Of a stretch of 64,000 bases of DNA, positions 1 through 64,000 are shown one piece after another. This stretch comes from Clostridia bacterium (GTDB lineage Bacteria; Bacillota; Clostridia; Christensenellales; CAG-314). The notes beneath the pieces are model-generated. The model was given only the letters and a program-made list of their open reading frames with translations. It did no database searches and had not been told where the DNA came from. Positions within the stretch are counted from its first letter, which is position 1, and each line of letters starts with the position of its first letter. A program made the translations under genes and the position numbers. The stretch covers positions 1 through 64,000 of the forward strand of contig JAFVYC010000036.1 of the NCBI GenBank assembly GCA_017500855.1, read 5' to 3'.

Positions 1-370
1 ATCTTCGTATCTTTGAAATCTTTGAATTTTTGAATAAATTTTGATTTTCGTTTGAATTAAAATCAAAAATCAAAACCGAGCAAAGTGGCGTATTTTTAGT
101 GTTTTTCAATGGTTTTGCCATAAAAATCGCCGTTTTTGCCACTTCGACCGAATTTTGAAAAGCAATTTTGATTTTGCGCTTTGATTTTTGATTACGCGAA
201 AACTTGCGTATGACTGCCGCCCCGCTTATCGGGCGTGTTCCGTAGAGATTTGACCTCCCCCTGGGGGTGCAAAATGCAGTTCTAATAAAATGGTTGTTTC
301 ATCAACGTTCTCCTTTGCCGATATGATGGCTTGTTTCTAGTGTGGTATAGTTTCTTTTGTGCAAAACGAA
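1..370. other. AT-rich noncoding left edge
   Basis: I see no supportable gene here. A perfect 14-bp inverted repeat is present: AATCAAAAATCAAA at 61-74 and its complement at 180-193. On the minus strand a good ribosome site precedes a six-codon ORF (282-302), too short to call. Base composition is much more AT-rich than the fructan locus. Confidence 0.4.
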
Positions 371-397
371 AAAGCAGAGAATCTAATCTCTGCTTTT
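371..397. terminator. Bidirectional intrinsic terminator
   Basis: AGCAGAGA and TCTCTGCT form a stem with a 6-base loop, flanked by A-run on the left and TTTT on the right, so it could stop transcription in either direction. Minus-strand transcripts from the phased promoters at 543-1051 run into it. Confidence 0.6.
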
Positions 398-542
398 ATC
401 GGTTATAGCGCAATATTGAATTAATAATAGTAGGGTGTTATTTTTTTGGAATTGATTTAGGGGGTAAAAAAGTTGAAAAATATGGACTGCGTATGGTATC
501 GTATGGATTTCATTTTCCTATAAGTAACCTATCGTCAATTTT

Positions 543-598
543 ATTATACCATAGTTCATGGACACTTTTGTACGCTACCGTATGCTAGCGTACGCAAA
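543..598 (-). promoter_or_regulatory. Phased promoter array 1
   Basis: Read on the minus strand, TATAAT (543-548, with upstream TGG) is preceded by exactly 10 bp (549-558) and then four 10-bp units at 559, 569, 579 and 589. On the plus strand the units are TGGACACTTT, TGTACGCTAC, CGTATGCTAG and CGTACGCAAA. No canonical -35 is seen. Part of a series of five arrays with identical geometry. Confidence 0.55.
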
Positions 599-613
599 AT
601 TACTCCCATATTT

Positions 614-679
614 ATTATAACACAGCGTTCGTATACTTTCGTATGCTAACGTATGTTAACGTATGTTAACGTATGCTAA
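614..679 (-). promoter_or_regulatory. Phased promoter array 2
   Basis: Minus-strand TATAAT at 614-619, then 10 bp (620-629), then five 10-bp units starting at 630, 640, 650, 660 and 670: CGTATACTTT, CGTATGCTAA, CGTATGTTAA twice, and CGTATGCTAA. This is the longest and most regular array. The unit length equals about one helical turn, so all units face the same side of the DNA as the -10 element. Confidence 0.6.
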
Positions 680-694
680 TCTCTCCCTACTTTC

Positions 695-751
695 AGTATA
701 ACATGGGTTTCGTCTACTTTTGTCTACTTTCGTTATACCATCGTCCACTTT
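695..751 (-). promoter_or_regulatory. Phased promoter array 3
   Basis: Minus-strand TATACT (695-700), 10 bp gap (701-710), then units CGTCTACTTT (711-720) and TGTCTACTTT (721-730). A second -10-like TATAAC lies at 732-737 followed by CGTCCACTTT at 742-751, but its gap is only 4 bp, so this last part departs from the pattern. Confidence 0.5.
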
Positions 752-774
752 TTAAAATTAATATCCTCATAATC

Positions 775-830
775 ATTATATCACGGCTAGCGTTCAGTTT
801 TGTCTAGTTTCGTCTAGGCTTGTCTAGAGT
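775..830 (-). promoter_or_regulatory. Phased promoter array 4
   Basis: Minus-strand TATAAT (775-780), 10 bp gap (781-790), then units at 791, 801, 811 and 821: CGTTCAGTTT, TGTCTAGTTT, CGTCTAGGCT, TGTCTAGAGT. The core differs from the CGTATG core of array 2, but period and distance to the -10 are identical. Confidence 0.55.
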
Positions 831-865
831 TTTGTCTGCCCCTGATATTGTTTTATTTATATTTC

Positions 866-1001
866 CTTATACACACTAACTGTCCAACACGCCCACCCGT
901 CCAAAAAAGACACATTATATAAAGGACATATACCCCCATTTTATGTATAGGGGTGTTTGGTTATGGGCGGATGGACACTTTGGACGGGTTGTGTGTATAA
1001 G
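866..1001. promoter_or_regulatory. Large imperfect inverted repeat with divergent -10 elements
   Basis: CTTATACACAC (866-876) is matched by GTGTGTATAAG (991-1001), and CCCGTCCAAA (896-905) by TTTGGACGGG (980-989). Each arm ends in a TGTGTATAAG -10-like box pointing outwards, with GGAC-containing repeats about 9 bp upstream, resembling the neighbouring phased arrays in both orientations. Confidence 0.45.
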
Positions 1002-1045
1002 AGCATAATTCTTTATTAGGTTTTTATAGTTTTCGCTCCCTTTTT

Positions 1046-1101
1046 ATTATACACCCGATATCGGCTTAATTCGTCTTAAATCGTCTTAAAACGGCTTAAA
1101 T
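1046..1101 (-). promoter_or_regulatory. Phased promoter array 5
   Basis: Minus-strand TATAAT (1046-1051, preceded by TG), 10 bp gap (1052-1061), then four 10-bp units: CGGCTTAATT, CGTCTTAAAT, CGTCTTAAAA, CGGCTTAAAT at 1062, 1072, 1082 and 1092. It directly abuts the terminator of the upstream minus-strand gene. Confidence 0.55.
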
Positions 1102-1136
1102 TTAAATAAAACCGCCAAGGGTGAGTCCGTGGCGGT
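1098..1136 (-). terminator. Terminator of the 1143-1613 gene
   Basis: On the minus strand ACCGCCA (from 1136) pairs with TGGCGGT (to 1111), followed by TTTATTTAAATTT. It lies just after the stop codon of the unknown gene. Confidence 0.65.
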
Positions 1137-1142
1137 GAAGGT

Positions 1143-1613
1143 TTATTCTATTATAAAGTCTTTTTCGGAGCGGTATATTTTTAGTTCCGTGATATCCGTG
1201 CGATTGCTCATTTTTTGCGCGCTGTTTTCGTTACACATCATGCTGTAGGAGAAGTGAGTGTTTGCGTCGGTATACGTGACAAGGCAGGAGTAGCCTTTTT
1301 TGATGGCTTTTTTATATTCCTTTTCGTCATCCATCAGTTGAAGTAGTTCTGCCATAAATAAATCTTCGTCGCCGTCTAACTTGCCGTACTCCGTGATTAT
1401 CGGTCGTTCTTTGAAGTAGTGTTTAATCGTTTCTTTCAGGATAGGTGCGTAAGCGTTATCGTAGTAGACGATATCGCACGAACCGCCGTTTCCGCTGTCG
1501 TTGTACCAAGCTACCTTTTTTCTTTTATAATAAAGGTTGCCTTGGTTTCCTTGCCAGTCGAGCCCTTGAAAGGTTTTTCTGTTCTTTAATGTAAATCCGT
1601 ATATACTTGCCAT
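1143..1613 (-). CDS. Unknown protein of 156 aa
   Basis: I do not recognise the family. The protein is soluble and mixed-charge, with no signal peptide or membrane segment and an acidic patch (DGDEDLF) near the middle. I start at the ATG at 1613 because GGAGG lies 5 bases upstream; a longer reading from 1625 would put that Shine-Dalgarno sequence inside the gene. It has its own terminator and diverges from the HATPase gene at 1739. Codon use is AT-rich, unlike the fructan genes, which suggests acquisition. Confidence 0.6.
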   Translation of the reverse strand: MASIYGFTLKNRKTFQGLDWQGNQGNLYYKRKKVAWYNDSGNGGSCDIVYYDNAYAPILKETIKHYFKERPIITEYGKLDGDEDLFMAELLQLMDDEKEYKKAIKKGYSCLVTYTDANTHFSYSMMCNENSAQKMSNRTDITELKIYRSEKDFIIE

Positions 1614-1681
1614 TTTTGCCTCCATATATTATTGTTAAGCAAAGTATACCGTAAAGGTTTGCAAGAGCCCAGCGAAAGCAC

Positions 1682-1710
1682 TTGAAAAACTTGTGAAAAT
1701 ATGATATAAT
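1682..1710 (+). promoter_or_regulatory. Promoter of the HATPase/STAS gene
   Basis: TTGAAA (1682-1687) and TATAAT (1705-1710) are separated by exactly 17 bp, followed by the AAGGA ribosome site at 1726-1730 and ATG at 1739. Confidence 0.75.
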
Positions 1711-1738
1711 ATTAAAAATTCTACTAAGGAAAAGTATT

Positions 1739-2944
1739 ATGGTAATAACCTTCGATCGTTTTAACAAAATTAAAACAGTTGAATATTTTTTACGTTGTTT
1801 TAATAGGGCGCTAAAATTAAAGCCTACAGACAAGCATATAACAATCAAAATTGAGAAGGAGTTTCCCACATATCCTGAAACTATTATTCCCTTGTCTGGG
1901 ATTTTAGATTTTTTAAGGAATAAAGGATTTTCTCTTTATGTAGAGTATAACGATACTCCATTGATGGGAACAGGAATGCATAAGCCATATACCATTGCAG
2001 ATAATTCTTATGAATTATTATCGCCAATGTATAAAGTATGGAAATATAACTCTCCTGAAGAAGTATATAAAATTGTTGATGCTTTAGTTAAACATTTAAA
2101 CACTAAAATTATATGTGCGAAAGGTGTTGTTGAAGCGTTTGAATGGACCGTTAATGAGGTTATGGACAACGTAATACAGCATTCTCAATCTGCAAATGGA
2201 TACATAATGTGTACCGCGACTAGCAATTCCCATATTTCCGTTGCTATATACGATAATGGTATAGGGATATATAAATCATTCCAAGGAACTCATTATAGAT
2301 TGCAAAATTCTTACGATGCCATCATTTTAGCGATGCAAGAAGGCGCAACTCGTGACAAATCAATAGGACAAGGAAATGGATTATGGGGGATGTCAAAATT
2401 GCTAGCAAGCAATAAAGGTAGTTTGAGTATTGCTTCTAGCGAAGCTAATGTTTCTATAACCGAGTCAAATGGTATGATAAAAAGACCTGTTAGCACAAAA
2501 TATTATTTAGGTGAACTTTGTTACCAAATGGGAACGTTGGTTGATTTTCAATTTCAATGTAATAATGAAGTGTCTTTAACTGAAGTTTTTGGTGCGGATT
2601 ATCTATACACCAATTTAAACCTGGAATCACTAGAAGATGAAAACGAAAGAATTTCATTGAAGGTGAATGATTTTTCTTTTGGTTATGCTACACGAGTGGC
2701 TGGAGAACGAGCTAGAACGATGGCAATAAACTGCGCTATCCAGTCTGACTACAAGCAATTAATTCTTCTTGATTTCTCTGGGGTTGGAATTATTGCGTCT
2801 TCGTTCGCAGATGAATTTATTGGTAAAATGATACAGCATTTTGGTTTTATTCAATTCAATAGCCTTTTTCGGATTATTAATGTTAGCGAAGAAAATATGG
2901 CAATAATTAATCGCTCTATCATGCAACGTTCAAATATTGCTTAA
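1739..2944 (+). CDS. HATPase and STAS-like (DUF4325-type) fusion regulator
   Basis: A GHKL ATP-binding domain lies at about residues 125-235: N-box NEVMDNVIQH (N144), G1 box DNGIG (172-176) and G2 box GQGNGLWGM (210-218). It is followed at about 315-395 by a domain resembling the STAS-like DUF4325 family (key stretch LLDFSGVGIIASSFADEF). The first 120 residues are unassigned. There is no histidine-containing dimerisation domain or membrane segment, so it is not a classical sensor kinase; it resembles an anti-sigma-type kinase fused to its antagonist fold. Such pairs are usually separate genes. The gene is single, with its own promoter and terminator, in AT-rich DNA. Domain identity is fairly sure; the role is unknown. 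Confidence 0.75.
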   Translation: MVITFDRFNKIKTVEYFLRCFNRALKLKPTDKHITIKIEKEFPTYPETIIPLSGILDFLRNKGFSLYVEYNDTPLMGTGMHKPYTIADNSYELLSPMYKVWKYNSPEEVYKIVDALVKHLNTKIICAKGVVEAFEWTVNEVMDNVIQHSQSANGYIMCTATSNSHISVAIYDNGIGIYKSFQGTHYRLQNSYDAIILAMQEGATRDKSIGQGNGLWGMSKLLASNKGSLSIASSEANVSITESNGMIKRPVSTKYYLGELCYQMGTLVDFQFQCNNEVSLTEVFGADYLYTNLNLESLEDENERISLKVNDFSFGYATRVAGERARTMAINCAIQSDYKQLILLDFSGVGIIASSFADEFIGKMIQHFGFIQFNSLFRIINVSEENMAIINRSIMQRSNIA

Positions 2945-2952
2945 TTTTTTTT

Positions 2953-2976
2953 GTCACCAAATTTGGTGACCTTTTT
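2953..2976 (+). terminator. Terminator of the HATPase/STAS gene
   Basis: GTCACCAAA TTTGGTGAC is a perfect 18-bp palindrome followed by CTTTTT, nine bases after the stop codon. Confidence 0.8.
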
Positions 2977-3473
2977 GGTTGCCTTGGTTTTTTGAACACT
3001 ATAAAAGTTATTAAACGGCGTGAAATTTACGCAAAATACGGCGAGTAAACGGCGAAAATCGTGCAAAATATGCATTTTAGGTATTTTGCAAACCCTACAT
3101 TAGGGTCAGATATATCCTCCTAAGGGCTAGTTGTGGTTCGCTCAGCCAAGCGTAGCGCACGCCACGGAACGCAGTGTAGTATTCCCGCAGGTGCCACGAG
3201 CAAGGCAATGAAAAGCACGGCAATGCAAATTGCTGTGCTTTTTGTTTGCGACGAAACAAAAAAATTGGTTGTACAGCACCTTGTTGTGCAAAAATTGCAA
3301 TGTTTTTCCACCACGTATTGGGTGTTTTGAAATTGCATGGTTGAAAGTTGGCGATAGACGCTACGGGTACTCACACAATGGTTTTGCTTTTTTTCAATTT
3401 GATGGCAAACAAAAAGTGCTTTGCAGTTGCAAAGCACTTTGTTTTTGTTGTTCGAGAGAATTTTTGCATTTTT
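2977..3473. other. Intergenic region with two strong hairpins
   Basis: No gene is supportable. Hairpin 1 (3211-3242) is a 14-bp stem, AAAAGCACGGCAAT paired with ATTGCTGTGCTTTT. Hairpin 2 (3413-3440) is a perfect 13-bp stem, AAAGTGCTTTGCA with TGCAAAGCACTTT, ending in a T-run on both strands and so a candidate bidirectional terminator for the minus-strand fructan operon. A related sequence occurs near 29160-29195. Confidence 0.55.
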
Positions 3474-3674
3474 CCCACCACGGGTTTGGGGTTTTGCCCA
3501 ATATTTCGTGTTGTAGATACTGTCCGTGTCAATGCATGGCATTGACGAATCAAAAAACACCATTTTTCCCACCACGGGGTTGGGTTTTTGCCCAATGTTT
3601 TGTGTTGTAGATACTGTCCGAGCCAATGCATGGCATTGACAAATCAAAAACACCATTTTTCCCACCACGGGGTG
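3474..3674. repeat. Tandem 94-bp repeat, two full copies plus a partial third
   Basis: Units begin at 3474, 3568 and 3661 with CCCACCACGGG. The two full units (94 and 93 bp) differ at a few positions and each contains the small hairpin CAATGCATGGCATTG. The partial third copy ends just before the stop codon of the GH32 gene. The starting motif recurs at several other gene ends in the window. Confidence 0.75.
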
Positions 3675-3675
3675 G

Positions 3676-5034
3676 TTAGTTTGTGCAAATTTGGTAGCGA
3701 GTGTAGTGCCAATTGTCGGCTTGGATGGAAAGGTGCAAGTCGTCGGCGCCGTGTGGCGGATAGATTGTGGACGTCATTGCCCTGCCATCTTGGAAAATTT
3801 CCACCGAGTACTTGTCCAAAACAATGGTCAGTTCCACTTGCTTGTTGTTGGAAATTGGCATTTTGCGAATTCCCGCAAGGGAATCCTGGTCTTGTTCCAC
3901 ACCAACAATGCTTGCGCCGGAGTTGGAACGGTCGAACACCCACTTGTCATCTTGCAAGGTCAACTTGGTGCAATTTGTGCCGTTAGAGCGCAACGTCAGT
4001 TGGAAGTTTTGCAAGTTGGTTGCGGAAATTTTTAGCACGCCTTCCACCACCTTGTCTTGCACGGTGTTGCCACCACTTGCCTTGCGCACCTCGGCGCAAT
4101 GAACAATTGGCTCTTGCCACAATCTGCCATCCACAACGGAAACCTTGCGAGCAACAGTCAGCATGCCTGCAAAGCCGTAGTCTGCCGACGGCACGTTGCG
4201 ATCCCACATGTTTAGCCAACCCATCACAATGGGTTTGCCAACAAAACTTTGTGGGGCGTACATGTCAAAACCGTAGTCCACAATGTCTCGGCTTTGTTCA
4301 ACAAAGCGCCCTGTGCGGTAGTCGATGTGCCCAATGCAATACCTGCAAGTGTGCACGTTCAAATGAATGCCGTTTTCGCTGGGCTGGTACTGCTCGCAAA
4401 ACATCAAGTAGCCAAGTTCTTGGTTGTAGTCGGGGCACTCAATCATTGTGCCTGCGCTGTCCTTGCCAAACAGGTCGTTCACAAATTCCCAATTGAACAA
4501 ATCGGCAGATTTGTACAAAAGAATCCTACCCCTGCCTGCAATTTTGCGTGCTGCAACAATGCACCAAAAACTGCCGTTTTCAAACCAAACCTTTGGGTCA
4601 CGGAAATCGCAAGGGGCGTAGTCGCTTGGCAAAAGGTCGGTGCCAATAACAACGCCGTGCTTCACAAAGTGCACGCCATCGGCGCTTTCTGCCAAACATT
4701 GCACTTGACGAATGCTTTCGCCACCGAAATTATGCTCGTAGCCCGTGTACAACAGCCACAGTTTGCCATCGTGAACAATTGCACTGCCGGAAAAACAACC
4801 GTCCTTGTCCCCTTTGCCACCTGGCGCAAGGGCAATTGGCAAGTACTTCCAGTTGGTCAAATCGTTGCTTACAACGTGCCCCCAATGCATTGGCCCCCAC
4901 TTGGTGTCGTGTGGGTAGTGTTGAAAAAACGCATGGTACTGATTGTTGAAAAAAATCAAACCGTTAGGATCGTTGATCCAACCCTGTTCCCCTGTTACGT
5001 GAAACGTGGGCTTGTGTGTTTTTACAATTTCCAT
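3676..5034 (-). CDS. Cytoplasmic GH32 beta-fructosidase (sucrose / sucrose-6-P hydrolase type)
   Basis: The 452-aa protein has all three GH32 signatures: WINDPNG with nucleophile D22, FRDPK (D146) and the acid/base motif ECPD (E199), followed by the C-terminal beta-sandwich. There is no signal peptide, so it should hydrolyse imported sucrose, sucrose phosphate or short fructo-oligosaccharides inside the cell. I chose the ATG at 5034; a longer frame to 5166 would overlap the upstream gene's 3' end. It is the last gene of the fructan locus, 91 bp after the large module lipoprotein. Substrate (phosphorylated or not) cannot be told from sequence; the ABC rather than PTS transporter in the locus favours unphosphorylated sugar. 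Confidence 0.9.
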   Translation of the reverse strand: MEIVKTHKPTFHVTGEQGWINDPNGLIFFNNQYHAFFQHYPHDTKWGPMHWGHVVSNDLTNWKYLPIALAPGGKGDKDGCFSGSAIVHDGKLWLLYTGYEHNFGGESIRQVQCLAESADGVHFVKHGVVIGTDLLPSDYAPCDFRDPKVWFENGSFWCIVAARKIAGRGRILLYKSADLFNWEFVNDLFGKDSAGTMIECPDYNQELGYLMFCEQYQPSENGIHLNVHTCRYCIGHIDYRTGRFVEQSRDIVDYGFDMYAPQSFVGKPIVMGWLNMWDRNVPSADYGFAGMLTVARKVSVVDGRLWQEPIVHCAEVRKASGGNTVQDKVVEGVLKISATNLQNFQLTLRSNGTNCTKLTLQDDKWVFDRSNSGASIVGVEQDQDSLAGIRKMPISNNKQVELTIVLDKYSVEIFQDGRAMTSTIYPPHGADDLHLSIQADNWHYTRYQICTN

Positions 5035-5125
5035 AGTTAGTCTCTCTCTTCTTGGTTGGCCTTTCCGCCGTGTGGCGGAAAGGCGCAAATGTTTGTTGGT
5101 TGTGTTTTGTGTTGCCGTTTGCAAA

Positions 5126-8100
5126 CTACTGCACTGCCGGCAAAAATCCTTCCGGAGCAGATTCAAGGTTTACCCTGAAGTCGTCCACAACGAAGCAACC
5201 GTAGTTCTCTGTAGAGTTGTCTACCACACGGAAGAAGCAATCTGCAGTTTCGCCTGTGTATTGGTAGAAGTAAGCGTACATTTCGGTGTTTTGCTTGCCT
5301 TCGGCTTCGTTGAAGAAGGTTGCAATAACCTCTCCGTTAGCATTGCAAAGTTGAACGTACACGTCACGTGTGCCTGCGCCACCAAAACGGAAGGATACGT
5401 AGGTGCCCTGCTTCAATGTGAACACGGTGCTTTCGAGTGTACCCTTGCTGTTTTCGCAGTTTGTACCATCTGGACGACAGAATGTAAACAAGTTGTTGCC
5501 GTCCTTTCTGTCGTCGTTCTTGGTGTACCAACCAGCATCGTGTTCGGAACTTTCAACCCAACCCAATGTGTCGTGAGCGCCTGTTTCTGTGATGTTCATT
5601 TTCCAACCAAGCATGCCACTTTCGAAACTGCCGTTGGCAATTTCGTACTTAACGTCAATTGCTGTTATGCCTGTTGGAATTGATGTGTGGTAGGTCACAA
5701 CGTTGTCGAAAGATACACAACCCCAGTTGTTGGTTGCATTGTCTACAAGTTGAATGCGAACTGTTTTGCCGATGTGTTCCGAAAGGTCGGCAACGTACAG
5801 TTTCAAAACGGCATCTTCCCTTGCTTGTTGACGGAATCTTGCAAGCACTTCGCCCGTTGTAGCATCAACAACTTGAACGTAGCAAAATTCGTTGCCACCG
5901 CCAAGCATGTAGGAAATGTAGCCCGTGCCACCAAGTTGGAATACCGAACTTGTGAGAACGCCTGTGTTGCCTTCCCTGCCGTTGCCTGCGCCATGGTCTT
6001 CCACACCACTGTACAAGAATTCGCCGTTCTTGCCGTACTCTACGCCACTGAAAAAGGCGTTTGCATTTGTTACTTTGCCCGGTTCGCCGTTGTTCCACCA
6101 ACCTTGAACGTCGCCCATTTCGAAGCCACCGTTGAACAAGTCGTAGATGGTGCCGGAAACTGCGTAGCCGACTGGTGTTGCAACGTTGAACGTTTCGGCA
6201 GGTTCGGATTCGTAGTAGGTGTTGAAGCTGTCAACAAAGAACAAGCCGTAGCCACTGTCGGCGTTGTCGCTGATGCGGAAGAATACTTGCTTGCCCATGA
6301 AGTCGGACAAATCTGCCTTGTAGGCAACAAGTGTGCAACCACTCTTTACTTCATTTGTTCTTTCTGCCCAAAGTCCGTTGTAGTAGCGAACAAGAATTTG
6401 CTTTGTTTCGGCATCAACAACGTCAACGTAAACGTAGTTGCCGTCCCTCATTGCGCCAACTTTGAATGTTACAAAGCCGGAACCGCCAACTGTGAACGTG
6501 GAACTTGTCAACGTGCCAACTGCGCTTTCTGCTGCTCCGGGAGCATAGGCAGAGAACATCTTTTCGCCATCCATGCCAAACGCAAAGCCTTCGGCACTTT
6601 CGGGGTCGTTCAACCAATAGTGAGTGGCTGTGTCTACGTTGCCAATGTTGCCAACAACAGTCCAACCTTCCAAACCGTTTTCGAAACCACCGTTTGCAAG
6701 TCTGTTAGCTGTGGTATCTTTCAAACCAAGTTTGTAGGTGTAGGTAAGAATTTGCTGTTCGCCGTTTGCCATGAAGGAAACAGTCACAGCAATTGTTTCG
6801 TAAGTAATGGAGTCGCCATAGGTGCCAAGCACAAATGTGCAAACAGCACCGTCAACTGCCAACTGGTTTTCGCCAATCTTGGCTGAATAGGTAAGTTGCA
6901 AGTTGCCAACGTTATCTACGTTTTCCGACAAATCCAACAGCATTTGTTGCTTGTCGTCCAACTCAAACACGTCGTGTTCCGTTGCAATTTCTTGGCTACG
7001 CAACACGGGCGCAATGTCGTTGGTAATTTCCACGTCCAATTGCACCGCAAGTTGTTGTTCGCCCTTGTACAAAACGGCAATTGTCACAGTTGCACGAATT
7101 GCCTCGTCAACTTGACCGGCAGTAATGCTGAATTTGCCGTCGGCAATTTGGCTCAAGGTCACGTTTGCGCTGTCGCATTGAACGGTGTAGGAAATGCTAC
7201 TCAAACCGTTTTCTTCAACGTAGTTTGCCAAAACAACTTCCACGCTGTTGCCGGAAATAAGTCGGAAAGACCTTTTTCCACCTTCCACTTCTTCAACGGA
7301 GCGCACCGCAAGGTTCAAACGTGCGTTTTTCAACTCGTTCAACGCTTGGTCTACCGTGGATTGAGCAACGGCAACGTCTGCCACAAGCGCTTTTGCTTGG
7401 TTGAGTTTTTGAGTGTAGGTATTGAAAGAATCTGCCGTGTAGTCGCCTTGTTCGGCAATTTCCAAAGCAATTTCCGCATTGAGTTGCGTTTTGTCTGCCA
7501 AAAGATTTGTTGCCAAAGTTGCATTTTCGGGAACTGCGTCGTCAGTTTCGTAGTAGGTTACAAGTTCGTCGAAGTACACAACGCCCCAACCGCTGGATGC
7601 GTGGTCGTGAATTACAAACCTTAGTTCTTGCCCACGGAACTCGGAAATGTCTACTTTGTAGGTCACAAGGTTCACAAGGAAAATTGTGTTGCCAACCATT
7701 GCCTTTCTGTCTTCAACACTCATTGCGTTGTCTTGTTCGGTGAAATCTGCAAATTTCGTGTTGCGGAACAAAGCAAGAACTTGTCCGTCGCTGTTTTCCA
7801 CCGTGACGTACACGTTGTGGTTGCCTGCGCCACCAAGCATGAAGGTTGCGTAGTTGCTGTTTGCCACAAAGAAGGACGACGCCAGCGTGCCTTGCGATGC
7901 TTCCAAAGCGCCGTCTGCATATGCCGAGAAGTACTTTCCAACGTTGAACACGGGGTAGCCTTCGTTCCAGAACGTGGATTTTTCGTCAATACCTGCAAAG
8001 GGTGCTTCGCCATGTGTGTTTGTCAACGTCCAACCGTCCAAACCGTTTTCGAAATTGCCGTTTGCCACTTGGTATGCACGGGTGTCCTTCAAACCAAGTT

Positions 8101-8968
8101 TGTAGGTGTAGGCAACTGTGGTTGGCTTGCCGTTTACCGTGCAATCAATTTGCACTTCAAAAATTTCGTAGGTTGTTTGTTCCGTGTAGGAGCCAAGTTG
8201 GAACGTGTACAAAGAACCGTCCAATTGCAAACTTTCGCCGTTGTGAGTAGCAGAGAATTGCAAAGGCAATTCGCCAAGGTTTTGCACGTTTTGGGCAAAG
8301 TCCAAAGTGATGCTTTGCTCTGTTTCTAAATCAACAAGGTCGTAGTTTGCGCAAAATTCTTGTTCAATAACCGTTGGCGCAACCTCGTTTTTGATGGTCA
8401 CAGTCAATTCCACGGAGTGTTTTGCAACGTTGTCGTAGTACACGTTGATTGCCACCTTGGCAACCAATTTGCCTTGTACCGTGCCTGCCGTGATGGTAAA
8501 CTTGCCATTGGCAATTTCGCCAAGTTCAACAGCAGGGTTGCTTGCCAAAATTTTGTAGGAAATTTTGCTCAGTCCGTTTGTGTTGAAGTAGTCCGCCAAA
8601 ACAACTTCCGTGCTGTCGCCGGACGTCATGTTGAATTGTACGTTTGCATTGGGCACCAAATCAACGGTGCGCAACTCCAACTCCAAGCGTGCTTCGGCAA
8701 GTTGCGCCGTTGCTTGGTCAATTGCTTGTTGCGTTGTTTGCGTGTCGCTTGCAATTTGTTTTGCAAGTTGCAATTTTTCCACATACGCATTGTAGGATTC
8801 CGCCGTGTAGTCGCCCTGTTCGGCAATTTCCAAAGCAATTTCCGCAATCAATGCAGACGTGTCCAATTGCACTTCTGGCTCGGTTGGCTCACAGCCCACG
8901 GCTGTGGTTGCAACAAGCAGAACGAGCAAAAGAATTGTCAAAAATGTTGTTACAAAGGATTTTTTCAT
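5126..8968 (-). CDS. Large surface lipoprotein with FIVAR-like helices and jelly-roll modules
   Basis: A 1280-aa protein with signal peptide and lipobox ending at C26 (TAVGC). Two FIVAR-like helical segments (about 38-100 and 490-555), two Ig-like segments, and four modules opening with a N-G-x-F-E-x-G-x-x-G-W signature (for example NFENGLDGW, GFENGLEGW, GFEMGDVQGW) are visible. These resemble CBM4/9-type (CenC-like) carbohydrate-binding jelly rolls; the family assignment is by motif only. No catalytic domain is seen. Its C-terminal half is closely related, also in DNA, to the prepilin fusion just upstream (9090-11723), showing duplication. Context implies binding of fructan or another wall-associated polymer at the cell surface. 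Confidence 0.75.
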   Translation of the reverse strand: MKKSFVTTFLTILLLVLLVATTAVGCEPTEPEVQLDTSALIAEIALEIAEQGDYTAESYNAYVEKLQLAKQIASDTQTTQQAIDQATAQLAEARLELELRTVDLVPNANVQFNMTSGDSTEVVLADYFNTNGLSKISYKILASNPAVELGEIANGKFTITAGTVQGKLVAKVAINVYYDNVAKHSVELTVTIKNEVAPTVIEQEFCANYDLVDLETEQSITLDFAQNVQNLGELPLQFSATHNGESLQLDGSLYTFQLGSYTEQTTYEIFEVQIDCTVNGKPTTVAYTYKLGLKDTRAYQVANGNFENGLDGWTLTNTHGEAPFAGIDEKSTFWNEGYPVFNVGKYFSAYADGALEASQGTLASSFFVANSNYATFMLGGAGNHNVYVTVENSDGQVLALFRNTKFADFTEQDNAMSVEDRKAMVGNTIFLVNLVTYKVDISEFRGQELRFVIHDHASSGWGVVYFDELVTYYETDDAVPENATLATNLLADKTQLNAEIALEIAEQGDYTADSFNTYTQKLNQAKALVADVAVAQSTVDQALNELKNARLNLAVRSVEEVEGGKRSFRLISGNSVEVVLANYVEENGLSSISYTVQCDSANVTLSQIADGKFSITAGQVDEAIRATVTIAVLYKGEQQLAVQLDVEITNDIAPVLRSQEIATEHDVFELDDKQQMLLDLSENVDNVGNLQLTYSAKIGENQLAVDGAVCTFVLGTYGDSITYETIAVTVSFMANGEQQILTYTYKLGLKDTTANRLANGGFENGLEGWTVVGNIGNVDTATHYWLNDPESAEGFAFGMDGEKMFSAYAPGAAESAVGTLTSSTFTVGGSGFVTFKVGAMRDGNYVYVDVVDAETKQILVRYYNGLWAERTNEVKSGCTLVAYKADLSDFMGKQVFFRISDNADSGYGLFFVDSFNTYYESEPAETFNVATPVGYAVSGTIYDLFNGGFEMGDVQGWWNNGEPGKVTNANAFFSGVEYGKNGEFLYSGVEDHGAGNGREGNTGVLTSSVFQLGGTGYISYMLGGGNEFCYVQVVDATTGEVLARFRQQAREDAVLKLYVADLSEHIGKTVRIQLVDNATNNWGCVSFDNVVTYHTSIPTGITAIDVKYEIANGSFESGMLGWKMNITETGAHDTLGWVESSEHDAGWYTKNDDRKDGNNLFTFCRPDGTNCENSKGTLESTVFTLKQGTYVSFRFGGAGTRDVYVQLCNANGEVIATFFNEAEGKQNTEMYAYFYQYTGETADCFFRVVDNSTENYGCFVVDDFRVNLESAPEGFLPAVQ

Positions 8969-9013
8969 TTCTTATCCCCTATTATAGAGTTGCTAGTAGG
9001 TTTTCTTTTTTGT

Positions 9014-9039
9014 CTCCCCCACCGCAATTGGTGGGGGAG
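9014..9039 (-). promoter_or_regulatory. Intercistronic stem-loop
   Basis: CTCCCCCACC pairs perfectly with GGTGGGGGAG around a 6-base loop between the prepilin-fusion gene and the lipoprotein gene. Neither strand has a T-run directly after it (minus strand continues ACAAAAAAG), so it looks like a processing or stabilising hairpin rather than a terminator. Confidence 0.5.
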
Positions 9040-9089
9040 CATTTTGTTAGTTTAGATTGCCAAAACTGATGTTTTGGAAGTCTCGGAGA

Positions 9090-11723
9090 CTATTTTTTTT
9101 CAACAAATCCTTCTGGAGCAGATTCAAGGTTTACTCTGAAGTCATCCACAACGAAGCAACCGTAGTTTCCTGTAGAGTTGTCTACTACTCTGAAGAAGAA
9201 GTCTGCAGTTTCGCCCGTGTATTGGTAGAAGTAAGCATTCATCACAGTGTGCACCTTGTCTGTAGCATCGTTGTAGAACGTTGCAATTACTGTGCCATCT
9301 GCTCTTACAAGTTGAATGTATACATCAGTGTTTACAAGGGCTTGATTCTTTGCACCACCTGCGCCACCAAAACGGAAGGATACGTAAGTGCCTTGCTTCA
9401 ATGTGAACGTGGAACTTTCGAGCGTGCCCTTTGCACCTTCAAGGTTTTCTATTCCTTCTCCGTTTTTAAATGCAAAGCTAAACAAGCAATCGCCTTCTTT
9501 TCTTTCATCGTTTTTCGAATACCACTCTGCGTCAATTTCTTCGGAAATGACTTCACCCAACTTATCACCATTTTGCGTCCAACCTTCAAGGTTGCCTGTT
9601 TCAAAACCACCATTTGTGATTGTGTAAACGCCGTTATAAATATTATTTGCTGTGATTGCGTTTTCTGGCAATGCCTTGCCTACTGGATAGTAAGTTACAA
9701 CGTTGTCGAAAGATACGCAACCCCAACCGTCTGTAGCATAGTCTACAACTTGAATGCAGATTGTATCTCCAATGTAATCAGAGAGATCTGCAACGTAAGT
9801 TTTGAGAACAGCATCTTCCCTTGCTTGTTGACGGAATCTTGCAAGAACTTCGTTTGTTGTTGCATCAATTACTTGAACGTAGCAGAGATCGTTGCCACCA
9901 CCAAGCATGTAGGAGATGTAGCCCGTGCCACCAAGTTCAAATGCGGAACTTGTGAGAACTCCCTTGTTGACTTCTCTCTTTGTGTCTGCGCCGAAACTTT
10001 CTACGCCTGTGAATAGGTAGTCGCCCACTTTGCCGTAAGAAATATTATCTCCCCAGTATCCGCTTGCGTTAGTTACAACGCCGATTTCGCCGTTGTTCCA
10101 CCAACCTTGAACGTTGCCCATTTCGAAGCCGCCGTTGAACAAATCGTAGATTGTTCCGGAAACTGTGTAGTTGACTGGTGTTGCATCGTTGAATCCATCT
10201 GGTGCATTTTCGTAGTAAGTGATGAAGCTGTCAACAAAGAACAAGCCGTAGCCACTGTCGGCATTGTCGCTGATGCGGAAGAATACTTCTTTACCCATGA
10301 ATGCGGACAAATTTGCTTTGTAGGCAACAAGCTTGCAACCACCGAGATCTGCGTCACTCCACAAACCGTTGTAGTAGCGAGCAAGAATTTGCTTTGTTTC
10401 GGCATCAACAACGTCGATGTACACATAGTTGCCATCCTTCATTGCGCCAACTTTGAAGGTTACAAAGCCGGAACCACCAACTGTGAACGTGGAAGATGTC
10501 AACGTGCCAACTGCGGATTCAAGCGCACCGGGAGCATAGGCAGAGAACATCTTGTCGCCGTCCATGCCAAATTCAATTGCTTCTTTCCAATAAGTCTTTT
10601 CGGAACTTACATCACCAATGTTACCAACAACATCCCAACCTTCCAAACCATTTTCGAAACCACCGTTTGCAAGTCTATATTTTGTAGTGTCTTTCAAATT
10701 GAGTGTGTAGGTATAGGTCAAAGCTTCTTCAACTTCGTTCAATGTGTAGGAAATTGTTACGGTAAATGTTTCTGTTGTGATTTGGTCACTGTATGTGCCA
10801 AATACAAAGGTATGCTTTGTGCCGTCAAGTACAACTTCTTCTTCGCCACGTTTTGCAGAATATGTAAGTTGCAAATCACTTACGTTGTCTACATTTGCAA
10901 AGTCAAGAACAATGCCTGTGTTGTTTACTACAAAAACATCAATGTCTTGTGTGATGCTTGATTCTACCAAAACAGGGGCAATTGCTCTGATTTCCGAACA
11001 AACATTGCAAGATGTGTCACGGTCATCGTCGTACTTGTGTCCAAGTGCATCGGTTGTTTCTTGTGGTACAAGAACTGCGTTACATTCGGAGCAGTGCTTG
11101 CCTTCCGTCAAACCTGTTGTTGTGCAAGTTGCTTCAACTGCGGAATCAACAGCTTCGGTGTGGCCGTTTGCTTCAACTACTTGTTGTTCTGTGAGAACAA
11201 GTCCGCAATCAAGGCATCTCAGGCCTTCCGTCAAACCAGTTTCTGTACAAGTTGGTGCAACCGCCGAAAGAACTTCTTTGTTTGCGTGGTCGCACTCTAT
11301 TGCGCCCTTTTCCGTTGTGATTTCGCCAGTTACAAAGTCACAAGTTGCTGTTGCATCCTTGCCCTCTGGGGAGAATTGTAGGGCACCCCCCCCCGTCACT
11401 TTGTAGGTACCTGCAATGCCAAGCGTTTGCACAAAGTTCAAAACGATTTCCGCTTCGCTTGGGGTGCCTTGTGCGCCTTGGGTGGAAGCCACAACGATTG
11501 TGGACGAGCCGGAAATACCATCGCTCAAGTCGAAACCGTCGTTTGTGATGTCTTCCGCAACAAGGGCGTTGCGAATTTGTGTCATTTCCTGCATGGCAAC
11601 ACTTTGGTGTGCTTTTTCGATGAAGGCTGTGTAGCCAACAACGGAAACTGTTGCCAAGATTGCCAAGATTGCAATTACAACCAGCAATTCTACCAAGGTG
11701 AAACCTTTTTTGGTGCTTTTCAT
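9090..11723 (-). CDS. Type IV prepilin fused to carbohydrate-binding-like modules
   Basis: The 877-aa protein starts with a class III prepilin signal, KKGFTLVELLVVIAILAILA (residues 5-24), with cleavage expected after G7 and E12 as the conserved Glu-5 of the mature pilin. A pilin-size head runs to about residue 130. Residues about 140-245 hold CxxC repeats (CLDC, CSEC, CNVC) like zinc-ribbon-type spacer repeats of clostridial surface proteins. One Ig-like segment and three jelly-roll modules follow (GFENGLEGW, GFEMGNVQGW, GFETGNLEGW). A C9/G9 run at 11386-11394 lies in codons 110-113. It would be exported by the pilus machinery, of which the ATPase lies at the right edge of the window. Start is supported by AGGAG upstream. 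The combination of pilin and binding modules is unusual. Confidence 0.8.
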   Translation of the reverse strand: MKSTKKGFTLVELLVVIAILAILATVSVVGYTAFIEKAHQSVAMQEMTQIRNALVAEDITNDGFDLSDGISGSSTIVVASTQGAQGTPSEAEIVLNFVQTLGIAGTYKVTGGGALQFSPEGKDATATCDFVTGEITTEKGAIECDHANKEVLSAVAPTCTETGLTEGLRCLDCGLVLTEQQVVEANGHTEAVDSAVEATCTTTGLTEGKHCSECNAVLVPQETTDALGHKYDDDRDTSCNVCSEIRAIAPVLVESSITQDIDVFVVNNTGIVLDFANVDNVSDLQLTYSAKRGEEEVVLDGTKHTFVFGTYSDQITTETFTVTISYTLNEVEEALTYTYTLNLKDTTKYRLANGGFENGLEGWDVVGNIGDVSSEKTYWKEAIEFGMDGDKMFSAYAPGALESAVGTLTSSTFTVGGSGFVTFKVGAMKDGNYVYIDVVDAETKQILARYYNGLWSDADLGGCKLVAYKANLSAFMGKEVFFRISDNADSGYGLFFVDSFITYYENAPDGFNDATPVNYTVSGTIYDLFNGGFEMGNVQGWWNNGEIGVVTNASGYWGDNISYGKVGDYLFTGVESFGADTKREVNKGVLTSSAFELGGTGYISYMLGGGNDLCYVQVIDATTNEVLARFRQQAREDAVLKTYVADLSDYIGDTICIQVVDYATDGWGCVSFDNVVTYYPVGKALPENAITANNIYNGVYTITNGGFETGNLEGWTQNGDKLGEVISEEIDAEWYSKNDERKEGDCLFSFAFKNGEGIENLEGAKGTLESSTFTLKQGTYVSFRFGGAGGAKNQALVNTDVYIQLVRADGTVIATFYNDATDKVHTVMNAYFYQYTGETADFFFRVVDNSTGNYGCFVVDDFRVNLESAPEGFVEKK
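11386..11394 (-). repeat. Nine-base G tract in the prepilin-fusion coding sequence
   Basis: Nine consecutive C on the plus strand (G on the coding strand) encode V-T-G-G-G-A. With eight G the frame reaches TAA, and with ten G reaches TGA, both within about 22 codons. It is one of only two such tracts in the window. Confidence 0.85.
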
Positions 11724-11876
11724 AATTTGTCTCCTTTTTTGTTATTTTTGTGCCTTTCGGCAAAAGTCAACTGAACGCCCGTTGTAGGTGGGCAAGCCTT
11801 GTTGCGATGGATGTGCGCAAATTGTCAACATCCACCACAAATTTGCAAGCAAACTAGCCAAAAATTTGCAAAATTG

Positions 11877-14351
11877 CTAGTTGAGTTGGTTTGGCAACAA
11901 AGTTGCTTCGGGCAACTGCTCAATTGCTTGGTAGTGAGTGACAAAACTGTCCACAGCCAAGCAACCCCAATCGGAAGAAGCGTTGTCTACCACACGGATG
12001 AACACTTCCGTGCCCAAAAATTCCGTCAAATCTGCCATGAATTGAACCATGCGACCTTCGGCAGAGGGTTCGCCGTTGTGGTGGTACTGCGCCAACACGG
12101 TGTTGGTGGATGCATCCACAATTTGAACGTAGCACTCGGGGTTGTAGCCACCACCAAGCTTGAAAGTGATGAAGCCACATCCGCCCACTGTGAAAGTGGA
12201 ACTGCAAAGTGCGCCTGTGGCAAATTCCATGCTACCGTTGACGTCCTCGATGCCCGTGAACAGGAAAGTGCCGTCCTTGTTGTAGGGTTTGTCGGCATTC
12301 TTCCAGAACACGTCCTGTGCGGAAACGTAGCCAATTGCTTGGCCGTCCACGTCGCTTTGCAACGTCCAACCAGTCAAGTCGCCTGTTTCGAAGTCACCGT
12401 TGAGAACTTGGAACGGGTCGTCCTGCCCAAGAATTGTGTCCGGCAGGGGTTGTGGCTTGATGTCCACAGCCAAATGCGAACTTTGTGGCACGCCTGCCAT
12501 GTCCTTGTAGTAGGTGACAAAACTGTCGGCTGTGAGCAAGCCCCAGTTGGTTGCGCCGTTGTCTACAAGGCGAATTTGAAGGGTACGTCCCATGTAGTTG
12601 GACAAGTCTGCCCTGTACCAAACCATGTTTGCAAGGTTACTGCCATTGTTGATGAGGCCTGTGCCCTTGTCGTTGAACAATTTGTTTGCGTAGCGCACAA
12701 GTTCTTCGCCCGTTTCGGCATCGATGATGGAAACGTAGCATTCCAACGGATTGCCACCACCACCCAGCAAGAAGGTGATGTAGCCACTGCCACCAACCAC
12801 AAATGGAGAACTTGTGATTGCGCCTGTGTTGGATTCCAAAATGCCAGCCGATTCGTTGACGATACCGCTGAACAAGTGAGCGCCCTTTTTGTTGTATGGG
12901 AAGTTTTCCGCCCACCAACCGTGAGCGTTTGTTACTTGGCCAATTGGTTGACCTTCCACAGTCCAACCTGTCAAGTCGCCTGTTTCGAAGCCACCGTTCA
13001 CAATTTGGTAGGGGCTTTCAATTTGAATGTCCGATTCGTACTTGGCAAAGAATGCTTCCTTGTTGTACCAAGTGGGTTTTTGTTCCCAGTAGGTTTGGAC
13101 GCTGTCCAAAACAAGGCAGCCAAGTTCGTCCGGGGAAGAGTTTGTGTCTACCACTTCGATGTACATTGTTTCGCCAATGTACGCAGAGAAGTCTGCGTAG
13201 TACTGCACCATGTTGAGCAAACGCATGCCGTTTTGAACGTAGGGGAATTGGTAGTTCCAGTACTTGAAGTTGGAGTACCTTGCCACTTCCACAGCGTCGT
13301 TGCCTTGCTTTACCATGAAACGCAAGTAGGTTTGGCTGTTGTTTGCGCAACCGCCAAGTTTGTAGGTGATGTAGCCACTGCCACCAAGCACAAATTCCGA
13401 AGAACGCATCACGCCTGTTGCAGTTGGCATGTACTTGCCGTAGTGGAAGTTGCCATCCTTGGAGTAGGGGATGTTTTCGTTCCACCACACGCTTTCGCTG
13501 TTGACACCTTCGTTAGAGAAAGCATCGCCGGAAACAACCGTCCAGCCTGCAAGCGAGCCTGTTTCGAAACCGCCGTTGGCAATTTCGTGGATGGACGGAG
13601 CAGTTGCTTCTGTTTGGTAGTTGATGACTTTTGTGAAGAACACGCCTTCCGTTTGTGGTTCGGTGTACTCGCCAATGCGAATGTCGTCCACGGCAATGTA
13701 GCCGTAGTAGTAGCTTTGGTCGTTGTCGACAATGCGAATGTACACTTCTTGACCGGCGTAGTCGGACAAATCCACAAAGTATTCGTAGAAGTTGTCGGTG
13801 TTGTACACGCCTGTTTGGTATCTTTCCGGGATGATGTAGTCCTCGGTGTGTTCGTGGAAGTACTCGTTGGTTTGCATTGCAATCATTTTGTCGTTTTCCA
13901 CAAGGTAGAAGCCAACAAAACAAAGTTTTTCTTCTTCCTTTTGTGGGGCGTTGGTGCCCTTGCCAACTGTCAAGGCGCCACCTGCCAACTTCAAGCTGAC
14001 AACGCCATCCTTGGGAACAACAAAACTTGTGGAGCGAAGCGCACCTGTTCTTGCGCCGGAGAACCTGCCGTGGAAGCCCTTGCCGGTGAGGTACCAGTTG
14101 CCCGTGTGGTTGATGGACAACACGTTGTTGTTGGAGTCGTTTTCGAACATGAAAGTTTGTTGGGAAGAAACGCAGTCGTCGTTGAATGCATCGCCGTACT
14201 CAACTGTCCAGCCGGACAAATCTGCCGACTCGAAACCGCCGTTGACAATGGGCGAAACAACTGCTTCCGTGGTGGGTTTGCAACCAACAAACCCAAGGCA
14301 CACAAGCGCCACGCACAAAATACCTAGAAATATGAAAGTTAGTTTACGCAT
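11877..14351 (-). CDS. Surface lipoprotein of four jelly-roll modules
   Basis: The 824-aa protein has a lipoprotein signal (lipobox LGFVGC, C24) followed directly by four similar modules opening GFESADLSGW, GFETGSLAGW, GFETGDLTGW and DFETGDLTGW. Each carries the recurring pattern V-G-G-x-G-[FY]-I-T-[FY]-K-L-G-G and a V-D-x-F-V-T-Y-Y end, as in the two genes downstream. No catalytic motif is present. CBM4/9-like jelly rolls are the likeliest fold. It lies 11 bp after the GH32 lipoprotein gene and is probably cotranscribed; a role as a substrate-capturing partner of the extracellular GH32 enzymes is inferred. A plus-strand frame of 842 codons lies opposite but is a codon-bias shadow. Confidence 0.75.
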   Translation of the reverse strand: MRKLTFIFLGILCVALVCLGFVGCKPTTEAVVSPIVNGGFESADLSGWTVEYGDAFNDDCVSSQQTFMFENDSNNNVLSINHTGNWYLTGKGFHGRFSGARTGALRSTSFVVPKDGVVSLKLAGGALTVGKGTNAPQKEEEKLCFVGFYLVENDKMIAMQTNEYFHEHTEDYIIPERYQTGVYNTDNFYEYFVDLSDYAGQEVYIRIVDNDQSYYYGYIAVDDIRIGEYTEPQTEGVFFTKVINYQTEATAPSIHEIANGGFETGSLAGWTVVSGDAFSNEGVNSESVWWNENIPYSKDGNFHYGKYMPTATGVMRSSEFVLGGSGYITYKLGGCANNSQTYLRFMVKQGNDAVEVARYSNFKYWNYQFPYVQNGMRLLNMVQYYADFSAYIGETMYIEVVDTNSSPDELGCLVLDSVQTYWEQKPTWYNKEAFFAKYESDIQIESPYQIVNGGFETGDLTGWTVEGQPIGQVTNAHGWWAENFPYNKKGAHLFSGIVNESAGILESNTGAITSSPFVVGGSGYITFLLGGGGNPLECYVSIIDAETGEELVRYANKLFNDKGTGLINNGSNLANMVWYRADLSNYMGRTLQIRLVDNGATNWGLLTADSFVTYYKDMAGVPQSSHLAVDIKPQPLPDTILGQDDPFQVLNGDFETGDLTGWTLQSDVDGQAIGYVSAQDVFWKNADKPYNKDGTFLFTGIEDVNGSMEFATGALCSSTFTVGGCGFITFKLGGGYNPECYVQIVDASTNTVLAQYHHNGEPSAEGRMVQFMADLTEFLGTEVFIRVVDNASSDWGCLAVDSFVTHYQAIEQLPEATLLPNQLN

Positions 14352-14362
14352 GTGTTGCCCCC

Positions 14363-16873
14363 TTATTCGCCAAAGTTACCCACGTTGCCGTAGTAGGCAG
14401 GTGTTGTTGTGTCGCTGTACGCACTCTTCATGCTGTAGATGTACAGTTCGGTAAACTTGATGTTGGCGTTGTTGTCGAAAATGTGCAAATAGTCGGAGTT
14501 GCCGTACTTGGGGTACACCCTCATGGTGTAGCTGATGACGCCGTCGACGTACACTTCCACCATGGAACGGTCAACCAAAATTGTGATTTCGTACTCGTTC
14601 TTGACACGCCCCCAAACGTGGCTTGGCTGACGGTTGACGTAGTCGAGCAAGGAAGATTGAATGCGCTCTACGAACACGCCGTTGTTGCTGAACACAATTT
14701 CCGTGCGCTCTGTTTTGCCGTCGACTGTGTTGGGGTTGTAGCGGATGTAGAATCCTGCGGAGTAGTCGGGGCTGGTGGGTTCAAGCACCACTTTTGCCCT
14801 GATTTCGAACATGTCCGAACGAATGTTGGAAATTTCGCTGTTGACTTGGCTGGCTGTTTTGCCTTCGCCACTGTACACGTACAGTGCTTCTTCCCTGAGG
14901 AGTTCCACTTCCTTGATGGGCTCGCGAATGACTTCCTTGCCATCGTCGGACAGCCACAGTTCAAGTGGGATTGCAAAGTTGTGCGCCCAGCCTGCTGTTA
15001 TGTTTTGCGTTGTGCCGGCATCCTTGCCTTGCGCAATTGCGTACAAAATTGTTCTGCCTTGTTCGTAGGATTTGCCTTGTGCAATGTCCTCTTCCGTTAG
15101 GTAGCAGAAACCGTTTTGTCCTGTGTAGACGCCCCTGCCCAAGTCGAAAAGTTTGGGTTGGTCGTCGTCGGCAATGAAACGGCAAGTGTTTTTGTCGAAG
15201 GTGCCAATCCAGTAGTAGCATTCAACGGTGTAGCCATCGACTGTGTACTGTGGGCAATCGAACAAAACGTACTTTGTTTGAGATCCGTCCTTGGTGCTGA
15301 TGGGAAGCATAACAACGCATTCCCAGTGTGCGCCTTGTTCGGGGTATTTGTCCATTGGGCATTGGTACAAGTAGCCACGGTGTTCCCACTCACGCATGTC
15401 TTGCGAGGTGTACACCACTGCCGATCCGCCTGCATTGGGGATGGAAGTGGAAACCATCATGTAGTAGGTGCCGTCGTCGTACCAAACGAATGGGTCACGG
15501 AATTGTTCCCTTTCGCCTTGAGTGTTGTCGTTGGGTTGGGTGATGACAAGCTTGTCTTCCACAATCCAATCGGAAAGGTAGGGGTCGTCCGGGTCGGCTG
15601 CGTGGGCAAAAGCAACGTTTTGTCCGCCGTGGTTGGGGTTACCGTACAAGTTGGTGCCTGCTGTGATAACCAACCAAGGTGTTCCGTCCGGGCCAATGCA
15701 AGCGCCACCCGTCCAAATGCCTTCGGGGCAAATGCCCGCAGTTGGAGCAACTGCATCCTTGACAGCCTTCCAATGCACCATGTCTTCGCTGACAAGGTGT
15801 CCCCAACGGATTTGCGACCAGTAGGGGCCTGCAGGGTTGTGTTGGTAGAACACGTGGTACATTCCCTTGTAGTAGAACGGGGAGTGCGGTTCGTTCATCC
15901 ACACTGCAGGTGGCAATGCGTGGTATTGTGGACGGTAGCGGTCGCCTTCGTACACGGATGAATCCAACGCAATGTCCTTCCAATCAAGTTGTGGATGGCC
16001 TGCCGTGCTGTCGGTATCTTGGTAGATAGCAACGATATCTTTGGGAGAGAGCGCCGAAGAATAAATTTGAACTTCGTCCAAAAGGCCGGAGATCATTTGC
16101 CTTCTGTTACCAAACTCAATTTGTGGGCTGACGTAGCAACCAACACGCAAAGGTTCTTCGGTGTAGATGATGCTTGTGGAAACAAGGTCGGGGATGATGG
16201 CTTCGTAGGACTTTTGTCCGTTGTAGAACAAGCCGATGTAGCCTGTTTCGCCGTCGAAGGCAACTGCCACGTGCGACCATTCGTACAAAGGCAATGCGTT
16301 GAGTGGATCGTAGAAACCAACAACGAAGTCTTCGCCCGTTTCCTCGCTGTGCAATGCCATTTGAATGCCCCAAAGGCCAAGTCTGCCGTAGCCAAGAAGG
16401 AATCCTTCGCACATTTCAATGTCGCCCTTGTTGAGGATGGAAGTCATGCGAGTGTGGCCTGCCGCATCGGAACCACCGTCGTAGTAGACGATGTTTTCGA
16501 AAACACGGGGAGCAACCCACGCCGACATTGTGAACGCCTTGCTTGGTGTGCGGAAATCCCTGTTGACGATGTTGTTGGAAAAGCCGTCCATGTACAAGGC
16601 GTTACCCTTGACACCGGGCCTCCTCAACGGATCGTTGGGTTCTTTGAAAAGATTTGCTGCGTTTTGCTCGTTGAAAACGTAGTTGATTGTGTAGTCGTTG
16701 CCACTGACCGATTCCTTTGCAAAACTGCCGGACTGTTCGTCCAAGGAATAGTGCAACAAAAGGGTGCTTTGGTTGCCATCCCCTTGGTTGCTTGGGTTGG
16801 GGTTGCAACCTGCCACAACGCCAAGTAGCATGACAAAAACAAACATCAGTGCAATAAGTCTTGTAGATTTCAT
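14363..16873 (-). CDS. Extracellular GH32 lipoprotein with LamG-like N-terminal domain
   Basis: The 836-aa protein has lipobox VVAGC (C23), a concanavalin/LamG-like domain at about 35-290 (note GLLDEVQIYSSAL, typical of LamG ends), then a GH32 domain from about 315. Signatures are WMNEPHSP at 325-332, QFRDPFVW and HWECVV. The usual nucleophile Asp of WMNDPNG is Glu328 here, while the RDP aspartate and EC glutamate are present. A C-terminal beta-sandwich follows. Start at ATG 16873 is set by GAGGA 8 bases upstream; the open frame to 17533 merely overlaps the permease gene. Likely an extracellular fructan-active enzyme anchored to the membrane, but the D-to-E change makes specificity or activity uncertain. 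Confidence 0.8.
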   Translation of the reverse strand: MKSTRLIALMFVFVMLLGVVAGCNPNPSNQGDGNQSTLLLHYSLDEQSGSFAKESVSGNDYTINYVFNEQNAANLFKEPNDPLRRPGVKGNALYMDGFSNNIVNRDFRTPSKAFTMSAWVAPRVFENIVYYDGGSDAAGHTRMTSILNKGDIEMCEGFLLGYGRLGLWGIQMALHSEETGEDFVVGFYDPLNALPLYEWSHVAVAFDGETGYIGLFYNGQKSYEAIIPDLVSTSIIYTEEPLRVGCYVSPQIEFGNRRQMISGLLDEVQIYSSALSPKDIVAIYQDTDSTAGHPQLDWKDIALDSSVYEGDRYRPQYHALPPAVWMNEPHSPFYYKGMYHVFYQHNPAGPYWSQIRWGHLVSEDMVHWKAVKDAVAPTAGICPEGIWTGGACIGPDGTPWLVITAGTNLYGNPNHGGQNVAFAHAADPDDPYLSDWIVEDKLVITQPNDNTQGEREQFRDPFVWYDDGTYYMMVSTSIPNAGGSAVVYTSQDMREWEHRGYLYQCPMDKYPEQGAHWECVVMLPISTKDGSQTKYVLFDCPQYTVDGYTVECYYWIGTFDKNTCRFIADDDQPKLFDLGRGVYTGQNGFCYLTEEDIAQGKSYEQGRTILYAIAQGKDAGTTQNITAGWAHNFAIPLELWLSDDGKEVIREPIKEVELLREEALYVYSGEGKTASQVNSEISNIRSDMFEIRAKVVLEPTSPDYSAGFYIRYNPNTVDGKTERTEIVFSNNGVFVERIQSSLLDYVNRQPSHVWGRVKNEYEITILVDRSMVEVYVDGVISYTMRVYPKYGNSDYLHIFDNNANIKFTELYIYSMKSAYSDTTTPAYYGNVGNFGE

Positions 16874-16881
16874 AGTAGTCC

Positions 16882-17799
16882 TCACATTTTCAGGCCGGAC
16901 GTGCCAAAGCCTTGTACAATGTATTTTTGTGCGCAAACGTAGATTACGAAAATTGGAATGCTGGTGATAACCAACGAAGCCATGATTTCGCCTGTGGTGA
17001 TGCTTTCGATGCTCTTGATGGACATCAGCGCCGTTTGAATGGGCAAAAGTGGCCAAGAGCCGTCGTCGGCAGCGGGAAGTATCATGGATGGCCAAAGGTA
17101 GTCGTTCCAAACTCCGATGAAGCAGAACACTGCTACCGTTGCCAAAATGGGCTTGGACAGTGGCAAAATCACCTTGAAGAAGACGTCCATTGTGCTTGCG
17201 CCGTCGATGCGTGCAGCCTCCTCGTACTCCTTGGGGATGTTTTGGAAAAACTGCATGAACAGGAAAATGTTGAAAATGCTGATGGTTGCCGGCAAAATTA
17301 CGCCCACCACCGACATTTCCTGCTTGAGGCCAAGCATGATTTTGACAATTGAGTACAAAGGAATGATGGAAGTTTCCACAGGTACCACAATCAAGAAGAT
17401 GATCATGAAGGACAAAAGCCTTTTGCCCGGGAAAGTCAGTTTTGCCATTACGTAGCCTGCAAGTCCGTTGACAAGGATGTTGAGCACAATGACAATTCCT
17501 GCGTACAGAAAACTGTTCAAAGCGTACTTCCAAATGTCGTAGTTGACAAGCACGCTTGTGTAGTTGTCGAAAGCAACGCCCAAGTTTGCAAAGTCGGGCA
17601 AGAACATGTTGAGCGTACCGACGCTTTCGGCGTAGGCGCTTTCACTTTTGGTGGAAGTTGCCAACATGTACATGATGGGCATGATGAACAACAAGGAAAG
17701 CACAATGCCCACGATGTGGTAGATAATTTCCTTGACGGTTTTTTTGATGGGTTGTTTGTTGGGCCTGAAATTAGGCATTTCCAGTAGTCGATTATCCAT
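16882..17799 (-). CDS. Sugar ABC transporter permease, MalG/AraQ type
   Basis: A 305-aa integral membrane protein with about six hydrophobic segments and the EAA loop EYEEAARIDGASTMDVF that docks on the ATPase. It begins 3 bp after the stop of the partner permease, with GGGAG spanning the junction, so the two are translationally coupled. With the second permease, the binding lipoprotein and the distant ATPase it forms a CUT1-type importer for di- or oligosaccharides, here presumably fructo-oligosaccharides or sucrose. Confidence 0.92.
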   Translation of the reverse strand: MDNRLLEMPNFRPNKQPIKKTVKEIIYHIVGIVLSLLFIMPIMYMLATSTKSESAYAESVGTLNMFLPDFANLGVAFDNYTSVLVNYDIWKYALNSFLYAGIVIVLNILVNGLAGYVMAKLTFPGKRLLSFMIIFLIVVPVETSIIPLYSIVKIMLGLKQEMSVVGVILPATISIFNIFLFMQFFQNIPKEYEEAARIDGASTMDVFFKVILPLSKPILATVAVFCFIGVWNDYLWPSMILPAADDGSWPLLPIQTALMSIKSIESITTGEIMASLVITSIPIFVIYVCAQKYIVQGFGTSGLKM

Positions 17800-17802
17800 G
17801 TG

Positions 17803-18774
17803 CTATTTCTCCCTGAACAATCTGCGTTGCAACAGCGTTACACCACCAATAAAGATGGTCATCAGTAGCGCAACTGCCGACGACTCGCCCACCAAACGTT
17901 CGGTGTAGCCTGTGTTGTACATGTAGTACGACAGCGTTACCGTGTGGCTCATGTAGCCTGTCATCAACATTGGTTGAGTCATGATTCGGCAAGCGCCAAT
18001 AAACACGGTGATGAGCACGTACACAAAGGTGGAACGCAGTCCAACCCAAGTGACGTTCCAAAAACGGTGCCACCAGTTTGCGCCGTCCAAAGCCGCCGCT
18101 TCGTACAAATCCTTGCGAATGTTGGAAAGTCCGGAAAGGAAAATCAACATTTGGTAACCGCACCCCTGCCATGCGCTGAGCACGATGATGCAGGGCATTG
18201 CCGTGTTTGGATCACGAAGCCAATCGTGTGGGGCAACGCCAAACATTCCCAAAAGGGAATTGAGCAGTCCACCCTCGCCCGGAGCCAAAATTTGTTCCCA
18301 CAAAAAGGACGTTACGGACAGGGAAATAACCACCGGCGCAAAAAAGCAAACTTTGAAAATTTTGCTTCCCACGTTGTTGCGATTGACAAACAGCGCAAGC
18401 AAAAGCGCCATGCCAATTTGAAGTGGAACAACACCGATAACAAAAGTAAAGGTGTTTTTGATTGCGTTGTACAGCATGCCTTTGGCGGAAATTTCTTGGA
18501 AAATTTCGGCAAAGTTGTCCAAGAACACAAAGCCAATGTCATCCGGAAGCAACAAGTAGTAGTCGGTAAATGCGTAGCCCAAAGAGTACAAAATTGGTAG
18601 CAAAATGAACAAAAACGCAAGTATTACCGCCGGCAACAGCATCAAGTAGGCAGTTGCCGTGGATTTTACTCGATATACTTCTTTGCGCTTTTTGGCTGTG
18701 ACAATGTCGTAGACAACAAAGCCAACAAAAGCAAGCAGGAATAATCCCAAAATAATCAATGAAGTTGTAGTCAT
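17803..18774 (-). CDS. Sugar ABC transporter permease, UgpA/MalF type
   Basis: A 323-aa membrane protein with an EAA loop DLYEAAALDGANWWHRF. The N-terminal helix (residues about 5-25) precedes a cytosolic lysine-rich stretch, then five further membrane segments. The ribosome site upstream is weak (CTAGAAAA before ATG 18774). It pairs with the permease at 16882-17799 and follows the substrate-binding lipoprotein by 28 bp. Confidence 0.92.
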   Translation of the reverse strand: MTTTSLIILGLFLLAFVGFVVYDIVTAKKRKEVYRVKSTATAYLMLLPAVILAFLFILLPILYSLGYAFTDYYLLLPDDIGFVFLDNFAEIFQEISAKGMLYNAIKNTFTFVIGVVPLQIGMALLLALFVNRNNVGSKIFKVCFFAPVVISLSVTSFLWEQILAPGEGGLLNSLLGMFGVAPHDWLRDPNTAMPCIIVLSAWQGCGYQMLIFLSGLSNIRKDLYEAAALDGANWWHRFWNVTWVGLRSTFVYVLITVFIGACRIMTQPMLMTGYMSHTVTLSYYMYNTGYTERLVGESSAVALLMTIFIGGVTLLQRRLFREK

Positions 18775-18802
18775 TTTTCTAGTTGGTGTGTTTGGTTACA
18801 GT

Positions 18803-20107
18803 CTAGCGATCCTTGATTTTGTCGATTGCGTCTTGAAGTGTGTTGGTTGCAGAGTTCAACAAAGTGTTGACGTCGCCGTTGCCCAGACCGTAGATAACTT
18901 GGTTGAACGTTGTAGAGAAAGTTGGGTATGCAATTGTCACGGGGCGTTCCTTGCCACTGAGTTCCAATTGCTTCATGAGGGTGTACTCGGGGGAACCAAC
19001 TGCGTAGTTGCCAACGGCATCCCTGCGTGCAGGAATCATGCCCGTTGCGTTTGTGATTGCTTGTGAACTTTCGGCAGAAGTCATCCATTTGAGCAATTCC
19101 AACGCTGCAGTTTTGTCCTTGTGGTGGTTGTTTGTGATTGCGTAGGACCAGCTTCCCGTTGCGCTTGCTGCAACAGTTCCCTTTGGATAGGGCAAAAGTC
19201 CCCAATCGTCACGGGATGCAAAGTATTCCCTGTACTTGTTGTCAAGGTCGGGAATTGTCCAACCGGAGGACAAGTACATGCCAACTTTACCTGTGAAGAA
19301 GTCGGTGGAACCGATGGAGTAGGATGTGTAGCCTTCGGTGATCAAGTCCTTGATGAATTGGAAGCCTTGCGCTGTTTCGGCAGAGTTGTAGTAGCCTGTT
19401 GCTGTCAAACCGTCTTCGGAAACGAAGCTGCCGCCCGTTGCATAGATGAATGGGTAAAGAAGGTAGGGAGCAGTTTCGTCCTTGGTTGCGTCAAGACGCA
19501 TGTCTACTGCAGTCACTCCGAATTGCTTGAGTCTTGCGCAAACGTCACGGAATTGTTGCAAGTTCCAGGGGTTTTCCGCCGTGAAACCACCAACGTCGAT
19601 GCCTGCATCACGGAAAATCTTTTTGTTGTAGAAGAAACCTGCGCTGGATTCTTGGATGGGCAAGCCGTACAATTTGCCGTTGTACTTGTTGAGAGAGTAG
19701 AACTTTGCTTGATCTTCGGCAGAAATCAAACTGCTGATGTCGTAGAGCAAACCGGAACTTGCGTAGGCTGCCGTGTTGGGAGCGTCGAAAGTGATGATGT
19801 CTGCCAAGGTGCCTTCAAGTTGGTTGTTTTGCAATTCCGTTTCGTAGCCGGATGCGCCTGCGCTACGAGCCTTGAAGATGGCTTGAGCCTTGATTTGCTT
19901 GTCCTTGTAGGCTGCGTTGAAAGCAGAAATGCGCTTTTGGTACGCTTGGCCTTCGGTAGAAGACTTGTCCACGTGGAACATGATTTTTACAATTGTGTTG
20001 CCTTCGGGGTCGGTTTCGTCCGGACCGCCGGGTGTGCATGCAACAACGCCCAAAAGCATTGTGGCAACAAGCAAAAGAGAAACAAGTGTTGCTAGAAGTT
20101 TTTTCAT
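18803..20107 (-). CDS. Extracellular sugar-binding lipoprotein of the ABC importer
   Basis: A 434-aa SBP_bac_1-type protein with lipobox LLGVVAC and typical features of CUT1 binding proteins (the conserved GSWSYAITNN and AALELLKWMTSAE regions near the C-terminal part). I start at ATG 20107, preceded by AAGGAG, rather than seven codons earlier. It sits between the LacI-type regulator and the permeases, and would deliver fructan breakdown products to them. Confidence 0.9.
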   Translation of the reverse strand: MKKLLATLVSLLLVATMLLGVVACTPGGPDETDPEGNTIVKIMFHVDKSSTEGQAYQKRISAFNAAYKDKQIKAQAIFKARSAGASGYETELQNNQLEGTLADIITFDAPNTAAYASSGLLYDISSLISAEDQAKFYSLNKYNGKLYGLPIQESSAGFFYNKKIFRDAGIDVGGFTAENPWNLQQFRDVCARLKQFGVTAVDMRLDATKDETAPYLLYPFIYATGGSFVSEDGLTATGYYNSAETAQGFQFIKDLITEGYTSYSIGSTDFFTGKVGMYLSSGWTIPDLDNKYREYFASRDDWGLLPYPKGTVAASATGSWSYAITNNHHKDKTAALELLKWMTSAESSQAITNATGMIPARRDAVGNYAVGSPEYTLMKQLELSGKERPVTIAYPTFSTTFNQVIYGLGNGDVNTLLNSATNTLQDAIDKIKDR

Positions 20108-20158
20108 GATGATCTCCTTGTAGTACAACTTTGGTTGTTATGTATTTTTTTTGTTTTG

Positions 20159-21127
20159 TTACTTAGTTGTTGTGCCCGGCACGAATTTTGTTGGCAAAAC
20201 CGTGCGAAGCGCCGTTTCCTTGCCGTGAATTTTGTCCACAAGCAAACCGACGACTTTGCGAGCCATTTCCTCGATGGGTTGCTCCACGCTGGTGATGTTG
20301 TTGCTTCCCCATTGCTTGAACATTCCGTCGTAGGAAACAATTTGCAATTGGTTGGGAATTTGTTTGCCAAGCGCCACCACGTGGTCGTAGAACACTTGCG
20401 ACATCGTGTAGCCGGAAATGAACACTCCGTCCACGTCGGCGTACTTTTGCATGAAGTTTTGCACCACTGCTTGTTCTTCCTCGTGTTGGATGACTTCGTT
20501 GACCAAGCAAATTGGCATGTTGTGCTTTGCCATGACGTCGAGGTAGGCACGTTCACGCTCGGAAACTTCCGACGAAACAAGTGGTTTGGAACCGATGTAG
20601 CCAATTTTGGTTGCGCCACGTTCAATCATGTACTCGATGGCGTTGACCGTTGCTTGGTAGTTGTCGCTTGTGACGTAGGGGATGTTGTCGCCAAAACGCC
20701 TGTCGATGGAAACGATTGGGCATTTTTGCAAATCTTGTTCTTCGTGCATGAAGTGCGTTACAAAAATTGCACCGTCAATTTCCCTTTGCGCAATTTTTGT
20801 GATAATTTCCGTTTCCTTGCCAACTTTTTGTTGGGAGGAAACCAAAAGTACCGAGTAGCCAAACTTGCTTGCTTCGTCTTCCACGTAGTAGGCAAGTTTT
20901 GCAAAAAATGGGTGGTTGATGATGGGAACAAGCAACGCAACGATGCGTGTTTCGTTTTTTCTCAACCGGAACGCCATGTTGTTGCGAGAGTAGTTGAGCG
21001 CTTTCATTGCTTCCAGCACTTTTTTTCTTGTTTTTTCGCCAACGGCTTTTTCGTTGTTGATAACCCTAGAAACGGTACCAATGCCAACGCCTGCGTACTT
21101 GGCTACGTCTTTGATTGTTACTTCCAT
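20159..21127 (-). CDS. LacI-family transcriptional regulator
   Basis: A 322-aa protein with an N-terminal LacI helix-turn-helix (TIKDVAKYAGVGIGTVSRVI, residues 4-23) and hinge, then a periplasmic-binding-protein-like sensor domain. Placed inside the fructan locus, it is the obvious candidate to bind the palindrome at 28545-28566 overlapping the start of transcription of the whole cluster. The effector is probably sucrose, fructose or a fructo-oligosaccharide, but this is inferred from neighbours only. Confidence 0.92.
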   Translation of the reverse strand: MEVTIKDVAKYAGVGIGTVSRVINNEKAVGEKTRKKVLEAMKALNYSRNNMAFRLRKNETRIVALLVPIINHPFFAKLAYYVEDEASKFGYSVLLVSSQQKVGKETEIITKIAQREIDGAIFVTHFMHEEQDLQKCPIVSIDRRFGDNIPYVTSDNYQATVNAIEYMIERGATKIGYIGSKPLVSSEVSERERAYLDVMAKHNMPICLVNEVIQHEEEQAVVQNFMQKYADVDGVFISGYTMSQVFYDHVVALGKQIPNQLQIVSYDGMFKQWGSNNITSVEQPIEEMARKVVGLLVDKIHGKETALRTVLPTKFVPGTTTK

Positions 21128-21179
21128 GTGTGCCCTCGCTGTTATTTTGTTGCCCGCTGACGTGCAACGGGCGTTTTGC

Positions 21180-24100
21180 CTAGGAGTTGCTAACTATAGT
21201 TACCGTCACAGTGTGTTGACCGTTGATGACGATTGTGTTGATTTGCTCTGTCAGCAAACTGCTGTCAATTGTCAACGTGAAGTTTTTCACCTTGAACTGC
21301 TCTGCCCCAAGTTGCGTGCCGTTTACGGAAACGGACTCAACCTTGACGTTGCCCAAGTACACAACTGCGTTGCAACCTTGTTCAAGTTGAAGGTCTTGCA
21401 AAACCGTTGTGGAAACTGCCGTGACTTGCACTGTGAATTCGTAGGAACTGGATGCTCCAACTGCCTTGAAAGTGTAGGTTCCAACTTCAAGCAGTTCGAA
21501 GTAGGTTTGGTCAATAACAAGGTTACGGCCGTTGCTTGTGTAGAACGCCCCGTCTACCTTGGTGTTTTTGTTTGTTTTGTTGTACAGCGCAGTGACAAAT
21601 TGATTGGAGTCACCAACAACCGTCAAACTGCCTGTGCCGTTGTAGGAATACTGATCGTTGAAGTACAACACCGACTTGAACGTTGCCTTGCCGGAGTACA
21701 CGTTCAAACCAAACAAACCTTCGGTGGGTTGTTCGGGGCTCAAAACGGTGTCGATTGCCAAACGGCCGTTGATGTACGCCTTGACAACGTTGCCCTTTGC
21801 ATCCACACGCAAAACGACGTTGCCCGTGTCTACGTTGGGAGCGCTTGCTCTGCCAATTTCGCCAAGATGCGACCACATCTTCACAACCTTTTCGTTGTTG
21901 TCGTAGTTGAAGATGATGTACTTGCTCATGTCTTGGTTGGCACGGAAGATGAATGCGCCTGCAACTGCTTCAAGGGAGAAAGTTACCGAACAGTTGAAGT
22001 CGCTTGCGCTTTGGCTAGACAGCAAGTAGCCGTCCCCTGCCGGGCTGTGGGCAACAATTTCCGAACCTTGCGCAACCCAATCGCCGGAAACAATGCCCGT
22101 GCCGTCAAACGGAACGTCCGTTTGTGGGTTGCCGGCATAAACGGTAACTTCGGTGGTTTTTGTTTGTTCGCCACAGGTTGCAACAAGCGTTGCTTTGCCT
22201 GCGCCAAGCGCCTTGACAATTGCGCCACCAGTTGTTTGTTCAATGGAAACAACCTCTTGACCTTCTTGTACCGACAAAACGATGTCTTGGCCGGAAGCCG
22301 AGTAGGCTGTGATTTGTTTTTGTGTTGAAATGGCTGTGTCCAGTTCCAAAGTGTCGTGGCTGACGTAGAGAACAGTTTCGCCGTCGACAACTTCGCCCGT
22401 GCGCCAAACGGATGCAATTTCGTTGAGTTCAAGGTTGTTGACAGTCACTTGTCCTTCAACGGAAAACTCTGCTTTTACGGAATAGGGGGATGCCAAAGTC
22501 AGCACGTAGAAAGGAATTTTGAAGTCGTCGCAGAACACTTCCACGCCACCGTTGTCGGACAAAATGTAGAAGTTTTGTTTGCCGAAACTTCTTGCTCCGG
22601 AAGTGTACCTGAAACGGTAGTCCTTGATGCTGAGCCCTGCGGAAGAAGCAAATCTGCGATCCACAAAGTAGCCTTCCTCGGCGTTCCAACCAATTTCCGT
22701 GTACTCGTTGTCGCCAACGTTGATTTTGATGGAAACTGCGTGGTTGTTGGGGTTGTCGAGGGACAAATCCATTTCAAACACGTGCGTGTTGACACTTTGC
22801 AAAATGTTTGCAGTTGTTTCGTCCACCACTTTGTTGCTGATGGACACAACGTTTTGTTTTGTGAACGCCGTGCTGTCCTTGACAATTGGCGTTTGTGTGA
22901 GCATGTAGCCGTTGCCTTCCTTGACAAGGCCGTAGGTGACGGGCATCGTCATGCCACCACCGTTCCAAATTTTTCTTGCGTTGGCGTAGATGCCACTGTC
23001 GGTGTGGGCTGGAACGCCTGCGTACCAACTGATTGCCACACTTTGACCGAAATAGTTGCTGGACTCATCCCTGATGCTGAAAGTTTGTGTTGCGTAGGAG
23101 TCGGGGCCGAAATCCATTGTTTGAATGTCGCTTTGGTCAATTGCGCCACCGTCCTTGTCGGTGAACACAATGGATTGTCCGTCGTAGTTCATGTGGCCCA
23201 CGATGTACTCTCTTGCTGTAAACGTCATCACCGTGTAGGTTTTGCCGTCGTCGGCAGTAAGTGTCACAACGTCGGGACATTCGGGAACGCTGATGTCGAA
23301 CTGACCTGCGTAGGACCAATCCAAAAGGTTGGTGGATTTCAAGAACCAAACCTTGTTGGCTTGTTGACCTGTAAGCGCCATGCCCCACGCAGTTGTTTTG
23401 CCGTTTTCGTCTGTTTCCACAGGGAAAACTTTGGGGTCACGGCAGGCTTCCTTGTGGTAAATGCCGTTGGATGCCGTTGCTTCCGTTTGAGCAATGAGTT
23501 TGCGCTTTGTCCAAGTCATGCCACCGTCGTCGCTGGACATGATCATTTGGTCTTGCATTGCGCCGTCTCGTGTGTAGAATGCAATGATGCCGTTGCCATC
23601 GCCATTGGGGAACCAGTTGAGTTTGTCCACAGCCTCGCTGTCGCCAACGTGGTACTCGTAGGCAGAGCCGGACCACATGTAGCCAACGCCTGCGTTCCAG
23701 TCGTCGTCGGGGAACAAGCAAATGGGAAGAAGTTCCCAATGCGCAAGGTCTGTGCTTCGTGCGTGGCCCCAGTACATTTGATCCCAGTAGTTGGAATATG
23801 GATGGTGTTGGTAGTAGATGTGGTAGTAGCCGTTGTAGTAGATCAAGCCGTTGGGGTCGTTGTTCCAGTGGGCATATTGAGAGAAGTGGTATTGGTTGCG
23901 GTACAACTCGGTGTAGTAGGAGTAGTCGCTCTTGCCAAAGTAGATGCTGTCGAAGTTGACTTTGGAGTTGAAGCAGTTGAAACCAATGCTACCGCCCTGG
24001 TAGGAAACGCCTTGTGGCAAATTGTTCAAACTGTTTAGTTCAATTGTGTTGTCGATGCCAAACCTGCGAATGTTGTCGGCGTAGAATTCGGCGTACACAC

Positions 24101-24668
24101 CGTCTTCTTCCGGAGTGATGATGACTTTGAGTTGAACGCTAGCAACGTTGGCAACTCTTTCTCCAACCAAGCGCCTTTCGCTTTCCGTCATTTTGTCGTT
24201 GCCGATGAAGTAGTCGGTCATCAACTCTACTGCGCTTGTTTTGCCGTTGCTAACGGAAAAGTAAAGCAGTTTGACAAGGTTTGCGTGCCTGTCTACGTTG
24301 AACACCCAGTAGTGGGAGCCATCCTCTGCGCCAAACGCAAGGCCTGCTGCCACACCGTTTTCGAAAGCAACTATTGCCGTGTACACAAACTTTTGTTCGG
24401 CTGTGTAGGACGTTTCCAACAAAGTGAACTTGTCGGTGTTGCTTTCCATTGCAACGTTGTCGGCTGTGGCGTTGTACTTGTTTTTGTCCTCGAAAACAAA
24501 GTCGTTTGCACCGTTGTTGGTAGTGCCACCGTTGGGCTGTTGAGTTGTTGTGCCACTGGGCACGCTAGCCACAACGTCGTTTGTGTTGTTGTTGAAATTG
24601 CATGCCACCAACGAAAAACTCATGATGGCAACCAACAAAAAACAAAGAATTCTGTTTGCTATTTTCAT
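21180..24668 (-). CDS. Extracellular GH32 levanase/fructanase lipoprotein
   Basis: An 1162-aa lipoprotein (lipobox FSLVAC, C23). Residues about 55-245 form a beta-sandwich resembling CBM66 or LamG modules; the GH32 catalytic domain follows with HWNNDPNG (nucleophile D271), CRDPKV and PECPDV, all intact. After the GH32 beta-sandwich come an Ig-like Big_2-type segment (about 800-880), a second CBM66-like module (about 885-1030) and a final Ig-like region. This is the architecture of levanases and exo-inulinases that attack polymeric fructan at the cell surface. ATG at 24668 follows AGGGA; the fructokinase gene ends 9 bp upstream. Confidence 0.9.
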   Translation of the reverse strand: MKIANRILCFLLVAIMSFSLVACNFNNNTNDVVASVPSGTTTQQPNGGTTNNGANDFVFEDKNKYNATADNVAMESNTDKFTLLETSYTAEQKFVYTAIVAFENGVAAGLAFGAEDGSHYWVFNVDRHANLVKLLYFSVSNGKTSAVELMTDYFIGNDKMTESERRLVGERVANVASVQLKVIITPEEDGVYAEFYADNIRRFGIDNTIELNSLNNLPQGVSYQGGSIGFNCFNSKVNFDSIYFGKSDYSYYTELYRNQYHFSQYAHWNNDPNGLIYYNGYYHIYYQHHPYSNYWDQMYWGHARSTDLAHWELLPICLFPDDDWNAGVGYMWSGSAYEYHVGDSEAVDKLNWFPNGDGNGIIAFYTRDGAMQDQMIMSSDDGGMTWTKRKLIAQTEATASNGIYHKEACRDPKVFPVETDENGKTTAWGMALTGQQANKVWFLKSTNLLDWSYAGQFDISVPECPDVVTLTADDGKTYTVMTFTAREYIVGHMNYDGQSIVFTDKDGGAIDQSDIQTMDFGPDSYATQTFSIRDESSNYFGQSVAISWYAGVPAHTDSGIYANARKIWNGGGMTMPVTYGLVKEGNGYMLTQTPIVKDSTAFTKQNVVSISNKVVDETTANILQSVNTHVFEMDLSLDNPNNHAVSIKINVGDNEYTEIGWNAEEGYFVDRRFASSAGLSIKDYRFRYTSGARSFGKQNFYILSDNGGVEVFCDDFKIPFYVLTLASPYSVKAEFSVEGQVTVNNLELNEIASVWRTGEVVDGETVLYVSHDTLELDTAISTQKQITAYSASGQDIVLSVQEGQEVVSIEQTTGGAIVKALGAGKATLVATCGEQTKTTEVTVYAGNPQTDVPFDGTGIVSGDWVAQGSEIVAHSPAGDGYLLSSQSASDFNCSVTFSLEAVAGAFIFRANQDMSKYIIFNYDNNEKVVKMWSHLGEIGRASAPNVDTGNVVLRVDAKGNVVKAYINGRLAIDTVLSPEQPTEGLFGLNVYSGKATFKSVLYFNDQYSYNGTGSLTVVGDSNQFVTALYNKTNKNTKVDGAFYTSNGRNLVIDQTYFELLEVGTYTFKAVGASSSYEFTVQVTAVSTTVLQDLQLEQGCNAVVYLGNVKVESVSVNGTQLGAEQFKVKNFTLTIDSSLLTEQINTIVINGQHTVTVTIVSNS

Positions 24669-24677
24669 GTTTGTTCC

Positions 24678-25592
24678 CTACCTTTTTTCAAGATACGTGT
24701 TGATTGTTTTGAGAGATGGAAGGCTGTCGATTGCGCCACGGCCGGTGGTGTTCAACGCCCCTGCAACGTTGCCAAACTTCAATGCTTGGTCAAGCACTTG
24801 TTCCGTCCAAGAAGCAAAATCGTGCCCGTGCAAAACGCTCAATGCCCCTGCAAAAAATGCATCGCCTGCGCCGGTTGTGTCCACAGCGTTGACGGTAATT
24901 GTGCTGACGTTGTTTTGCTTGCCGTGGAACATCCACTTGCTACCGTCCTTGCCCAAGGTGACAAGCACCAATTTGTTGGCGTTTGCAAGGCTTTGTACGT
25001 AGTCTTCGGAAAAGATTTCCACTTCGTCTTGCGAGAACTTGACGATGTCGGCAACTTGCAAAATCTTTTTGTAGGTTTCGACAGCGCTTTGCTTGTTGCG
25101 GAAGATATCCGTGCGATAGTTGACGTCGAAAGCCACAAGTTTTCCGCACACGTGTGCACGTTTTGCAACGTCTAGTGCGTAGTCCACACAGTGTTCGTCG
25201 GAAAGCATCAGCGAGCCAAGGCACACGATGTTTGCCGAATCTATCAACGCCGTGTCGACGTGTGGCAAACAGTAGTCGGCTGTGTTTTTGCGATAGAAGC
25301 AGAAGGAGCGTTCCCCTTCCTCGTTGAGTTCAACAAACGCAAGCGTTGTGTTGCGACTTTGGTGTTGGTGAATGTAGGTTGTGTCCATGCCAAACTTTTT
25401 GGCAAAGTCAACAAGAAATTGACCAATCAAGTCGTTGCCAACACATCCAACAAACTTGACGTCCGTTTGAAATTTGTTCAAAGCGCAGGCAACGTTGAAT
25501 GGAGCGCCACCGGCTTTTCTTTCGTATGTTACTGTTCCGTTCTTTTGCTCGCCAATCATGTCGGCAAGAATTTCACCAATGCAAAGTATCAA
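24678..25592 (-). CDS. scrK: Fructokinase, PfkB family
   Basis: The 304-aa protein has the PfkB N-terminal glycine motif (KAGGAPFNVACAL, about 26-38) and the C-terminal signature DTTGAGDAFFAGAL (238-251) with catalytic Asp244. It phosphorylates fructose released by the cytoplasmic GH32 enzyme to fructose 6-phosphate. Start is a TTG at 25592, one base after the stop of the upstream membrane-protein gene and downstream of GGGGG, so translation is probably coupled. Fructokinase rather than another PfkB sugar kinase is inferred from context and motif. Confidence 0.88.
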   Translation of the reverse strand: MILCIGEILADMIGEQKNGTVTYERKAGGAPFNVACALNKFQTDVKFVGCVGNDLIGQFLVDFAKKFGMDTTYIHQHQSRNTTLAFVELNEEGERSFCFYRKNTADYCLPHVDTALIDSANIVCLGSLMLSDEHCVDYALDVAKRAHVCGKLVAFDVNYRTDIFRNKQSAVETYKKILQVADIVKFSQDEVEIFSEDYVQSLANANKLVLVTLGKDGSKWMFHGKQNNVSTITVNAVDTTGAGDAFFAGALSVLHGHDFASWTEQVLDQALKFGNVAGALNTTGRGAIDSLPSLKTINTYLEKR

Positions 25593-25593
25593 A

Positions 25594-26916
25594 TTAACCC
25601 CCTGCCTGTTCAGTTTTTTGTTGTTGAAGTTGCTTGTGCAACGATTTTTCTTTTAGCACGAACACAATGCATCGTGCAATCAATGCCACGAAAAATGCCA
25701 CCAACGACAAGGCAACAATGGAAGATTTGCGTGCAAAAAATCCAATTGCAATTGCAAACACAGCGCCGATTGCACCGCAAATCCACGTATACGCCCCCAC
25801 CACTTTGAACATTTCGCCAAGCGTTTGCACGCTTTCTACGCCCATCAGTTTGAGAAGCGAACTAGACAAGATGGATGCCACCATCAGCATGAGCGCCACA
25901 AATGGAACAAGGGAAAACACGTTCATTGCGTGGGCATAGCAATTGAGGTACAAATTTGCGTGGAATGCCTGCTTAACAAAATCGTCTACCATGCGTTGCG
26001 CTTGGCTTTGCGTTGCGCCGTCTGCCACGATACTGCCGTTTGGCAAATCGTTGTAGAAGCCGTAGAAAGCAACGTCCACTCCGTTTTTGGTTTGGAAAGC
26101 ACCCGTCACGTAGTCGTCGAACACAAGCAAGTAGTTGTTTGCGCCTTGACTGATGTAGTTGTGGTAGTAGTAGTTGCGCAAAAGCGGAACTTTGGAAGTG
26201 CTTTCGTAGGCGGAAATGGATGGATAGTAGTTGGAGAAGTACAGTTGGTAGATTTCCCTGTTGTACTGTTCCGTTGTCAGTTTGTTTTGGGCAAGTTGAG
26301 TTGCCAAGTTTTGCGCCTGTTGCGTGCTTTCGTTGCCAAGCCCTTCAAGGTACTGTTCGTAGGTTTCCACAAGGTCGGTTGTCAACTCAAACGCCCTACC
26401 CGTGTAGTTCAATTTGAAGTCGAAGTTGAGTTTTGCAACGTCGCTGAGCGCAAGATATTCCTCGTAGGAAATGACGGTGTTTTTGCCGTCGTTAGACGCG
26501 CAAACTGCCTCCACTTCGGCAAGTGTGCTTGCGGGGCGTGTGTCCACAACGACGTGGCAATCGCCAACCGAGTAGGTTTGCTTGTCTTCTTCGTTTTCAA
26601 AGGTGTTGACAAACAGTTGTTGCACAAATTCTCCACCACTTTTTGCCACCTTCAAGTCGCCGTTTTCCACCACGGCAACAAGCCTGTTGCTTGGGTTGGA
26701 ATTTGCAAACACGGCTTGGGCAGTTTGCTGAAAGTTGGGCGAGTTTTGGTAGTGCAAATTGAAGGGAAGCATGTCGCCACCAACAAAGCCTGCCCACAAA
26801 AACACCATTGCCAACGCAAACGCCAAAAAGATGTTTGAGTAGCCAAATTTTGTGCTTGCCTTGGAGTGCCTGTGGCAAAAAAATCCAAGGAAAAACGCTT
26901 TGAGCCAGTTTTTCAT
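25594..26916 (-). CDS. Unknown membrane protein in the ABC/fructan operon
   Basis: I do not recognise the family. The 440-aa protein has one membrane helix near residues 26-45, a large outward-facing domain to about 320, then about three C-terminal helices (325-350, 360-382, 385-408) and a Gln/Lys-rich tail. It starts 2 bp after the ATPase gene and is directly coupled to the fructokinase gene, so it is part of the operon. It is not a permease by motif (no EAA loop). A role in membrane sensing or in assisting the transporter is possible but unsupported. Confidence 0.7.
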   Translation of the reverse strand: MKNWLKAFFLGFFCHRHSKASTKFGYSNIFLAFALAMVFLWAGFVGGDMLPFNLHYQNSPNFQQTAQAVFANSNPSNRLVAVVENGDLKVAKSGGEFVQQLFVNTFENEEDKQTYSVGDCHVVVDTRPASTLAEVEAVCASNDGKNTVISYEEYLALSDVAKLNFDFKLNYTGRAFELTTDLVETYEQYLEGLGNESTQQAQNLATQLAQNKLTTEQYNREIYQLYFSNYYPSISAYESTSKVPLLRNYYYHNYISQGANNYLLVFDDYVTGAFQTKNGVDVAFYGFYNDLPNGSIVADGATQSQAQRMVDDFVKQAFHANLYLNCYAHAMNVFSLVPFVALMLMVASILSSSLLKLMGVESVQTLGEMFKVVGAYTWICGAIGAVFAIAIGFFARKSSIVALSLVAFFVALIARCIVFVLKEKSLHKQLQQQKTEQAGG

Positions 26917-26918
26917 AG

Positions 26919-28475
26919 TTATTTGTTTCCGTAGTCTCTAGACATGATGGACAATTCCGTTTGCTTGTCGAAAAGATGCACAAATTGTTCGGCAAAACTG
27001 ATTTTTACCGTGTCGCCGGGCAACAATGCGTTGCGCTCGGGCACGCACACGATGAAATCTTGGTCTTTGGGTTGGAAACGCAAGAACAATTGCGTTGTGT
27101 TGCCCAAAACTTCCTTGATGGAAAGCGTTGCTTGGATGCCGTTGTCGTCCAGCGAAATGTTTTCGCCACGAACACCCAAAAATACTTCGTGAACATTGCC
27201 GTCCAAGTACTGCGGTTGAATTGTGCGAAGCTTGTCCAACTTGAAACGGGCAACTTGTCCGTCCTTGAAAACGACTTTCAAGCTGTCGCCGTCCTTGCAA
27301 ATTTCCACTTGGAAAAAGTTCATTTGCGGAGTGCCAATAAAGCCTGCAACAAACTTGTTTTCCGGGTAGTCGAACAAGTTTGTGGGGGTGTCGATTTGTT
27401 GCACCACGCCAAGTTTCATCACAACAATGCGTGTGCCCATCGTCATTGCTTCAATTTGGTCGTGCGTTACGTAGATGAAAGTCGTTTTGAGTTGACGGTG
27501 CAATTTGACAATTTCCGCTCTCATTGCCGTGCGCAACTTTGCATCCAAGTTAGACAACGGTTCGTCCAAAAGGAACACTTTTGGGCCACGCACCATTGCA
27601 CGCCCCAAGGCAATGCGTTGGCGTTGACCGCCGGACATTTCCGCTGGTTTGGAATCCAACAGTTCTTCAATGCCCAACACTTCCGAAGCCCATTGCACCT
27701 TTTTGTCAATTTCTTCCTTGCTCATGTGCACGTAGTTGAACAAGGGAACGGGTGTTTTGGAGTAGTAGTTCAAGTCTGCCGTTGCCTCTTCCAAACGCTT
27801 GGAAAGGTACACTTGTTTTTCTTGGAAGAAAACTACGTCCTTTTGGGCACGTTCAAGTTCCAACTGCAAGTTTTCCAACGTTTGTTGATACTTGTTTTTT
27901 TGCTTGTCCGTTGCCGAGGACAACAAAAGGTTTGTTTGCTCTATTTTTGCTTTGCAATTTGCTATTGTTTCTTGGCTGGTTGCAATGCCAATGCGCAACT
28001 CTTGCTTTTCCTTGTTGAGTTTGCGAAGTGACCTTTGAATACCGTTGACCTTGCGAGTGTCGATGGCAACAACTTGGTTACCATGCTCGTCCAACTTGGG
28101 GGTTGGGATTTTGCGCATTTTCAAGCCGAAAGCAATGTTGTCGTACGCCGAAAGGTGTGGGTACAGCGCATAGCTTTGGAACACCATTGCAATGTCCCTG
28201 TCCTTGGCGTCGATGTCGTTGACAAGTTGACCGCCAATGTACAATTCGCCACCGCTGATTTCTTCCAAGCCGGCAATCATTCTCAACGTGGTAGATTTGC
28301 CACAGCCGGATGGGCCAACGAACACGATAAATTCGCCGTCGTTGATTTCCATGTTGAAATCCTTGACGGCAACGAAATCTCCGCTTCTTTTCTTTGCTTC
28401 GCCCTTGGCGTTCTTTTTGGCTGTGCCTGTGCCAGGGTATACTTTGTAGATGTGCCTCAGTAGCAAGTTCGACAT
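26919..28475 (-). CDS. msmK: MsmK/UgpC-type sugar ABC ATPase with a long helical insertion
   Basis: The 518-aa protein has Walker A GPSGCGKST (54-62), Q-loop Q100, signature SGGQRQR (281-287), Walker B VFLLDEP (300-306), the switch His in VTHDQ, and the C-terminal regulatory OB-like domain typical of multi-sugar ATPases, which are usually about 370 aa. The excess comes from about 127 residues (125-252) rich in Lys, Glu and Gln, predicted coiled coil, inserted between KMRKIP and KEEIDKKV in the helical subdomain, plus a 20-residue loop near residue 20. Start ATG 28475 follows GAGGA. It is the promoter-proximal gene of the fructan locus and would energise the two permeases. Confidence 0.88.
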   Translation of the reverse strand: MSNLLLRHIYKVYPGTGTAKKNAKGEAKKRSGDFVAVKDFNMEINDGEFIVFVGPSGCGKSTTLRMIAGLEEISGGELYIGGQLVNDIDAKDRDIAMVFQSYALYPHLSAYDNIAFGLKMRKIPTPKLDEHGNQVVAIDTRKVNGIQRSLRKLNKEKQELRIGIATSQETIANCKAKIEQTNLLLSSATDKQKNKYQQTLENLQLELERAQKDVVFFQEKQVYLSKRLEEATADLNYYSKTPVPLFNYVHMSKEEIDKKVQWASEVLGIEELLDSKPAEMSGGQRQRIALGRAMVRGPKVFLLDEPLSNLDAKLRTAMRAEIVKLHRQLKTTFIYVTHDQIEAMTMGTRIVVMKLGVVQQIDTPTNLFDYPENKFVAGFIGTPQMNFFQVEICKDGDSLKVVFKDGQVARFKLDKLRTIQPQYLDGNVHEVFLGVRGENISLDDNGIQATLSIKEVLGNTTQLFLRFQPKDQDFIVCVPERNALLPGDTVKISFAEQFVHLFDKQTELSIMSRDYGNK

Positions 28476-28544
28476 AGGTTTGTCCTCTTTTTCTAAAAAT
28501 CCTTTGTTTTTACCTAATTTTATTACCAAAATGTCACAAAAAGC

Positions 28545-28596
28545 ATTTTGGAAAGGTTTCCAAAATCATTATACAACAAAAAAACCGAAATTTCAA
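28545..28596 (-). promoter_or_regulatory. Promoter and LacI-type operator of the fructan locus
   Basis: On the minus strand TTGAAA (28596-28591) and TATAAT (28573-28568) are spaced by 17 bp. Immediately downstream lies the palindrome with half-sites ATTTTGGAAA and TTTCCAAAAT separated by GG/CC (28545-28566), the shape of LacI/CcpA-family operators. Binding there would block transcription initiation. Confidence 0.8.
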
Positions 28597-28599
28597 CCC

Positions 28600-29778
28600 T
28601 TTTTTGAAAAGTTTTTTATAAAAAATATAGTTTTTTTGTAGAGAGTGCATTTATATTATTTATACCTGTTCACATTCAAAGATTTGTTGCGAGCAAACCG
28701 ATGAAAAACAGGCGTGTTTTGTCCAAAACCATTGCTTTGAAAACAGCCGTCGAAACAGAAGGACTGCAATTGCTTTGGCAAATAAAATTTCCCAAAATTT
28801 TGGGACGGAGTTTTTGCAAGAAGCATTTCCGTTACAAAACAAAAAAGCAACGGCAAAACACGGCAGAGGGCGCACAGCACAAACGTCAACGGAAGGGCAA
28901 AACAATTCTACACGTGCAGTTGCGTACAGCCCTGCTAGTTGAACATTTTGCTTTGCAGTTACAAAACGTTTCGTTGGCTGTGGATGCGAGGCGTTTTGCA
29001 TGGTTTTTCCAACCACGGGTGTAGGCTTTTGCCAATTGCCAAGCCCTGCCCCCACCCGGTTTGGCATGCACTTTGACACCACGTCTTGGCGTTTTGCCAT
29101 TGTTAGCCTCAAAAGAAGTGCTTGCCCTAGTTTACACAAAACGTACGAAATTTGAAGAAAAACAAAAAGTGCTTTGCAGTTGCAAGGCGCTTGGTTTTTT
29201 TTGTTTGTTTTTGAAAGTTTTTTTCAGTTTCCCCACCACGGGGTCTTTTTTTTCGTATTGTTTGGGAATGTGTGCAGTTGATGCTTGCACATTGTGTTGC
29301 CAAAACAAAAACGCAATTATTGCGCACACGGGGTGGCATTTTTTCAATCGGCGAATAGTTACTTCCAATGGGAGCACAGCAAATTTTCCACCATGGGGTG
29401 GCATTTTCCCCTCAATCAAGTTGCCGTGCCACCCACACCACAGACACTACACTGCCAATTCCACACCACGGGCAAGGGATTTGCAATTGGCATATCAATT
29501 GCAACACAACACGCAAGTTTGCGGTGCTATAAATAACAAACAATGACGTCGCCATTTTTTGCACGGCTTTGTTGGATGCGCATCCAAACACTTGCCCCGA
29601 CATGGGGGCAAACGCCACCCCGTCTTTTTGCACCTTACTTGGCCTTGAAACCTTGCAAAATGCCAACACGTATCGTATCTTTCCACTTTTGTTGGACTTT
29701 GTTATGTTTTCTCCCTTTGCTTATCACAGCATCGCAATAATAAACACTAATTTTTTTTAATTTTTTTTTGAAAAAGTA
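28600..29778. other. Noncoding region with dispersed intergenic motifs
   Basis: About 1.2 kb between the divergent fructan and TasA/SipW operons. No ORF looks coding. It holds degenerate copies of the CCACCACGGGGTGG motif (about 29010, 29231, 29386 and 29455) and a weaker copy of the AAAGTGCTTTGCAGTTGCAA hairpin (about 29166-29195) seen at 3413-3440. It looks like an accumulation site of small dispersed repeats. Confidence 0.5.
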
Positions 29779-29807
29779 TTGACACCCCCCCCCATTGGTG
29801 CTACAAT
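29779..29807 (+). promoter_or_regulatory. Promoter with a C9 spacer tract, TasA/SipW operon
   Basis: TTGACA (29779-29784) and TACAAT (29802-29807) are exactly 17 bp apart, and the first nine spacer bases (29785-29793) are all C. Gain or loss of one C changes the spacer to 18 or 16 bp. This layout matches known phase-variable promoters in other bacteria. Confidence 0.85.
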
Positions 29808-29841
29808 AAACAAAAAAAAATCCCAACAAGGAGGAACAACA

Positions 29842-30477
29842 ATGAAAAAACTTAGTATTCTCGTTGCAATCATCGTTATTGTGACAATCGGTGGCGTATA
29901 CGCTACTTGGAACTATGCCGGAACATCTACTGAAATCGGCCAACAAGTGAACCAAACAATTACACTTGAAAATGCCGTTCAAGATGGCGCTGCAGGTTCC
30001 TACACACTCAGCCACAACATTGCTTCCATCAGCATTGCTCCAAACAACCAAGATGATAAATTGGCAACATTGGTAGCAACCTATACAGATGGTAGCTCGG
30101 CACCAAAACTCACGTTGACATTTACTCCAACAGCAAACGCCGGTGACGACATTGAAGCAAATGCGCTTGCATCCTACGTTTACTTTGGAACAGAACGTGA
30201 TTTCACATGGGATGGTGGCTCTATGTTTACGTTTGCTAACGGCAAGACTTCTCCAATGAGCATTGGCGCTGTAAACAGCGGTGCTGCAAGGGTATGGACA
30301 AAAGAAGGTAACGCTTTCAAATGCGAACTTACGTTTGCTTCCATCGAAGAACTCATTGCATTCTCTAGCAACATCTATCTCCCAACAATCGACGACTACA
30401 ACGACTTCCTTGCTGCACTTGGTGGATCTCACAGCATCCAACTCCACATGCACATCAGCAACAAGCAACCTGCTTAG
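29842..30477 (+). CDS. TasA/camelysin-like secreted fibre protein
   Basis: The 211-aa protein begins MKKLSILVAIIVIVTIGGVYATW: a short signal helix ending in the G-G-V-Y-A-T-W pattern characteristic of SipW-dependent substrates such as TasA and camelysin. The mature part is predicted to be a beta-sandwich. A strong AAGGAGG precedes the ATG. The next gene encodes a SipW-like peptidase and the one after another protein with a related leader, as in the Bacillus tapA-sipW-tasA operon. Fibre formation is inferred from that relationship. Confidence 0.82.
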   Translation: MKKLSILVAIIVIVTIGGVYATWNYAGTSTEIGQQVNQTITLENAVQDGAAGSYTLSHNIASISIAPNNQDDKLATLVATYTDGSSAPKLTLTFTPTANAGDDIEANALASYVYFGTERDFTWDGGSMFTFANGKTSPMSIGAVNSGAARVWTKEGNAFKCELTFASIEELIAFSSNIYLPTIDDYNDFLAALGGSHSIQLHMHISNKQPA

Positions 30478-30536
30478 TTGAAAACTGCACATTGAGTGAT
30501 TGTTGCTCGATTTAGAAACTAATTCACAACAATATG

Positions 30537-30569
30537 TATCCCACGAGCCATTTTTGGCATCGTGGGATA
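30537..30569 (+). terminator. Partial terminator or attenuator hairpin after the TasA-like gene
   Basis: TATCCCACGA pairs with TCGTGGGATA, with an inner GCCA/TGGC stem. The following bases (TTGCCTATTTTTGG) are a poor T-run, so some read-through into the peptidase gene is expected, giving more of the fibre protein than of the peptidase. Confidence 0.5.
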
Positions 30570-30646
30570 TTGCCTATTTTTGGCAATCAAAAATTTGAAA
30601 CAAACTGCCACAATTTGAAGAAACACCAATACATACGCAACAAGAT

Positions 30647-32800
30647 ATGACGTTTGAAATTTACCAATTTATACTTTGCGCATTTGTTTTTACAATGCTT
30701 ACGGCACTGTTCACTGTTTTGGTGACAATGCTTGTTAGGTATGCGTTGAGAATGATTCGTGCAGGGTTGTTCGATGAGGACATCAAAACTGAATACTTGA
30801 AGAACAAGGGCAAGAAACCGTCGGTTATCGGCAAGATATTCGACTGGTTTTTGTTGGGCACTTGCACTGTTGCGTTGCTTGTTTCCTTTGCAATGTCTCT
30901 TTCCGTTTCGTCCTGTTGCAACGGCACGCCAATAGACGGCGTTCCCAAAGCCAACGTCGTGCGAAGCGAAAGTATGTCGTACATTTCCCCCAACCACAAG
31001 TACTTGAAGGAAGGCGACGTTACCGACCAATTGCAAATGTTCGACGTGGTGTTTGTTGAACAGTTGCCATCCGAGGACGAGTTGAAGGTAAACGACATTG
31101 TTGTGTACAAGTTTCGAGATTCATTCATCATCCACAGAATTGTTGCAATAGAAGAACGCAACGATGCGCACCCCAATCAACGTTACTTCCTGTTGCAAGG
31201 CGATGCCAACGACCTTGCCGACAGATTCCCCGTTACCTACGACAGCATGGTGGGCATCTACAACGGCACACGCATTCCTTTTGTTGGAAGTTTTGTGTTG
31301 TTCATGCAATCGCCTGCAGGTTGGTTGTGCATTTTGCTTGTTGTGTTTGCAATGATTGCAACGCCAATTGCCGAAAAGAAATTGAACGATGCACGCAAAG
31401 CAAGGTTGCCGTTGCTGTTCCCACCGGTTGAAGATGCAATTACCGAAGTTGAAGCAACTGCGACCGTGGCGGAAGAAACTGTCGAACCCGTTGTTGAAGA
31501 GGCTGTTCCGCCTGTGGACGAACCGGTTGCAACCGCAGTAGACGTTGCGTTGGCGGAAGATATTTCTGCCATCGTCACACTGCCAAGCCCATTTGCACAT
31601 TTGCGTGGGGCAAGAGACACCCGCACTTTCGACGAAAAACTTGCCGTTTTGCCAATTGCAAGGGGTAGGTACGAAACCATTTGTTCGTTGCTTGCAAGAA
31701 TTGAAAAAATACGTGCAATTTCTAGTAAAAAGGCAAAAACTTTCAAGGTTGGCAAAATTGCCATTGTAAAATTTACAATTCGTGGCAAAACGCTCAATGC
31801 ACATCTTGCGTTGCAACCTGCCGACTACGAGGGAACAAAGTACATTTTTGCCGACGTTTCGGCAACAAAGGCGTACGCAAACTACCCAATGCGTGTGAAG
31901 GTGACTTCCGACAGGCAAGCAAAATGGGTTGTGGAATTGTTGCACGACATTGTTGCAAAACACGGATTGACGCTTGCCGAAGTGGCATTGCCCATTCCGA
32001 CGGAAGTTGAAGACGTGCCGTTTTCCTTTGCAAGCTTGCCAAGGCGAGCAAGCAAAACCTTTGCCGAAAAACTGGAACTTTCGCCAAAAGCAAAAGCAAG
32101 GTACAACGCCATTGTGGAAGAAGTACTTTGCAGAATGCAAGGTGTTCGCACCATCGAAAGCAAAAAATACAGAACCTACAAACGCAAATCTACACCCGTT
32201 GTCAAGTTTAGCATACGTGGCAAAACGCTCAATGCCTACATTGCGTTGCCTACAGCCGAATTTGCCGACAGCAAGTACATTTTTGTCGATTCGTCGGAAA
32301 CACGTGCGTACGCCAAGTACCCAATGCGTGTGAAGGTGACCTCCGACAGGCGAGCAAAATGGGTTGTAGAATTGCTAAAAAATCTTGCCGAAAGGCACGG
32401 AATCAAATTGGTAGACCCAATATTTGCAAGGCTACGCCGTGGCGCAAGCAAAACCTTTGCCGAAAGATTGGAACTTTCGCCCAAGGCAAAAGCAAGGTAC
32501 GTTGCAATAACGGCAGAGCTTGACAAAATTGAAGGCCTTCGCAAAATTGAAGGCAAAAAACGCATCACGTACAAGCGCAAGTCCAAACCGATTGCAAGGT
32601 TTAGCATGCGTGGCAAAACGCTTAACGCCTACGTTGCGTTGCCACCGCTTATGTTTGCAGGAACAAAGTATATCTTTACCGACGTTTCCGCAACAAAATC
32701 CTACGCAAACTACCCAATGCGTGTGAAGGTGACGTCCGACAGACAAGTTAGATGGTTGCTTGAGCTGCTTATGATAACAATTCATGGAGGTGACCTGTGA
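30647..32800 (+). CDS. sipW: SipW-like signal peptidase with three C-terminal repeat domains
   Basis: The 717-aa protein has two N-terminal membrane helices (about 10-32 and 66-86), an ER-type signal peptidase I core with nucleophile S109 in RSESM, H163 in IIHRIV in place of lysine, and QGDAND (185-190), then a third helix (about 224-240). SipW proteins are normally about 190-240 aa. Here an acidic Val/Glu/Pro linker leads to three copies of a roughly 110-residue domain (about 312-425, 450-555, 560-710), each with the core IRGKTLNA or MRGKTLNA, then a TKYIF-type strand and YPMRVKVTSDR. This repeat occurs in many clostridial proteins; I know no function. No strong ribosome site precedes ATG 30647. 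Confidence 0.8.
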   Translation: MTFEIYQFILCAFVFTMLTALFTVLVTMLVRYALRMIRAGLFDEDIKTEYLKNKGKKPSVIGKIFDWFLLGTCTVALLVSFAMSLSVSSCCNGTPIDGVPKANVVRSESMSYISPNHKYLKEGDVTDQLQMFDVVFVEQLPSEDELKVNDIVVYKFRDSFIIHRIVAIEERNDAHPNQRYFLLQGDANDLADRFPVTYDSMVGIYNGTRIPFVGSFVLFMQSPAGWLCILLVVFAMIATPIAEKKLNDARKARLPLLFPPVEDAITEVEATATVAEETVEPVVEEAVPPVDEPVATAVDVALAEDISAIVTLPSPFAHLRGARDTRTFDEKLAVLPIARGRYETICSLLARIEKIRAISSKKAKTFKVGKIAIVKFTIRGKTLNAHLALQPADYEGTKYIFADVSATKAYANYPMRVKVTSDRQAKWVVELLHDIVAKHGLTLAEVALPIPTEVEDVPFSFASLPRRASKTFAEKLELSPKAKARYNAIVEEVLCRMQGVRTIESKKYRTYKRKSTPVVKFSIRGKTLNAYIALPTAEFADSKYIFVDSSETRAYAKYPMRVKVTSDRRAKWVVELLKNLAERHGIKLVDPIFARLRRGASKTFAERLELSPKAKARYVAITAELDKIEGLRKIEGKKRITYKRKSKPIARFSMRGKTLNAYVALPPLMFAGTKYIFTDVSATKSYANYPMRVKVTSDRQVRWLLELLMITIHGGDL

Positions 32801-33447
32801 AACACTTGAGATTACCCCTGATTGTTGTTTTGACACTTTGCATTGCCTGTACGCTTGTGGTTGGGCTGAACGCACAGTGGATATACCCGGATTTGTCGTT
32901 GTCGCTTGGTGACAGCAATGGCGCAAATATCATTTTGCAAGAGTTTGAATACACCCCGGACGAAGTTCTTCCCGGTGGCGACCAAAACGATCAAGAAGTA
33001 GAAGTTGGGCAAAACCACAACAGCCTGATTGACAGAATTGTTAACCACGTGACCTACGGTTTGAACGCAACAAAGAAACCAATTATGAAAGATTTGTTGC
33101 TGGAAGATGGTTTGGAAGCAGTCTACTCTAACCAAACTGTTAGCGGTGGCAACTTGAAGCACCTTTTGATTGATGATGCCTCCATGGAAGCATTGGATTT
33201 TGCCGTCAAGTACGAAACGGACACGTTTTTTACAGCCTACACCTTTGCTAGCAAATACTTGACAAACAGTCAAGTTGGCCAAACCATAGAAGTTTACAAA
33301 ACCGACATAGTCTTGGAAAACGGCAGATGGGTGGCAAAGCGAAGCTACAAGGGAACGGCGGTTGTTTCCAAGGTGTTTGTTAGAAACAAACAAATTGTAA
33401 ACATAGACGTTTTCGGTTGGAAAGGCAACAGTTCTACCACAAACTAA
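32797..33447 (+). CDS. Second SipW-dependent-type exported protein
   Basis: A 216-aa protein starting with GTG that overlaps the stop of the peptidase gene, behind a perfect GGAGGTGACCT ribosome site. The leader (residues 5-25) ends VVGLNAQW, resembling the Y-A-x-W region of SipW substrates. The rest is a soluble mixed domain with no family I recognise. By operon position it may be the TapA-like partner or a regulator of the fibre. Confidence 0.7.
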   Translation: MKHLRLPLIVVLTLCIACTLVVGLNAQWIYPDLSLSLGDSNGANIILQEFEYTPDEVLPGGDQNDQEVEVGQNHNSLIDRIVNHVTYGLNATKKPIMKDLLLEDGLEAVYSNQTVSGGNLKHLLIDDASMEALDFAVKYETDTFFTAYTFASKYLTNSQVGQTIEVYKTDIVLENGRWVAKRSYKGTAVVSKVFVRNKQIVNIDVFGWKGNSSTTN

Positions 33448-33463
33448 ACAAATAAAGCACAAC

Positions 33464-33497
33464 ACGGCGTGCCACTCTCGACGGAGTGGCACGCCGT
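33464..33497 (+). terminator. Terminator of the TasA/SipW operon
   Basis: A 14-bp perfect stem, ACGGCGTGCCACTC with GAGTGGCACGCCGT, with a 6-base loop, followed by CTACTTTATTGTT. Confidence 0.75.
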
Positions 33498-33613
33498 CTA
33501 CTTTATTGTTGACGGACCGAATTCGCCGTCTGCTTGCCGTGCGTTTTGTTTGATCAAACCTTTGTGCAAATTGCTTTTTGCAAACAATTTTGCGCACTTT
33601 TTTTGTGTAGGCA

Positions 33614-33642
33614 TTGAAAGGTGGAAAAATGTGTGGTATAAT
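33614..33642 (+). promoter_or_regulatory. Promoter of the EEP-family gene
   Basis: TTGAAA (33614-33619) and extended TGGTATAAT (-10 at 33637-33642) with 17-bp spacing, 22 bases before the start codon. Confidence 0.75.
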
Positions 33643-33664
33643 AGAGAAAAAACGGAGAAAGACC

Positions 33665-34573
33665 ATGGCAAAAATTATCAAAAGAGTGATTTTGGCAGTT
33701 GCGTTGGTGGCTTTGGTGGCAATTTTGGCAGTGATGGCTGTGCAATTTTGGTACGTTCCACGCTACTGGTTTGATCGCAAAGAAATTTCGCTAAACAACA
33801 ACACCACCGATGAAATAACGCTGATGAGTTGCAACGTGCGTTGCTACGCTCCCGACGATTTGTTCGAAAAAAGTTGGTTCTACCGTGCAAAACTTATTGC
33901 CGAAACAATTGACCAAGTGCAACCGGACATCATTGGTTTTCAAGAAGTGACTTGGCTACACCTTGGCTACCTGCAAGACGTGATGCCGGGCTACGACAGC
34001 ACCATTTTGTACAGAGACGACTTTGTGCTTGCCGAAGGTTGCCCAATTTTCTACCGCACGGACAAATTTGAACTTGTGGACAAGGGCGGATTTTGGCTCT
34101 CCGAAACGCCTGACGTGATGAGCAAGGATTGGGACAGCGCTTGCTACCGTGTTTGCTCCTACACCATTTTGAAGCAAAAGGCAACGGGCAAAGAGTTTGT
34201 TGTGTTCAACACACACCTCGACCACGTTTCCGACTTGGCACGCATCAACGGCATTCAAGTTGTGCTAGACAAAATTCAAGAATTTGGCGACGTGCCTGCC
34301 TTTTTGATGGGGGATTTCAACGCAAAACCCGGCAGTGACACACTCAATGCCGTGACGGAACACTTCGACGACAGCCAAGTTGTTGCGCCCATCACAATGG
34401 AAAGTTGCACCTACCAAAAGTGGGGCGAAAAGTTGGATTCCGTGCGCATCGACTACATTGTTGCATCCAAGGGCAAAACGGAAATTCTTGAATACGGGGT
34501 GTGCAAAAACGTGTTCGACGGTGTTTACCCAAGCGACCACTTCCCCATTTTTGTGAAGGCAAAGTTGAAGTAG
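33665..34573 (+). CDS. Membrane-anchored endonuclease/exonuclease/phosphatase-family protein
   Basis: The 302-aa protein has an N-terminal membrane helix (about 8-28) and an EEP fold: MSCNVR, the metal-binding Glu in GFQEVTW, the HLDH motif (NTHLDHVS), MGDFNAKPGS and the terminal YPSDHFPI. These are the catalytic residues of the superfamily that includes DNase I, sphingomyelinase and inositol phosphatases. The helix places the domain outside, where a nuclease or phosphodiesterase would act on polymers or lipids. I use the ATG at 33665 behind GGAGAA; an in-frame upstream start would overlap the -10 box. Substrate unknown. Confidence 0.85.
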   Translation: MAKIIKRVILAVALVALVAILAVMAVQFWYVPRYWFDRKEISLNNNTTDEITLMSCNVRCYAPDDLFEKSWFYRAKLIAETIDQVQPDIIGFQEVTWLHLGYLQDVMPGYDSTILYRDDFVLAEGCPIFYRTDKFELVDKGGFWLSETPDVMSKDWDSACYRVCSYTILKQKATGKEFVVFNTHLDHVSDLARINGIQVVLDKIQEFGDVPAFLMGDFNAKPGSDTLNAVTEHFDDSQVVAPITMESCTYQKWGEKLDSVRIDYIVASKGKTEILEYGVCKNVFDGVYPSDHFPIFVKAKLK

Positions 34574-34695
34574 CAACTTTTTGCCACAAAACACGGCAAA
34601 ACCATTGACCCGTGTTGCAAAAAACAAACAAAAAGCACGGCAAATGCCGTGCCAAACAACTTGCAAAAACACATTTTTGAACAAGGAGGTGCGCT

Positions 34696-35652
34696 GTGAA
34701 AAAGATACTTGTTGTACTGCTTGCAACATTGCTACTTTGCACCACGTGCTTTGCGCTTTGTGGGTGCGTTTTGTTGGAAATTTTCGACGACAACGGCGAC
34801 GTTGTTGATTTGGGCAATGGCGAAACTCCTGTGAAATGGAACTTGGTTTCCAACAACAACAAACTTCGCCCTGTGAACAACGCCTACTTTGAAATTGACA
34901 GCAAAACTTTCAAATACTACGAAAACGACGTTTTGAAAAAACAAGGCGAACACCACATAACCTACTCGGGGCCAACCAACACCATCAGCCCTCTAACAAT
35001 TGTTTTGAATTTTGGAGAGGAGGACGGTTTTAGAATTTACGACTACTTGGAATGCTACACCGAGGACGGCAAAACGGATTTGAAGCAATTCACCATCATG
35101 AGTGAAAGCTACCACGTGGAACCCGTGCGTGGCGGTGGCGTGCCTGTTAGGGACTACCACTTGTCCAACATGCCCTACGCATTTGGAACGTACGTCAAGG
35201 AAGGAGCAACGCCCTACACCTACCAAAACGGCAAGGCAAACTACCTTGATTGCGCCAAACTGGACGGCACTTTTGTGGATGAAATTGGCAACAGTTTTTA
35301 CTTTGCAAACAACGCCTACTGCTCGGACGATCAAGACGTGAGCTACTCCATCTACATGCGCTACGAAAACGTTGCCGAAGGGACATTTGTGGAAGCAATC
35401 ATCAAAATGAGTTGGTACGAAGATTGGGACACGGGCGAAGTGCGCAACTGTGCGCTAGTCTACGTCACACACGGCGAAAACGAGCCTGCAATAGAAAGCG
35501 GAACCTACGCAATGGCAGACTACTGTTTGGAAGACTTTGTTTTGGGCAACAATTCAATTAGTTTGGGCTTTGGCAAGTACTTCGACGAGCAATCGGCTTG
35601 CACCTTCAACCCGACGCACTTTGTTGGCGGAACCTACAACAAAATTGCATAG
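34696..35652 (+). CDS. Unknown lipoprotein
   Basis: A 318-aa protein with GTG start behind AAGGAGGTG and a lipoprotein signal ending ALCGC. The mature part is rich in Tyr, Asp and Asn and looks like an all-beta domain. It shares the direction of the EEP-family gene but is separated by an inverted repeat (34635-34652), so partial cotranscription is likely. I recognise no family. Confidence 0.7.
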   Translation: MKKILVVLLATLLLCTTCFALCGCVLLEIFDDNGDVVDLGNGETPVKWNLVSNNNKLRPVNNAYFEIDSKTFKYYENDVLKKQGEHHITYSGPTNTISPLTIVLNFGEEDGFRIYDYLECYTEDGKTDLKQFTIMSESYHVEPVRGGGVPVRDYHLSNMPYAFGTYVKEGATPYTYQNGKANYLDCAKLDGTFVDEIGNSFYFANNAYCSDDQDVSYSIYMRYENVAEGTFVEAIIKMSWYEDWDTGEVRNCALVYVTHGENEPAIESGTYAMADYCLEDFVLGNNSISLGFGKYFDEQSACTFNPTHFVGGTYNKIA

Positions 35653-35672
35653 TTTTTGGCAAACAACAACAC

Positions 35673-35700
35673 AAAAACCCCACCACGTGGTGGGGTTTTT
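35673..35700. terminator. Bidirectional terminator between convergent operons
   Basis: A perfect palindrome: AAAAACCCCACCAC and its complement GTGGTGGGGTTTTT. It serves the lipoprotein gene from the left and the 17-gene minus-strand operon from the right. Confidence 0.85.
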
Positions 35701-35727
35701 TGCAATTCGTTGACAGTTTGAGCAAAA

Positions 35728-35979
35728 CTACTTGTAGACTTCCACAAGTTTTTGCTCAATCATTTCAATGGCACGCAAGCACTCGTTGTCCTGCTTGTTG
35801 TCGCTTTCAAATTGGCATTGAACGTCCAGTTCGGGCATTTGTTCGCCAAACTTTTGCTTGATTTTTTCCGCCGAAAGCGCACCCAAACCAAGCACCAACA
35901 TCAAGATTGGACCCTTGTCCACACCGGGAGCATCGAAGCAAGGCTTGCCTTTTTCATCTTTGAAGATTTTGATTTTCAT
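35728..35979 (-). CDS. Small unknown protein, last gene of the 17-gene operon
   Basis: An 83-aa acidic soluble protein with a helical C-terminal half (SAEKIKQKFGEQMPELD) and a short hydrophobic stretch ILMLVLGLGAL. GGAGG precedes the ATG at 35979. It follows the YwqG-like gene by 21 bp. Confidence 0.6.
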   Translation of the reverse strand: MKIKIFKDEKGKPCFDAPGVDKGPILMLVLGLGALSAEKIKQKFGEQMPELDVQCQFESDNKQDNECLRAIEMIEQKLVEVYK

Positions 35980-36000
35980 CCATCTACCTCCACAAAAATT

Positions 36001-36882
36001 CTAGGAACCCCAAACAACGTAGTCCACGCCGTCAAAGCTGTCGTCGTCGCCAAAGAACACGAATGCATAGCCATCGCAAGTTTCAAGGAAGGGCACTTGG
36101 AATTCCATTGGGTCGTACTGCAAAAGCAATTGGCCACGTTGGTTGTCGTCGTCCACGTCGTTGCTGGGGCATCCCAACAACTTTGTGCCTGCATAGGACG
36201 CATCCACCTTTTCGAAGGAAATGACGTAGGTTTCGGTAAGTTTGATGTTTGCTTCGTCGTTGTAGTCGTCCACAACAAACTTGGGTGGTTTTTCGGTGTG
36301 GTCCACCATCATGTACAATTGGTCGCTTGGGTACATTTCCGCATCAAGGAAGAAGTACAAGTAGCCGTTGTGTGGCAAACGGCAGTCGGGGTCGAGGTCC
36401 TTCAAATCTTCGCACCTGATTTGCGCAAAGAACACGCCGTCGTCCGGGTAGGCATCTACCAAACGTTCCGGAACGCAAGGCTTGCCAAAAAATTTGCTAC
36501 AACTTTCGTCAATTTTTTCATCGGGCAACACCTTGCGAACTTTCAAGGCAATTGCGTAGTCGGCATTTTTGCTACGGTCAATCAACTCGAAGTCGAAAAT
36601 CATGTCCACACCCCTGATGCACCTTTCTGCATGAATTTTGCCATCTACAAAGTCGAAGTAGTCGTTGTAGAAGTACAGCAATTTGCCTTCGGTTGTGAAT
36701 TCAATCCACATCATGTTGTAGCCATCGTCGCCACTGAGCCACACGTTTGTGTTGAAAGGCGCAACGTCGGGAAGTTTTGCCGAGCCACCCTTTTTGTAGG
36801 GAACAACTGCCACCGCTTGGGAAACAATTTGTCCGTCCTTTACTGCTTTTCCACAAACTTTGAGAAATTTTTTGTCTTGCAT
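36001..36882 (-). CDS. DUF1963/YwqG-like protein
   Basis: The 293-aa protein carries hallmarks of the DUF1963 family: VFFAQIRCEDL, GYLYFFLD and a C-terminal FVFFGDDD-type strand. Family members are single-domain cytosolic proteins, often near polymorphic toxins and proposed as immunity-like. Start at ATG 36882 behind AAGGAG; longer frames have no ribosome site. It is one of three YwqG-like proteins in this operon, all divergent from each other. Confidence 0.72.
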   Translation of the reverse strand: MQDKKFLKVCGKAVKDGQIVSQAVAVVPYKKGGSAKLPDVAPFNTNVWLSGDDGYNMMWIEFTTEGKLLYFYNDYFDFVDGKIHAERCIRGVDMIFDFELIDRSKNADYAIALKVRKVLPDEKIDESCSKFFGKPCVPERLVDAYPDDGVFFAQIRCEDLKDLDPDCRLPHNGYLYFFLDAEMYPSDQLYMMVDHTEKPPKFVVDDYNDEANIKLTETYVISFEKVDASYAGTKLLGCPSNDVDDDNQRGQLLLQYDPMEFQVPFLETCDGYAFVFFGDDDSFDGVDYVVWGS

Positions 36883-36992
36883 GTTGTTTTCTCCTTGTTT
36901 ATATTCAAAAATTTTGTTTTGGTTGTTGGTTGCAAAGAAAGGGGCAAAACGCCACTTTTGCAACGGCTTTTGGTGAATTTCCCCACCACGGG

Positions 36993-38036
36993 CTAGTCGA
37001 ACCTCACACCGGGGTTCATCACACCGGGGGTTCTCCAACAAATGCCTGCCTGTTCAAAGTACTTTGCCATCAGTTGCCAACGTTGATGCACCAAGTGCAA
37101 GTCGCCAACTTTGTCTATTTCCTTTTCCACCTTGTGCATTACTTGTTGGAAAATTTCGGCAAAACCGTCGGAAAATTCCACCGGATCCACCTTTAGCACC
37201 TTGCTTTCCACACCTTGAAGCACAATTTTTGCAAACTTGCCGTACTGCTGTTGCAGTTGTTGTTGGTCGGCTTCAACTTGCATGTTGGCAGGGAAACTGT
37301 TGTTGATTTTGTAGTACTTTTGCAATGCGTAGGCAGAGTTTTGCAAGTCGTCCGCCTTGCGATACAATTCCGCAACACGGTGGTAGCACTGCATTGCCTT
37401 GGCACGTTGGCAAGCAACCACGTAGTAGTCGCCGGCTTCAAGCAAAAATCCAGCACGGCCTTGCAACGGAATGTTTGTTGAACTTTCGACAATTTGCACA
37501 AGCATGTCCGCCCAATGCGGGTAGGCAAATGCAAAGCGAGTTTTTGCCTTGATTTGAATTAGCAAATGAAGCAAAATTGCCAATTCCGTTTGGCTCAAAT
37601 TGCATTTTTCCAAGGTGTTGACTGCAAAGAAATCAATCAACTCCATGGGGATTTTTTCCTGCGAGTTGTTGTCCACAACCAAAGTGTGCAAGTAGAAAAA
37701 CATTGCTTCCAAATCTTGTTTTTCCATTACGCCCCTGTGGAAAATTTCTTGCAACAATTCAATGCTTTGTTGTTGAAAACTGTCGATTGAAGCCACCGTT
37801 TGTTCAATAAGCGCCTTGTTTTGTAGCACCACGTGGTACAGTTTTTGCGCAGGCGAGTCGGGTGCTTGCGCAATTCTGCTCAAATACCTTGGGTCATCCA
37901 AATTGCACAACCTTGCTTGCAACAGTTGTTGCGCCGAGAAGTAGGTTTTTTGCGAGCGCAACAAGCCGTCCAGTTGCTCCAACGCTTGGTCAATTTGTTG
38001 CTTTGTGTGTTGGTAGGCTTGGTAGTTGGCAGTCAC
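36993..38036 (-). CDS. Unknown helical protein, TPR-like
   Basis: A 347-aa Gln-rich all-helical protein whose middle (about 190-290) looks like degenerate tetratricopeptide repeats (GRAGFLLEAGDYYVVACQRA, then AELYRKADD). GTG start at 38036, behind AAGGAGGA, two bases after the stop of the YwqG-like gene: coupled translation. A CCACCACGGG motif lies just after its stop codon. Confidence 0.6.
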   Translation of the reverse strand: MTANYQAYQHTKQQIDQALEQLDGLLRSQKTYFSAQQLLQARLCNLDDPRYLSRIAQAPDSPAQKLYHVVLQNKALIEQTVASIDSFQQQSIELLQEIFHRGVMEKQDLEAMFFYLHTLVVDNNSQEKIPMELIDFFAVNTLEKCNLSQTELAILLHLLIQIKAKTRFAFAYPHWADMLVQIVESSTNIPLQGRAGFLLEAGDYYVVACQRAKAMQCYHRVAELYRKADDLQNSAYALQKYYKINNSFPANMQVEADQQQLQQQYGKFAKIVLQGVESKVLKVDPVEFSDGFAEIFQQVMHKVEKEIDKVGDLHLVHQRWQLMAKYFEQAGICWRTPGVMNPGVRFD

Positions 38037-38038
38037 GG

Positions 38039-38641
38039 CTAGTCCTCCTTTTCCACAAGCACCACTTTGGAAAAATCGTGTTTTTGCAAATGGCTTTGCT
38101 TGATGAGGAAAACGTACCTGCCATCCCCTGCAAAGTGGCCAAATTTGAGCATGTTGTCGTGTGGCAAGCAAAGTTTGTCAATTTCCAACAAGGTGACGTA
38201 GCCTGTGGTGTCTAGGTCGGCTTCCAAGTCGATGTCGGGGTTGATGTCGCCTGCAACAAAGTGGCCTTCTTGCAATTGGCCGTCGAACACAACTTGGTAG
38301 CCTTGCGTATTGCCAAATTCCGGCGCAAAACCGTCGTTTATGTCGTCCACAAAACCCCAATCGCAGTCGAGATCGTCGGCAAAAAGCACCTTTGGCTGCA
38401 AACTGTCTACGTCCACAAAGAAGTACAGCATGCCTTGCTTGGGCAATTGGGTTGGGAAGTCGGCAAGTTCTTGCAAATTTAGTTGCATCACAAAGTAGTC
38501 GGCTGGCGACAACTTGCTTTTGCCGTTTTTGTGCTTCAAAAAGCCAATGGGAAACACCGGCACTCCCAACAATTTGGAAAGTGCGTAGGTTTCGGGGCCT
38601 TCTTGCTGAATTTGTTTCAAAGAAAAGTACGTTGCTTGCAT
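38039..38641 (-). CDS. DUF1963/YwqG-like protein
   Basis: A 200-aa protein with LGVPVFPIGF, YFVMQLNLQELADFP, GMLYFFVDVD and the closing LIKQSHL-x-KHDFSKV region, the usual layout of YwqG. GAAGGAG precedes ATG 38641. Neighbours overlap or lie within 4 bp on both sides. Confidence 0.8.
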   Translation of the reverse strand: MQATYFSLKQIQQEGPETYALSKLLGVPVFPIGFLKHKNGKSKLSPADYFVMQLNLQELADFPTQLPKQGMLYFFVDVDSLQPKVLFADDLDCDWGFVDDINDGFAPEFGNTQGYQVVFDGQLQEGHFVAGDINPDIDLEADLDTTGYVTLLEIDKLCLPHDNMLKFGHFAGDGRYVFLIKQSHLQKHDFSKVVLVEKED

Positions 38642-38644
38642 GGG

Positions 38645-38935
38645 CTACTCCTTCACGGCAAACTCAATGGAAAATCCGTAGGCGTTGGCTTCACTGCCGA
38701 ACCTTTGTGGATTGTTGCAAGAAACTTGCAAAGTTGCTTGAGTTTGTCGATATTTGACGTTGAGCAAAACGGACTTGCACGTTTTTTCCTGCACGACAAC
38801 TTGCAATTCGCTGTTGGGGCAAGCAAGTGTTGCGCCTTGTTGGAAAGTGTCGAAATGCCACTCTCCACTTGTGCTGTTGGAAAGCATCATTCCACCGGAA
38901 AAACCGTGCGTATAATAGGTATAGTGTAGTTTCAT
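38645..38935 (-). CDS. Small unknown protein
   Basis: A 96-aa mostly beta protein with no family I recognise. ATG at 38935 lies directly after the preceding stop codon, with AAGGATAAGG upstream. Tight packing and native codon use support it as a real gene of the operon. Confidence 0.55.
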   Translation of the reverse strand: MKLHYTYYTHGFSGGMMLSNSTSGEWHFDTFQQGATLACPNSELQVVVQEKTCKSVLLNVKYRQTQATLQVSCNNPQRFGSEANAYGFSIEFAVKE

Positions 38936-38936
38936 G

Positions 38937-39221
38937 TCAGTTAAACCTTATCCTTGGGTTAAGTTCTTGTGGGCTCTTCCAGTCGATGCCGTAGTCCCTT
39001 TTCAAAATTTCCTTTTTGATTTGAGGATACATTTGGGCGTTGCCCCTTGTCAATTGACCGCCCAACTCTTGCAAAATTTTTGCATGAAGTTCCTCTTCGA
39101 TTGCCTTGTACTCGGCTGTGTCTTCCACGGGATCGTAGCGGTAGCCTTTTGAACCAAGGACTCCACCTCTGCGACGTTCAATTTTTGCGTCCATTGCGCT
39201 TTTGTGGTCTATGTTTGCCAT
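38937..39221 (-). CDS. Small unknown charged protein
   Basis: A 94-aa helical, highly charged protein with an early ERRRGGVLGSKGYRYDP segment. The start at 39221 is set by AGGAGG 8 bases upstream. No family recognised. Confidence 0.55.
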   Translation of the reverse strand: MANIDHKSAMDAKIERRRGGVLGSKGYRYDPVEDTAEYKAIEEELHAKILQELGGQLTRGNAQMYPQIKKEILKRDYGIDWKSPQELNPRIRFN

Positions 39222-39357
39222 TTGTTTGCCTCCTGTGTTTTGTTGTTTTTGTGGTGCCATTGGCAGGTTTGTTGTGGAAAAACCCCACCCCTGCCATTGG
39301 ATTGTTGCCAAAAGTTGATGTCAAACTGCCGTGAAAACACGGCAAGTTGAAAGTTGC

Positions 39358-41022
39358 CTACTGGTTGGATTCGCCCCTTAGTTTTTTCAACGCTTTGTAG
39401 TAGTCGTCGGTGAAATATCGAATGTACGGAACGTACTTTTCGTGCAGGGACAACCTGTGCAAAGCCGTTTCGGGGTACTTTTCCACAATGTCTTTTGCCA
39501 GCGGAGCAATGGCAAGGTGGAAAGCGTACCTTTCGGCAATTTCAAAGTACTCCACAGCCTTGTTGTGATGGTATTGGTGGAGAGGGCTGTGTTCCGCCTT
39601 GGTTTTGTTGTACAAGTACGTGATGTAGTTGCAAACGTCGTGGTATTCCTGTTTACGGTGGGAGTCGTCCCGAATCATTGCTCGTCGAGTTCTGAGCCTG
39701 CTTAGCAAACTGTTTGGTTCGAAAGCATACCTGTCGGCGTATGCCATGATGTCGGCTTCGATGTCCGTGCCATTGTAGTCAAGCACGTGTCCTTCGGTGC
39801 AATCGTACTCGTAGAACTCAAAGTGTTCCTTTGCCAAACAACGGTGGTACAGCCCAAGAAGGTAGAACGCCAAGTTGCTTTCGCCACGACGATACTTTTC
39901 GGCAATGGCAAGCAGTTTTTCGGCAAGTTCGGCATGGTCGGTAACCCTGTGATCTCGGTGGAATTGCACAATAAGCACACCAAGCGCAAGCACGTCGCCC
40001 TTGTTTGCTTCGGCACGGATGGTGTTGAGAATTGCCGTGTAGTCGAAAAGTTCCTTTGTGATTGTGCCACTTTCGTAGGGGTCGTCCTCTTCCCACGTTT
40101 TCCAGTACACAGGTCGATCACTTTCCGGAACGCCGTTGATCATGTCGTAGTACTCTGCCAAATGGTGCACGTTGTGTGTGTGACTGTAGCTGGGATCGTT
40201 GTGGGGCCAGCCAAGCGACAAAAAGTACACAATGTTCAGTTCCACGTTGTGGCGCATGTCTTCCAAAGAGTTGTCACCCATTTTTGTTGGAATAACTGCG
40301 GTGGTGTAGGCTTCCTTGATCTTGCCAAGCCTTTCCAACAGCATTGTTTTTTTGACTTTGTCGAAGGCAATTCGTTTTTCGGAGAAACTGTTCAAAATTC
40401 TTTCGATGCCTTCTTCCGCACGGCGAGAATTCATTCCGACGTACAGTTCCAGCGCCTTTTGCAAATCTTGATTGGTGCCGTAGCCCTTTTCGTAGCAAAG
40501 CGCAAGGCCAGGGCAGGGACTGCTGAGCGAACAAAACATTTGGAACGCCCTGTCGTACTCTTTCAACGACAACAAATATTCGGCAAAATGCTCGGCCTTT
40601 GTTTCGTCGGTTTGCGCTTCCTTTTGGCACTCGTCCATGAATTGTTCTTGTTCAATCCACTCTACTCGCAAAACCGCAGGGCCGTTTTCGCCACCACGGG
40701 CATAGATCCAGTAAGTTTCGTAGCACTTGCTTTCGAAGGCTTGCCCCCTTTTCAACGTGAATTTGTTGGTGATAACTTCCATCTCCTTGGCAAAAGTGAA
40801 GGGTTTTGTGTAGGCAACAAAAGTGTGCTCGCAACAAATTTCGTCCTTGCCAAACTTTGTGACCTTCACGGTGACGTCGGTTGGAACGTAGCCCAAAGCA
40901 AAAGAGCGTGGTTCTTCTTTGCCTTCTTCCCAAAATTGGTAGTACTGACGTTCGGCAGTTTGGTAGTTGTTGCCGGAAATAACGTAGGAATAGTTGTACT
41001 TCAAAACAATTGTGTCTTTCAT
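39358..41022 (-). CDS. Large unknown protein with Sel1/TPR-like helical region
   Basis: The 554-aa protein has an N-terminal beta region (1-120) and a helical remainder. Residues about 140-220 resemble Sel1-like repeats (AEHFAEYLLSLKEYDRAF, then GLALCYEKGYGTNQDLQKAL). His- and Tyr-rich stretches occur in the middle. AGGGAGG precedes ATG 41022. Function unknown; Sel1 proteins usually mediate protein-protein contacts. Confidence 0.65.
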   Translation of the reverse strand: MKDTIVLKYNYSYVISGNNYQTAERQYYQFWEEGKEEPRSFALGYVPTDVTVKVTKFGKDEICCEHTFVAYTKPFTFAKEMEVITNKFTLKRGQAFESKCYETYWIYARGGENGPAVLRVEWIEQEQFMDECQKEAQTDETKAEHFAEYLLSLKEYDRAFQMFCSLSSPCPGLALCYEKGYGTNQDLQKALELYVGMNSRRAEEGIERILNSFSEKRIAFDKVKKTMLLERLGKIKEAYTTAVIPTKMGDNSLEDMRHNVELNIVYFLSLGWPHNDPSYSHTHNVHHLAEYYDMINGVPESDRPVYWKTWEEDDPYESGTITKELFDYTAILNTIRAEANKGDVLALGVLIVQFHRDHRVTDHAELAEKLLAIAEKYRRGESNLAFYLLGLYHRCLAKEHFEFYEYDCTEGHVLDYNGTDIEADIMAYADRYAFEPNSLLSRLRTRRAMIRDDSHRKQEYHDVCNYITYLYNKTKAEHSPLHQYHHNKAVEYFEIAERYAFHLAIAPLAKDIVEKYPETALHRLSLHEKYVPYIRYFTDDYYKALKKLRGESNQ

Positions 41023-41034
41023 TCTTTGTCCTCC

Positions 41035-42309
41035 CTAGGGTCTGCCAACGCCACTCATAAAAAGATACTTGGCGGATTTTTGTTGGTCTTTTGGTATGCT
41101 TCCAAGCCCGTCTTGGTAGATTTGCGCAAGCGCAAGCATTGCCGAAACGTTGCCACGCTCGGCGCTCATTGTGTAGTACAGCACGGCGCAATTTTCGTCG
41201 ACGTCCACGCCAATGCCAAAGTGGTAGCAACGTGCAAGATGAAATGCGCCCAGAAATTCTTCGCCAAGTTCCACTGCCTTTGCAAAACAGTTGAACGCCA
41301 TTTGATTGTTTTGCGACGTGACGTAGCCTTGCATGTGGCCAATGCCAACGTACACGGTTGCCAATGCGTGGCCCAATTGCATTGCTTGCACGTGGTAGTT
41401 GAACTGTTGCTTGTGGTAGGCAAGTGGCAACGGCGTCACGTCCAATTTGGAAAAGTTGTGGTACGGTTCGCCACCTTGTGGCGTTGCAAGTTCCGCCAGT
41501 TTTACAAAGGCTTGCGCACTGCCGTGTTGCCCTGCCCGTTGGTAGAAGGTTTTGGCAAGTTCCGTGTCGCCACCTTGCTCCAACTCCGATGCGTGCAAAA
41601 ATTCCGCTTGGGCGTTGCCACTTTGCAATGCAAGCGCAAGATAGGCGCTTTGTTGGTGCGTGGAAAGATCTTGCCTTGTGGAAAGTTGGAAGTACACGCT
41701 TGTGTCGCCATTGTTGGCACGGTCTACCAATTTTTGCGTGTAGGTGCGCAAATCGAAGGGTTGCGACAGCCTTTTGATTGCCGGCGAGTAGCCAAGACTT
41801 GCGGATTTTTGGCAGTAGTCGTAGGCGACTTGCCCTTCCACCACGTGTGGAAAATCAACGTGCAACAAAGTGATGCAGTAGCACGCTTCGGCATTGCCCT
41901 CGGCATGGCGTTCCAACCAGTTGTATGCCTCCCACGGGGAAGGGGAAACACCGTACTTTCCGTAGGCAATGATGTGTGCGTACTCCACAACGGCTTTTTG
42001 CGAGCCATCCTGCACGGCGTTGAACAAAAGGTCCAACACGTGGTAGCCGTTTTGCCCGTTTTTGGCAAGTTGCAATGCGTAGTCTACCATTTGATCGGCA
42101 ACGGATTGCTTTGTTAAAAAGTCCATTTCATCCAACCCGTGGTACACTTGGTAGATGGTTTGCAGTTTTTCTAGCCGACTTTGCAAATCGACAATTTCGG
42201 CATCCAAAGCGTTGGCAATTTCGTAGATTTTGTGGCTGGAAATGCCACTTTCGCTTGCCAACAACTCGTCCGCCTTGAGTTTTTGTTCAAAAAGTTGTTG
42301 TTTGGTCAT
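41035..42309 (-). CDS. Sel1-repeat protein
   Basis: The 424-aa protein has an N-terminal helical/coiled part and a series of 36-residue Sel1-like repeats, for example AMQLGHALATVYVGIGHMQG and GAFHLARCYHFGIGVDVDEN. No signal peptide, so a cytosolic scaffold. ATG 42309 follows AAGGAG. Twelve bases separate it from the next gene. Confidence 0.78.
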   Translation of the reverse strand: MTKQQLFEQKLKADELLASESGISSHKIYEIANALDAEIVDLQSRLEKLQTIYQVYHGLDEMDFLTKQSVADQMVDYALQLAKNGQNGYHVLDLLFNAVQDGSQKAVVEYAHIIAYGKYGVSPSPWEAYNWLERHAEGNAEACYCITLLHVDFPHVVEGQVAYDYCQKSASLGYSPAIKRLSQPFDLRTYTQKLVDRANNGDTSVYFQLSTRQDLSTHQQSAYLALALQSGNAQAEFLHASELEQGGDTELAKTFYQRAGQHGSAQAFVKLAELATPQGGEPYHNFSKLDVTPLPLAYHKQQFNYHVQAMQLGHALATVYVGIGHMQGYVTSQNNQMAFNCFAKAVELGEEFLGAFHLARCYHFGIGVDVDENCAVLYYTMSAERGNVSAMLALAQIYQDGLGSIPKDQQKSAKYLFMSGVGRP

Positions 42310-42425
42310 GCTTGCTCCTTGAAGATAGCGTCACTTTGAGCAAAAAGCCCACCCAAAACGTTGCAAAATTGCACCACGCCCCTTGGGTTTTGCAAAAATT
42401 GGGGCTGTTGGTGGCGCAAAATGCA

Positions 42426-42674
42426 CTAGTCGACGGTGCGTTTGTTTTTGATTCTTTTGGAGAGCGCATCTTCCACGTCCAAGTCGGAAGCCGACGGGAA
42501 AGTTTGCGTCGTTTTGTTGTTGATAAGCCGAATGCCACTGTCAATGGGGAACTCTGCCCCACATTTTTGGCAAACAAGTTTTGCTGTTTTGGTGCCAAAT
42601 GGATTTGCCGATGGTTCCACCACCACAACTTCCATTGCGCCACATTTGCTACAACGGCACTTGATTTCAGTCAT
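42426..42674 (-). CDS. Small zinc-ribbon protein
   Basis: An 82-aa protein with CRCSKCGAM and CQKCGAEF about 25 residues apart, forming a four-cysteine zinc site, and a basic C-terminus (SKRIKNKRTVD). The start at 42674 follows AGGGGGTG. A nucleic-acid or protein-binding adaptor is plausible. Confidence 0.68.
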   Translation of the reverse strand: MTEIKCRCSKCGAMEVVVVEPSANPFGTKTAKLVCQKCGAEFPIDSGIRLINNKTTQTFPSASDLDVEDALSKRIKNKRTVD

Positions 42675-42684
42675 GTTGCACCCC

Positions 42685-42912
42685 CTAGGATTGGCTTTGA
42701 ACGCCGGAATCGTCGTCGAAGTAGTATTCCATGAGCCAATCCACCGCTTGCAGATTGCCAAGGTCGGCAGAAGAATTCATCCAAGCAATGGCTTCGTCCA
42801 AATTGTATTCAACAACTATGCCGTCCTCGTAGCACAAGGCAACTTGGTACATTGCGTTGGCATCGCCATTTTGCGCTTTTTGCAACAAAATTTCAAATTC
42901 TTGTTTGTTCAT
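42685..42912 (-). CDS. Mini Sel1-repeat protein
   Basis: A 75-aa acidic protein that is essentially two Sel1-like repeats (AQNGDANAMYQVALCYEDGI, then LDEAIAWMNSSADLGNLQA). The start at 42912 is placed behind GGGAGGA. Confidence 0.65.
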   Translation of the reverse strand: MNKQEFEILLQKAQNGDANAMYQVALCYEDGIVVEYNLDEAIAWMNSSADLGNLQAVDWLMEYYFDDDSGVQSQS

Positions 42913-42960
42913 GATGTCCTCCCACTCGTGCAAAGCACGTTGTTTTTTTTGTGTTGGTTT

Positions 42961-43251
42961 CTAGAAAAACCTTGTGATTTTGAGTGTGTACTCGTAGCCT
43001 GCGTCCATCGACCTTGGTCGGTGGCTTGCAGGTTTGCCCTTGGCAACTTGTAGCGTTTTGAGCAATGTGCCATCTTGCCTGCAGTAGAAAACCGTTGCGC
43101 AGTCTTGCTCAACCTTGTCTACAACAAACAGCATGTTGTTGACAATTGCCTTTTGCCCTTGGCAAAGTGGAATTTTGCAAGCCGACACACGGCGTGTTCT
43201 TTTGCCAACAGCCCAAAAGTACACGATGATTTTGATTTTGTAGTTTTTCAC
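42961..43251 (-). CDS. Small unknown basic protein
   Basis: A 96-aa basic beta-rich protein; GTG start at 43251 behind AGGGGG. No family recognised. It lies between a mini Sel1 gene and a zinc-ribbon gene. Confidence 0.5.
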   Translation of the reverse strand: MKNYKIKIIVYFWAVGKRTRRVSACKIPLCQGQKAIVNNMLFVVDKVEQDCATVFYCRQDGTLLKTLQVAKGKPASHRPRSMDAGYEYTLKITRFF

Positions 43252-43267
43252 ACCACGCCCCCTTTGT

Positions 43268-43456
43268 TTAGTCGGGAATTGCAATTTCTTCGTCAAACAG
43301 GGGCGCCGAAAAATCTTGGTGACAGTCGTTGCAAAGCACAATGTCCGGGGCAATGTCTACCATCACCCTTTTGCCAAGTTTGGACACAACGCCACTGCCG
43401 TCCATGCGTGTTACGTTTGTACTGCCACAGTACGGGCATTTCAATGTTTGTGCCAT
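43268..43456 (-). CDS. Small zinc-ribbon protein
   Basis: A 62-aa protein with CPYCGST and CNDCHQDF forming a zinc ribbon, ending in an acidic tail. ATG 43456 is chosen because AGGAGGGGG is upstream; longer frames overlap the adjacent gene. Confidence 0.65.
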   Translation of the reverse strand: MAQTLKCPYCGSTNVTRMDGSGVVSKLGKRVMVDIAPDIVLCNDCHQDFSAPLFDEEIAIPD

Positions 43457-43469
43457 TTTGCACCCCCTC

Positions 43470-44093
43470 CTAGTAGTGAATTTGCATGATGCGTACGTCG
43501 GAAAAGTCTTTTTCTTCCAATTTGTCTTTGTCGATGAAGAAACAAAGCACGCCTTCGTCGCTAAAATTGACACACGTGTCGTCCGTTTCGATGGAATCCA
43601 GTTGGAAAAGCATTTGCCAACCGTCGATGCATTCCGACCAGTAGCCGTTGTCGATGGATGGAACGCCCAAAAGCAGGTGTGTGCCATCTTCTTCTGCCAA
43701 AAATCCTTCTTCCACGCACTCAAAATCTATTGCCATTTCCCTGAAGGAAAGGTCTTGCCCATCTTCGTCCACAAGCATCAGTTGTTGCAAGTGATCGTCT
43801 GCAGGGTGGTAGATGACTCTGCAAGCGTTGGTGTCGTTTGGGTCGTAGGGCATTTCGTCCAAGTCGTAGAAAAAGTACAGCATTCCGTGCTTGGGAAGCA
43901 AGTTTTGCGTGTCGTACTTGGCAACTTCGGCAAGGTTGATTTGCGCCACGAAAGACAAATCGTACTCTTCGCCATCCACTTCCACAAACGGCCACTCGAA
44001 GCCTTCGAAAACGTCCGGCGAACCAAACAATTTGGACGAGCCAAGTGGCAACTCTTGCTCTTGGTACTTTGTTTTCAATCTGATACTGTTCAT
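43470..44093 (-). CDS. DUF1963/YwqG-like protein
   Basis: A 207-aa protein with DLSFVAQINLAEVAKYD, HGMLYFFYDLDEMP, HLLLGVPSID, GWQMLFQLDSI and a final EGVLCFFIDKDKLEEKDF: the clearest YwqG-like member of the operon. ATG 44093 follows AAGGGGG. Highly acidic. Confidence 0.85.
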   Translation of the reverse strand: MNSIRLKTKYQEQELPLGSSKLFGSPDVFEGFEWPFVEVDGEEYDLSFVAQINLAEVAKYDTQNLLPKHGMLYFFYDLDEMPYDPNDTNACRVIYHPADDHLQQLMLVDEDGQDLSFREMAIDFECVEEGFLAEEDGTHLLLGVPSIDNGYWSECIDGWQMLFQLDSIETDDTCVNFSDEGVLCFFIDKDKLEEKDFSDVRIMQIHY

Positions 44094-44117
44094 TTGAGCC
44101 CCCTTTCCAACCAAAAA

Positions 44118-44588
44118 CTAGAACACGTCTAGCCCAAGTTGGTACAACATTTCGTTGATGTCGTTGAAATTGTACTGTTGTTTGTTCAAGCAAAATGCAA
44201 TTGCAAGGTCGAACTCGCTTGCACGAGACAGGCTGTAGCCTGCCGAACCAAGCAATTGGTTTGCATCCTGCTCCGTCAATTGCAAAGCAATGCACAGCGC
44301 AAGCACGGTTTTTTTGCTTGGCACGTAGCGCTTGTCGCAACGGATTTTGGAAAAAAGCCTGCGATCGATAAGCGCTTTTTTGTAGACGTCGCTGTCCTTT
44401 TGCCCACTTTTGTCTATCAGCACAAAAAGCCTTTCGTTGAAAGATGCGCCCATGTTTTCCGCCAAGTACTGCTGTACTTGTGGAATGCTGATTTCCTTGC
44501 GAAACACAAGCCGTTTGATGGTTTTTTGCGGTACGGGTTGCTTGTTTTGGGCAATGTACCGTTTGCATTCTGCTACAATTTGTTTCAT
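44118..44588 (-). CDS. Helix-turn-helix-like protein of a conserved Firmicutes family
   Basis: The C-terminal 110 residues (FNERLFVLIDKSGQKDSDVY, then FSKIRCDKRYVPSKKTVLAL, then LLGSAGYSLSRASEFDLAI) match a family widespread in Firmicutes that resembles XRE-type DNA-binding domains and is often annotated as a hypothetical regulator. 156 aa. It is the only candidate regulator inside the 17-gene operon. The ribosome site before ATG 44588 is weak; it starts 5 bp after the preceding stop. Confidence 0.68.
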   Translation of the reverse strand: MKQIVAECKRYIAQNKQPVPQKTIKRLVFRKEISIPQVQQYLAENMGASFNERLFVLIDKSGQKDSDVYKKALIDRRLFSKIRCDKRYVPSKKTVLALCIALQLTEQDANQLLGSAGYSLSRASEFDLAIAFCLNKQQYNFNDINEMLYQLGLDVF

Positions 44589-44593
44589 GTTTG

Positions 44594-45574
44594 CTAGTTG
44601 TTTTGAACCAATCGTTCAAATTCTTGTTCAAATGCCGTTTGCTTGAAAGCATCCAAGGCAATTTCCATGTGTTTGCCAACGTTGATTTCGGCAAGTTCTC
44701 TTTGTTGAAAAAATGCGCCGGAACAAATTTTTTGCACGCTGTTTGGCAACACCACTTTTGTGATGTACTGCGACAAACCACGCCTGCCGTTGCTGTCGTT
44801 CAAAGAGGACAGCGCACGTGGGCAAATGACACGCACTCCATCCGGCACAACCACTTCGCCACCCAAACCGCTGTACAGGTACAGCAATCCGTTGCCCAAC
44901 ACAACAAAGTCTTGACCTTGGAATTTCTTCAAAAACGGCGTTCTGCAAAATGCATATGGTTGCAAATCTTCCAGAGAATGAGGAATGTCGAAGTGTTCCA
45001 CAGCCGTGTGGCTGAATGCGCCGTAGCCAATGCTTTCAAGGCCTTTTGGCAAATTGATTTTTTTCAAAAACTTGCAATACTCGAATGCGTAGTTGCCAAT
45101 TTCCCTAACGCTTTCGGGAAGAACAACTTCTTCCACAAGCAACTTGGCAAATGCGCTTTGGGCAATGCGTGTGATGCCTTCCGGCACAACAACTTTTGCA
45201 TCCGTTGTTGACACTTTCATCAACACGTTCCCCTTGATTTCCAGTTGCACGCCGTCTTGTTGTTGTGGCGCCAACAGTGTCAGTTCGTAGGTTTGGCACA
45301 CGTCCACCCAGTCGCCTGCAACTTGGTAGCCGTCGCCGTAGGAAAAGGTTGTGGGTTGATCAAACTTCAACAAGCATTCGCCCTTGTGGGGAATTTGCAA
45401 AAGCACGCCGTCTTGGTTGACTTGCTTGACAAGGGCATCTTGCCCCAATCCAAGCAGTGCAATTTTGCCACCTTGTTCAACAACCTCTTGGTAGCAACCG
45501 TCGCCACCTGCCTTTTGGTTGTTCTTTTCCTTGATTTCTTGCCATTTGACTTGCAAAAACAGCCTTTTTGACAT
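44594..45574 (-). CDS. BspA-type leucine-rich repeat protein
   Basis: The 326-aa protein has LRR_5 repeats from about residue 135 on (VVPEGITRIAQSAFAKL, VVLPESVREIGNYAFEYC, INLPKGLESIGYGAFSHT). It has no signal peptide, so unlike most BspA-like proteins it is cytosolic. AAAGGAG precedes ATG 45574. A binding or sensing role is inferred. Confidence 0.82.
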   Translation of the reverse strand: MSKRLFLQVKWQEIKEKNNQKAGGDGCYQEVVEQGGKIALLGLGQDALVKQVNQDGVLLQIPHKGECLLKFDQPTTFSYGDGYQVAGDWVDVCQTYELTLLAPQQQDGVQLEIKGNVLMKVSTTDAKVVVPEGITRIAQSAFAKLLVEEVVLPESVREIGNYAFEYCKFLKKINLPKGLESIGYGAFSHTAVEHFDIPHSLEDLQPYAFCRTPFLKKFQGQDFVVLGNGLLYLYSGLGGEVVVPDGVRVICPRALSSLNDSNGRRGLSQYITKVVLPNSVQKICSGAFFQQRELAEINVGKHMEIALDAFKQTAFEQEFERLVQNN

Positions 45575-45580
45575 ACGTGT

Positions 45581-46129
45581 TCACTCCTTTTTGTCCGTTC
45601 GGGACAAACTTTCGTAGTAGCATTGATCGTGCGAGCCAAGCCCCGTTTGGGGAAGGTTCAACGCCATTGTTCTTTCCACAAGCACTTTGTCTTGGAAAAT
45701 TTGCTTGCGATTTTGGGCAAATTGTTGCCAATTTTGCAACACGTGTGCCCTTGTTTGCTCGTCGTTGGTCAAGTTGCAGTACTTTTGGTACAACGCATTT
45801 GCCTCGTCCAAGCGCATTGGAAATTTTCCAAACAGCCCACCAAACACTTCGGCAAGGTAGAAAATTGCTTGTTCACAGCCTTGCTCCGTTGCCTGTTCAA
45901 GCATTTGCAATGCCTGTGTTTGCAAGTTGTCGTAGCCCAAAAACGTTCCGTTGAGTTTGGAAAACCTACAACTGCTTTGCAGTAGCATTGCCAACGCCAA
46001 AAACACACGTGCTTGTGCGTTGCTTGGCGCTTGTTGTTGCAAAACTTGCATTTCTTGCTGTGTGGGTTTGTTCCAAGGCGTGTTTTGCAGTTTGGTTTTG
46101 ATGCTTTCAATTGCTTGTTTAAGTTGCAT
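45581..46129 (-). CDS. Sel1-like helical protein
   Basis: A 182-aa Gln-rich helical protein with a Sel1-like unit ALQMLEQATEQGCEQAIFYL. GGGGG precedes ATG 46129. Six bases separate it from the leucine-rich gene. Confidence 0.62.
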   Translation of the reverse strand: MQLKQAIESIKTKLQNTPWNKPTQQEMQVLQQQAPSNAQARVFLALAMLLQSSCRFSKLNGTFLGYDNLQTQALQMLEQATEQGCEQAIFYLAEVFGGLFGKFPMRLDEANALYQKYCNLTNDEQTRAHVLQNWQQFAQNRKQIFQDKVLVERTMALNLPQTGLGSHDQCYYESLSRTDKKE

Positions 46130-46161
46130 TTTTTGCCCCCGTGGTGGGTTTTTGCTGTTGG

Positions 46162-46437
46162 TCAGCCTTGTTGCTCTTGCTTTAGTTCAGTCAGCAATTC
46201 CAATAGTTCTTCCACTTTGTAGCGGTGTTTCCAATCCAATTCGTGCTGATCCGTTTCCCAAGTGCTTCGGCCACTCATCAAAATGCCTGCAATGTAGTCG
46301 CAGTAGCCGGCGTGATGCGATCGCCAATAGGAATTGCCAAGAATGCTCAGTTTTTGTTCCAACGTTTTGTCGGTGCCAACAATGCATTCCAGTTCTTGTT
46401 GCAGTTGTTCAATTCTTTGCAGTTTTTCCGCCGTCAT
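46162..46437 (-). CDS. Small unknown protein, first gene of the 17-gene operon
   Basis: A 91-aa protein with two helices (coiled-coil-like start, TAEKLQRIEQLQQELECIV) and a Trp/His-rich middle. ATG 46437 follows AAAGGGGG. I do not see a convincing -35/-10 pair for the operon upstream; only a TGTGAGATAAT extended -10-like box at 46488-46498 on the minus strand. Confidence 0.58.
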   Translation of the reverse strand: MTAEKLQRIEQLQQELECIVGTDKTLEQKLSILGNSYWRSHHAGYCDYIAGILMSGRSTWETDQHELDWKHRYKVEELLELLTELKQEQQG

Positions 46438-46650
46438 GTTTCCCCCTTTTGTGGCAAAGTACCAACACGTGGTTTGCCAACACACACATTATCTCACATT
46501 CTTGTGGAAATTTGGTCGCATTTCAAGCGACATTTTGCGCTGTTGCTTTCCATTGCCATGCATTGCAAATGCAAGATAATTTGCTTGCGTTTTTCTTGTT
46601 TCTTTTTGTCGGTTTTTATTGTATAATAGCATATACAGTGAGGTAAAGAC

Positions 46651-46839
46651 ATGCTAGAATTTACAAAAGGCTTTGAGTCGGTAAACAAGACGTTTCGCCT
46701 GCCCGTGCCAATTGTTGAACAGTTGGAAACACTTGCAGGAAAGTACAACACATCGGTAAACAAAATTGTTATTCAATGCTTGGAGTACGCCTTGGAAAAC
46801 ATTGCCGACCCCGACCAAAAGTCAAACAAGGTTTCCTAA
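46651..46839 (+). CDS. Small ribbon-helix-helix protein
   Basis: A 62-aa protein with an N-terminal strand (KTFRLP) and two helices (PIVEQLETLAGKYNTSVNKI, then VIQCLEYALEN), the Arc/MetJ fold. TGTATAAT lies about 25 bp upstream and GAGGT before the ATG. It diverges from the 17-gene operon across about 210 bp, so it could control that operon or itself. Confidence 0.72.
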   Translation: MLEFTKGFESVNKTFRLPVPIVEQLETLAGKYNTSVNKIVIQCLEYALENIADPDQKSNKVS

Positions 46840-46846
46840 CCATTCA

Positions 46847-46876
46847 GCCGTCCCTTTGGGACGGCACTTTTCCTTT
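46847..46876 (+). terminator. Terminator of the ribbon-helix-helix gene
   Basis: GCCGTCCC and GGGACGGC form a stem, followed by ACTTTTCCTTTTT. Confidence 0.75.
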
Positions 46877-46882
46877 TTGCGC

Positions 46883-47098
46883 CTAGTTTGCAGTTTCGCC
46901 GTGGCAAACGCTCATTATGTCGCCAATGTCGCAGTTCAACACTTGGCAAATGCGCAAAATAACGTCCATGGAAACTTTTTTGTCTCGCCTGAGGCTTGTC
47001 ATTGTGTTGGGCGCCATGTCGGTGGCTCGCCTGAGGTCGGCTTTGCTCATTTTTTTGTCTACAAGCAACTTCCAAAGCTTGTTGTAGCTAATTGTCAT
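46883..47098 (-). CDS. Small XRE-type (HTH_26-like) DNA-binding protein
   Basis: A 71-aa protein consisting of one helix-turn-helix domain (NKLWKLLVDKKMSKADLRRA, then MAPNTMTSLRRDKKVSMDVI). Start at 47098 behind AAAGGGG. A decayed relative lies at 50468-50536 in the island after the tRNA gene. Confidence 0.8.
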   Translation of the reverse strand: MTISYNKLWKLLVDKKMSKADLRRATDMAPNTMTSLRRDKKVSMDVILRICQVLNCDIGDIMSVCHGETAN

Positions 47099-47410
47099 GT
47101 GTGTTCCCCTTTGGTTGTTTTGATTGCAATTTGCAACGACGCTTGCGACCCAAAAGCCACTTGCACGGTTGCAATTTGCACACATGTTTGCAAGATAAAC
47201 ATCTTGCAAAACTATTTTACCACATCGAAATGCATTTTGCAATACCAATGCAACAAAAAGTGAAAAGTTTTTTGCAAACTTTCGCAAAAACTTGATGGAC
47301 TTTGCCAATTTGTTGCATTTGTTTCGCAACAACAAGCGCTTGTAACCGCCTGTGTTGTTGAACGAAAACACACAACAAAAATTCAAAACGGGCAACAAAA
47401 AAAACACGGC
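47099..47410. other. Noncoding leader region
   Basis: No gene supported. It is rich in TTGCAA and GCAAAA words and holds the untranslated leader of the HTH gene. Confidence 0.35.
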
Positions 47411-47808
47411 ATATGCGTGTTCTCCGTTAAGGAGAACACGCAGTCAAATCCGTCTTCGACGGGTGAAATCCGCTCTCGGCGGATGAAATCGCTCTTGCGA
47501 TGAAATCCTGCTTCGCAGGGTTATATGATAGACGGATTTGATTTCATCCAAGGCTTGACCTTGGATTTCATCTGAGCAAAGCGAAGATTTCATCGTGGTT
47601 ACACCACGATTTCATTCAACGAACAGAAAAAGAGATAACATTTCAGCTACAAACTGATTTGTTATCTCTTTCTGTCGTTATAAGAACCTGCTACGCAGAA
47701 CCTTGTTATTGGCTCTGCTCATAATAAGGGTTTGGGTATCCCATCATGCATTTGACCAGTCAAATGCCATGCTTGCACTTAGCGGTGTTTTCCAATTTGT
47801 CCGCTAAG
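47411..47808. repeat. Hairpin-rich repeat element without an ORF
   Basis: At least nine perfect or near-perfect stem-loops in 400 bp. They include GCGTGTTCTCC/GGAGAACACGC (47415-47441); a run of small hairpins (CCGTC/GACGG, ATCCGC/GCGGAT, ATCGC/GCGAT, CCTGC/GCAGG, ATCCAAGG/CCTTGGAT, ATCGTGG/CCACGAT) each joined by GAAATC or its complement; a long inverted repeat ACAGAAAAAGAGATAACA with TGTTATCTCTTTCTGT (47623-47675); then GCATTTGAC/GTCAAATGC (47749-47766) and CTTAGCGG/CCGCTAAG (47778-47808). Related hairpin trains joined by GATGAAATC occur in other bacterial genomes; I read this as a non-autonomous mobile or structured RNA element. Confidence 0.7.
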
Positions 47809-47948
47809 AACATCACGCATATGCGGTGTTTTTGTTTTGTTCAAAATCCTAGGGGTGTTTTGGGCCAACAATAGTTTTTCTTCGTTTTGCGCCACCCAAA
47901 CGGGGTAGCAATTTGCCGTTTCCACAAACCTTTCAGCCAAGCCTCCAA

Positions 47949-48329
47949 CTATTGAAAGAACATTCCGGATTTGAGTGCTTCCAACATGATGGTTGCACTG
48001 CTGGAGTTGGTTGCAAGTGGAATTTTTTGCACGTCGCAAAGGCGAAGCAACGCCGAAACGTCCGGTTCGTGCGGTTGCGCCGTGAGTGGGTCACGAAGAA
48101 AAATTATCAAATCCAAATCGCCGTTGGCAAGCATTGCGCCAATTTGTTGGTCGCCACCAAGTGGGCCACTTTTCATGCGTTGAATGGGCAATGCCGTTTC
48201 GCCCATGATGAGCGTGCCTGTTGTGCCCGTTGCATACAATTCGTGGTTAGAAAGTGTTTCTTTGTAGTTTTTTGCAAGTTGGATGATTTCGTCCTTCTTT
48301 TTGTCGTGTGCAATCAATGCAATTTTCAT
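47949..48329 (-). CDS. mgsA: Methylglyoxal synthase
   Basis: The 126-aa protein matches MgsA in length and motifs: [32 protein letters not shown] and the catalytic Asp region [18 protein letters not shown]. It converts dihydroxyacetone phosphate to methylglyoxal plus phosphate, a bypass that relieves sugar-phosphate stress, which fits a sugar-specialised cell. AAGGAGG precedes ATG 48329. It is a single gene with its own promoter. Confidence 0.95.
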
Positions 48330-48394
48330 TTTGCGCCTCCTTGTGCGTTAGATACGTTGCCTTTTGCAACGCTTGGGCAAACGCCCTTTTGTGC

Positions 48395-48423
48395 ATTATA
48401 CCACATTGCAAGGCAAAAATCAA
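48395..48423 (-). promoter_or_regulatory. Promoter of mgsA
   Basis: Minus-strand TTGATT (48423-48418) and extended TGGTATAAT (-10 at 48400-48395) with 17-bp spacing, about 65 bp before the start codon. Confidence 0.75.
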
Positions 48424-49068
48424 CAGTTGCAACTTTGTTTTGTGGTTGGCTTGGGCAAGGAAAATGCAACTTGCAACGCCGTGCAACGGCAATTGAGTCT
48501 TACCAAAAAACTTGCACAAGAAACCTTCTTTGCGTGCGAGAATTTTGCAAATGCGCCACACAAAGCAACAGGAAAAAGTTGCCAACTTTTTGCAAAATTG
48601 CGTTTTGAGACCGGCAGAGAATTCAACTTTTTTCAGTAATTTGCAGCAAAACGAAACAAAATCGCACCACGGGTGCGTGGTTTAGAAAAAAACATTACAC
48701 AAAAATACGTCTTTGACACAAGATTGCTGTTGCGCCCCTATTTCAAAATTCTCATTTTCCCTTGATGGAAAGTTGTTGGTTGATGCAACAAAGTGCCGAG
48801 AAATCACACCACGTGTGCGTGGTTTTGAAAAAATGCCTTTTTGATTGCACTTTTTCACAAATGAAATTTTTTTGCATATAATATAACAAACCGATTGGCA
48901 GTTTTCCACGATATTGCACAACGGGGTTGGTGTTTTGTGTTTTCCCAACAGAACACACGCCCACGTTTTGAATGTGGCTTTTGGGTATGCAAGCACGCAG
49001 GTGCGCCAAAAAGTTTGGAGTGTTGCAAGTTCTTTTGAACAAAATTTTGCACCACCACGCAAAACAAG
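48424..49068. other. Noncoding region upstream of the tRNA gene
   Basis: No gene is supportable. Two short inverted repeats of the same form, ACCACGGGTGCGTGGT (about 48665-48680) and ACCACGTGTGCGTGGT (about 48807-48822), are each followed by a run of A with T-runs on the opposite strand. Confidence 0.4.
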
Positions 49069-49097
49069 TTGAAATCTTTGCCAAACTGTGCTATAAT
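49069..49097 (+). promoter_or_regulatory. Promoter of the tRNA gene
   Basis: TTGAAA (49069-49074) and TATAAT (49092-49097) with 17-bp spacing, 14 bases before the tRNA. Confidence 0.85.
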
Positions 49098-49111
49098 ATG
49101 CTAACAGACAT

Positions 49112-49188
49112 CGAGGTGTGGCTCAGCTTGGTAGAGCGCTACGTTCGGGTCGTAGAAGTCGCAGGTTCAAATCCTGTCACCTCGACCA
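49112..49188 (+). tRNA. tRNA-Pro, anticodon CGG
   Basis: The acceptor stem CGAGGTG pairs with CACCTCG, the anticodon stem CTACG/CGTAG encloses loop TTCGGGT (anticodon CGG, G37), the T loop is TTCAAAT, and CCA is encoded at 49186-49188. Typical of bacterial proline tRNAs that start with C. Confidence 0.95.
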
Positions 49189-49194
49189 ACGGTG

Positions 49195-49255
49195 GCGACC
49201 TCCCCTTGTGGTCGCAAAACAAAGCAGTTCACACAACGTGAACTGCTTTTTGTTT
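49195..49255 (+). terminator. Double hairpin after the tRNA
   Basis: GCGACC/GGTCGC (49196-49215) is followed by the strong stem AAAGCAGTTCAC with GTGAACTGCTTT (49221-49249) and a T-run. Confidence 0.8.
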
Positions 49256-49367
49256 TTCTTCTGTTTGCGTGCCAACCTAAACTTACATAAATACTTTCAT
49301 GATTCTATTCAATGCGTTTTTCTGACTGCTAGAAAAAAAGGGGGCTCGCTATCATTTTCTTTCCCAC

Positions 49368-49925
49368 CTAATCCTTTATTCCAAAGGCTCTCCGTGTTTG
49401 AAAATCGCAATCTACAATTTTATAATTAAAAAAGTTAAAAAGCTCATTGTGCTGTTTGTAAAAGTACATTGCTACGCGACAAAGCTTGTCACATAACATC
49501 CTTACATTTACACAATATTTTTTGTTTACAGCAATTTCTTTTCCATTAACTTCTACTATTCTTGCTTCTGAACAATTTACACAAACACTTGCGCCTTCTT
49601 CCTTTCGATACAATAATTCAAAATATTCAATATCTTGTTTTTTGCCCTCAATATTGGGATTGCCTTGATGCAATATTGAACATCTCAAAGAATATACTAG
49701 TTCGCCACTCAAGTACGGCATACCTGTTGTATCTTCTGGATCCTTTTCATATTCCCCGATATATTCGTCGAACCATTTTATGTAGCGTTGTTTTGTGTGT
49801 TTTTCCATTTTCGGATATTTAGCCTTGCCACATATATCTGGTAAAATCAGAGCCGTAGCTAAGGCCGCCATATAACAGCCATGATCCAAACAATATTCCA
49901 CTTCTCTAACAAGTTCGTTTATCAT
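49368..49925 (-). CDS. Unknown protein in the AT-rich island
   Basis: A 185-aa protein of mainly helical character, MINELVREVEYCLDHGCYMA at the start and a Cys-containing middle (CVNCSEARIV). I start at ATG 49925 behind AAAGGA, nine codons inside the open frame. Its AT-rich codon use differs sharply from the flanking genes. Family not recognised with confidence; similar small helical proteins are common accessory genes in Firmicutes. Confidence 0.6.
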   Translation of the reverse strand: MINELVREVEYCLDHGCYMAALATALILPDICGKAKYPKMEKHTKQRYIKWFDEYIGEYEKDPEDTTGMPYLSGELVYSLRCSILHQGNPNIEGKKQDIEYFELLYRKEEGASVCVNCSEARIVEVNGKEIAVNKKYCVNVRMLCDKLCRVAMYFYKQHNELFNFFNYKIVDCDFQTRRAFGIKD

Positions 49926-50170
49926 ATAAATTCCTTTTTTCCTGTTACGCATTCGTAAATTAGTGACTCTTTGTATTCTTGTAGTTTTTCGATTATGTCT
50001 TGCATTGTTTTAATAACGTAATCACTTTTGTCTCACGTTTCATCAAAATATGACAATATGATTTGTGGGCAACCAGGCAACAGAACCGTTGTTCGATTAA
50101 GATTCTCTTTGAGATGCTTAAAAACATTACTCACGAAATTCTTTTCAATCCCGACTGCCCTATTCTCTAT

Positions 50171-50446
50171 TTACAAACCGTAATAGTAATCTTTGAATTT
50201 TTCTGCCATCAACTTACGACGTTCTACGAGAAATTCTTCGTAGTTTTCAAAAGTCTTGTCGACAACAGAAAGTAGTATGCAGTTCATTGCCAAATTGTCT
50301 TTGAGTTTGTCTAAATCGGTAATTGAGCCACACTTAATTAGTTTAGTTGCACACTGTTCAACCGTAAGTGCAAAACACTCACTTGGTGCTTTTTCCCAAA
50401 TTGAGCTGTTTACTGGTCTATCAAGAAAAGCTTGTTTAGCGTACAC
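50171..50446 (-). CDS. Possible small or truncated protein
   Basis: A 91-aa frame with GTG start and no clear ribosome site: sequence is helical and charged (DLDKLKDNLAMNCILLSVVD, then EEFLVERRKLMAEKFKDYYY). The frame is open a little further upstream without a start, and a decayed HTH reading lies immediately before it, so this may be the C-terminal remnant of a longer gene. Confidence 0.4.
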   Translation of the reverse strand: MYAKQAFLDRPVNSSIWEKAPSECFALTVEQCATKLIKCGSITDLDKLKDNLAMNCILLSVVDKTFENYEEFLVERRKLMAEKFKDYYYGL

Positions 50447-50467
50447 AAACTGAGCCCTGCCATCTTA

Positions 50468-50536
50468 AATCATCTCACGCTTGCCTGGCTCCTTGTCGAT
50501 CAGTAATTTCCATAATTTCTAGTAGCTAATCGTACA
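50468..50536 (-). pseudogene. Remnant of an HTH_26-like gene
   Basis: The minus strand reads C-T-I-S-Y-stop-K-L-W-K-L-L-I-D-K, matching the start T-I-S-Y-N-K-L-W-K-L-L-V-D-K of the intact gene at 46883-47098, with an internal TAG and then divergence. It marks gene decay in the island. Confidence 0.65.
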
Positions 50537-50838
50537 TCTGCTATTGTGAAGCACTTTTAAATTATTATATCACAAAATCAAAAAGATCTCAATTGGGAAC
50601 GCAAGGGTTTATTTATTTTTCCAAGAGACATTTATCAAAAAACGAGATAAAAATATAGGAACCCCAAAAGGGTGAAAGGAAAAAATATTTTTATCGACCA
50701 AAATTCACTTCAAAAAATCCCCACAAAATACTACTTGAGAGTTAAACACGCCTTGCACATATATCCTCACCCCCACCACGTCGCACAACAAAATGAAAAA
50801 ATTTGTTGGTGTGTTCACAAAAAATTTTTCAATACCTA
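50537..50838. other. Noncoding right edge of the island
   Basis: AT-rich sequence without a supported gene; composition returns to the local average near the promoter at 50839. Confidence 0.35.
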
Positions 50839-50867
50839 TTGAAATTTGCTTTTGCACATGATACAAT
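50839..50867 (+). promoter_or_regulatory. Promoter of the surface-protein gene
   Basis: TTGAAA (50839-50844) and TACAAT (50862-50867) with 17-bp spacing. Confidence 0.75.
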
Positions 50868-51004
50868 TTTGCTAGAACAAAAAATGCAAAAGGAGGTGGG
50901 TTGATATCAAAGACGAATTCTACCGCAGTAGCGAATTTGCCAAAACAACCGAATACCAACACTTCCCAGCAGAGTGCTACCTGAAGCCCAAGGAGGAAAA
51001 CGCC

Positions 51005-52327
51005 TTGGGAGCGGAACAAAGCAACCTTGGCAAAGAAATTACCACCCTGCAACCAACGCAAAAAAGCGCAAAAGGCGCAAAAACCAATGGATTGATAGAC
51101 AAAATCTTCAACTCCATCAAAAGTTGTGGCGTGGCTGCATCCGTTGCTGTGGTTGCCGTGGCAGGCGCCACCACCGTTGCCCCAGCGCCAAAGGCGCAAT
51201 TTGTGCACCTTGCTGTGGAAAGCACCCAAATTGAATACGTGCTTTCGGTGGAAGAACTGAACCTTCAAAACCAATACGCCGTGGTGCTTAGCGCAAGTGG
51301 CGAAGACGTGGCAACAATCCCCATAGAAGAAGACGGACTGCACGAAAACTCCATCGAAGGCCTGAAACCCGAGTGGCAGTACACGCTCTCCTTTGTGCAA
51401 ACGGACGAAATGCTTGGACGAAAAGTTTTGCTGAAAGAAACTTTCCAAACCAAACGCAACGTCACGCCGGAGCCACCACCCGAACCCACGCTTGTGTTTG
51501 CCGTGGACAACGTTGAAGCGGTTGGGCTAGACCAAATAAAAGTTTTGTTCCACCACCAAGATTTGGACGAAACTTGCACACCCGAACTGGTTGTTGGCTA
51601 CCCCGACGGCACGCAACAAACAATTGCGCTTTCCGCAAGGGATTTGGCAAACGGGTACGCACAAACAACGCTGGAACAAAGCGCAACGTCCATTTCCGTC
51701 ACACCGGTTGTCAACTTCTCCACAGGGGAAGAACCGTTGAAACTTGAACCGTTCAACTTCCAACCCGAGCAATTGCTAGATGCCGACGTTGTTGTGAACA
51801 CAAACTACCAAATGCTCACCATCTACTTGAAGGGAATGACAAACGGGGCAACACGTGTGCAAATTTCCGACCAAAACACGGGCGAAATTGTGTACAACGA
51901 GTACCTGTTTGGTAGCAACTTGACCTACTACTACGACACTTCCGACGAAGTTGCAAACTTTGCCGTTTGCCTGTGTTCCGAAGAGGGAGAAAAAGTCTCC
52001 AACGACGTGCAATTCTCCTTCAACCCACAATTCTCGCACTCGGCAACCTACACCTTCAACTACAAAAACCCGGGCGACGTGGAAGTTACCCAAAACGACG
52101 ATGGAACCATCAACGTCACCATCCAAACGGACTTCCAATCGGACGACTCGAGCGTGTACTACCAGGTTGCATTGGGAGACTACCGATTTGTTAGCCAAGA
52201 TGCAACGTTCGTGGCAGAAGGCTTGCCAAACGAAACCTACGTGCTGATTTACCACGTTTTGGTGGACGTGAACGGAGTTACCTACTCACTGCACTACGTG
52301 GCGCCATCCGGTACTGTAAACGAATAG
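51005..52327 (+). CDS. Membrane-anchored protein with Ig/fibronectin-like domains; start uncertain
   Basis: From the TTG at 51005 (behind AAGGAGG) the protein has 440 aa: a cytosolic Lys-rich start, one membrane helix (about 41-64, CGVAASVAVVAVAGATTVAP), then three to four beta-sandwich domains rich in Thr, Asn and Gln up to the end, so a type II surface protein. Upstream, the same frame stays open to 50891 with native-looking codons (D-E-F-Y-R-S-S-E-F-A-K) and a strong AGGAGG at 50891-50896, but has no ATG, GTG or TTG; the best-spaced codon is ATC at 50906. The true start is therefore ATC, or there is a frameshift, or 51005 is right. Function unknown. Confidence 0.7.
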   Translation: MGAEQSNLGKEITTLQPTQKSAKGAKTNGLIDKIFNSIKSCGVAASVAVVAVAGATTVAPAPKAQFVHLAVESTQIEYVLSVEELNLQNQYAVVLSASGEDVATIPIEEDGLHENSIEGLKPEWQYTLSFVQTDEMLGRKVLLKETFQTKRNVTPEPPPEPTLVFAVDNVEAVGLDQIKVLFHHQDLDETCTPELVVGYPDGTQQTIALSARDLANGYAQTTLEQSATSISVTPVVNFSTGEEPLKLEPFNFQPEQLLDADVVVNTNYQMLTIYLKGMTNGATRVQISDQNTGEIVYNEYLFGSNLTYYYDTSDEVANFAVCLCSEEGEKVSNDVQFSFNPQFSHSATYTFNYKNPGDVEVTQNDDGTINVTIQTDFQSDDSSVYYQVALGDYRFVSQDATFVAEGLPNETYVLIYHVLVDVNGVTYSLHYVAPSGTVNE

Positions 52328-52517
52328 TTTGCGCCATTTGGCAACAAAACCACGCACCCGTGTGCTGATTAAACAAAAAAACACCCGAACTACAAAACGC
52401 CCATTGCTACGGCGCAACTGCCAAAAACGTGCGCCCTGTGGCAAGGTGGCACTCTACCGAAAAACGGCGTTGATATAATCCATCAACTGCCGAAGAACTA
52501 CAAACAGGAGGAAAAAT

Positions 52518-53558
52518 ATGAACAGCAAACCAAAAAACAAAACACTGTTGATTGTTGAAATTGTGGCGCTTGCGCTTGTTGTGATACTTTTTGCAGGATG
52601 CCTTGTGCTTCAACTTGCAATGCCGGAAAGCGCCCTGTCCGTGTGGACAAAAGAAAATGTTTGGGACATCAACGAAACGCTTGTTTCCTTGAAATCTCAC
52701 GTGCCGGTACTTATTGAAAGCCTTGTGTACATTGTGCTTGTGTACGCAGTGTGCAGGCTTGTGCGCATGATTTTTGGCGCAAAAATGCAAAAGAACCCTC
52801 GTTCCAAAACAATATTTTCGCTGTTGGACGGCTTTGTTAAGTACGCTTGCGCAATTGCCGTGATACTGTTGGTACTAAAAGCCTGTGGCGTGGACACAAC
52901 CGCCCTCATTGCATCCGTTGGCGTGCTTACGCTTGTTGTCGGCCTTGGTGCGCAACCGCTCATTGCCGACATTATTGCAGGAATTTTCATCATCTTTGAA
53001 GACGAGTACCACGTTGGCGAAATTATCACCATCAACGACTTCCGTGGCACCGTTATGGAAATTGGCATTCGTTCCACCAAGTTGTTGGACGCTGCCGGCA
53101 ACATCAAAATTATCAACAACAGCGCCATTGGCGACGTAATCAACCTTTCTAGGGAACTTTCCCTTGCTGTTGTGGATTGCGACTTCCCCTACGACGTGCC
53201 CGTTGAACTTGTGGAAAAAATACTGAGCGACAACTTTGAACAAATTGCCAAAAACATCCCTGCCATCAAGGAAGGCCCCTACTACAAGGGCGTGTGCATG
53301 TTCAAAGATTCCAACGTGACAATCAAAATTGTTGCAAAATGTTTGGAAGACGACCGTTTCCAAGTGGAAAGAGACCTCAACCGAGAATACCGCAGATTGC
53401 TCACGGAAAACGGCATTGACATTGCTTTCCCACAGGTTGTCATCAACTACCCCGACGAAAAGAAACACACCGTTTCCAAAAAGGACAAAAAGGAAGCGCA
53501 AGCATTTGCCGACGAGCAAAGCAGGCTTTCCCGCCACGTGGAAGAACAACAAGAATAG
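52518..53558 (+). CDS. Small-conductance mechanosensitive channel, MscS family
   Basis: The 346-aa protein has three membrane helices (about 8-32, 62-82, 96-118) and the pore-lining helix and signature VGVLTLVVGLGAQPLIADII, GIFIIFEDEYHVGE, followed by the cytosolic vestibule domain and a charged tail (KKDKKEAQAFADEQSRLSRH). It releases solutes during osmotic downshift. AGGAGG precedes the ATG and an extended -10 (TTGATATAAT) lies about 45 bp upstream. Terminated at 53574-53612. Confidence 0.92.
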   Translation: MNSKPKNKTLLIVEIVALALVVILFAGCLVLQLAMPESALSVWTKENVWDINETLVSLKSHVPVLIESLVYIVLVYAVCRLVRMIFGAKMQKNPRSKTIFSLLDGFVKYACAIAVILLVLKACGVDTTALIASVGVLTLVVGLGAQPLIADIIAGIFIIFEDEYHVGEIITINDFRGTVMEIGIRSTKLLDAAGNIKIINNSAIGDVINLSRELSLAVVDCDFPYDVPVELVEKILSDNFEQIAKNIPAIKEGPYYKGVCMFKDSNVTIKIVAKCLEDDRFQVERDLNREYRRLLTENGIDIAFPQVVINYPDEKKHTVSKKDKKEAQAFADEQSRLSRHVEEQQE

Positions 53559-53573
53559 CCCACACAAACACCA

Positions 53574-53612
53574 CAACCCCCTGCTTTGCCAAGCAGGGGG
53601 TTGTTTTTTTTT
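53574..53612 (+). terminator. Terminator of the mscS-like gene
   Basis: A 13-bp stem, CAACCCCCTGCTT with AAGCAGGGGGTTG, and a run of nine T. Confidence 0.9.
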
Positions 53613-53704
53613 CAAAACCTTGCGTTGAAACAAAGGGAATTTGCACCAAACGCACGCAAAACAACCCGATTTTGCACATTCCACAGGTTTTTGCCTGCAA
53701 ACAG

Positions 53705-53733
53705 TTGAACACTGCTCGTTTGTTTGCTATAAT
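53705..53733 (+). promoter_or_regulatory. Promoter of the acyltransferase gene
   Basis: TTGAAC (53705-53710) and TATAAT (53728-53733) with 17-bp spacing. Confidence 0.75.
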
Positions 53734-53775
53734 AACAATGCAACGCTAATTCGTACAAAAGAAAAGAGGTGTCTT

Positions 53776-54708
53776 GTGATTACCGTCGACCTAAACAACA
53801 AAACGCAACAAAACCACAAATTGAAAAGAAATTCTTTTGTGGAACTATACCGCTTTCTTTTTGCAATGTGGGTTGTGTGGTACCATGGCTACTTTGCTTT
53901 TTCCAACCAATTTCTCGACGGCGGCTACATGGCTGTTGAGTTCTTTTTTCTTTTGAGTGGCTACCATTTCCTCAAAACAATGAGCAACCACAACCACCAA
54001 CCCTTTTTTGTGGGTATTGCCCACATTTTGTGGAACAAGGTGCGCAAGTTGGGGTTGCCCTTTGCAATTGGGCTTGTTTTTGTTTTTTGGCAAAGATTGT
54101 TGGAGCAAAAACCCGTTTTGTTGGGTTACCTGTGGTACGTTCCCATCATGTATCTTGCCTTTGTTGTGGTGTACACGTTGCGCCGATTGCTCAAAAAAGA
54201 CTTGCTGTTTGCACTTTCCCTTGTGATGGTTGTTGTTGCAAGCTACTTGATACTGTACTTGCCCATTGCAGAAAAGTTGGGCGTTGTGCGTGGTTTGGGC
54301 GCCGTTAGTTTTGGCGTGCTAATTAGCATGCTTCCAAAAATTCGGATTAGCATTGCAAACTTGTACCTCAATCCGCTTGTGACAAGCATTGTTTTTGCCT
54401 TGGTGGTTTTTCTTGCCTGGATGCCCAAAAGAAGCCCCGTGAACGAGTACTTTTTGGTACTGTTGCTCATTCCAATGCTCATCTACTTCACTTTCACACT
54501 GTCGCTAAACTGCAAATTCTTCAACTTTTTGGGCAAAATAAGTTTTGCCATCTACTGCTACCAATGCGTTTTGCGAGTGCTGAAAGCATACTTTCCACTT
54601 GAACAAATTTGGCTGTTTGCAATACTGGTTGCATTGGTTGCCGTGGACACGTTGATAGCACTGGCAATCAAACGTGCCAAAACAACTGCACGCTTGCAGG
54701 TGGGCTGA
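53776..54708 (+). CDS. Acyltransferase-3 family membrane protein
   Basis: The 310-aa protein has about ten membrane segments and motifs of the AT3 (OafA/NolL-like) family: ELYRFLFAMWVVWYHGYFAF with the conserved His, and GGYMAVEFFFLLSGYHF. Such proteins O-acetylate cell-surface polysaccharide or exported molecules. GTG 53776 behind AGAGGTG is the supported start; the open frame continues upstream through the promoter. Confidence 0.82.
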   Translation: MITVDLNNKTQQNHKLKRNSFVELYRFLFAMWVVWYHGYFAFSNQFLDGGYMAVEFFFLLSGYHFLKTMSNHNHQPFFVGIAHILWNKVRKLGLPFAIGLVFVFWQRLLEQKPVLLGYLWYVPIMYLAFVVVYTLRRLLKKDLLFALSLVMVVVASYLILYLPIAEKLGVVRGLGAVSFGVLISMLPKIRISIANLYLNPLVTSIVFALVVFLAWMPKRSPVNEYFLVLLLIPMLIYFTFTLSLNCKFFNFLGKISFAIYCYQCVLRVLKAYFPLEQIWLFAILVALVAVDTLIALAIKRAKTTARLQVG

Positions 54709-54830
54709 CCACGTAGATGCAAAACCCAAAGCCAACAAGCGCCGTTCAACAAAATTCATCCACACCTTGTTTCCACGTTGTTTGGCGGATTTTTGGTGTG
54801 TGGTGCGCCATCAAACAAAAGGAGACTGCA

Positions 54831-55154
54831 ATGATTGGAAAAATTGTGACGGTTGTGATGGACCGTCCGCTTGGCTCGAAACACCCAAAACACGGCTTTG
54901 TGTACCCCGTCAACTACGGCTACATCCCCAACACAGTTTCCGGAGATGGGGAAGAATTGGATGCCTACGTGTTGGGGGAAAACGTGCCGTTGCAAACTTT
55001 CACGGGAAGGGTTGTTGCCATCATCCACCGCACCAACGACAACGACGACAAGCTTGTTGTTGTCAAGGATGGCCATTGCATCACCGACGAGCAAATTCGG
55101 AAAGCAACGCACTTCCAAGAGCAGTACTTCCATTCGGTGATACTTCGAAAATAG
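54831..55154 (+). CDS. Small inorganic pyrophosphatase
   Basis: A 107-aa protein, start ATG 54831 behind AAAGGAG. It has VDRPLGS-like MDRPLGSKHPKHGFVYPVNY, then GDGEELDAYVLG, the metal-binding motif of family I pyrophosphatases, then FTGRVVAIIHR. It belongs to the short clostridial branch of about 110 residues, lacking parts of the usual 170-residue enzyme. It would hydrolyse pyrophosphate to phosphate in the cytosol; activity of this short form is inferred. Confidence 0.82.
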   Translation: MIGKIVTVVMDRPLGSKHPKHGFVYPVNYGYIPNTVSGDGEELDAYVLGENVPLQTFTGRVVAIIHRTNDNDDKLVVVKDGHCITDEQIRKATHFQEQYFHSVILRK

Positions 55155-55203
55155 AAATGCACGCAAACGTGTGCATTTTTTTTGCAAAATTTTTGCAAAA
55201 CTG

Positions 55204-55232
55204 TTGAAATGCGTTGGCATTTGTGATATAGT
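55204..55232 (+). promoter_or_regulatory. Promoter of the small lipoprotein gene
   Basis: TTGAAA (55204-55209) and TATAGT (55227-55232) with 17-bp spacing. Confidence 0.72.
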
Positions 55233-55303
55233 AGTGTTGCAAGGGATTTCCTACGGCATTTGGACGTGCAACCCCTTGTAGACCACAAAAAGGAGAGAAA
55301 AAC

Positions 55304-55723
55304 ATGAAAAAACTACTGGCAATCATGCTTGTTCTGTGCGTTCTTTGCTTTTCCGGTTGCGGGCTGTTCAAGGAACTTATTGTAGAAATGGACAAAGCCA
55401 CGGCGTTGGTAGAAGATTTTTGCCAATGCCTTGCAGAAAACGACATTGCCGGCGCAAAAGCCCTGATGCACCCACAGTCACAGCCAAGCGCAAGCAATTT
55501 GAGCAACGCCATCTACAATTGGGAAAAGGATTTTGGCATTGACTTTTCCGACGGTATTGGAAACAAACTAAATTTTTCCATCGAAAGCAATAGCAACAGC
55601 GACGGAATGGTGCACGAAATTGAGTTTTCTCGCAAGGTTGGCGACAAAAGAATTGAATTTGAGTTTGTTGTAGTCAAAAACAGTGCGGGCTACGGCATCT
55701 ACTCCGTATCTTTGGACGACTAG
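55304..55723 (+). CDS. Small unknown lipoprotein
   Basis: A 139-aa protein with lipobox CFSGC and a domain resembling small NTF2- or DUF4878-like lipoproteins (ATALVEDFCQCLAENDIAGA, ending in a beta strand pair). AGGAGAG precedes ATG 55304. Function unknown. Confidence 0.72.
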   Translation: MKKLLAIMLVLCVLCFSGCGLFKELIVEMDKATALVEDFCQCLAENDIAGAKALMHPQSQPSASNLSNAIYNWEKDFGIDFSDGIGNKLNFSIESNSNSDGMVHEIEFSRKVGDKRIEFEFVVVKNSAGYGIYSVSLDD

Positions 55724-55766
55724 CACCACAAAAACACCACGCAAAACATGCACCACGTGTGCAAAA

Positions 55767-55800
55767 AAAAGACCAATTGGAAACATCCAATTGGTCTTTT
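55767..55800. terminator. Bidirectional terminator
   Basis: AAAAGACCAATTGGA pairs with TCCAATTGGTCTTTT around four bases, with A-run left and T-run right; shared by the convergent lipoprotein and esterase genes. Confidence 0.85.
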
Positions 55801-55840
55801 GTGTTTTGTTGTGTTTTCCACCACGGGGTGGCAATTTTGC

Positions 55841-57178
55841 CTACTCGCCGGGCGCCTTGACGGTCAGCATTGTTTTCCACAATTTCAGTTTGGAAGGGTT
55901 GCCCATCGCAGTTGGTTTGTCGCCAAGAACGAGCGCTTGTTTGCCACCCGACTGCCACCTTGCGCCATTTGGCAAATTGGGATTGCCACTTTGCGCAAAC
56001 GCCACCAAACGGCTTGCCATTTCGTCAGAAAGTTCCCTGTCCTTTTGTTCAAACGGTCGCCAACAGTTACCAAGCGTGCCAAACCAGTACCACAAGTCGG
56101 ACGAGTGCCAAGCGCCGTGGTTGTCGCCCGGAAGATGCCTTTCGAAAAACCACAAGTAGGCAGGCGTGGTTTGTTTTTTGCACCATTTCTTTGCCATGCC
56201 AAAGAACAACGGCGCCACAACGTCGTGGCTGGTGGTGCCAACCATGTAGGGAATTTTGAGTTGTTTGCCTTGCGCAAGCATCCGTGGCTCGGTGTCTACA
56301 ATCATATTGCCGTCGATGCAAGGCGCACAAGCGCTACGGAAGGATGCACTGCTGTTTTTCAACCACACTTCCACAATTTTTTCCGCAGGCAGTTGGCGAA
56401 TTTGTTGCAAAGTGGTTGCACCGCATTGCTCAAAAATGTTTTTCCAAAAGTCGAAACGCTTGCTTGCTTCCCCCACCTTGACCATGTTGCTCACACCACC
56501 GCCACTGCTCATCACAGCCTTGTGGAACAAGCCCTTGGACAACGGCGAAAAGCAATGGTACAACACGCTCATTGCGCCCGCAGATTGCCCCATGATGGTG
56601 ACGTTGTTGGCATCCCCACCGAAGGCTTCGATGTTGTGTTTTACCCACCACAGCGCCGTTAGTTGGTCGTACAAGCCGTAGTTGCCCGTGTGCCCTGCTT
56701 CTTCCTTGAGTTCCGGCAAAACGGCAAAACCAAAGGGCCCCAAACGGTAGTTGATGGTCACACCAATTGCGCCCTTGGTTGGCCAAATTGGGTAGTCGAA
56801 GTGTTTTTCGTGCGCACAGCCCCCTGTGAAACTGCCACCGTGAATGTACACAATAACGGGCAATTTGCCCTCTGCGTGTTCCGGCGTGAAAACGTTCAAA
56901 AACAGGCAATCTTCGCTGTAGGTGTAGGTTTCGCCACGCCTGAATTCGTTGTAGTAGAATGCCTTTTGGGGCAGTTTTTGTTCGTTCATGACGCCACGCA
57001 TTTGAAAAGCGCAAGCGCCGTAGTGTGTGGCATCGTACACGCCTTGCCAACTCGTCACTTCCGTTGGATACTCGAAACGGCCAGCCGTGGCGTAGCGAAT
57101 GCCCTTGTAGGCAACAACGCCATTGCCAACTTTTGTTCCACGCACGGCGCCACATTTTGTGTTTACAATGTATTCCAT
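55841..57178 (-). CDS. Type B carboxylesterase family protein
   Basis: The 445-aa alpha/beta hydrolase has the oxyanion motif HGGSF (113-117), the family motif EDCLFLNVFTP (89-99), and nucleophile S199 in GQSAGA. No signal peptide, so cytosolic. It follows a GPH-type transporter by 26 bp and shares its promoter, suggesting the transporter brings in an esterified glycoside or acylated sugar that the enzyme deacylates. Somewhat short for the family (usually about 490-540 aa). Substrate unknown. A CCACCACGGGGTGG motif lies just beyond the stop. Confidence 0.85.
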   Translation of the reverse strand: MEYIVNTKCGAVRGTKVGNGVVAYKGIRYATAGRFEYPTEVTSWQGVYDATHYGACAFQMRGVMNEQKLPQKAFYYNEFRRGETYTYSEDCLFLNVFTPEHAEGKLPVIVYIHGGSFTGGCAHEKHFDYPIWPTKGAIGVTINYRLGPFGFAVLPELKEEAGHTGNYGLYDQLTALWWVKHNIEAFGGDANNVTIMGQSAGAMSVLYHCFSPLSKGLFHKAVMSSGGGVSNMVKVGEASKRFDFWKNIFEQCGATTLQQIRQLPAEKIVEVWLKNSSASFRSACAPCIDGNMIVDTEPRMLAQGKQLKIPYMVGTTSHDVVAPLFFGMAKKWCKKQTTPAYLWFFERHLPGDNHGAWHSSDLWYWFGTLGNCWRPFEQKDRELSDEMASRLVAFAQSGNPNLPNGARWQSGGKQALVLGDKPTAMGNPSKLKLWKTMLTVKAPGE

Positions 57179-57204
57179 AACAAATTCCTTTTTGTCAAAC
57201 TATA

Positions 57205-58650
57205 CTACAAGGCAACGTTGCCTTGGCTGTCGTCCGCCACAGCTTCCGTTGCTGTGGAAAGTTCTGCGTTTTGCTTGCTGTTGCTGATTTGTTGGCGCAC
57301 TTGTGGGGTGATGTTCCACACAAACTTGAATGCCACCCACGAACCCAAAATGAACAAGGCGGGAACAAGCACGCACAAAATTTTGAATCCGAACACCGTG
57401 CCATCCGTTTGCGTTGGCAACTCCGGATCGTAGTTGATCCATTCCAATGCAAAAAAGCTGAAGCCCAAGCCGATGGTTTGGCCAACACGGCGAGCAAGGT
57501 TGAATACTCCGTAGATAGAACCTTCGGTGCGCTTGCCCGTGAGATACTCGTTGTAGTCGATTGTTTCGCCCACAAGCCCCCATTGCATTTGGATGGAAAC
57601 CATTGCAAGCCCCGTGCCAATGCCCAACAGCACACCGTGAACAAGCGGGCCAACGGGCAGTACCAAGTGCAAGGCAAACAACAGCACGCAAATTGCTCCA
57701 CCAAGAAGCAAACAGTAGCGAATGACTTTTTCCAATCCATGCTTTTTGCAAATGAAGGGCACGGCAATCATTGAACCTGCCATAAACGGCATGGACAGCA
57801 CCGAAGCAATGGTTTTGTAGGTGACGTCGTCGTACACGGCAGAGTACATGTACATGCTGATGTTTTCCGTGAGGTACTGCATAACGCAAATGCAAACGCC
57901 GTGAATGCACAATGCCACGAAAGCACGGTTCTTGCTGAAAACTTGCAAAATGTCCGTCAGTTTGACGTCGTCGGGGTTGGTTTTTTCCAAAACAACTCGG
58001 CGTTCTTCCGTCATTGCGTAGTGCAACAAACACAACACGAACCCCACAACCGCACAAGCGCAACCAACAATCATGTAGCCGGTGGAACGAGTGTCGCCAA
58101 ACATGCCGATGATGGCAGGGCCAACCATGCCCGGAATCATGTTGCCAAACATAGATCCCACGCCACGAGACGAGGAAAGGGACGCACGCTCGGTGTCGTT
58201 TGTAGACATTGCCGAAAGCAACGAGCCCATTGGAATGTTGAACATCGTGTAGGCGCCTTCGTACAAAATTTTGAAGGAAAACAATGCCACAAGCAGTGGA
58301 ATGCCTTCCATAAAGGTGGGAACGGTCCACAGCGCAATTGCGCTCACAGCCAACAAGGGCGTTGCACGCAACAGCCAAGGTCTGAACTTGCCACGCTTGT
58401 TTTTGTTCTTGGCAAAGGCTTTGTCCATCAATGCGCCCATCAGCGGGTCGTTGATGGCATCCCAAACAGTCCAAACTATTGTCAAAATTCCCATCACCCA
58501 GGGCTTGACGCCCAAAACGTTCGTGCAGTAGATGGAAAAAATGCTAGACATGAGCGCAAAAGTCATGCACCCGCCAAAATCCCCAAACATGTAGCCAAAC
58601 CAATGTTTTACAGAAAGTCCGCCACGTTTCAAACCACCATTATTTTTCAC
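57205..58650 (-). CDS. GPH-family (MelB-like) sugar:cation symporter
   Basis: A 481-aa protein with about twelve membrane helices and the GPH/MFS_2 pattern: WDAINDPLMGALMDKAF in the loop between helices 2 and 3, and the second-half equivalent QWGLVGETIDYNEYLTGKRT. Such carriers move melibiose, glucuronides or xylosides with Na+ or H+. GTG start 58650 behind AAGGAGAG. It forms a two-gene operon with the esterase. Confidence 0.9.
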   Translation of the reverse strand: MKNNGGLKRGGLSVKHWFGYMFGDFGGCMTFALMSSIFSIYCTNVLGVKPWVMGILTIVWTVWDAINDPLMGALMDKAFAKNKNKRGKFRPWLLRATPLLAVSAIALWTVPTFMEGIPLLVALFSFKILYEGAYTMFNIPMGSLLSAMSTNDTERASLSSSRGVGSMFGNMIPGMVGPAIIGMFGDTRSTGYMIVGCACAVVGFVLCLLHYAMTEERRVVLEKTNPDDVKLTDILQVFSKNRAFVALCIHGVCICVMQYLTENISMYMYSAVYDDVTYKTIASVLSMPFMAGSMIAVPFICKKHGLEKVIRYCLLLGGAICVLLFALHLVLPVGPLVHGVLLGIGTGLAMVSIQMQWGLVGETIDYNEYLTGKRTEGSIYGVFNLARRVGQTIGLGFSFFALEWINYDPELPTQTDGTVFGFKILCVLVPALFILGSWVAFKFVWNITPQVRQQISNSKQNAELSTATEAVADDSQGNVAL

Positions 58651-58686
58651 AATTTCTCTCCTTGAACAACAATTTTGAACAACGAC

Positions 58687-58730
58687 TTGTTGTCAACAAC
58701 TATTGTAGCACAAAAAAATTGCTTTTTCAA
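58687..58730 (-). promoter_or_regulatory. Promoter and palindromic operator of the transporter-esterase operon
   Basis: Minus-strand TTGAAA (58730-58725) and TACAAT (58707-58702) are 17 bp apart. Just downstream TTGTTG and CAACAA flank one base (58687-58699), a perfect 13-bp palindrome at the transcription start and a likely repressor site. Confidence 0.7.
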
Positions 58731-58915
58731 TAGCAAAAACAAAAAAGGGGCGTTTGTTTTTTGAAAAACCCGTCAATTTGCCGTGATTGCACACAAAAAC
58801 ATGCACCACGTATGCAAAAAAACATCCCCGTTGTCACACGGCAAAATTGCTTTGCAAGTGTAGTTGTTGCTTGTTGCACACAAACAGTTTTGCACCACCT
58901 TGCGGGCGCAAAAAA

Positions 58916-58943
58916 AAGGCAAATTGGTTGCCCAATTCGCCTT
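58916..58943 (-). terminator. Terminator of the GH3 gene
   Basis: Minus strand: a near-perfect stem (AAGGC-x-AATTGG with CCAATT-x-GCCTT) followed by eight T. Confidence 0.75.
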
Positions 58944-58991
58944 GTTGTTTTGTTGTGTTTTCCACCACGGGGTGGAAAGTTTGCCTGTTGA

Positions 58992-61928
58992 CTAGTCGTC
59001 GTCGCCTTCTACTGCTTCGGGCTTCTTTTTGAGCATTGGTTTTACAACTGTGAATGCCCAGAAACCAAGTCCGCCTGCGCCAACAACGTCAACACCAACA
59101 AGAACAGGAACCCACCATGTTCCGCTGGATGTGTCTTGTTCGGTCAATGTGCCAACGTTAACTTTTACGCCTTCCAAAATTTCGGGATGTTCTTCGGAAA
59201 CGTAGGTAGCGTAGGAAAGAGTGTTAGCCCAAGCAAACATAACGTTCTTTGCAGCGATGCGTGCGCAGTGCATGTCGATTGCGTTGCCCTTTTCCAAACC
59301 GCCGGAAATGCTGTTGGATGGGTTGAGCCATGTGTCGTTACCTGCACGAACACCTTGACGTGGGTTCATGCCACCAAGACCTTCACCTTGTGACCAGTCG
59401 GTGAGAACTACGCCACGGAATCCCCATTCGCCACGGAGAATTTCGTTGAGCAATGCGTGGTTTGCGCCAGCCCAAACAGGACCAACACGGTTGAATGCCG
59501 ACATGATTGCATTTGCCTTGCCTTCTTTTACAGCAATTTCGAATGCACGCAAGTAGTTTTCACGCAAGTTTTGTTCGGTGAGCCATGTGTTTACGTTACG
59601 TGGGTTGGGGCCTTCTTCGGAAACAACAAAGTGCTTGATGTAGCATGTCAAGCCTGTTGCCTTTGCGCCGTGAACAACGTTTGCAGCAAGTTTACCGGAA
59701 AGAACTGCATCTTCGCTGTAGTATTCGAAGTTTCTTGCTGTGTATGCAGAACGGTGAAGGTTGATACCGGGAGCGTACCAGCCGTTAAGACCGGATTGTT
59801 GTGCTTCTGCACCCATGGAGATACCCATTTGGAACATAAGCGCTGTGTTCCAAGAGCAACCAATCAATGCTTCGCTTGGGTATGCTGTCCAGCTTTCTTG
59901 AGAAACGGAACCGCCGAAGTCACCCTTTTGTGTTGCCATGTTGAAGCCTGCAGGACCGTCGAAGTCGAGCAATGCAACTTTACCTACGGATTCGAGCGCA
60001 CGAGAACCGAAACCGCCAAGGTGAACAACTGTTGTCAAGTCGTCCAAGGAGAGTTGATCAAGAAGATCTTCCCACTTTTCGTTGTTGAAGTCGTTGCCAA
60101 GTTCAAGCAACAATTCCATGTTGAGTTCAACGTTTTGACGTTTGTTGAGTTGGTTGAAGGATGCCTTGCCACCTTCCGTTGTTGTTGCAAGGTACAAGCC
60201 GTTGTCTTGGCCTGTTGTTGGCATTGTAGCGTCTGCATAGGGTTCGTCGTAGAGCGCTCTTGCTGCGCCGTTAACAACTGTGCTGTTTGGAGCAGATGCT
60301 GCTTTTGGCCATGTGCCCTTGAAGTCGGAACGAGAAAGGTATGTAACGTTGATGCCTGCTGTGGAACCGTCGGTTGGAACGCCAAGGTAAGCATCTTGAC
60401 CTGTGTAGCGGTTGATAACTTCTTCGCCGGAGAATGGGTCAGTTTCGAACTTGATACCTGTGGAAACTGTGTAGGAAATTGTGCTGTTTTCGCATGTGTC
60501 TACGTCGTGAGAGTTGCGCATCAACTTGATTTGGTATTCGCCTTGATCAAGTTCGTAGCCACAGAAACCGTTGTTGTTCTTGTCGTAGCAGTCGTAGCTA
60601 GCAAGAGCATATGCATCGAATGCAATTTCTACAATTTGAGATTGACCTGGTGCAAGTTCTACAGTTTTTGCAAAGCCAATAAGGTTGTTGTGTGCCTTTT
60701 CAATTTCACCTGTTGTGTAGGGAGGAGTAGCGTACAATTCAACAACGTCCTTGCCTGCAACGTCGCCTGTGTTGGTAACCATTACCTTCACTGTGATTTT
60801 GCTGTCGATTGCAAGTTCGGAGCCTGCCGGCAAACTTACTTCAACGTTGGACCATTCGAAGGTTGTGTAGGAAAGACCGTAGCCGAATGGGAATTGAACA
60901 ACGCCTTCGTAGCCGTCGCCGTAGGTGTTGGAAACTTGGTCGAAGTAGCCTTCGTAGTCGGCTGTTTCGTACCACTTGTAGCCGTAGTAGATGTCTTCTA
61001 CGTAGGCAATGCTACTGGATTTTGCTTCGTTGTTGGGGAACGTTGGGTCAAATTCCTTTGCAATGGAAGAGGAGTACGTGATGATGTCCGTTGTTTTACC
61101 GGATGGGTTAACGTCGCCCTTCAAGATGCTTGCAATTGCACGTGTACCGGATTGACCAAGCAAACCAACGTACAAAGCAGCAGACACGTTTTCATCTTCC
61201 AAGAAGCCCAAGTGCATTGTGTTGGTTGTGTTGAGAAGCACGATTACCTTGTCGAATTTTTCGCCAAGAACGTCCAACATTGCTTGTTCATCGTCGGTGA
61301 TGTCCAAGTAGGTTTTGTTTGCGTTGCCGGTTTGTGTTTTGGGGATTTCGCCGATGTTTTCGCCACCGTCACGGCTGATAACGAAAATTGCTGTGCCGGA
61401 GAAGTCGTACGCATCGTTCCACAAACCTTCGAATTCGCCAAGGGCTGGTTCAGCAAGACGGTACGCTGTGCCGTTGCCTGGACTGCTTGGGCGAACGCTG
61501 TTGTTGTTTCTTGCAAAGTTGTTGTACACGTCGATGATGGCTTGGTTGTACGAAAAACCTGCTTCTGCCAACGCTTGCAACAAAGTTACACGTTTGCTTT
61601 GTGAAATAGTGGAAGAACCACTACCTACACCACGGAGCAAAAAGCCTTGGTCTGTTGCACCGTAGCCGAAAACGTTGATGTTGGTGTCTTCGAGAGGCAA
61701 CGCATCATCTTGGTTTTTGAGCATTACGATACTGTCCGCCGTGAGTTGCGTACAAAGTTTGTCCGATTGTTCCAACGCTTCTTGCATCTCTTCAGACTCA
61801 AAGGTTGGGCCCTTGGACAGGAACTTTGTGATCATTGGTGCAAATGCACCGGCAACAACGTTTGCTGCAACAAGCACAACAACGAGAACGCCGATGATGA
61901 CCAATTTGGTGATATTGTTTTTAGCCAT
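58992..61928 (-). CDS. Domain-permuted GH3 beta-glucosidase with membrane helices at both ends
   Basis: The 978-aa protein has a membrane helix at about 9-30, then the GH3 C-terminal (alpha/beta sandwich) domain (about 55-290), then a fibronectin type III-like domain (about 360-440), and only then the GH3 N-terminal barrel, with catalytic Asp about 844 in GVVLTDWSQ. The last 45 residues hold a second helix (WWVPVLVGVDVVGAGGLGFW) and an acidic tail. This reversed order is known for some Ruminococcus, Butyrivibrio and Prevotella beta-glucosidases. Likely cleaves glucosides at the outer face of the membrane. AGGAGG precedes ATG 61928. Codons use fewer rare Leu forms than neighbours, suggesting high expression. 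Confidence 0.88.
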   Translation of the reverse strand: MAKNNITKLVIIGVLVVVLVAANVVAGAFAPMITKFLSKGPTFESEEMQEALEQSDKLCTQLTADSIVMLKNQDDALPLEDTNINVFGYGATDQGFLLRGVGSGSSTISQSKRVTLLQALAEAGFSYNQAIIDVYNNFARNNNSVRPSSPGNGTAYRLAEPALGEFEGLWNDAYDFSGTAIFVISRDGGENIGEIPKTQTGNANKTYLDITDDEQAMLDVLGEKFDKVIVLLNTTNTMHLGFLEDENVSAALYVGLLGQSGTRAIASILKGDVNPSGKTTDIITYSSSIAKEFDPTFPNNEAKSSSIAYVEDIYYGYKWYETADYEGYFDQVSNTYGDGYEGVVQFPFGYGLSYTTFEWSNVEVSLPAGSELAIDSKITVKVMVTNTGDVAGKDVVELYATPPYTTGEIEKAHNNLIGFAKTVELAPGQSQIVEIAFDAYALASYDCYDKNNNGFCGYELDQGEYQIKLMRNSHDVDTCENSTISYTVSTGIKFETDPFSGEEVINRYTGQDAYLGVPTDGSTAGINVTYLSRSDFKGTWPKAASAPNSTVVNGAARALYDEPYADATMPTTGQDNGLYLATTTEGGKASFNQLNKRQNVELNMELLLELGNDFNNEKWEDLLDQLSLDDLTTVVHLGGFGSRALESVGKVALLDFDGPAGFNMATQKGDFGGSVSQESWTAYPSEALIGCSWNTALMFQMGISMGAEAQQSGLNGWYAPGINLHRSAYTARNFEYYSEDAVLSGKLAANVVHGAKATGLTCYIKHFVVSEEGPNPRNVNTWLTEQNLRENYLRAFEIAVKEGKANAIMSAFNRVGPVWAGANHALLNEILRGEWGFRGVVLTDWSQGEGLGGMNPRQGVRAGNDTWLNPSNSISGGLEKGNAIDMHCARIAAKNVMFAWANTLSYATYVSEEHPEILEGVKVNVGTLTEQDTSSGTWWVPVLVGVDVVGAGGLGFWAFTVVKPMLKKKPEAVEGDDD

Positions 61929-61966
61929 AGTTTCCTCCTAAAAAAATTATATTTTTTTATGATACT

Positions 61967-62038
61967 AGTCTATCATAATTGTAGATTTTTTCAAGACACC
62001 GTTTTGCAATTATGTACACAAAATGTACCGTTTTGCAA
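61967..62038 (-). promoter_or_regulatory. Promoter region of the GH3 gene with a direct repeat
   Basis: Minus-strand TTGAAA (61994-61989) and TAGACT (61972-61967), 16-bp spacing. Upstream, TTGCAAAACGGT occurs twice (62038-62027 and 62009-61998), 29 bp start to start, a candidate activator or repressor site. Confidence 0.6.
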
Positions 62039-62645
62039 AATGGTCTACTTTTAGATATGAAATATCTAAACTTCCAACAAAAACCCGACCTTGCCAAAAC
62101 AAGAAGCACCGATTTCGTTGCCAAACAGTTGGCGTGCAAGTGACAAAAAACTGCCGACGAAATGCAAATGCCCGTGGAACAAAACAAAAATCAATCAACG
62201 TTGGGCAACGGGCGCTTGGCGCAACGACTTTGCAAGCCATTTGTTGGCAACAGGGGTTGAAAAAACCAACTACCACCCCTCGAAAGCAATGTGGCAACTG
62301 AAAAAACCGACGACTTCCGCAAAACACGCATGCGACAAAAAGAAAAGTGCCTTTGCCGACCAAAACGACAGTTCACAAAAAAGTGTCCGTTGACAAAGGT
62401 TGTTGAAACTACACGCACAACGTTCAACAAGTAGCAAGGAACCCAATATGCGTGGCAAAACAAGCATGGAAAACGCAAAACCGCAACGCCTTGCAATGCT
62501 GTGGAAAACCCACTCAAACGCATTGGAAACAACAAAAAGCAACAATCCGTCACAGCGCAAAACAAGCAACCTTTGTGGCAAAATGTTCAACGCAAATTGC
62601 CGAAAAACTGCTGTACAACACGGGCAAAAAGTATTGAAAACAACA
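62039..62645. other. Noncoding region between the GH3 and pilB genes
   Basis: About 600 bp with no supportable gene, promoter or long repeat. Open frames here are Lys/Gln/Thr-rich and lack ribosome sites. Confidence 0.4.
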
Positions 62646-62673
62646 AAAAAGGCGACCCCGTGGTCGCCTTTTT
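62646..62673 (-). terminator. Terminator of the pilB-containing operon
   Basis: AAAAAGGCGACC and GGTCGCCTTTTT form a perfect 12-bp stem with a 4-base loop; effective on both strands. Confidence 0.85.
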
Positions 62674-62680
62674 GAAAGGT

Positions 62681-64000
62681 CTACGCTTTGACGATGTCCA
62701 CCAAGGAGTCGTACTCTTCGATGGTTGTTTCGCCGTTCAACACACGTTCCCGTGTGTTGCCCAAAACGGTGACCATGTCACGTTCCACAATTTCAGCAAC
62801 TTTTTCGCTTGTGAAATCGTCCGACATGATCATGTTGCGAATTTCGTCGTTGATGATCATGATTTCGAACACACCAATACGGCCAAGATAGCCTGTGTGA
62901 CTGCAGAAGGGGCAACCCTTCTTTTCGTAGATGACACGCTCTTCCTTCAAACCAAGCAGTTGCATTTCCGCCTTGGTTGTGATGTGCTCTTGCTTGCACT
63001 TGGGGCAAAGTTTGCGCACAAGACGTTGGGAAATTGCGCCCAAAAGCGAGTCGGCAACAAGGTACTTGGGGATGCCCATGTTGATGAGACGTGTGATTAC
63101 GCCACTTGCATCGTTGGTGTGGATGGAGCTGAGCACCAAGTGACCTGTGATTGCGGCACGTGTTGCAATTTGCGCAGTTTCTTCGTCACGAATTTCGCCG
63201 ACCATGATAACGTTGGGGTCTTGACGCAAGAAGCTACGAAGCGCCGCTGCAAAGGTGAGGTTTGCCTTGGGGTTTACTTGAACTTGGTTGATACCTTCAA
63301 TTTCGTTTTCCACAGGGTCTTCTACCGTCATGATGTTGGTGTCTTCGTTGTTGAGGTAGCGAAGGAAGGTGTACAACGTGGTGGATTTGCCACTACCTGT
63401 TGGACCTGTCAACAAGATGATGCCGTGTGGGCGTGTGATCATGTTGAGCACCAAATCCATTTGTTTTTGGTTGAGACCAAGTTTGGAGAAATCTCTGGAG
63501 GAGAAACTGCGGTTGTAGATACGAATTACCACCTTTTCCCCGTGGATTGTGGGGATTGTGGACACACGGAAGTCGTAGGGCACGCCGTTGATATCCATGC
63601 TGATTTTGCCATCCTGTGGCACACGCCTTTCGGCAATGTTGAGGTCCGACATGATTTTGTATCTTGCCAAAAGCGCAGGGTACAAGTGTGTGGAAAGTTC
63701 TTCAATTTTGGTAAGTTTGCCGTCGATACGGAAACGCAAGTACACGCATCTGGGGAATGGTTCAATGTGAATGTCACTTGCACCACGGCTGATTGCGTCC
63801 TTCAAAATGGAGTCGCAAAGTTTGATGACGGGTGCGTCAATTGCAATGTCCGTTTCGCTGACGCCGGAAGAAATGTCCTTTTCCTCGTCGGAGTAGTCGG
63901 CAAGCACGTTTACTTGTTGAATTTTGTTGTTGACGTAGTCCAACAAGTGCTTCATTTGCGACGGTGGGCTGATGACAAACTTGATTTTTTTGCCACCGAA
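62681..64000 (-). CDS. pilB: Type IV pilus assembly ATPase PilB/GspE, truncated by the window edge
   Basis: The reading frame runs off the right edge (it reads F-G-G-K-K-I-K-F-V-I before the internal Met at 63955), so the N-terminal domain is missing here. Visible are SRGASDIHIEPF, RVSTIPTIHGEKVVIRI, Walker A GPTGSGKST, the Asp box, Walker B MVGEIRDEETA, the His box ITGHLVLSSIHTND and a zinc site CPKC...CPFC. These identify the hexameric ATPase powering pilin polymerisation or type II secretion. It is the machinery partner expected for the prepilin fusion at 9090-11723. Confidence 0.95.
   Translation of the reverse strand, partial: FGGKKIKFVISPPSQMKHLLDYVNNKIQQVNVLADYSDEEKDISSGVSETDIAIDAPVIKLCDSILKDAISRGASDIHIEPFPRCVYLRFRIDGKLTKIEELSTHLYPALLARYKIMSDLNIAERRVPQDGKISMDINGVPYDFRVSTIPTIHGEKVVIRIYNRSFSSRDFSKLGLNQKQMDLVLNMITRPHGIILLTGPTGSGKSTTLYTFLRYLNNEDTNIMTVEDPVENEIEGINQVQVNPKANLTFAAALRSFLRQDPNVIMVGEIRDEETAQIATRAAITGHLVLSSIHTNDASGVITRLINMGIPKYLVADSLLGAISQRLVRKLCPKCKQEHITTKAEMQLLGLKEERVIYEKKGCPFCSHTGYLGRIGVFEIMIINDEIRNMIMSDDFTSEKVAEIVERDMVTVLGNTRERVLNGETTIEEYDSLVDIVKA

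Follow-up and report, generated by a model that had tools for sequence, protein, structure and literature searches.

Homopolymer-tract promoters that look like genome-wide on/off gene switches in gut bacteria not known as pathogens

The window, a stretch of 64,000 nucleotides from an uncultured gut member of the Clostridia, contains a housekeeping-sigma promoter whose spacer includes a tract of nine C predicted to be prone to slippage. Our comparison suggests, with a probability of roughly three in four, that this tract switches the operon behind it and that the promoter belongs to a genus-wide set, most members of which are assembled at spacings other than 17 bp. Replication slippage would add or remove one C and thereby shift the spacing between the -35 and -10 boxes by 1 bp, and transcription of the operon would move back and forth between high at 17 bp, the assembled state, and low at 16 or 18 bp. 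The set to which the promoter would belong carries spacer tracts of G8-11 or C8-10, and each locus would be OFF by default, one slip turning it ON in a minority of cells. The comparison shows the anatomy of the promoter, its departure from chance, its recurrence, a bias in gene class, the avoidance of 17 bp, tract differences between paralogues and the restriction of the C9 tract to one lineage, whereas the slippage rate, the dependence of transcription on tract length, the reversibility and which state is ON are inferred. Taken together, the tracts look like a set of on/off switches spread across the genome, in bacteria of the gut that are not known pathogens.

The first-pass annotation had described a TTGACA box followed directly by nine C, with a TACAAT box at 17 bp, and this arrangement was found exactly as described and at the same coordinates (Table 1). 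The -35/-10 pair agrees with the consensus at 11 of 12 bases and is accompanied by an extended -10 TG, which could soften the spacing dependence of this promoter and counts against the switch reading. The C9 promoter is the best promoter match at the operon head and the single occurrence of TTGAC[A/T]-N17-TA[TC]AAT in the window; the ATG of the first operon gene follows the GGAGG at 29842. As in promoters of the porA/fetA type, an uninterrupted mononucleotide run lies between good -35 and -10 boxes, and the products are of the surface or secreted kind, the operon of the window being a secreted-protein operon. The A9 run downstream could also make reiterative initiation of operon transcription possible.

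Table 1. Features of the C9 promoter and its operon in the window, and the other tract promoters of the source genome
Feature	Position	Strand	Basis or remark
T8 and T9 runs just 5' of -35, possible UP element	29751-29769	+	inference
-35 box TTGACA	29779-29784	+	sequence, consensus match
C9 tract directly 3' of -35, predicted slippage site	29785-29793	+	sequence
ATTGGTGC, remainder of the spacer between C9 and -10	29794-29801	+	sequence
Extended -10 TG	29799-29800	+	sequence
-10 box TACAAT, spacer 17	29802-29807	+	sequence
A9 run at the expected transcription start, ~29814	29812-29820	+	predicted start
Shine-Dalgarno GGAGG	29830-29834	+	sequence
First gene, 211-aa secreted protein	29842-30477	+	N-terminus GGVYATWxY conserved across the operon family
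717-aa SipW-like ER-type signal peptidase	30647-32800	+	HMM matches, catalytic pattern
Third gene, 216-aa protein	32797-33447	+	similar N-terminus, VGLNAQWIY
Bidirectional terminator-like hairpin, ends the operon	33464-33497	.	15-bp stem
Tract promoter TTGACA-AAAT-G10-TG-TATAAT	C28:10896		precedes lipoprotein gene
Tract promoter TTGACA-N10-G8-TATACT	C5:33614		
Tract promoter TTGACA-AATGT-G9-ATGA-TATAGT	C41:4741	-	precedes membrane-protein gene

The C9 tract is not a matter of ordinary base composition. In 164 kb of the source genome (1.52 Mb in 41 contigs, ~92% complete), C/G runs of length 4, 5, 6, 7, 8 and 9 number 440, 85, 2, 0, 1 and 4, and geometric decay from length 4 to length 5 predicts ~0.12 runs at length 9, compared with the 4 observed. 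The source genome has 19 G/C runs of at least 8, four of which carry TTGACA 0-11 nt upstream (expected 0.12, P ~7e-6); three of these promoters are listed in Table 1, and the fourth is the C9 promoter itself. The sole other G/C run longer than 5 in the window is a G9 at 11386-11394, which lies within the coding sequence 9090-11723 (minus strand). The encoded protein, of 877 aa, has a type IV pilin N-terminus (PF07963), and slippage in the run would change the reading frame downstream of about residue 113, making this G9 a candidate for translational phase variation. Two further G9 runs lie next to start codons at other loci. One (L030, near 1501; G000:C33:36268) takes the Shine-Dalgarno position in front of a small stand-alone protein, most of which is an RNA polymerase alpha C-terminal domain (PF03118, E 6e-16); the length of this run could alter translation of the protein. 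The other (L028, near 1501; G000:C33:33810) lies immediately ahead of the start codon in a gene for a 173-aa membrane protein, and this gene is served by an ordinary TTGACA-N17-TATAAT promoter.

The tract is one of many, a point missing from the first-pass annotation, and promoters of this kind recur among relatives. TTGACA-N0-11-G8 was found in 22 of 41 family genomes, most densely in the genus of the window, compared with two matches, both in one genome, for the reversed control of the pattern. Genus relatives carry up to about ten tract promoters each, mostly with G8-11 adjoining the -10 box, and 86 distinct promoters remain among the family genomes when the run must abut TATNNT. Each of these genomes is a consensus assembled from metagenomes, and promoters of one family are partly non-independent. 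The C version, as present in the window, occurs in eight family genomes, all of the same genus as the window; the control for this pattern was not clean (6 matches in 3 genomes), and the C class therefore stands on less secure ground than the G class. C tracts abutting the -35 box form a minor class, which we count against the slippage-switch reading. On the coding strand of the family genomes, G abutting -10 far outnumbers C abutting -35.

In a phylum-wide sample, G8-TATACT and C8-type promoters were found in none of 397 other genomes, and the trait is therefore not general in Bacillota. A scan of species genomes returned at least 119 stretches with the tract-promoter signature; among the matches listed, titles were mostly Clostridia and Bacilli MAGs, with some Saccharibacteria, spirochaetes, Streptobacillus and Helicobacter. 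That the signature is in the main a phage trait was rejected, as viral contigs gave a single match. Some genomes contain several identical or near-identical tract promoters, often close to the ends of contigs (L116-L119 in G020, L114/L115 in G016, L111/L112 in G010), which suggests that these copies spread by duplication.

Tract promoters avoid the spacing that is usual for tract-free ones. Tract-free TTGACA...TAYAAT promoters of the source genome cluster at 17 bp, with ~80 of 96 lying within 16-18 bp. Tract promoters concentrate at 15-16 and 18-19 bp: in the multi-taxon set (n=126), spacings of 14, 15, 16, 17, 18, 19 and 20 bp are represented by 2, 14, 22, 7, 32, 37 and 12 promoters. A 17-bp spacing was found in 7 of 126 tract versus 28 of 50 tract-free promoters of the same loci (multi-taxon; Fisher 8e-13) and, within the family and for TATAAT or TATACT boxes, in 1 of 47 versus 16 of 24 (3e-9), and when measured against the minimum compatible with a log-concave curve the trough has a P of 1e-4 in the multi-taxon set and 1e-2 in Clostridia alone, all P values resting on partly non-independent promoters and a modest tract-free baseline. 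The trough holds within Clostridia alone (16:8, 17:1, 18:8) and is weaker when all -10 variants in the family are admitted (16:9, 17:8, 18:38, 19:20). With tract length fixed at 9, a remaining spacer of 7, 8, 9 or 10 nt was present in 17, 2, 19 and 16 promoters, and the trough is therefore not an artefact of tract length. Chance or a gap in the search was rejected as its cause, because the same patterns do find spacing 17 and the trough also appears without the -10 constraint.

If each locus is usually OFF and a single slip away from ON, most loci should lie at 15-16 or 18-19 bp, as they do, and this is how we read the usual allele of the tract promoters, ON and OFF being assigned from spacing alone. 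The window promoter is unusual in sitting at the optimum, because most of its sister promoters are assembled 1-2 bp off 17, and it is predicted to be in the rarer ON state. It is tempting to go further and propose, at slightly better than even odds, a promoter-based phasome in uncultured gut Clostridia, in which up to about ten sigma-A tract promoters per genome, with spacers usually at least 1 bp off the optimum, would keep surface proteins and accessory metabolic operons mostly OFF, the avoidance of 17 bp would mark selection for a default OFF state, and the same signature would extend the phasome to some other gut lineages.

The genes behind the tracts were compared with tract-free controls. 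Products resembling secreted proteins or lipoproteins are encoded by 31 of 52 tract genes and 11 of 55 controls (P 3e-5), as called for both by the same simple hydropathy and lipobox rule. Other genes behind tract promoters encode ABC ATPases and accessory metabolic operons. Among the latter, a class II aldolase operon of the accessory kind supplies a natural control: its promoter carries G8-9 in six species (G009, G010, G012, G015, G019, G022), and none of the scored upstream regions of housekeeping aldolases has a run of at least 7. Near-identical paralogous promoters of the same genome differ in tract length, with G9/G10 in L143/L161, L173 and L111/L112 and G8/G12 in L202. Two contigs of G015 terminate exactly within such a run, a possible sign of varying run length or simply an effect of repeats.

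These tract lengths bear on an alternative explanation, graded tuning, in which tracts let the spacer evolve fast between lineages but each population effectively has one fixed length. As graded tuning would have it, tract lengths span a narrow range, mostly 9-10, and those of the aldolase promoter are similar in related species; but the paralogues within one genome differ by 1-4 G, fixed tuning would favour 17 bp, which is avoided, and pure G/C runs as long as these are typical of loci known to vary in phase by slippage. We regard graded tuning as unlikely. A structural explanation, according to which G/C runs change DNA twist such that the optimum shifts to ~18 bp and most tract promoters are ON, appears more doubtful still. 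Poly(G).poly(C) is under-twisted, and 18 and 19 bp are the commonest spacings. However, a shifted optimum gives one mode, and the two modes at 15-16 and 18-19 bp, with a trough at 17 that persists at tract length 9 and within Clostridia, therefore speak against it, as does the position of the window promoter at 17 bp. That a regulator reads the G/C run as its binding site is very improbable: many G-type promoters do have a C or T just before a run that adjoins -10, but the tracts differ in position, strand and length, C-type runs adjoin -35 instead, and inspection by eye showed no conserved motif alongside. Spacer-length phase variation, as put forward in the first-pass annotation, is the best reading and is strengthened by its recurrence across the genus, by the statistics of spacing and by the kinds of gene involved; the sequence gives no support for TasA as its target.

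The three genes of the operon (29842-33447) are closed by a strong terminator, and the third overlaps the sipW-like gene by 4 bp. The first and third proteins are of the SipW-substrate type. The peptidase scores 50.2 bits against TIGR02228, just below the cut-off of 51.85, and 51.6 bits against NF046067 (cut-off 190); it has the ER-type Ser...His catalytic pattern (SESMSY and IIHRI), which is kept, as judged by eye, in the G004 orthologue. The SipW-like label is reasonable. Unlike Bacillus SipW, the peptidase carries a long C-terminus that is repetitive and weakly matches DUF5655. The 211-aa first protein has no Pfam or NCBIfam family match, the TasA/CotN (Peptidase_M73) HMM did not match it at E up to 10, and a profile search of PDB structures with it returned nothing credible. 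Its single-sequence structure model consists mostly of strands (pLDDT 41.5) and is too poor for a fold search. Of the label "TasA/SipW-like operon" the SipW half is therefore retained, and the "TasA-like fibre" is a guess from gene context. The operon resembles Bacillus tapA-sipW-tasA in placing a secreted protein beside a SipW-like signal peptidase, but differs in having no TasA/camelysin HMM match, in gene order and in the extra C-terminal region of the peptidase.

The same substrate-peptidase arrangement and GGVYATWxY N-terminus are found in the relatives G004, G028 and G037, each of which also shows a third protein whose N-terminus is similar. The orthologous promoters of these relatives are ordinary and tract-free, with spacers of 17 bp in G004 and G037 and 16 bp in G028, and C9 is therefore specific to the lineage of the window, by a gain in that lineage unless the others lost it. 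This lack of conservation at the operon locus counts against the slippage-switch reading.

If the proposed default-OFF state is true, the dip at 17 bp would let the default expression state be read from sequence. In many genomes of the lineage the candidate loci number from several to about ten, all of a single simple promoter type that ordinary reads can genotype, and a consensus genome would record just one of several expression states for many surface proteins. No report of promoter phase variation by homopolymers in gut Clostridia or Bacillota came up in a literature search of partial coverage, nor any of an avoidance of optimal spacing. The spacing-switch principle is known; for the many-locus, mostly off-by-one set in uncultured gut Clostridia we found no earlier description.

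The phasomes of Campylobacter and Helicobacter operate mainly by switching of the reading frame, whereas the tracts described here mainly concern promoter spacing. Published accounts describe many homopolymer contingency loci per genome in these bacteria (PMC6321876, PMC2823697, PMC8355987). Precedents among Mollicutes make the initial suggestion of something new in a Bacillota overstated in its broad form: an A tract in the promoter region of Mycoplasma hyorhinis vlp and a dinucleotide repeat in the promoter spacer of M. mycoides vmm both confer ON/OFF transcription of surface proteins (PMC10502178). These systems share with ours a promoter-region or spacer repeat in a Firmicutes-derived lineage, but the repeat is an A tract or a dinucleotide and not a G/C run, mycoplasmas are cell-wall-less parasites, and the vlp genes form a single gene family, unlike the set here. 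In Neisseria fetA/frpB and porA, a homopolymer between -35 and -10 sets the spacing and thereby the transcription of surface proteins (PMC5320596), and the likeness lies in the spacer homopolymer and the surface or secreted products. Neisseria are pathogens, and that account lists only three transcriptional loci for N. gonorrhoeae, whereas here there are many per genome and most are assembled off the optimum.
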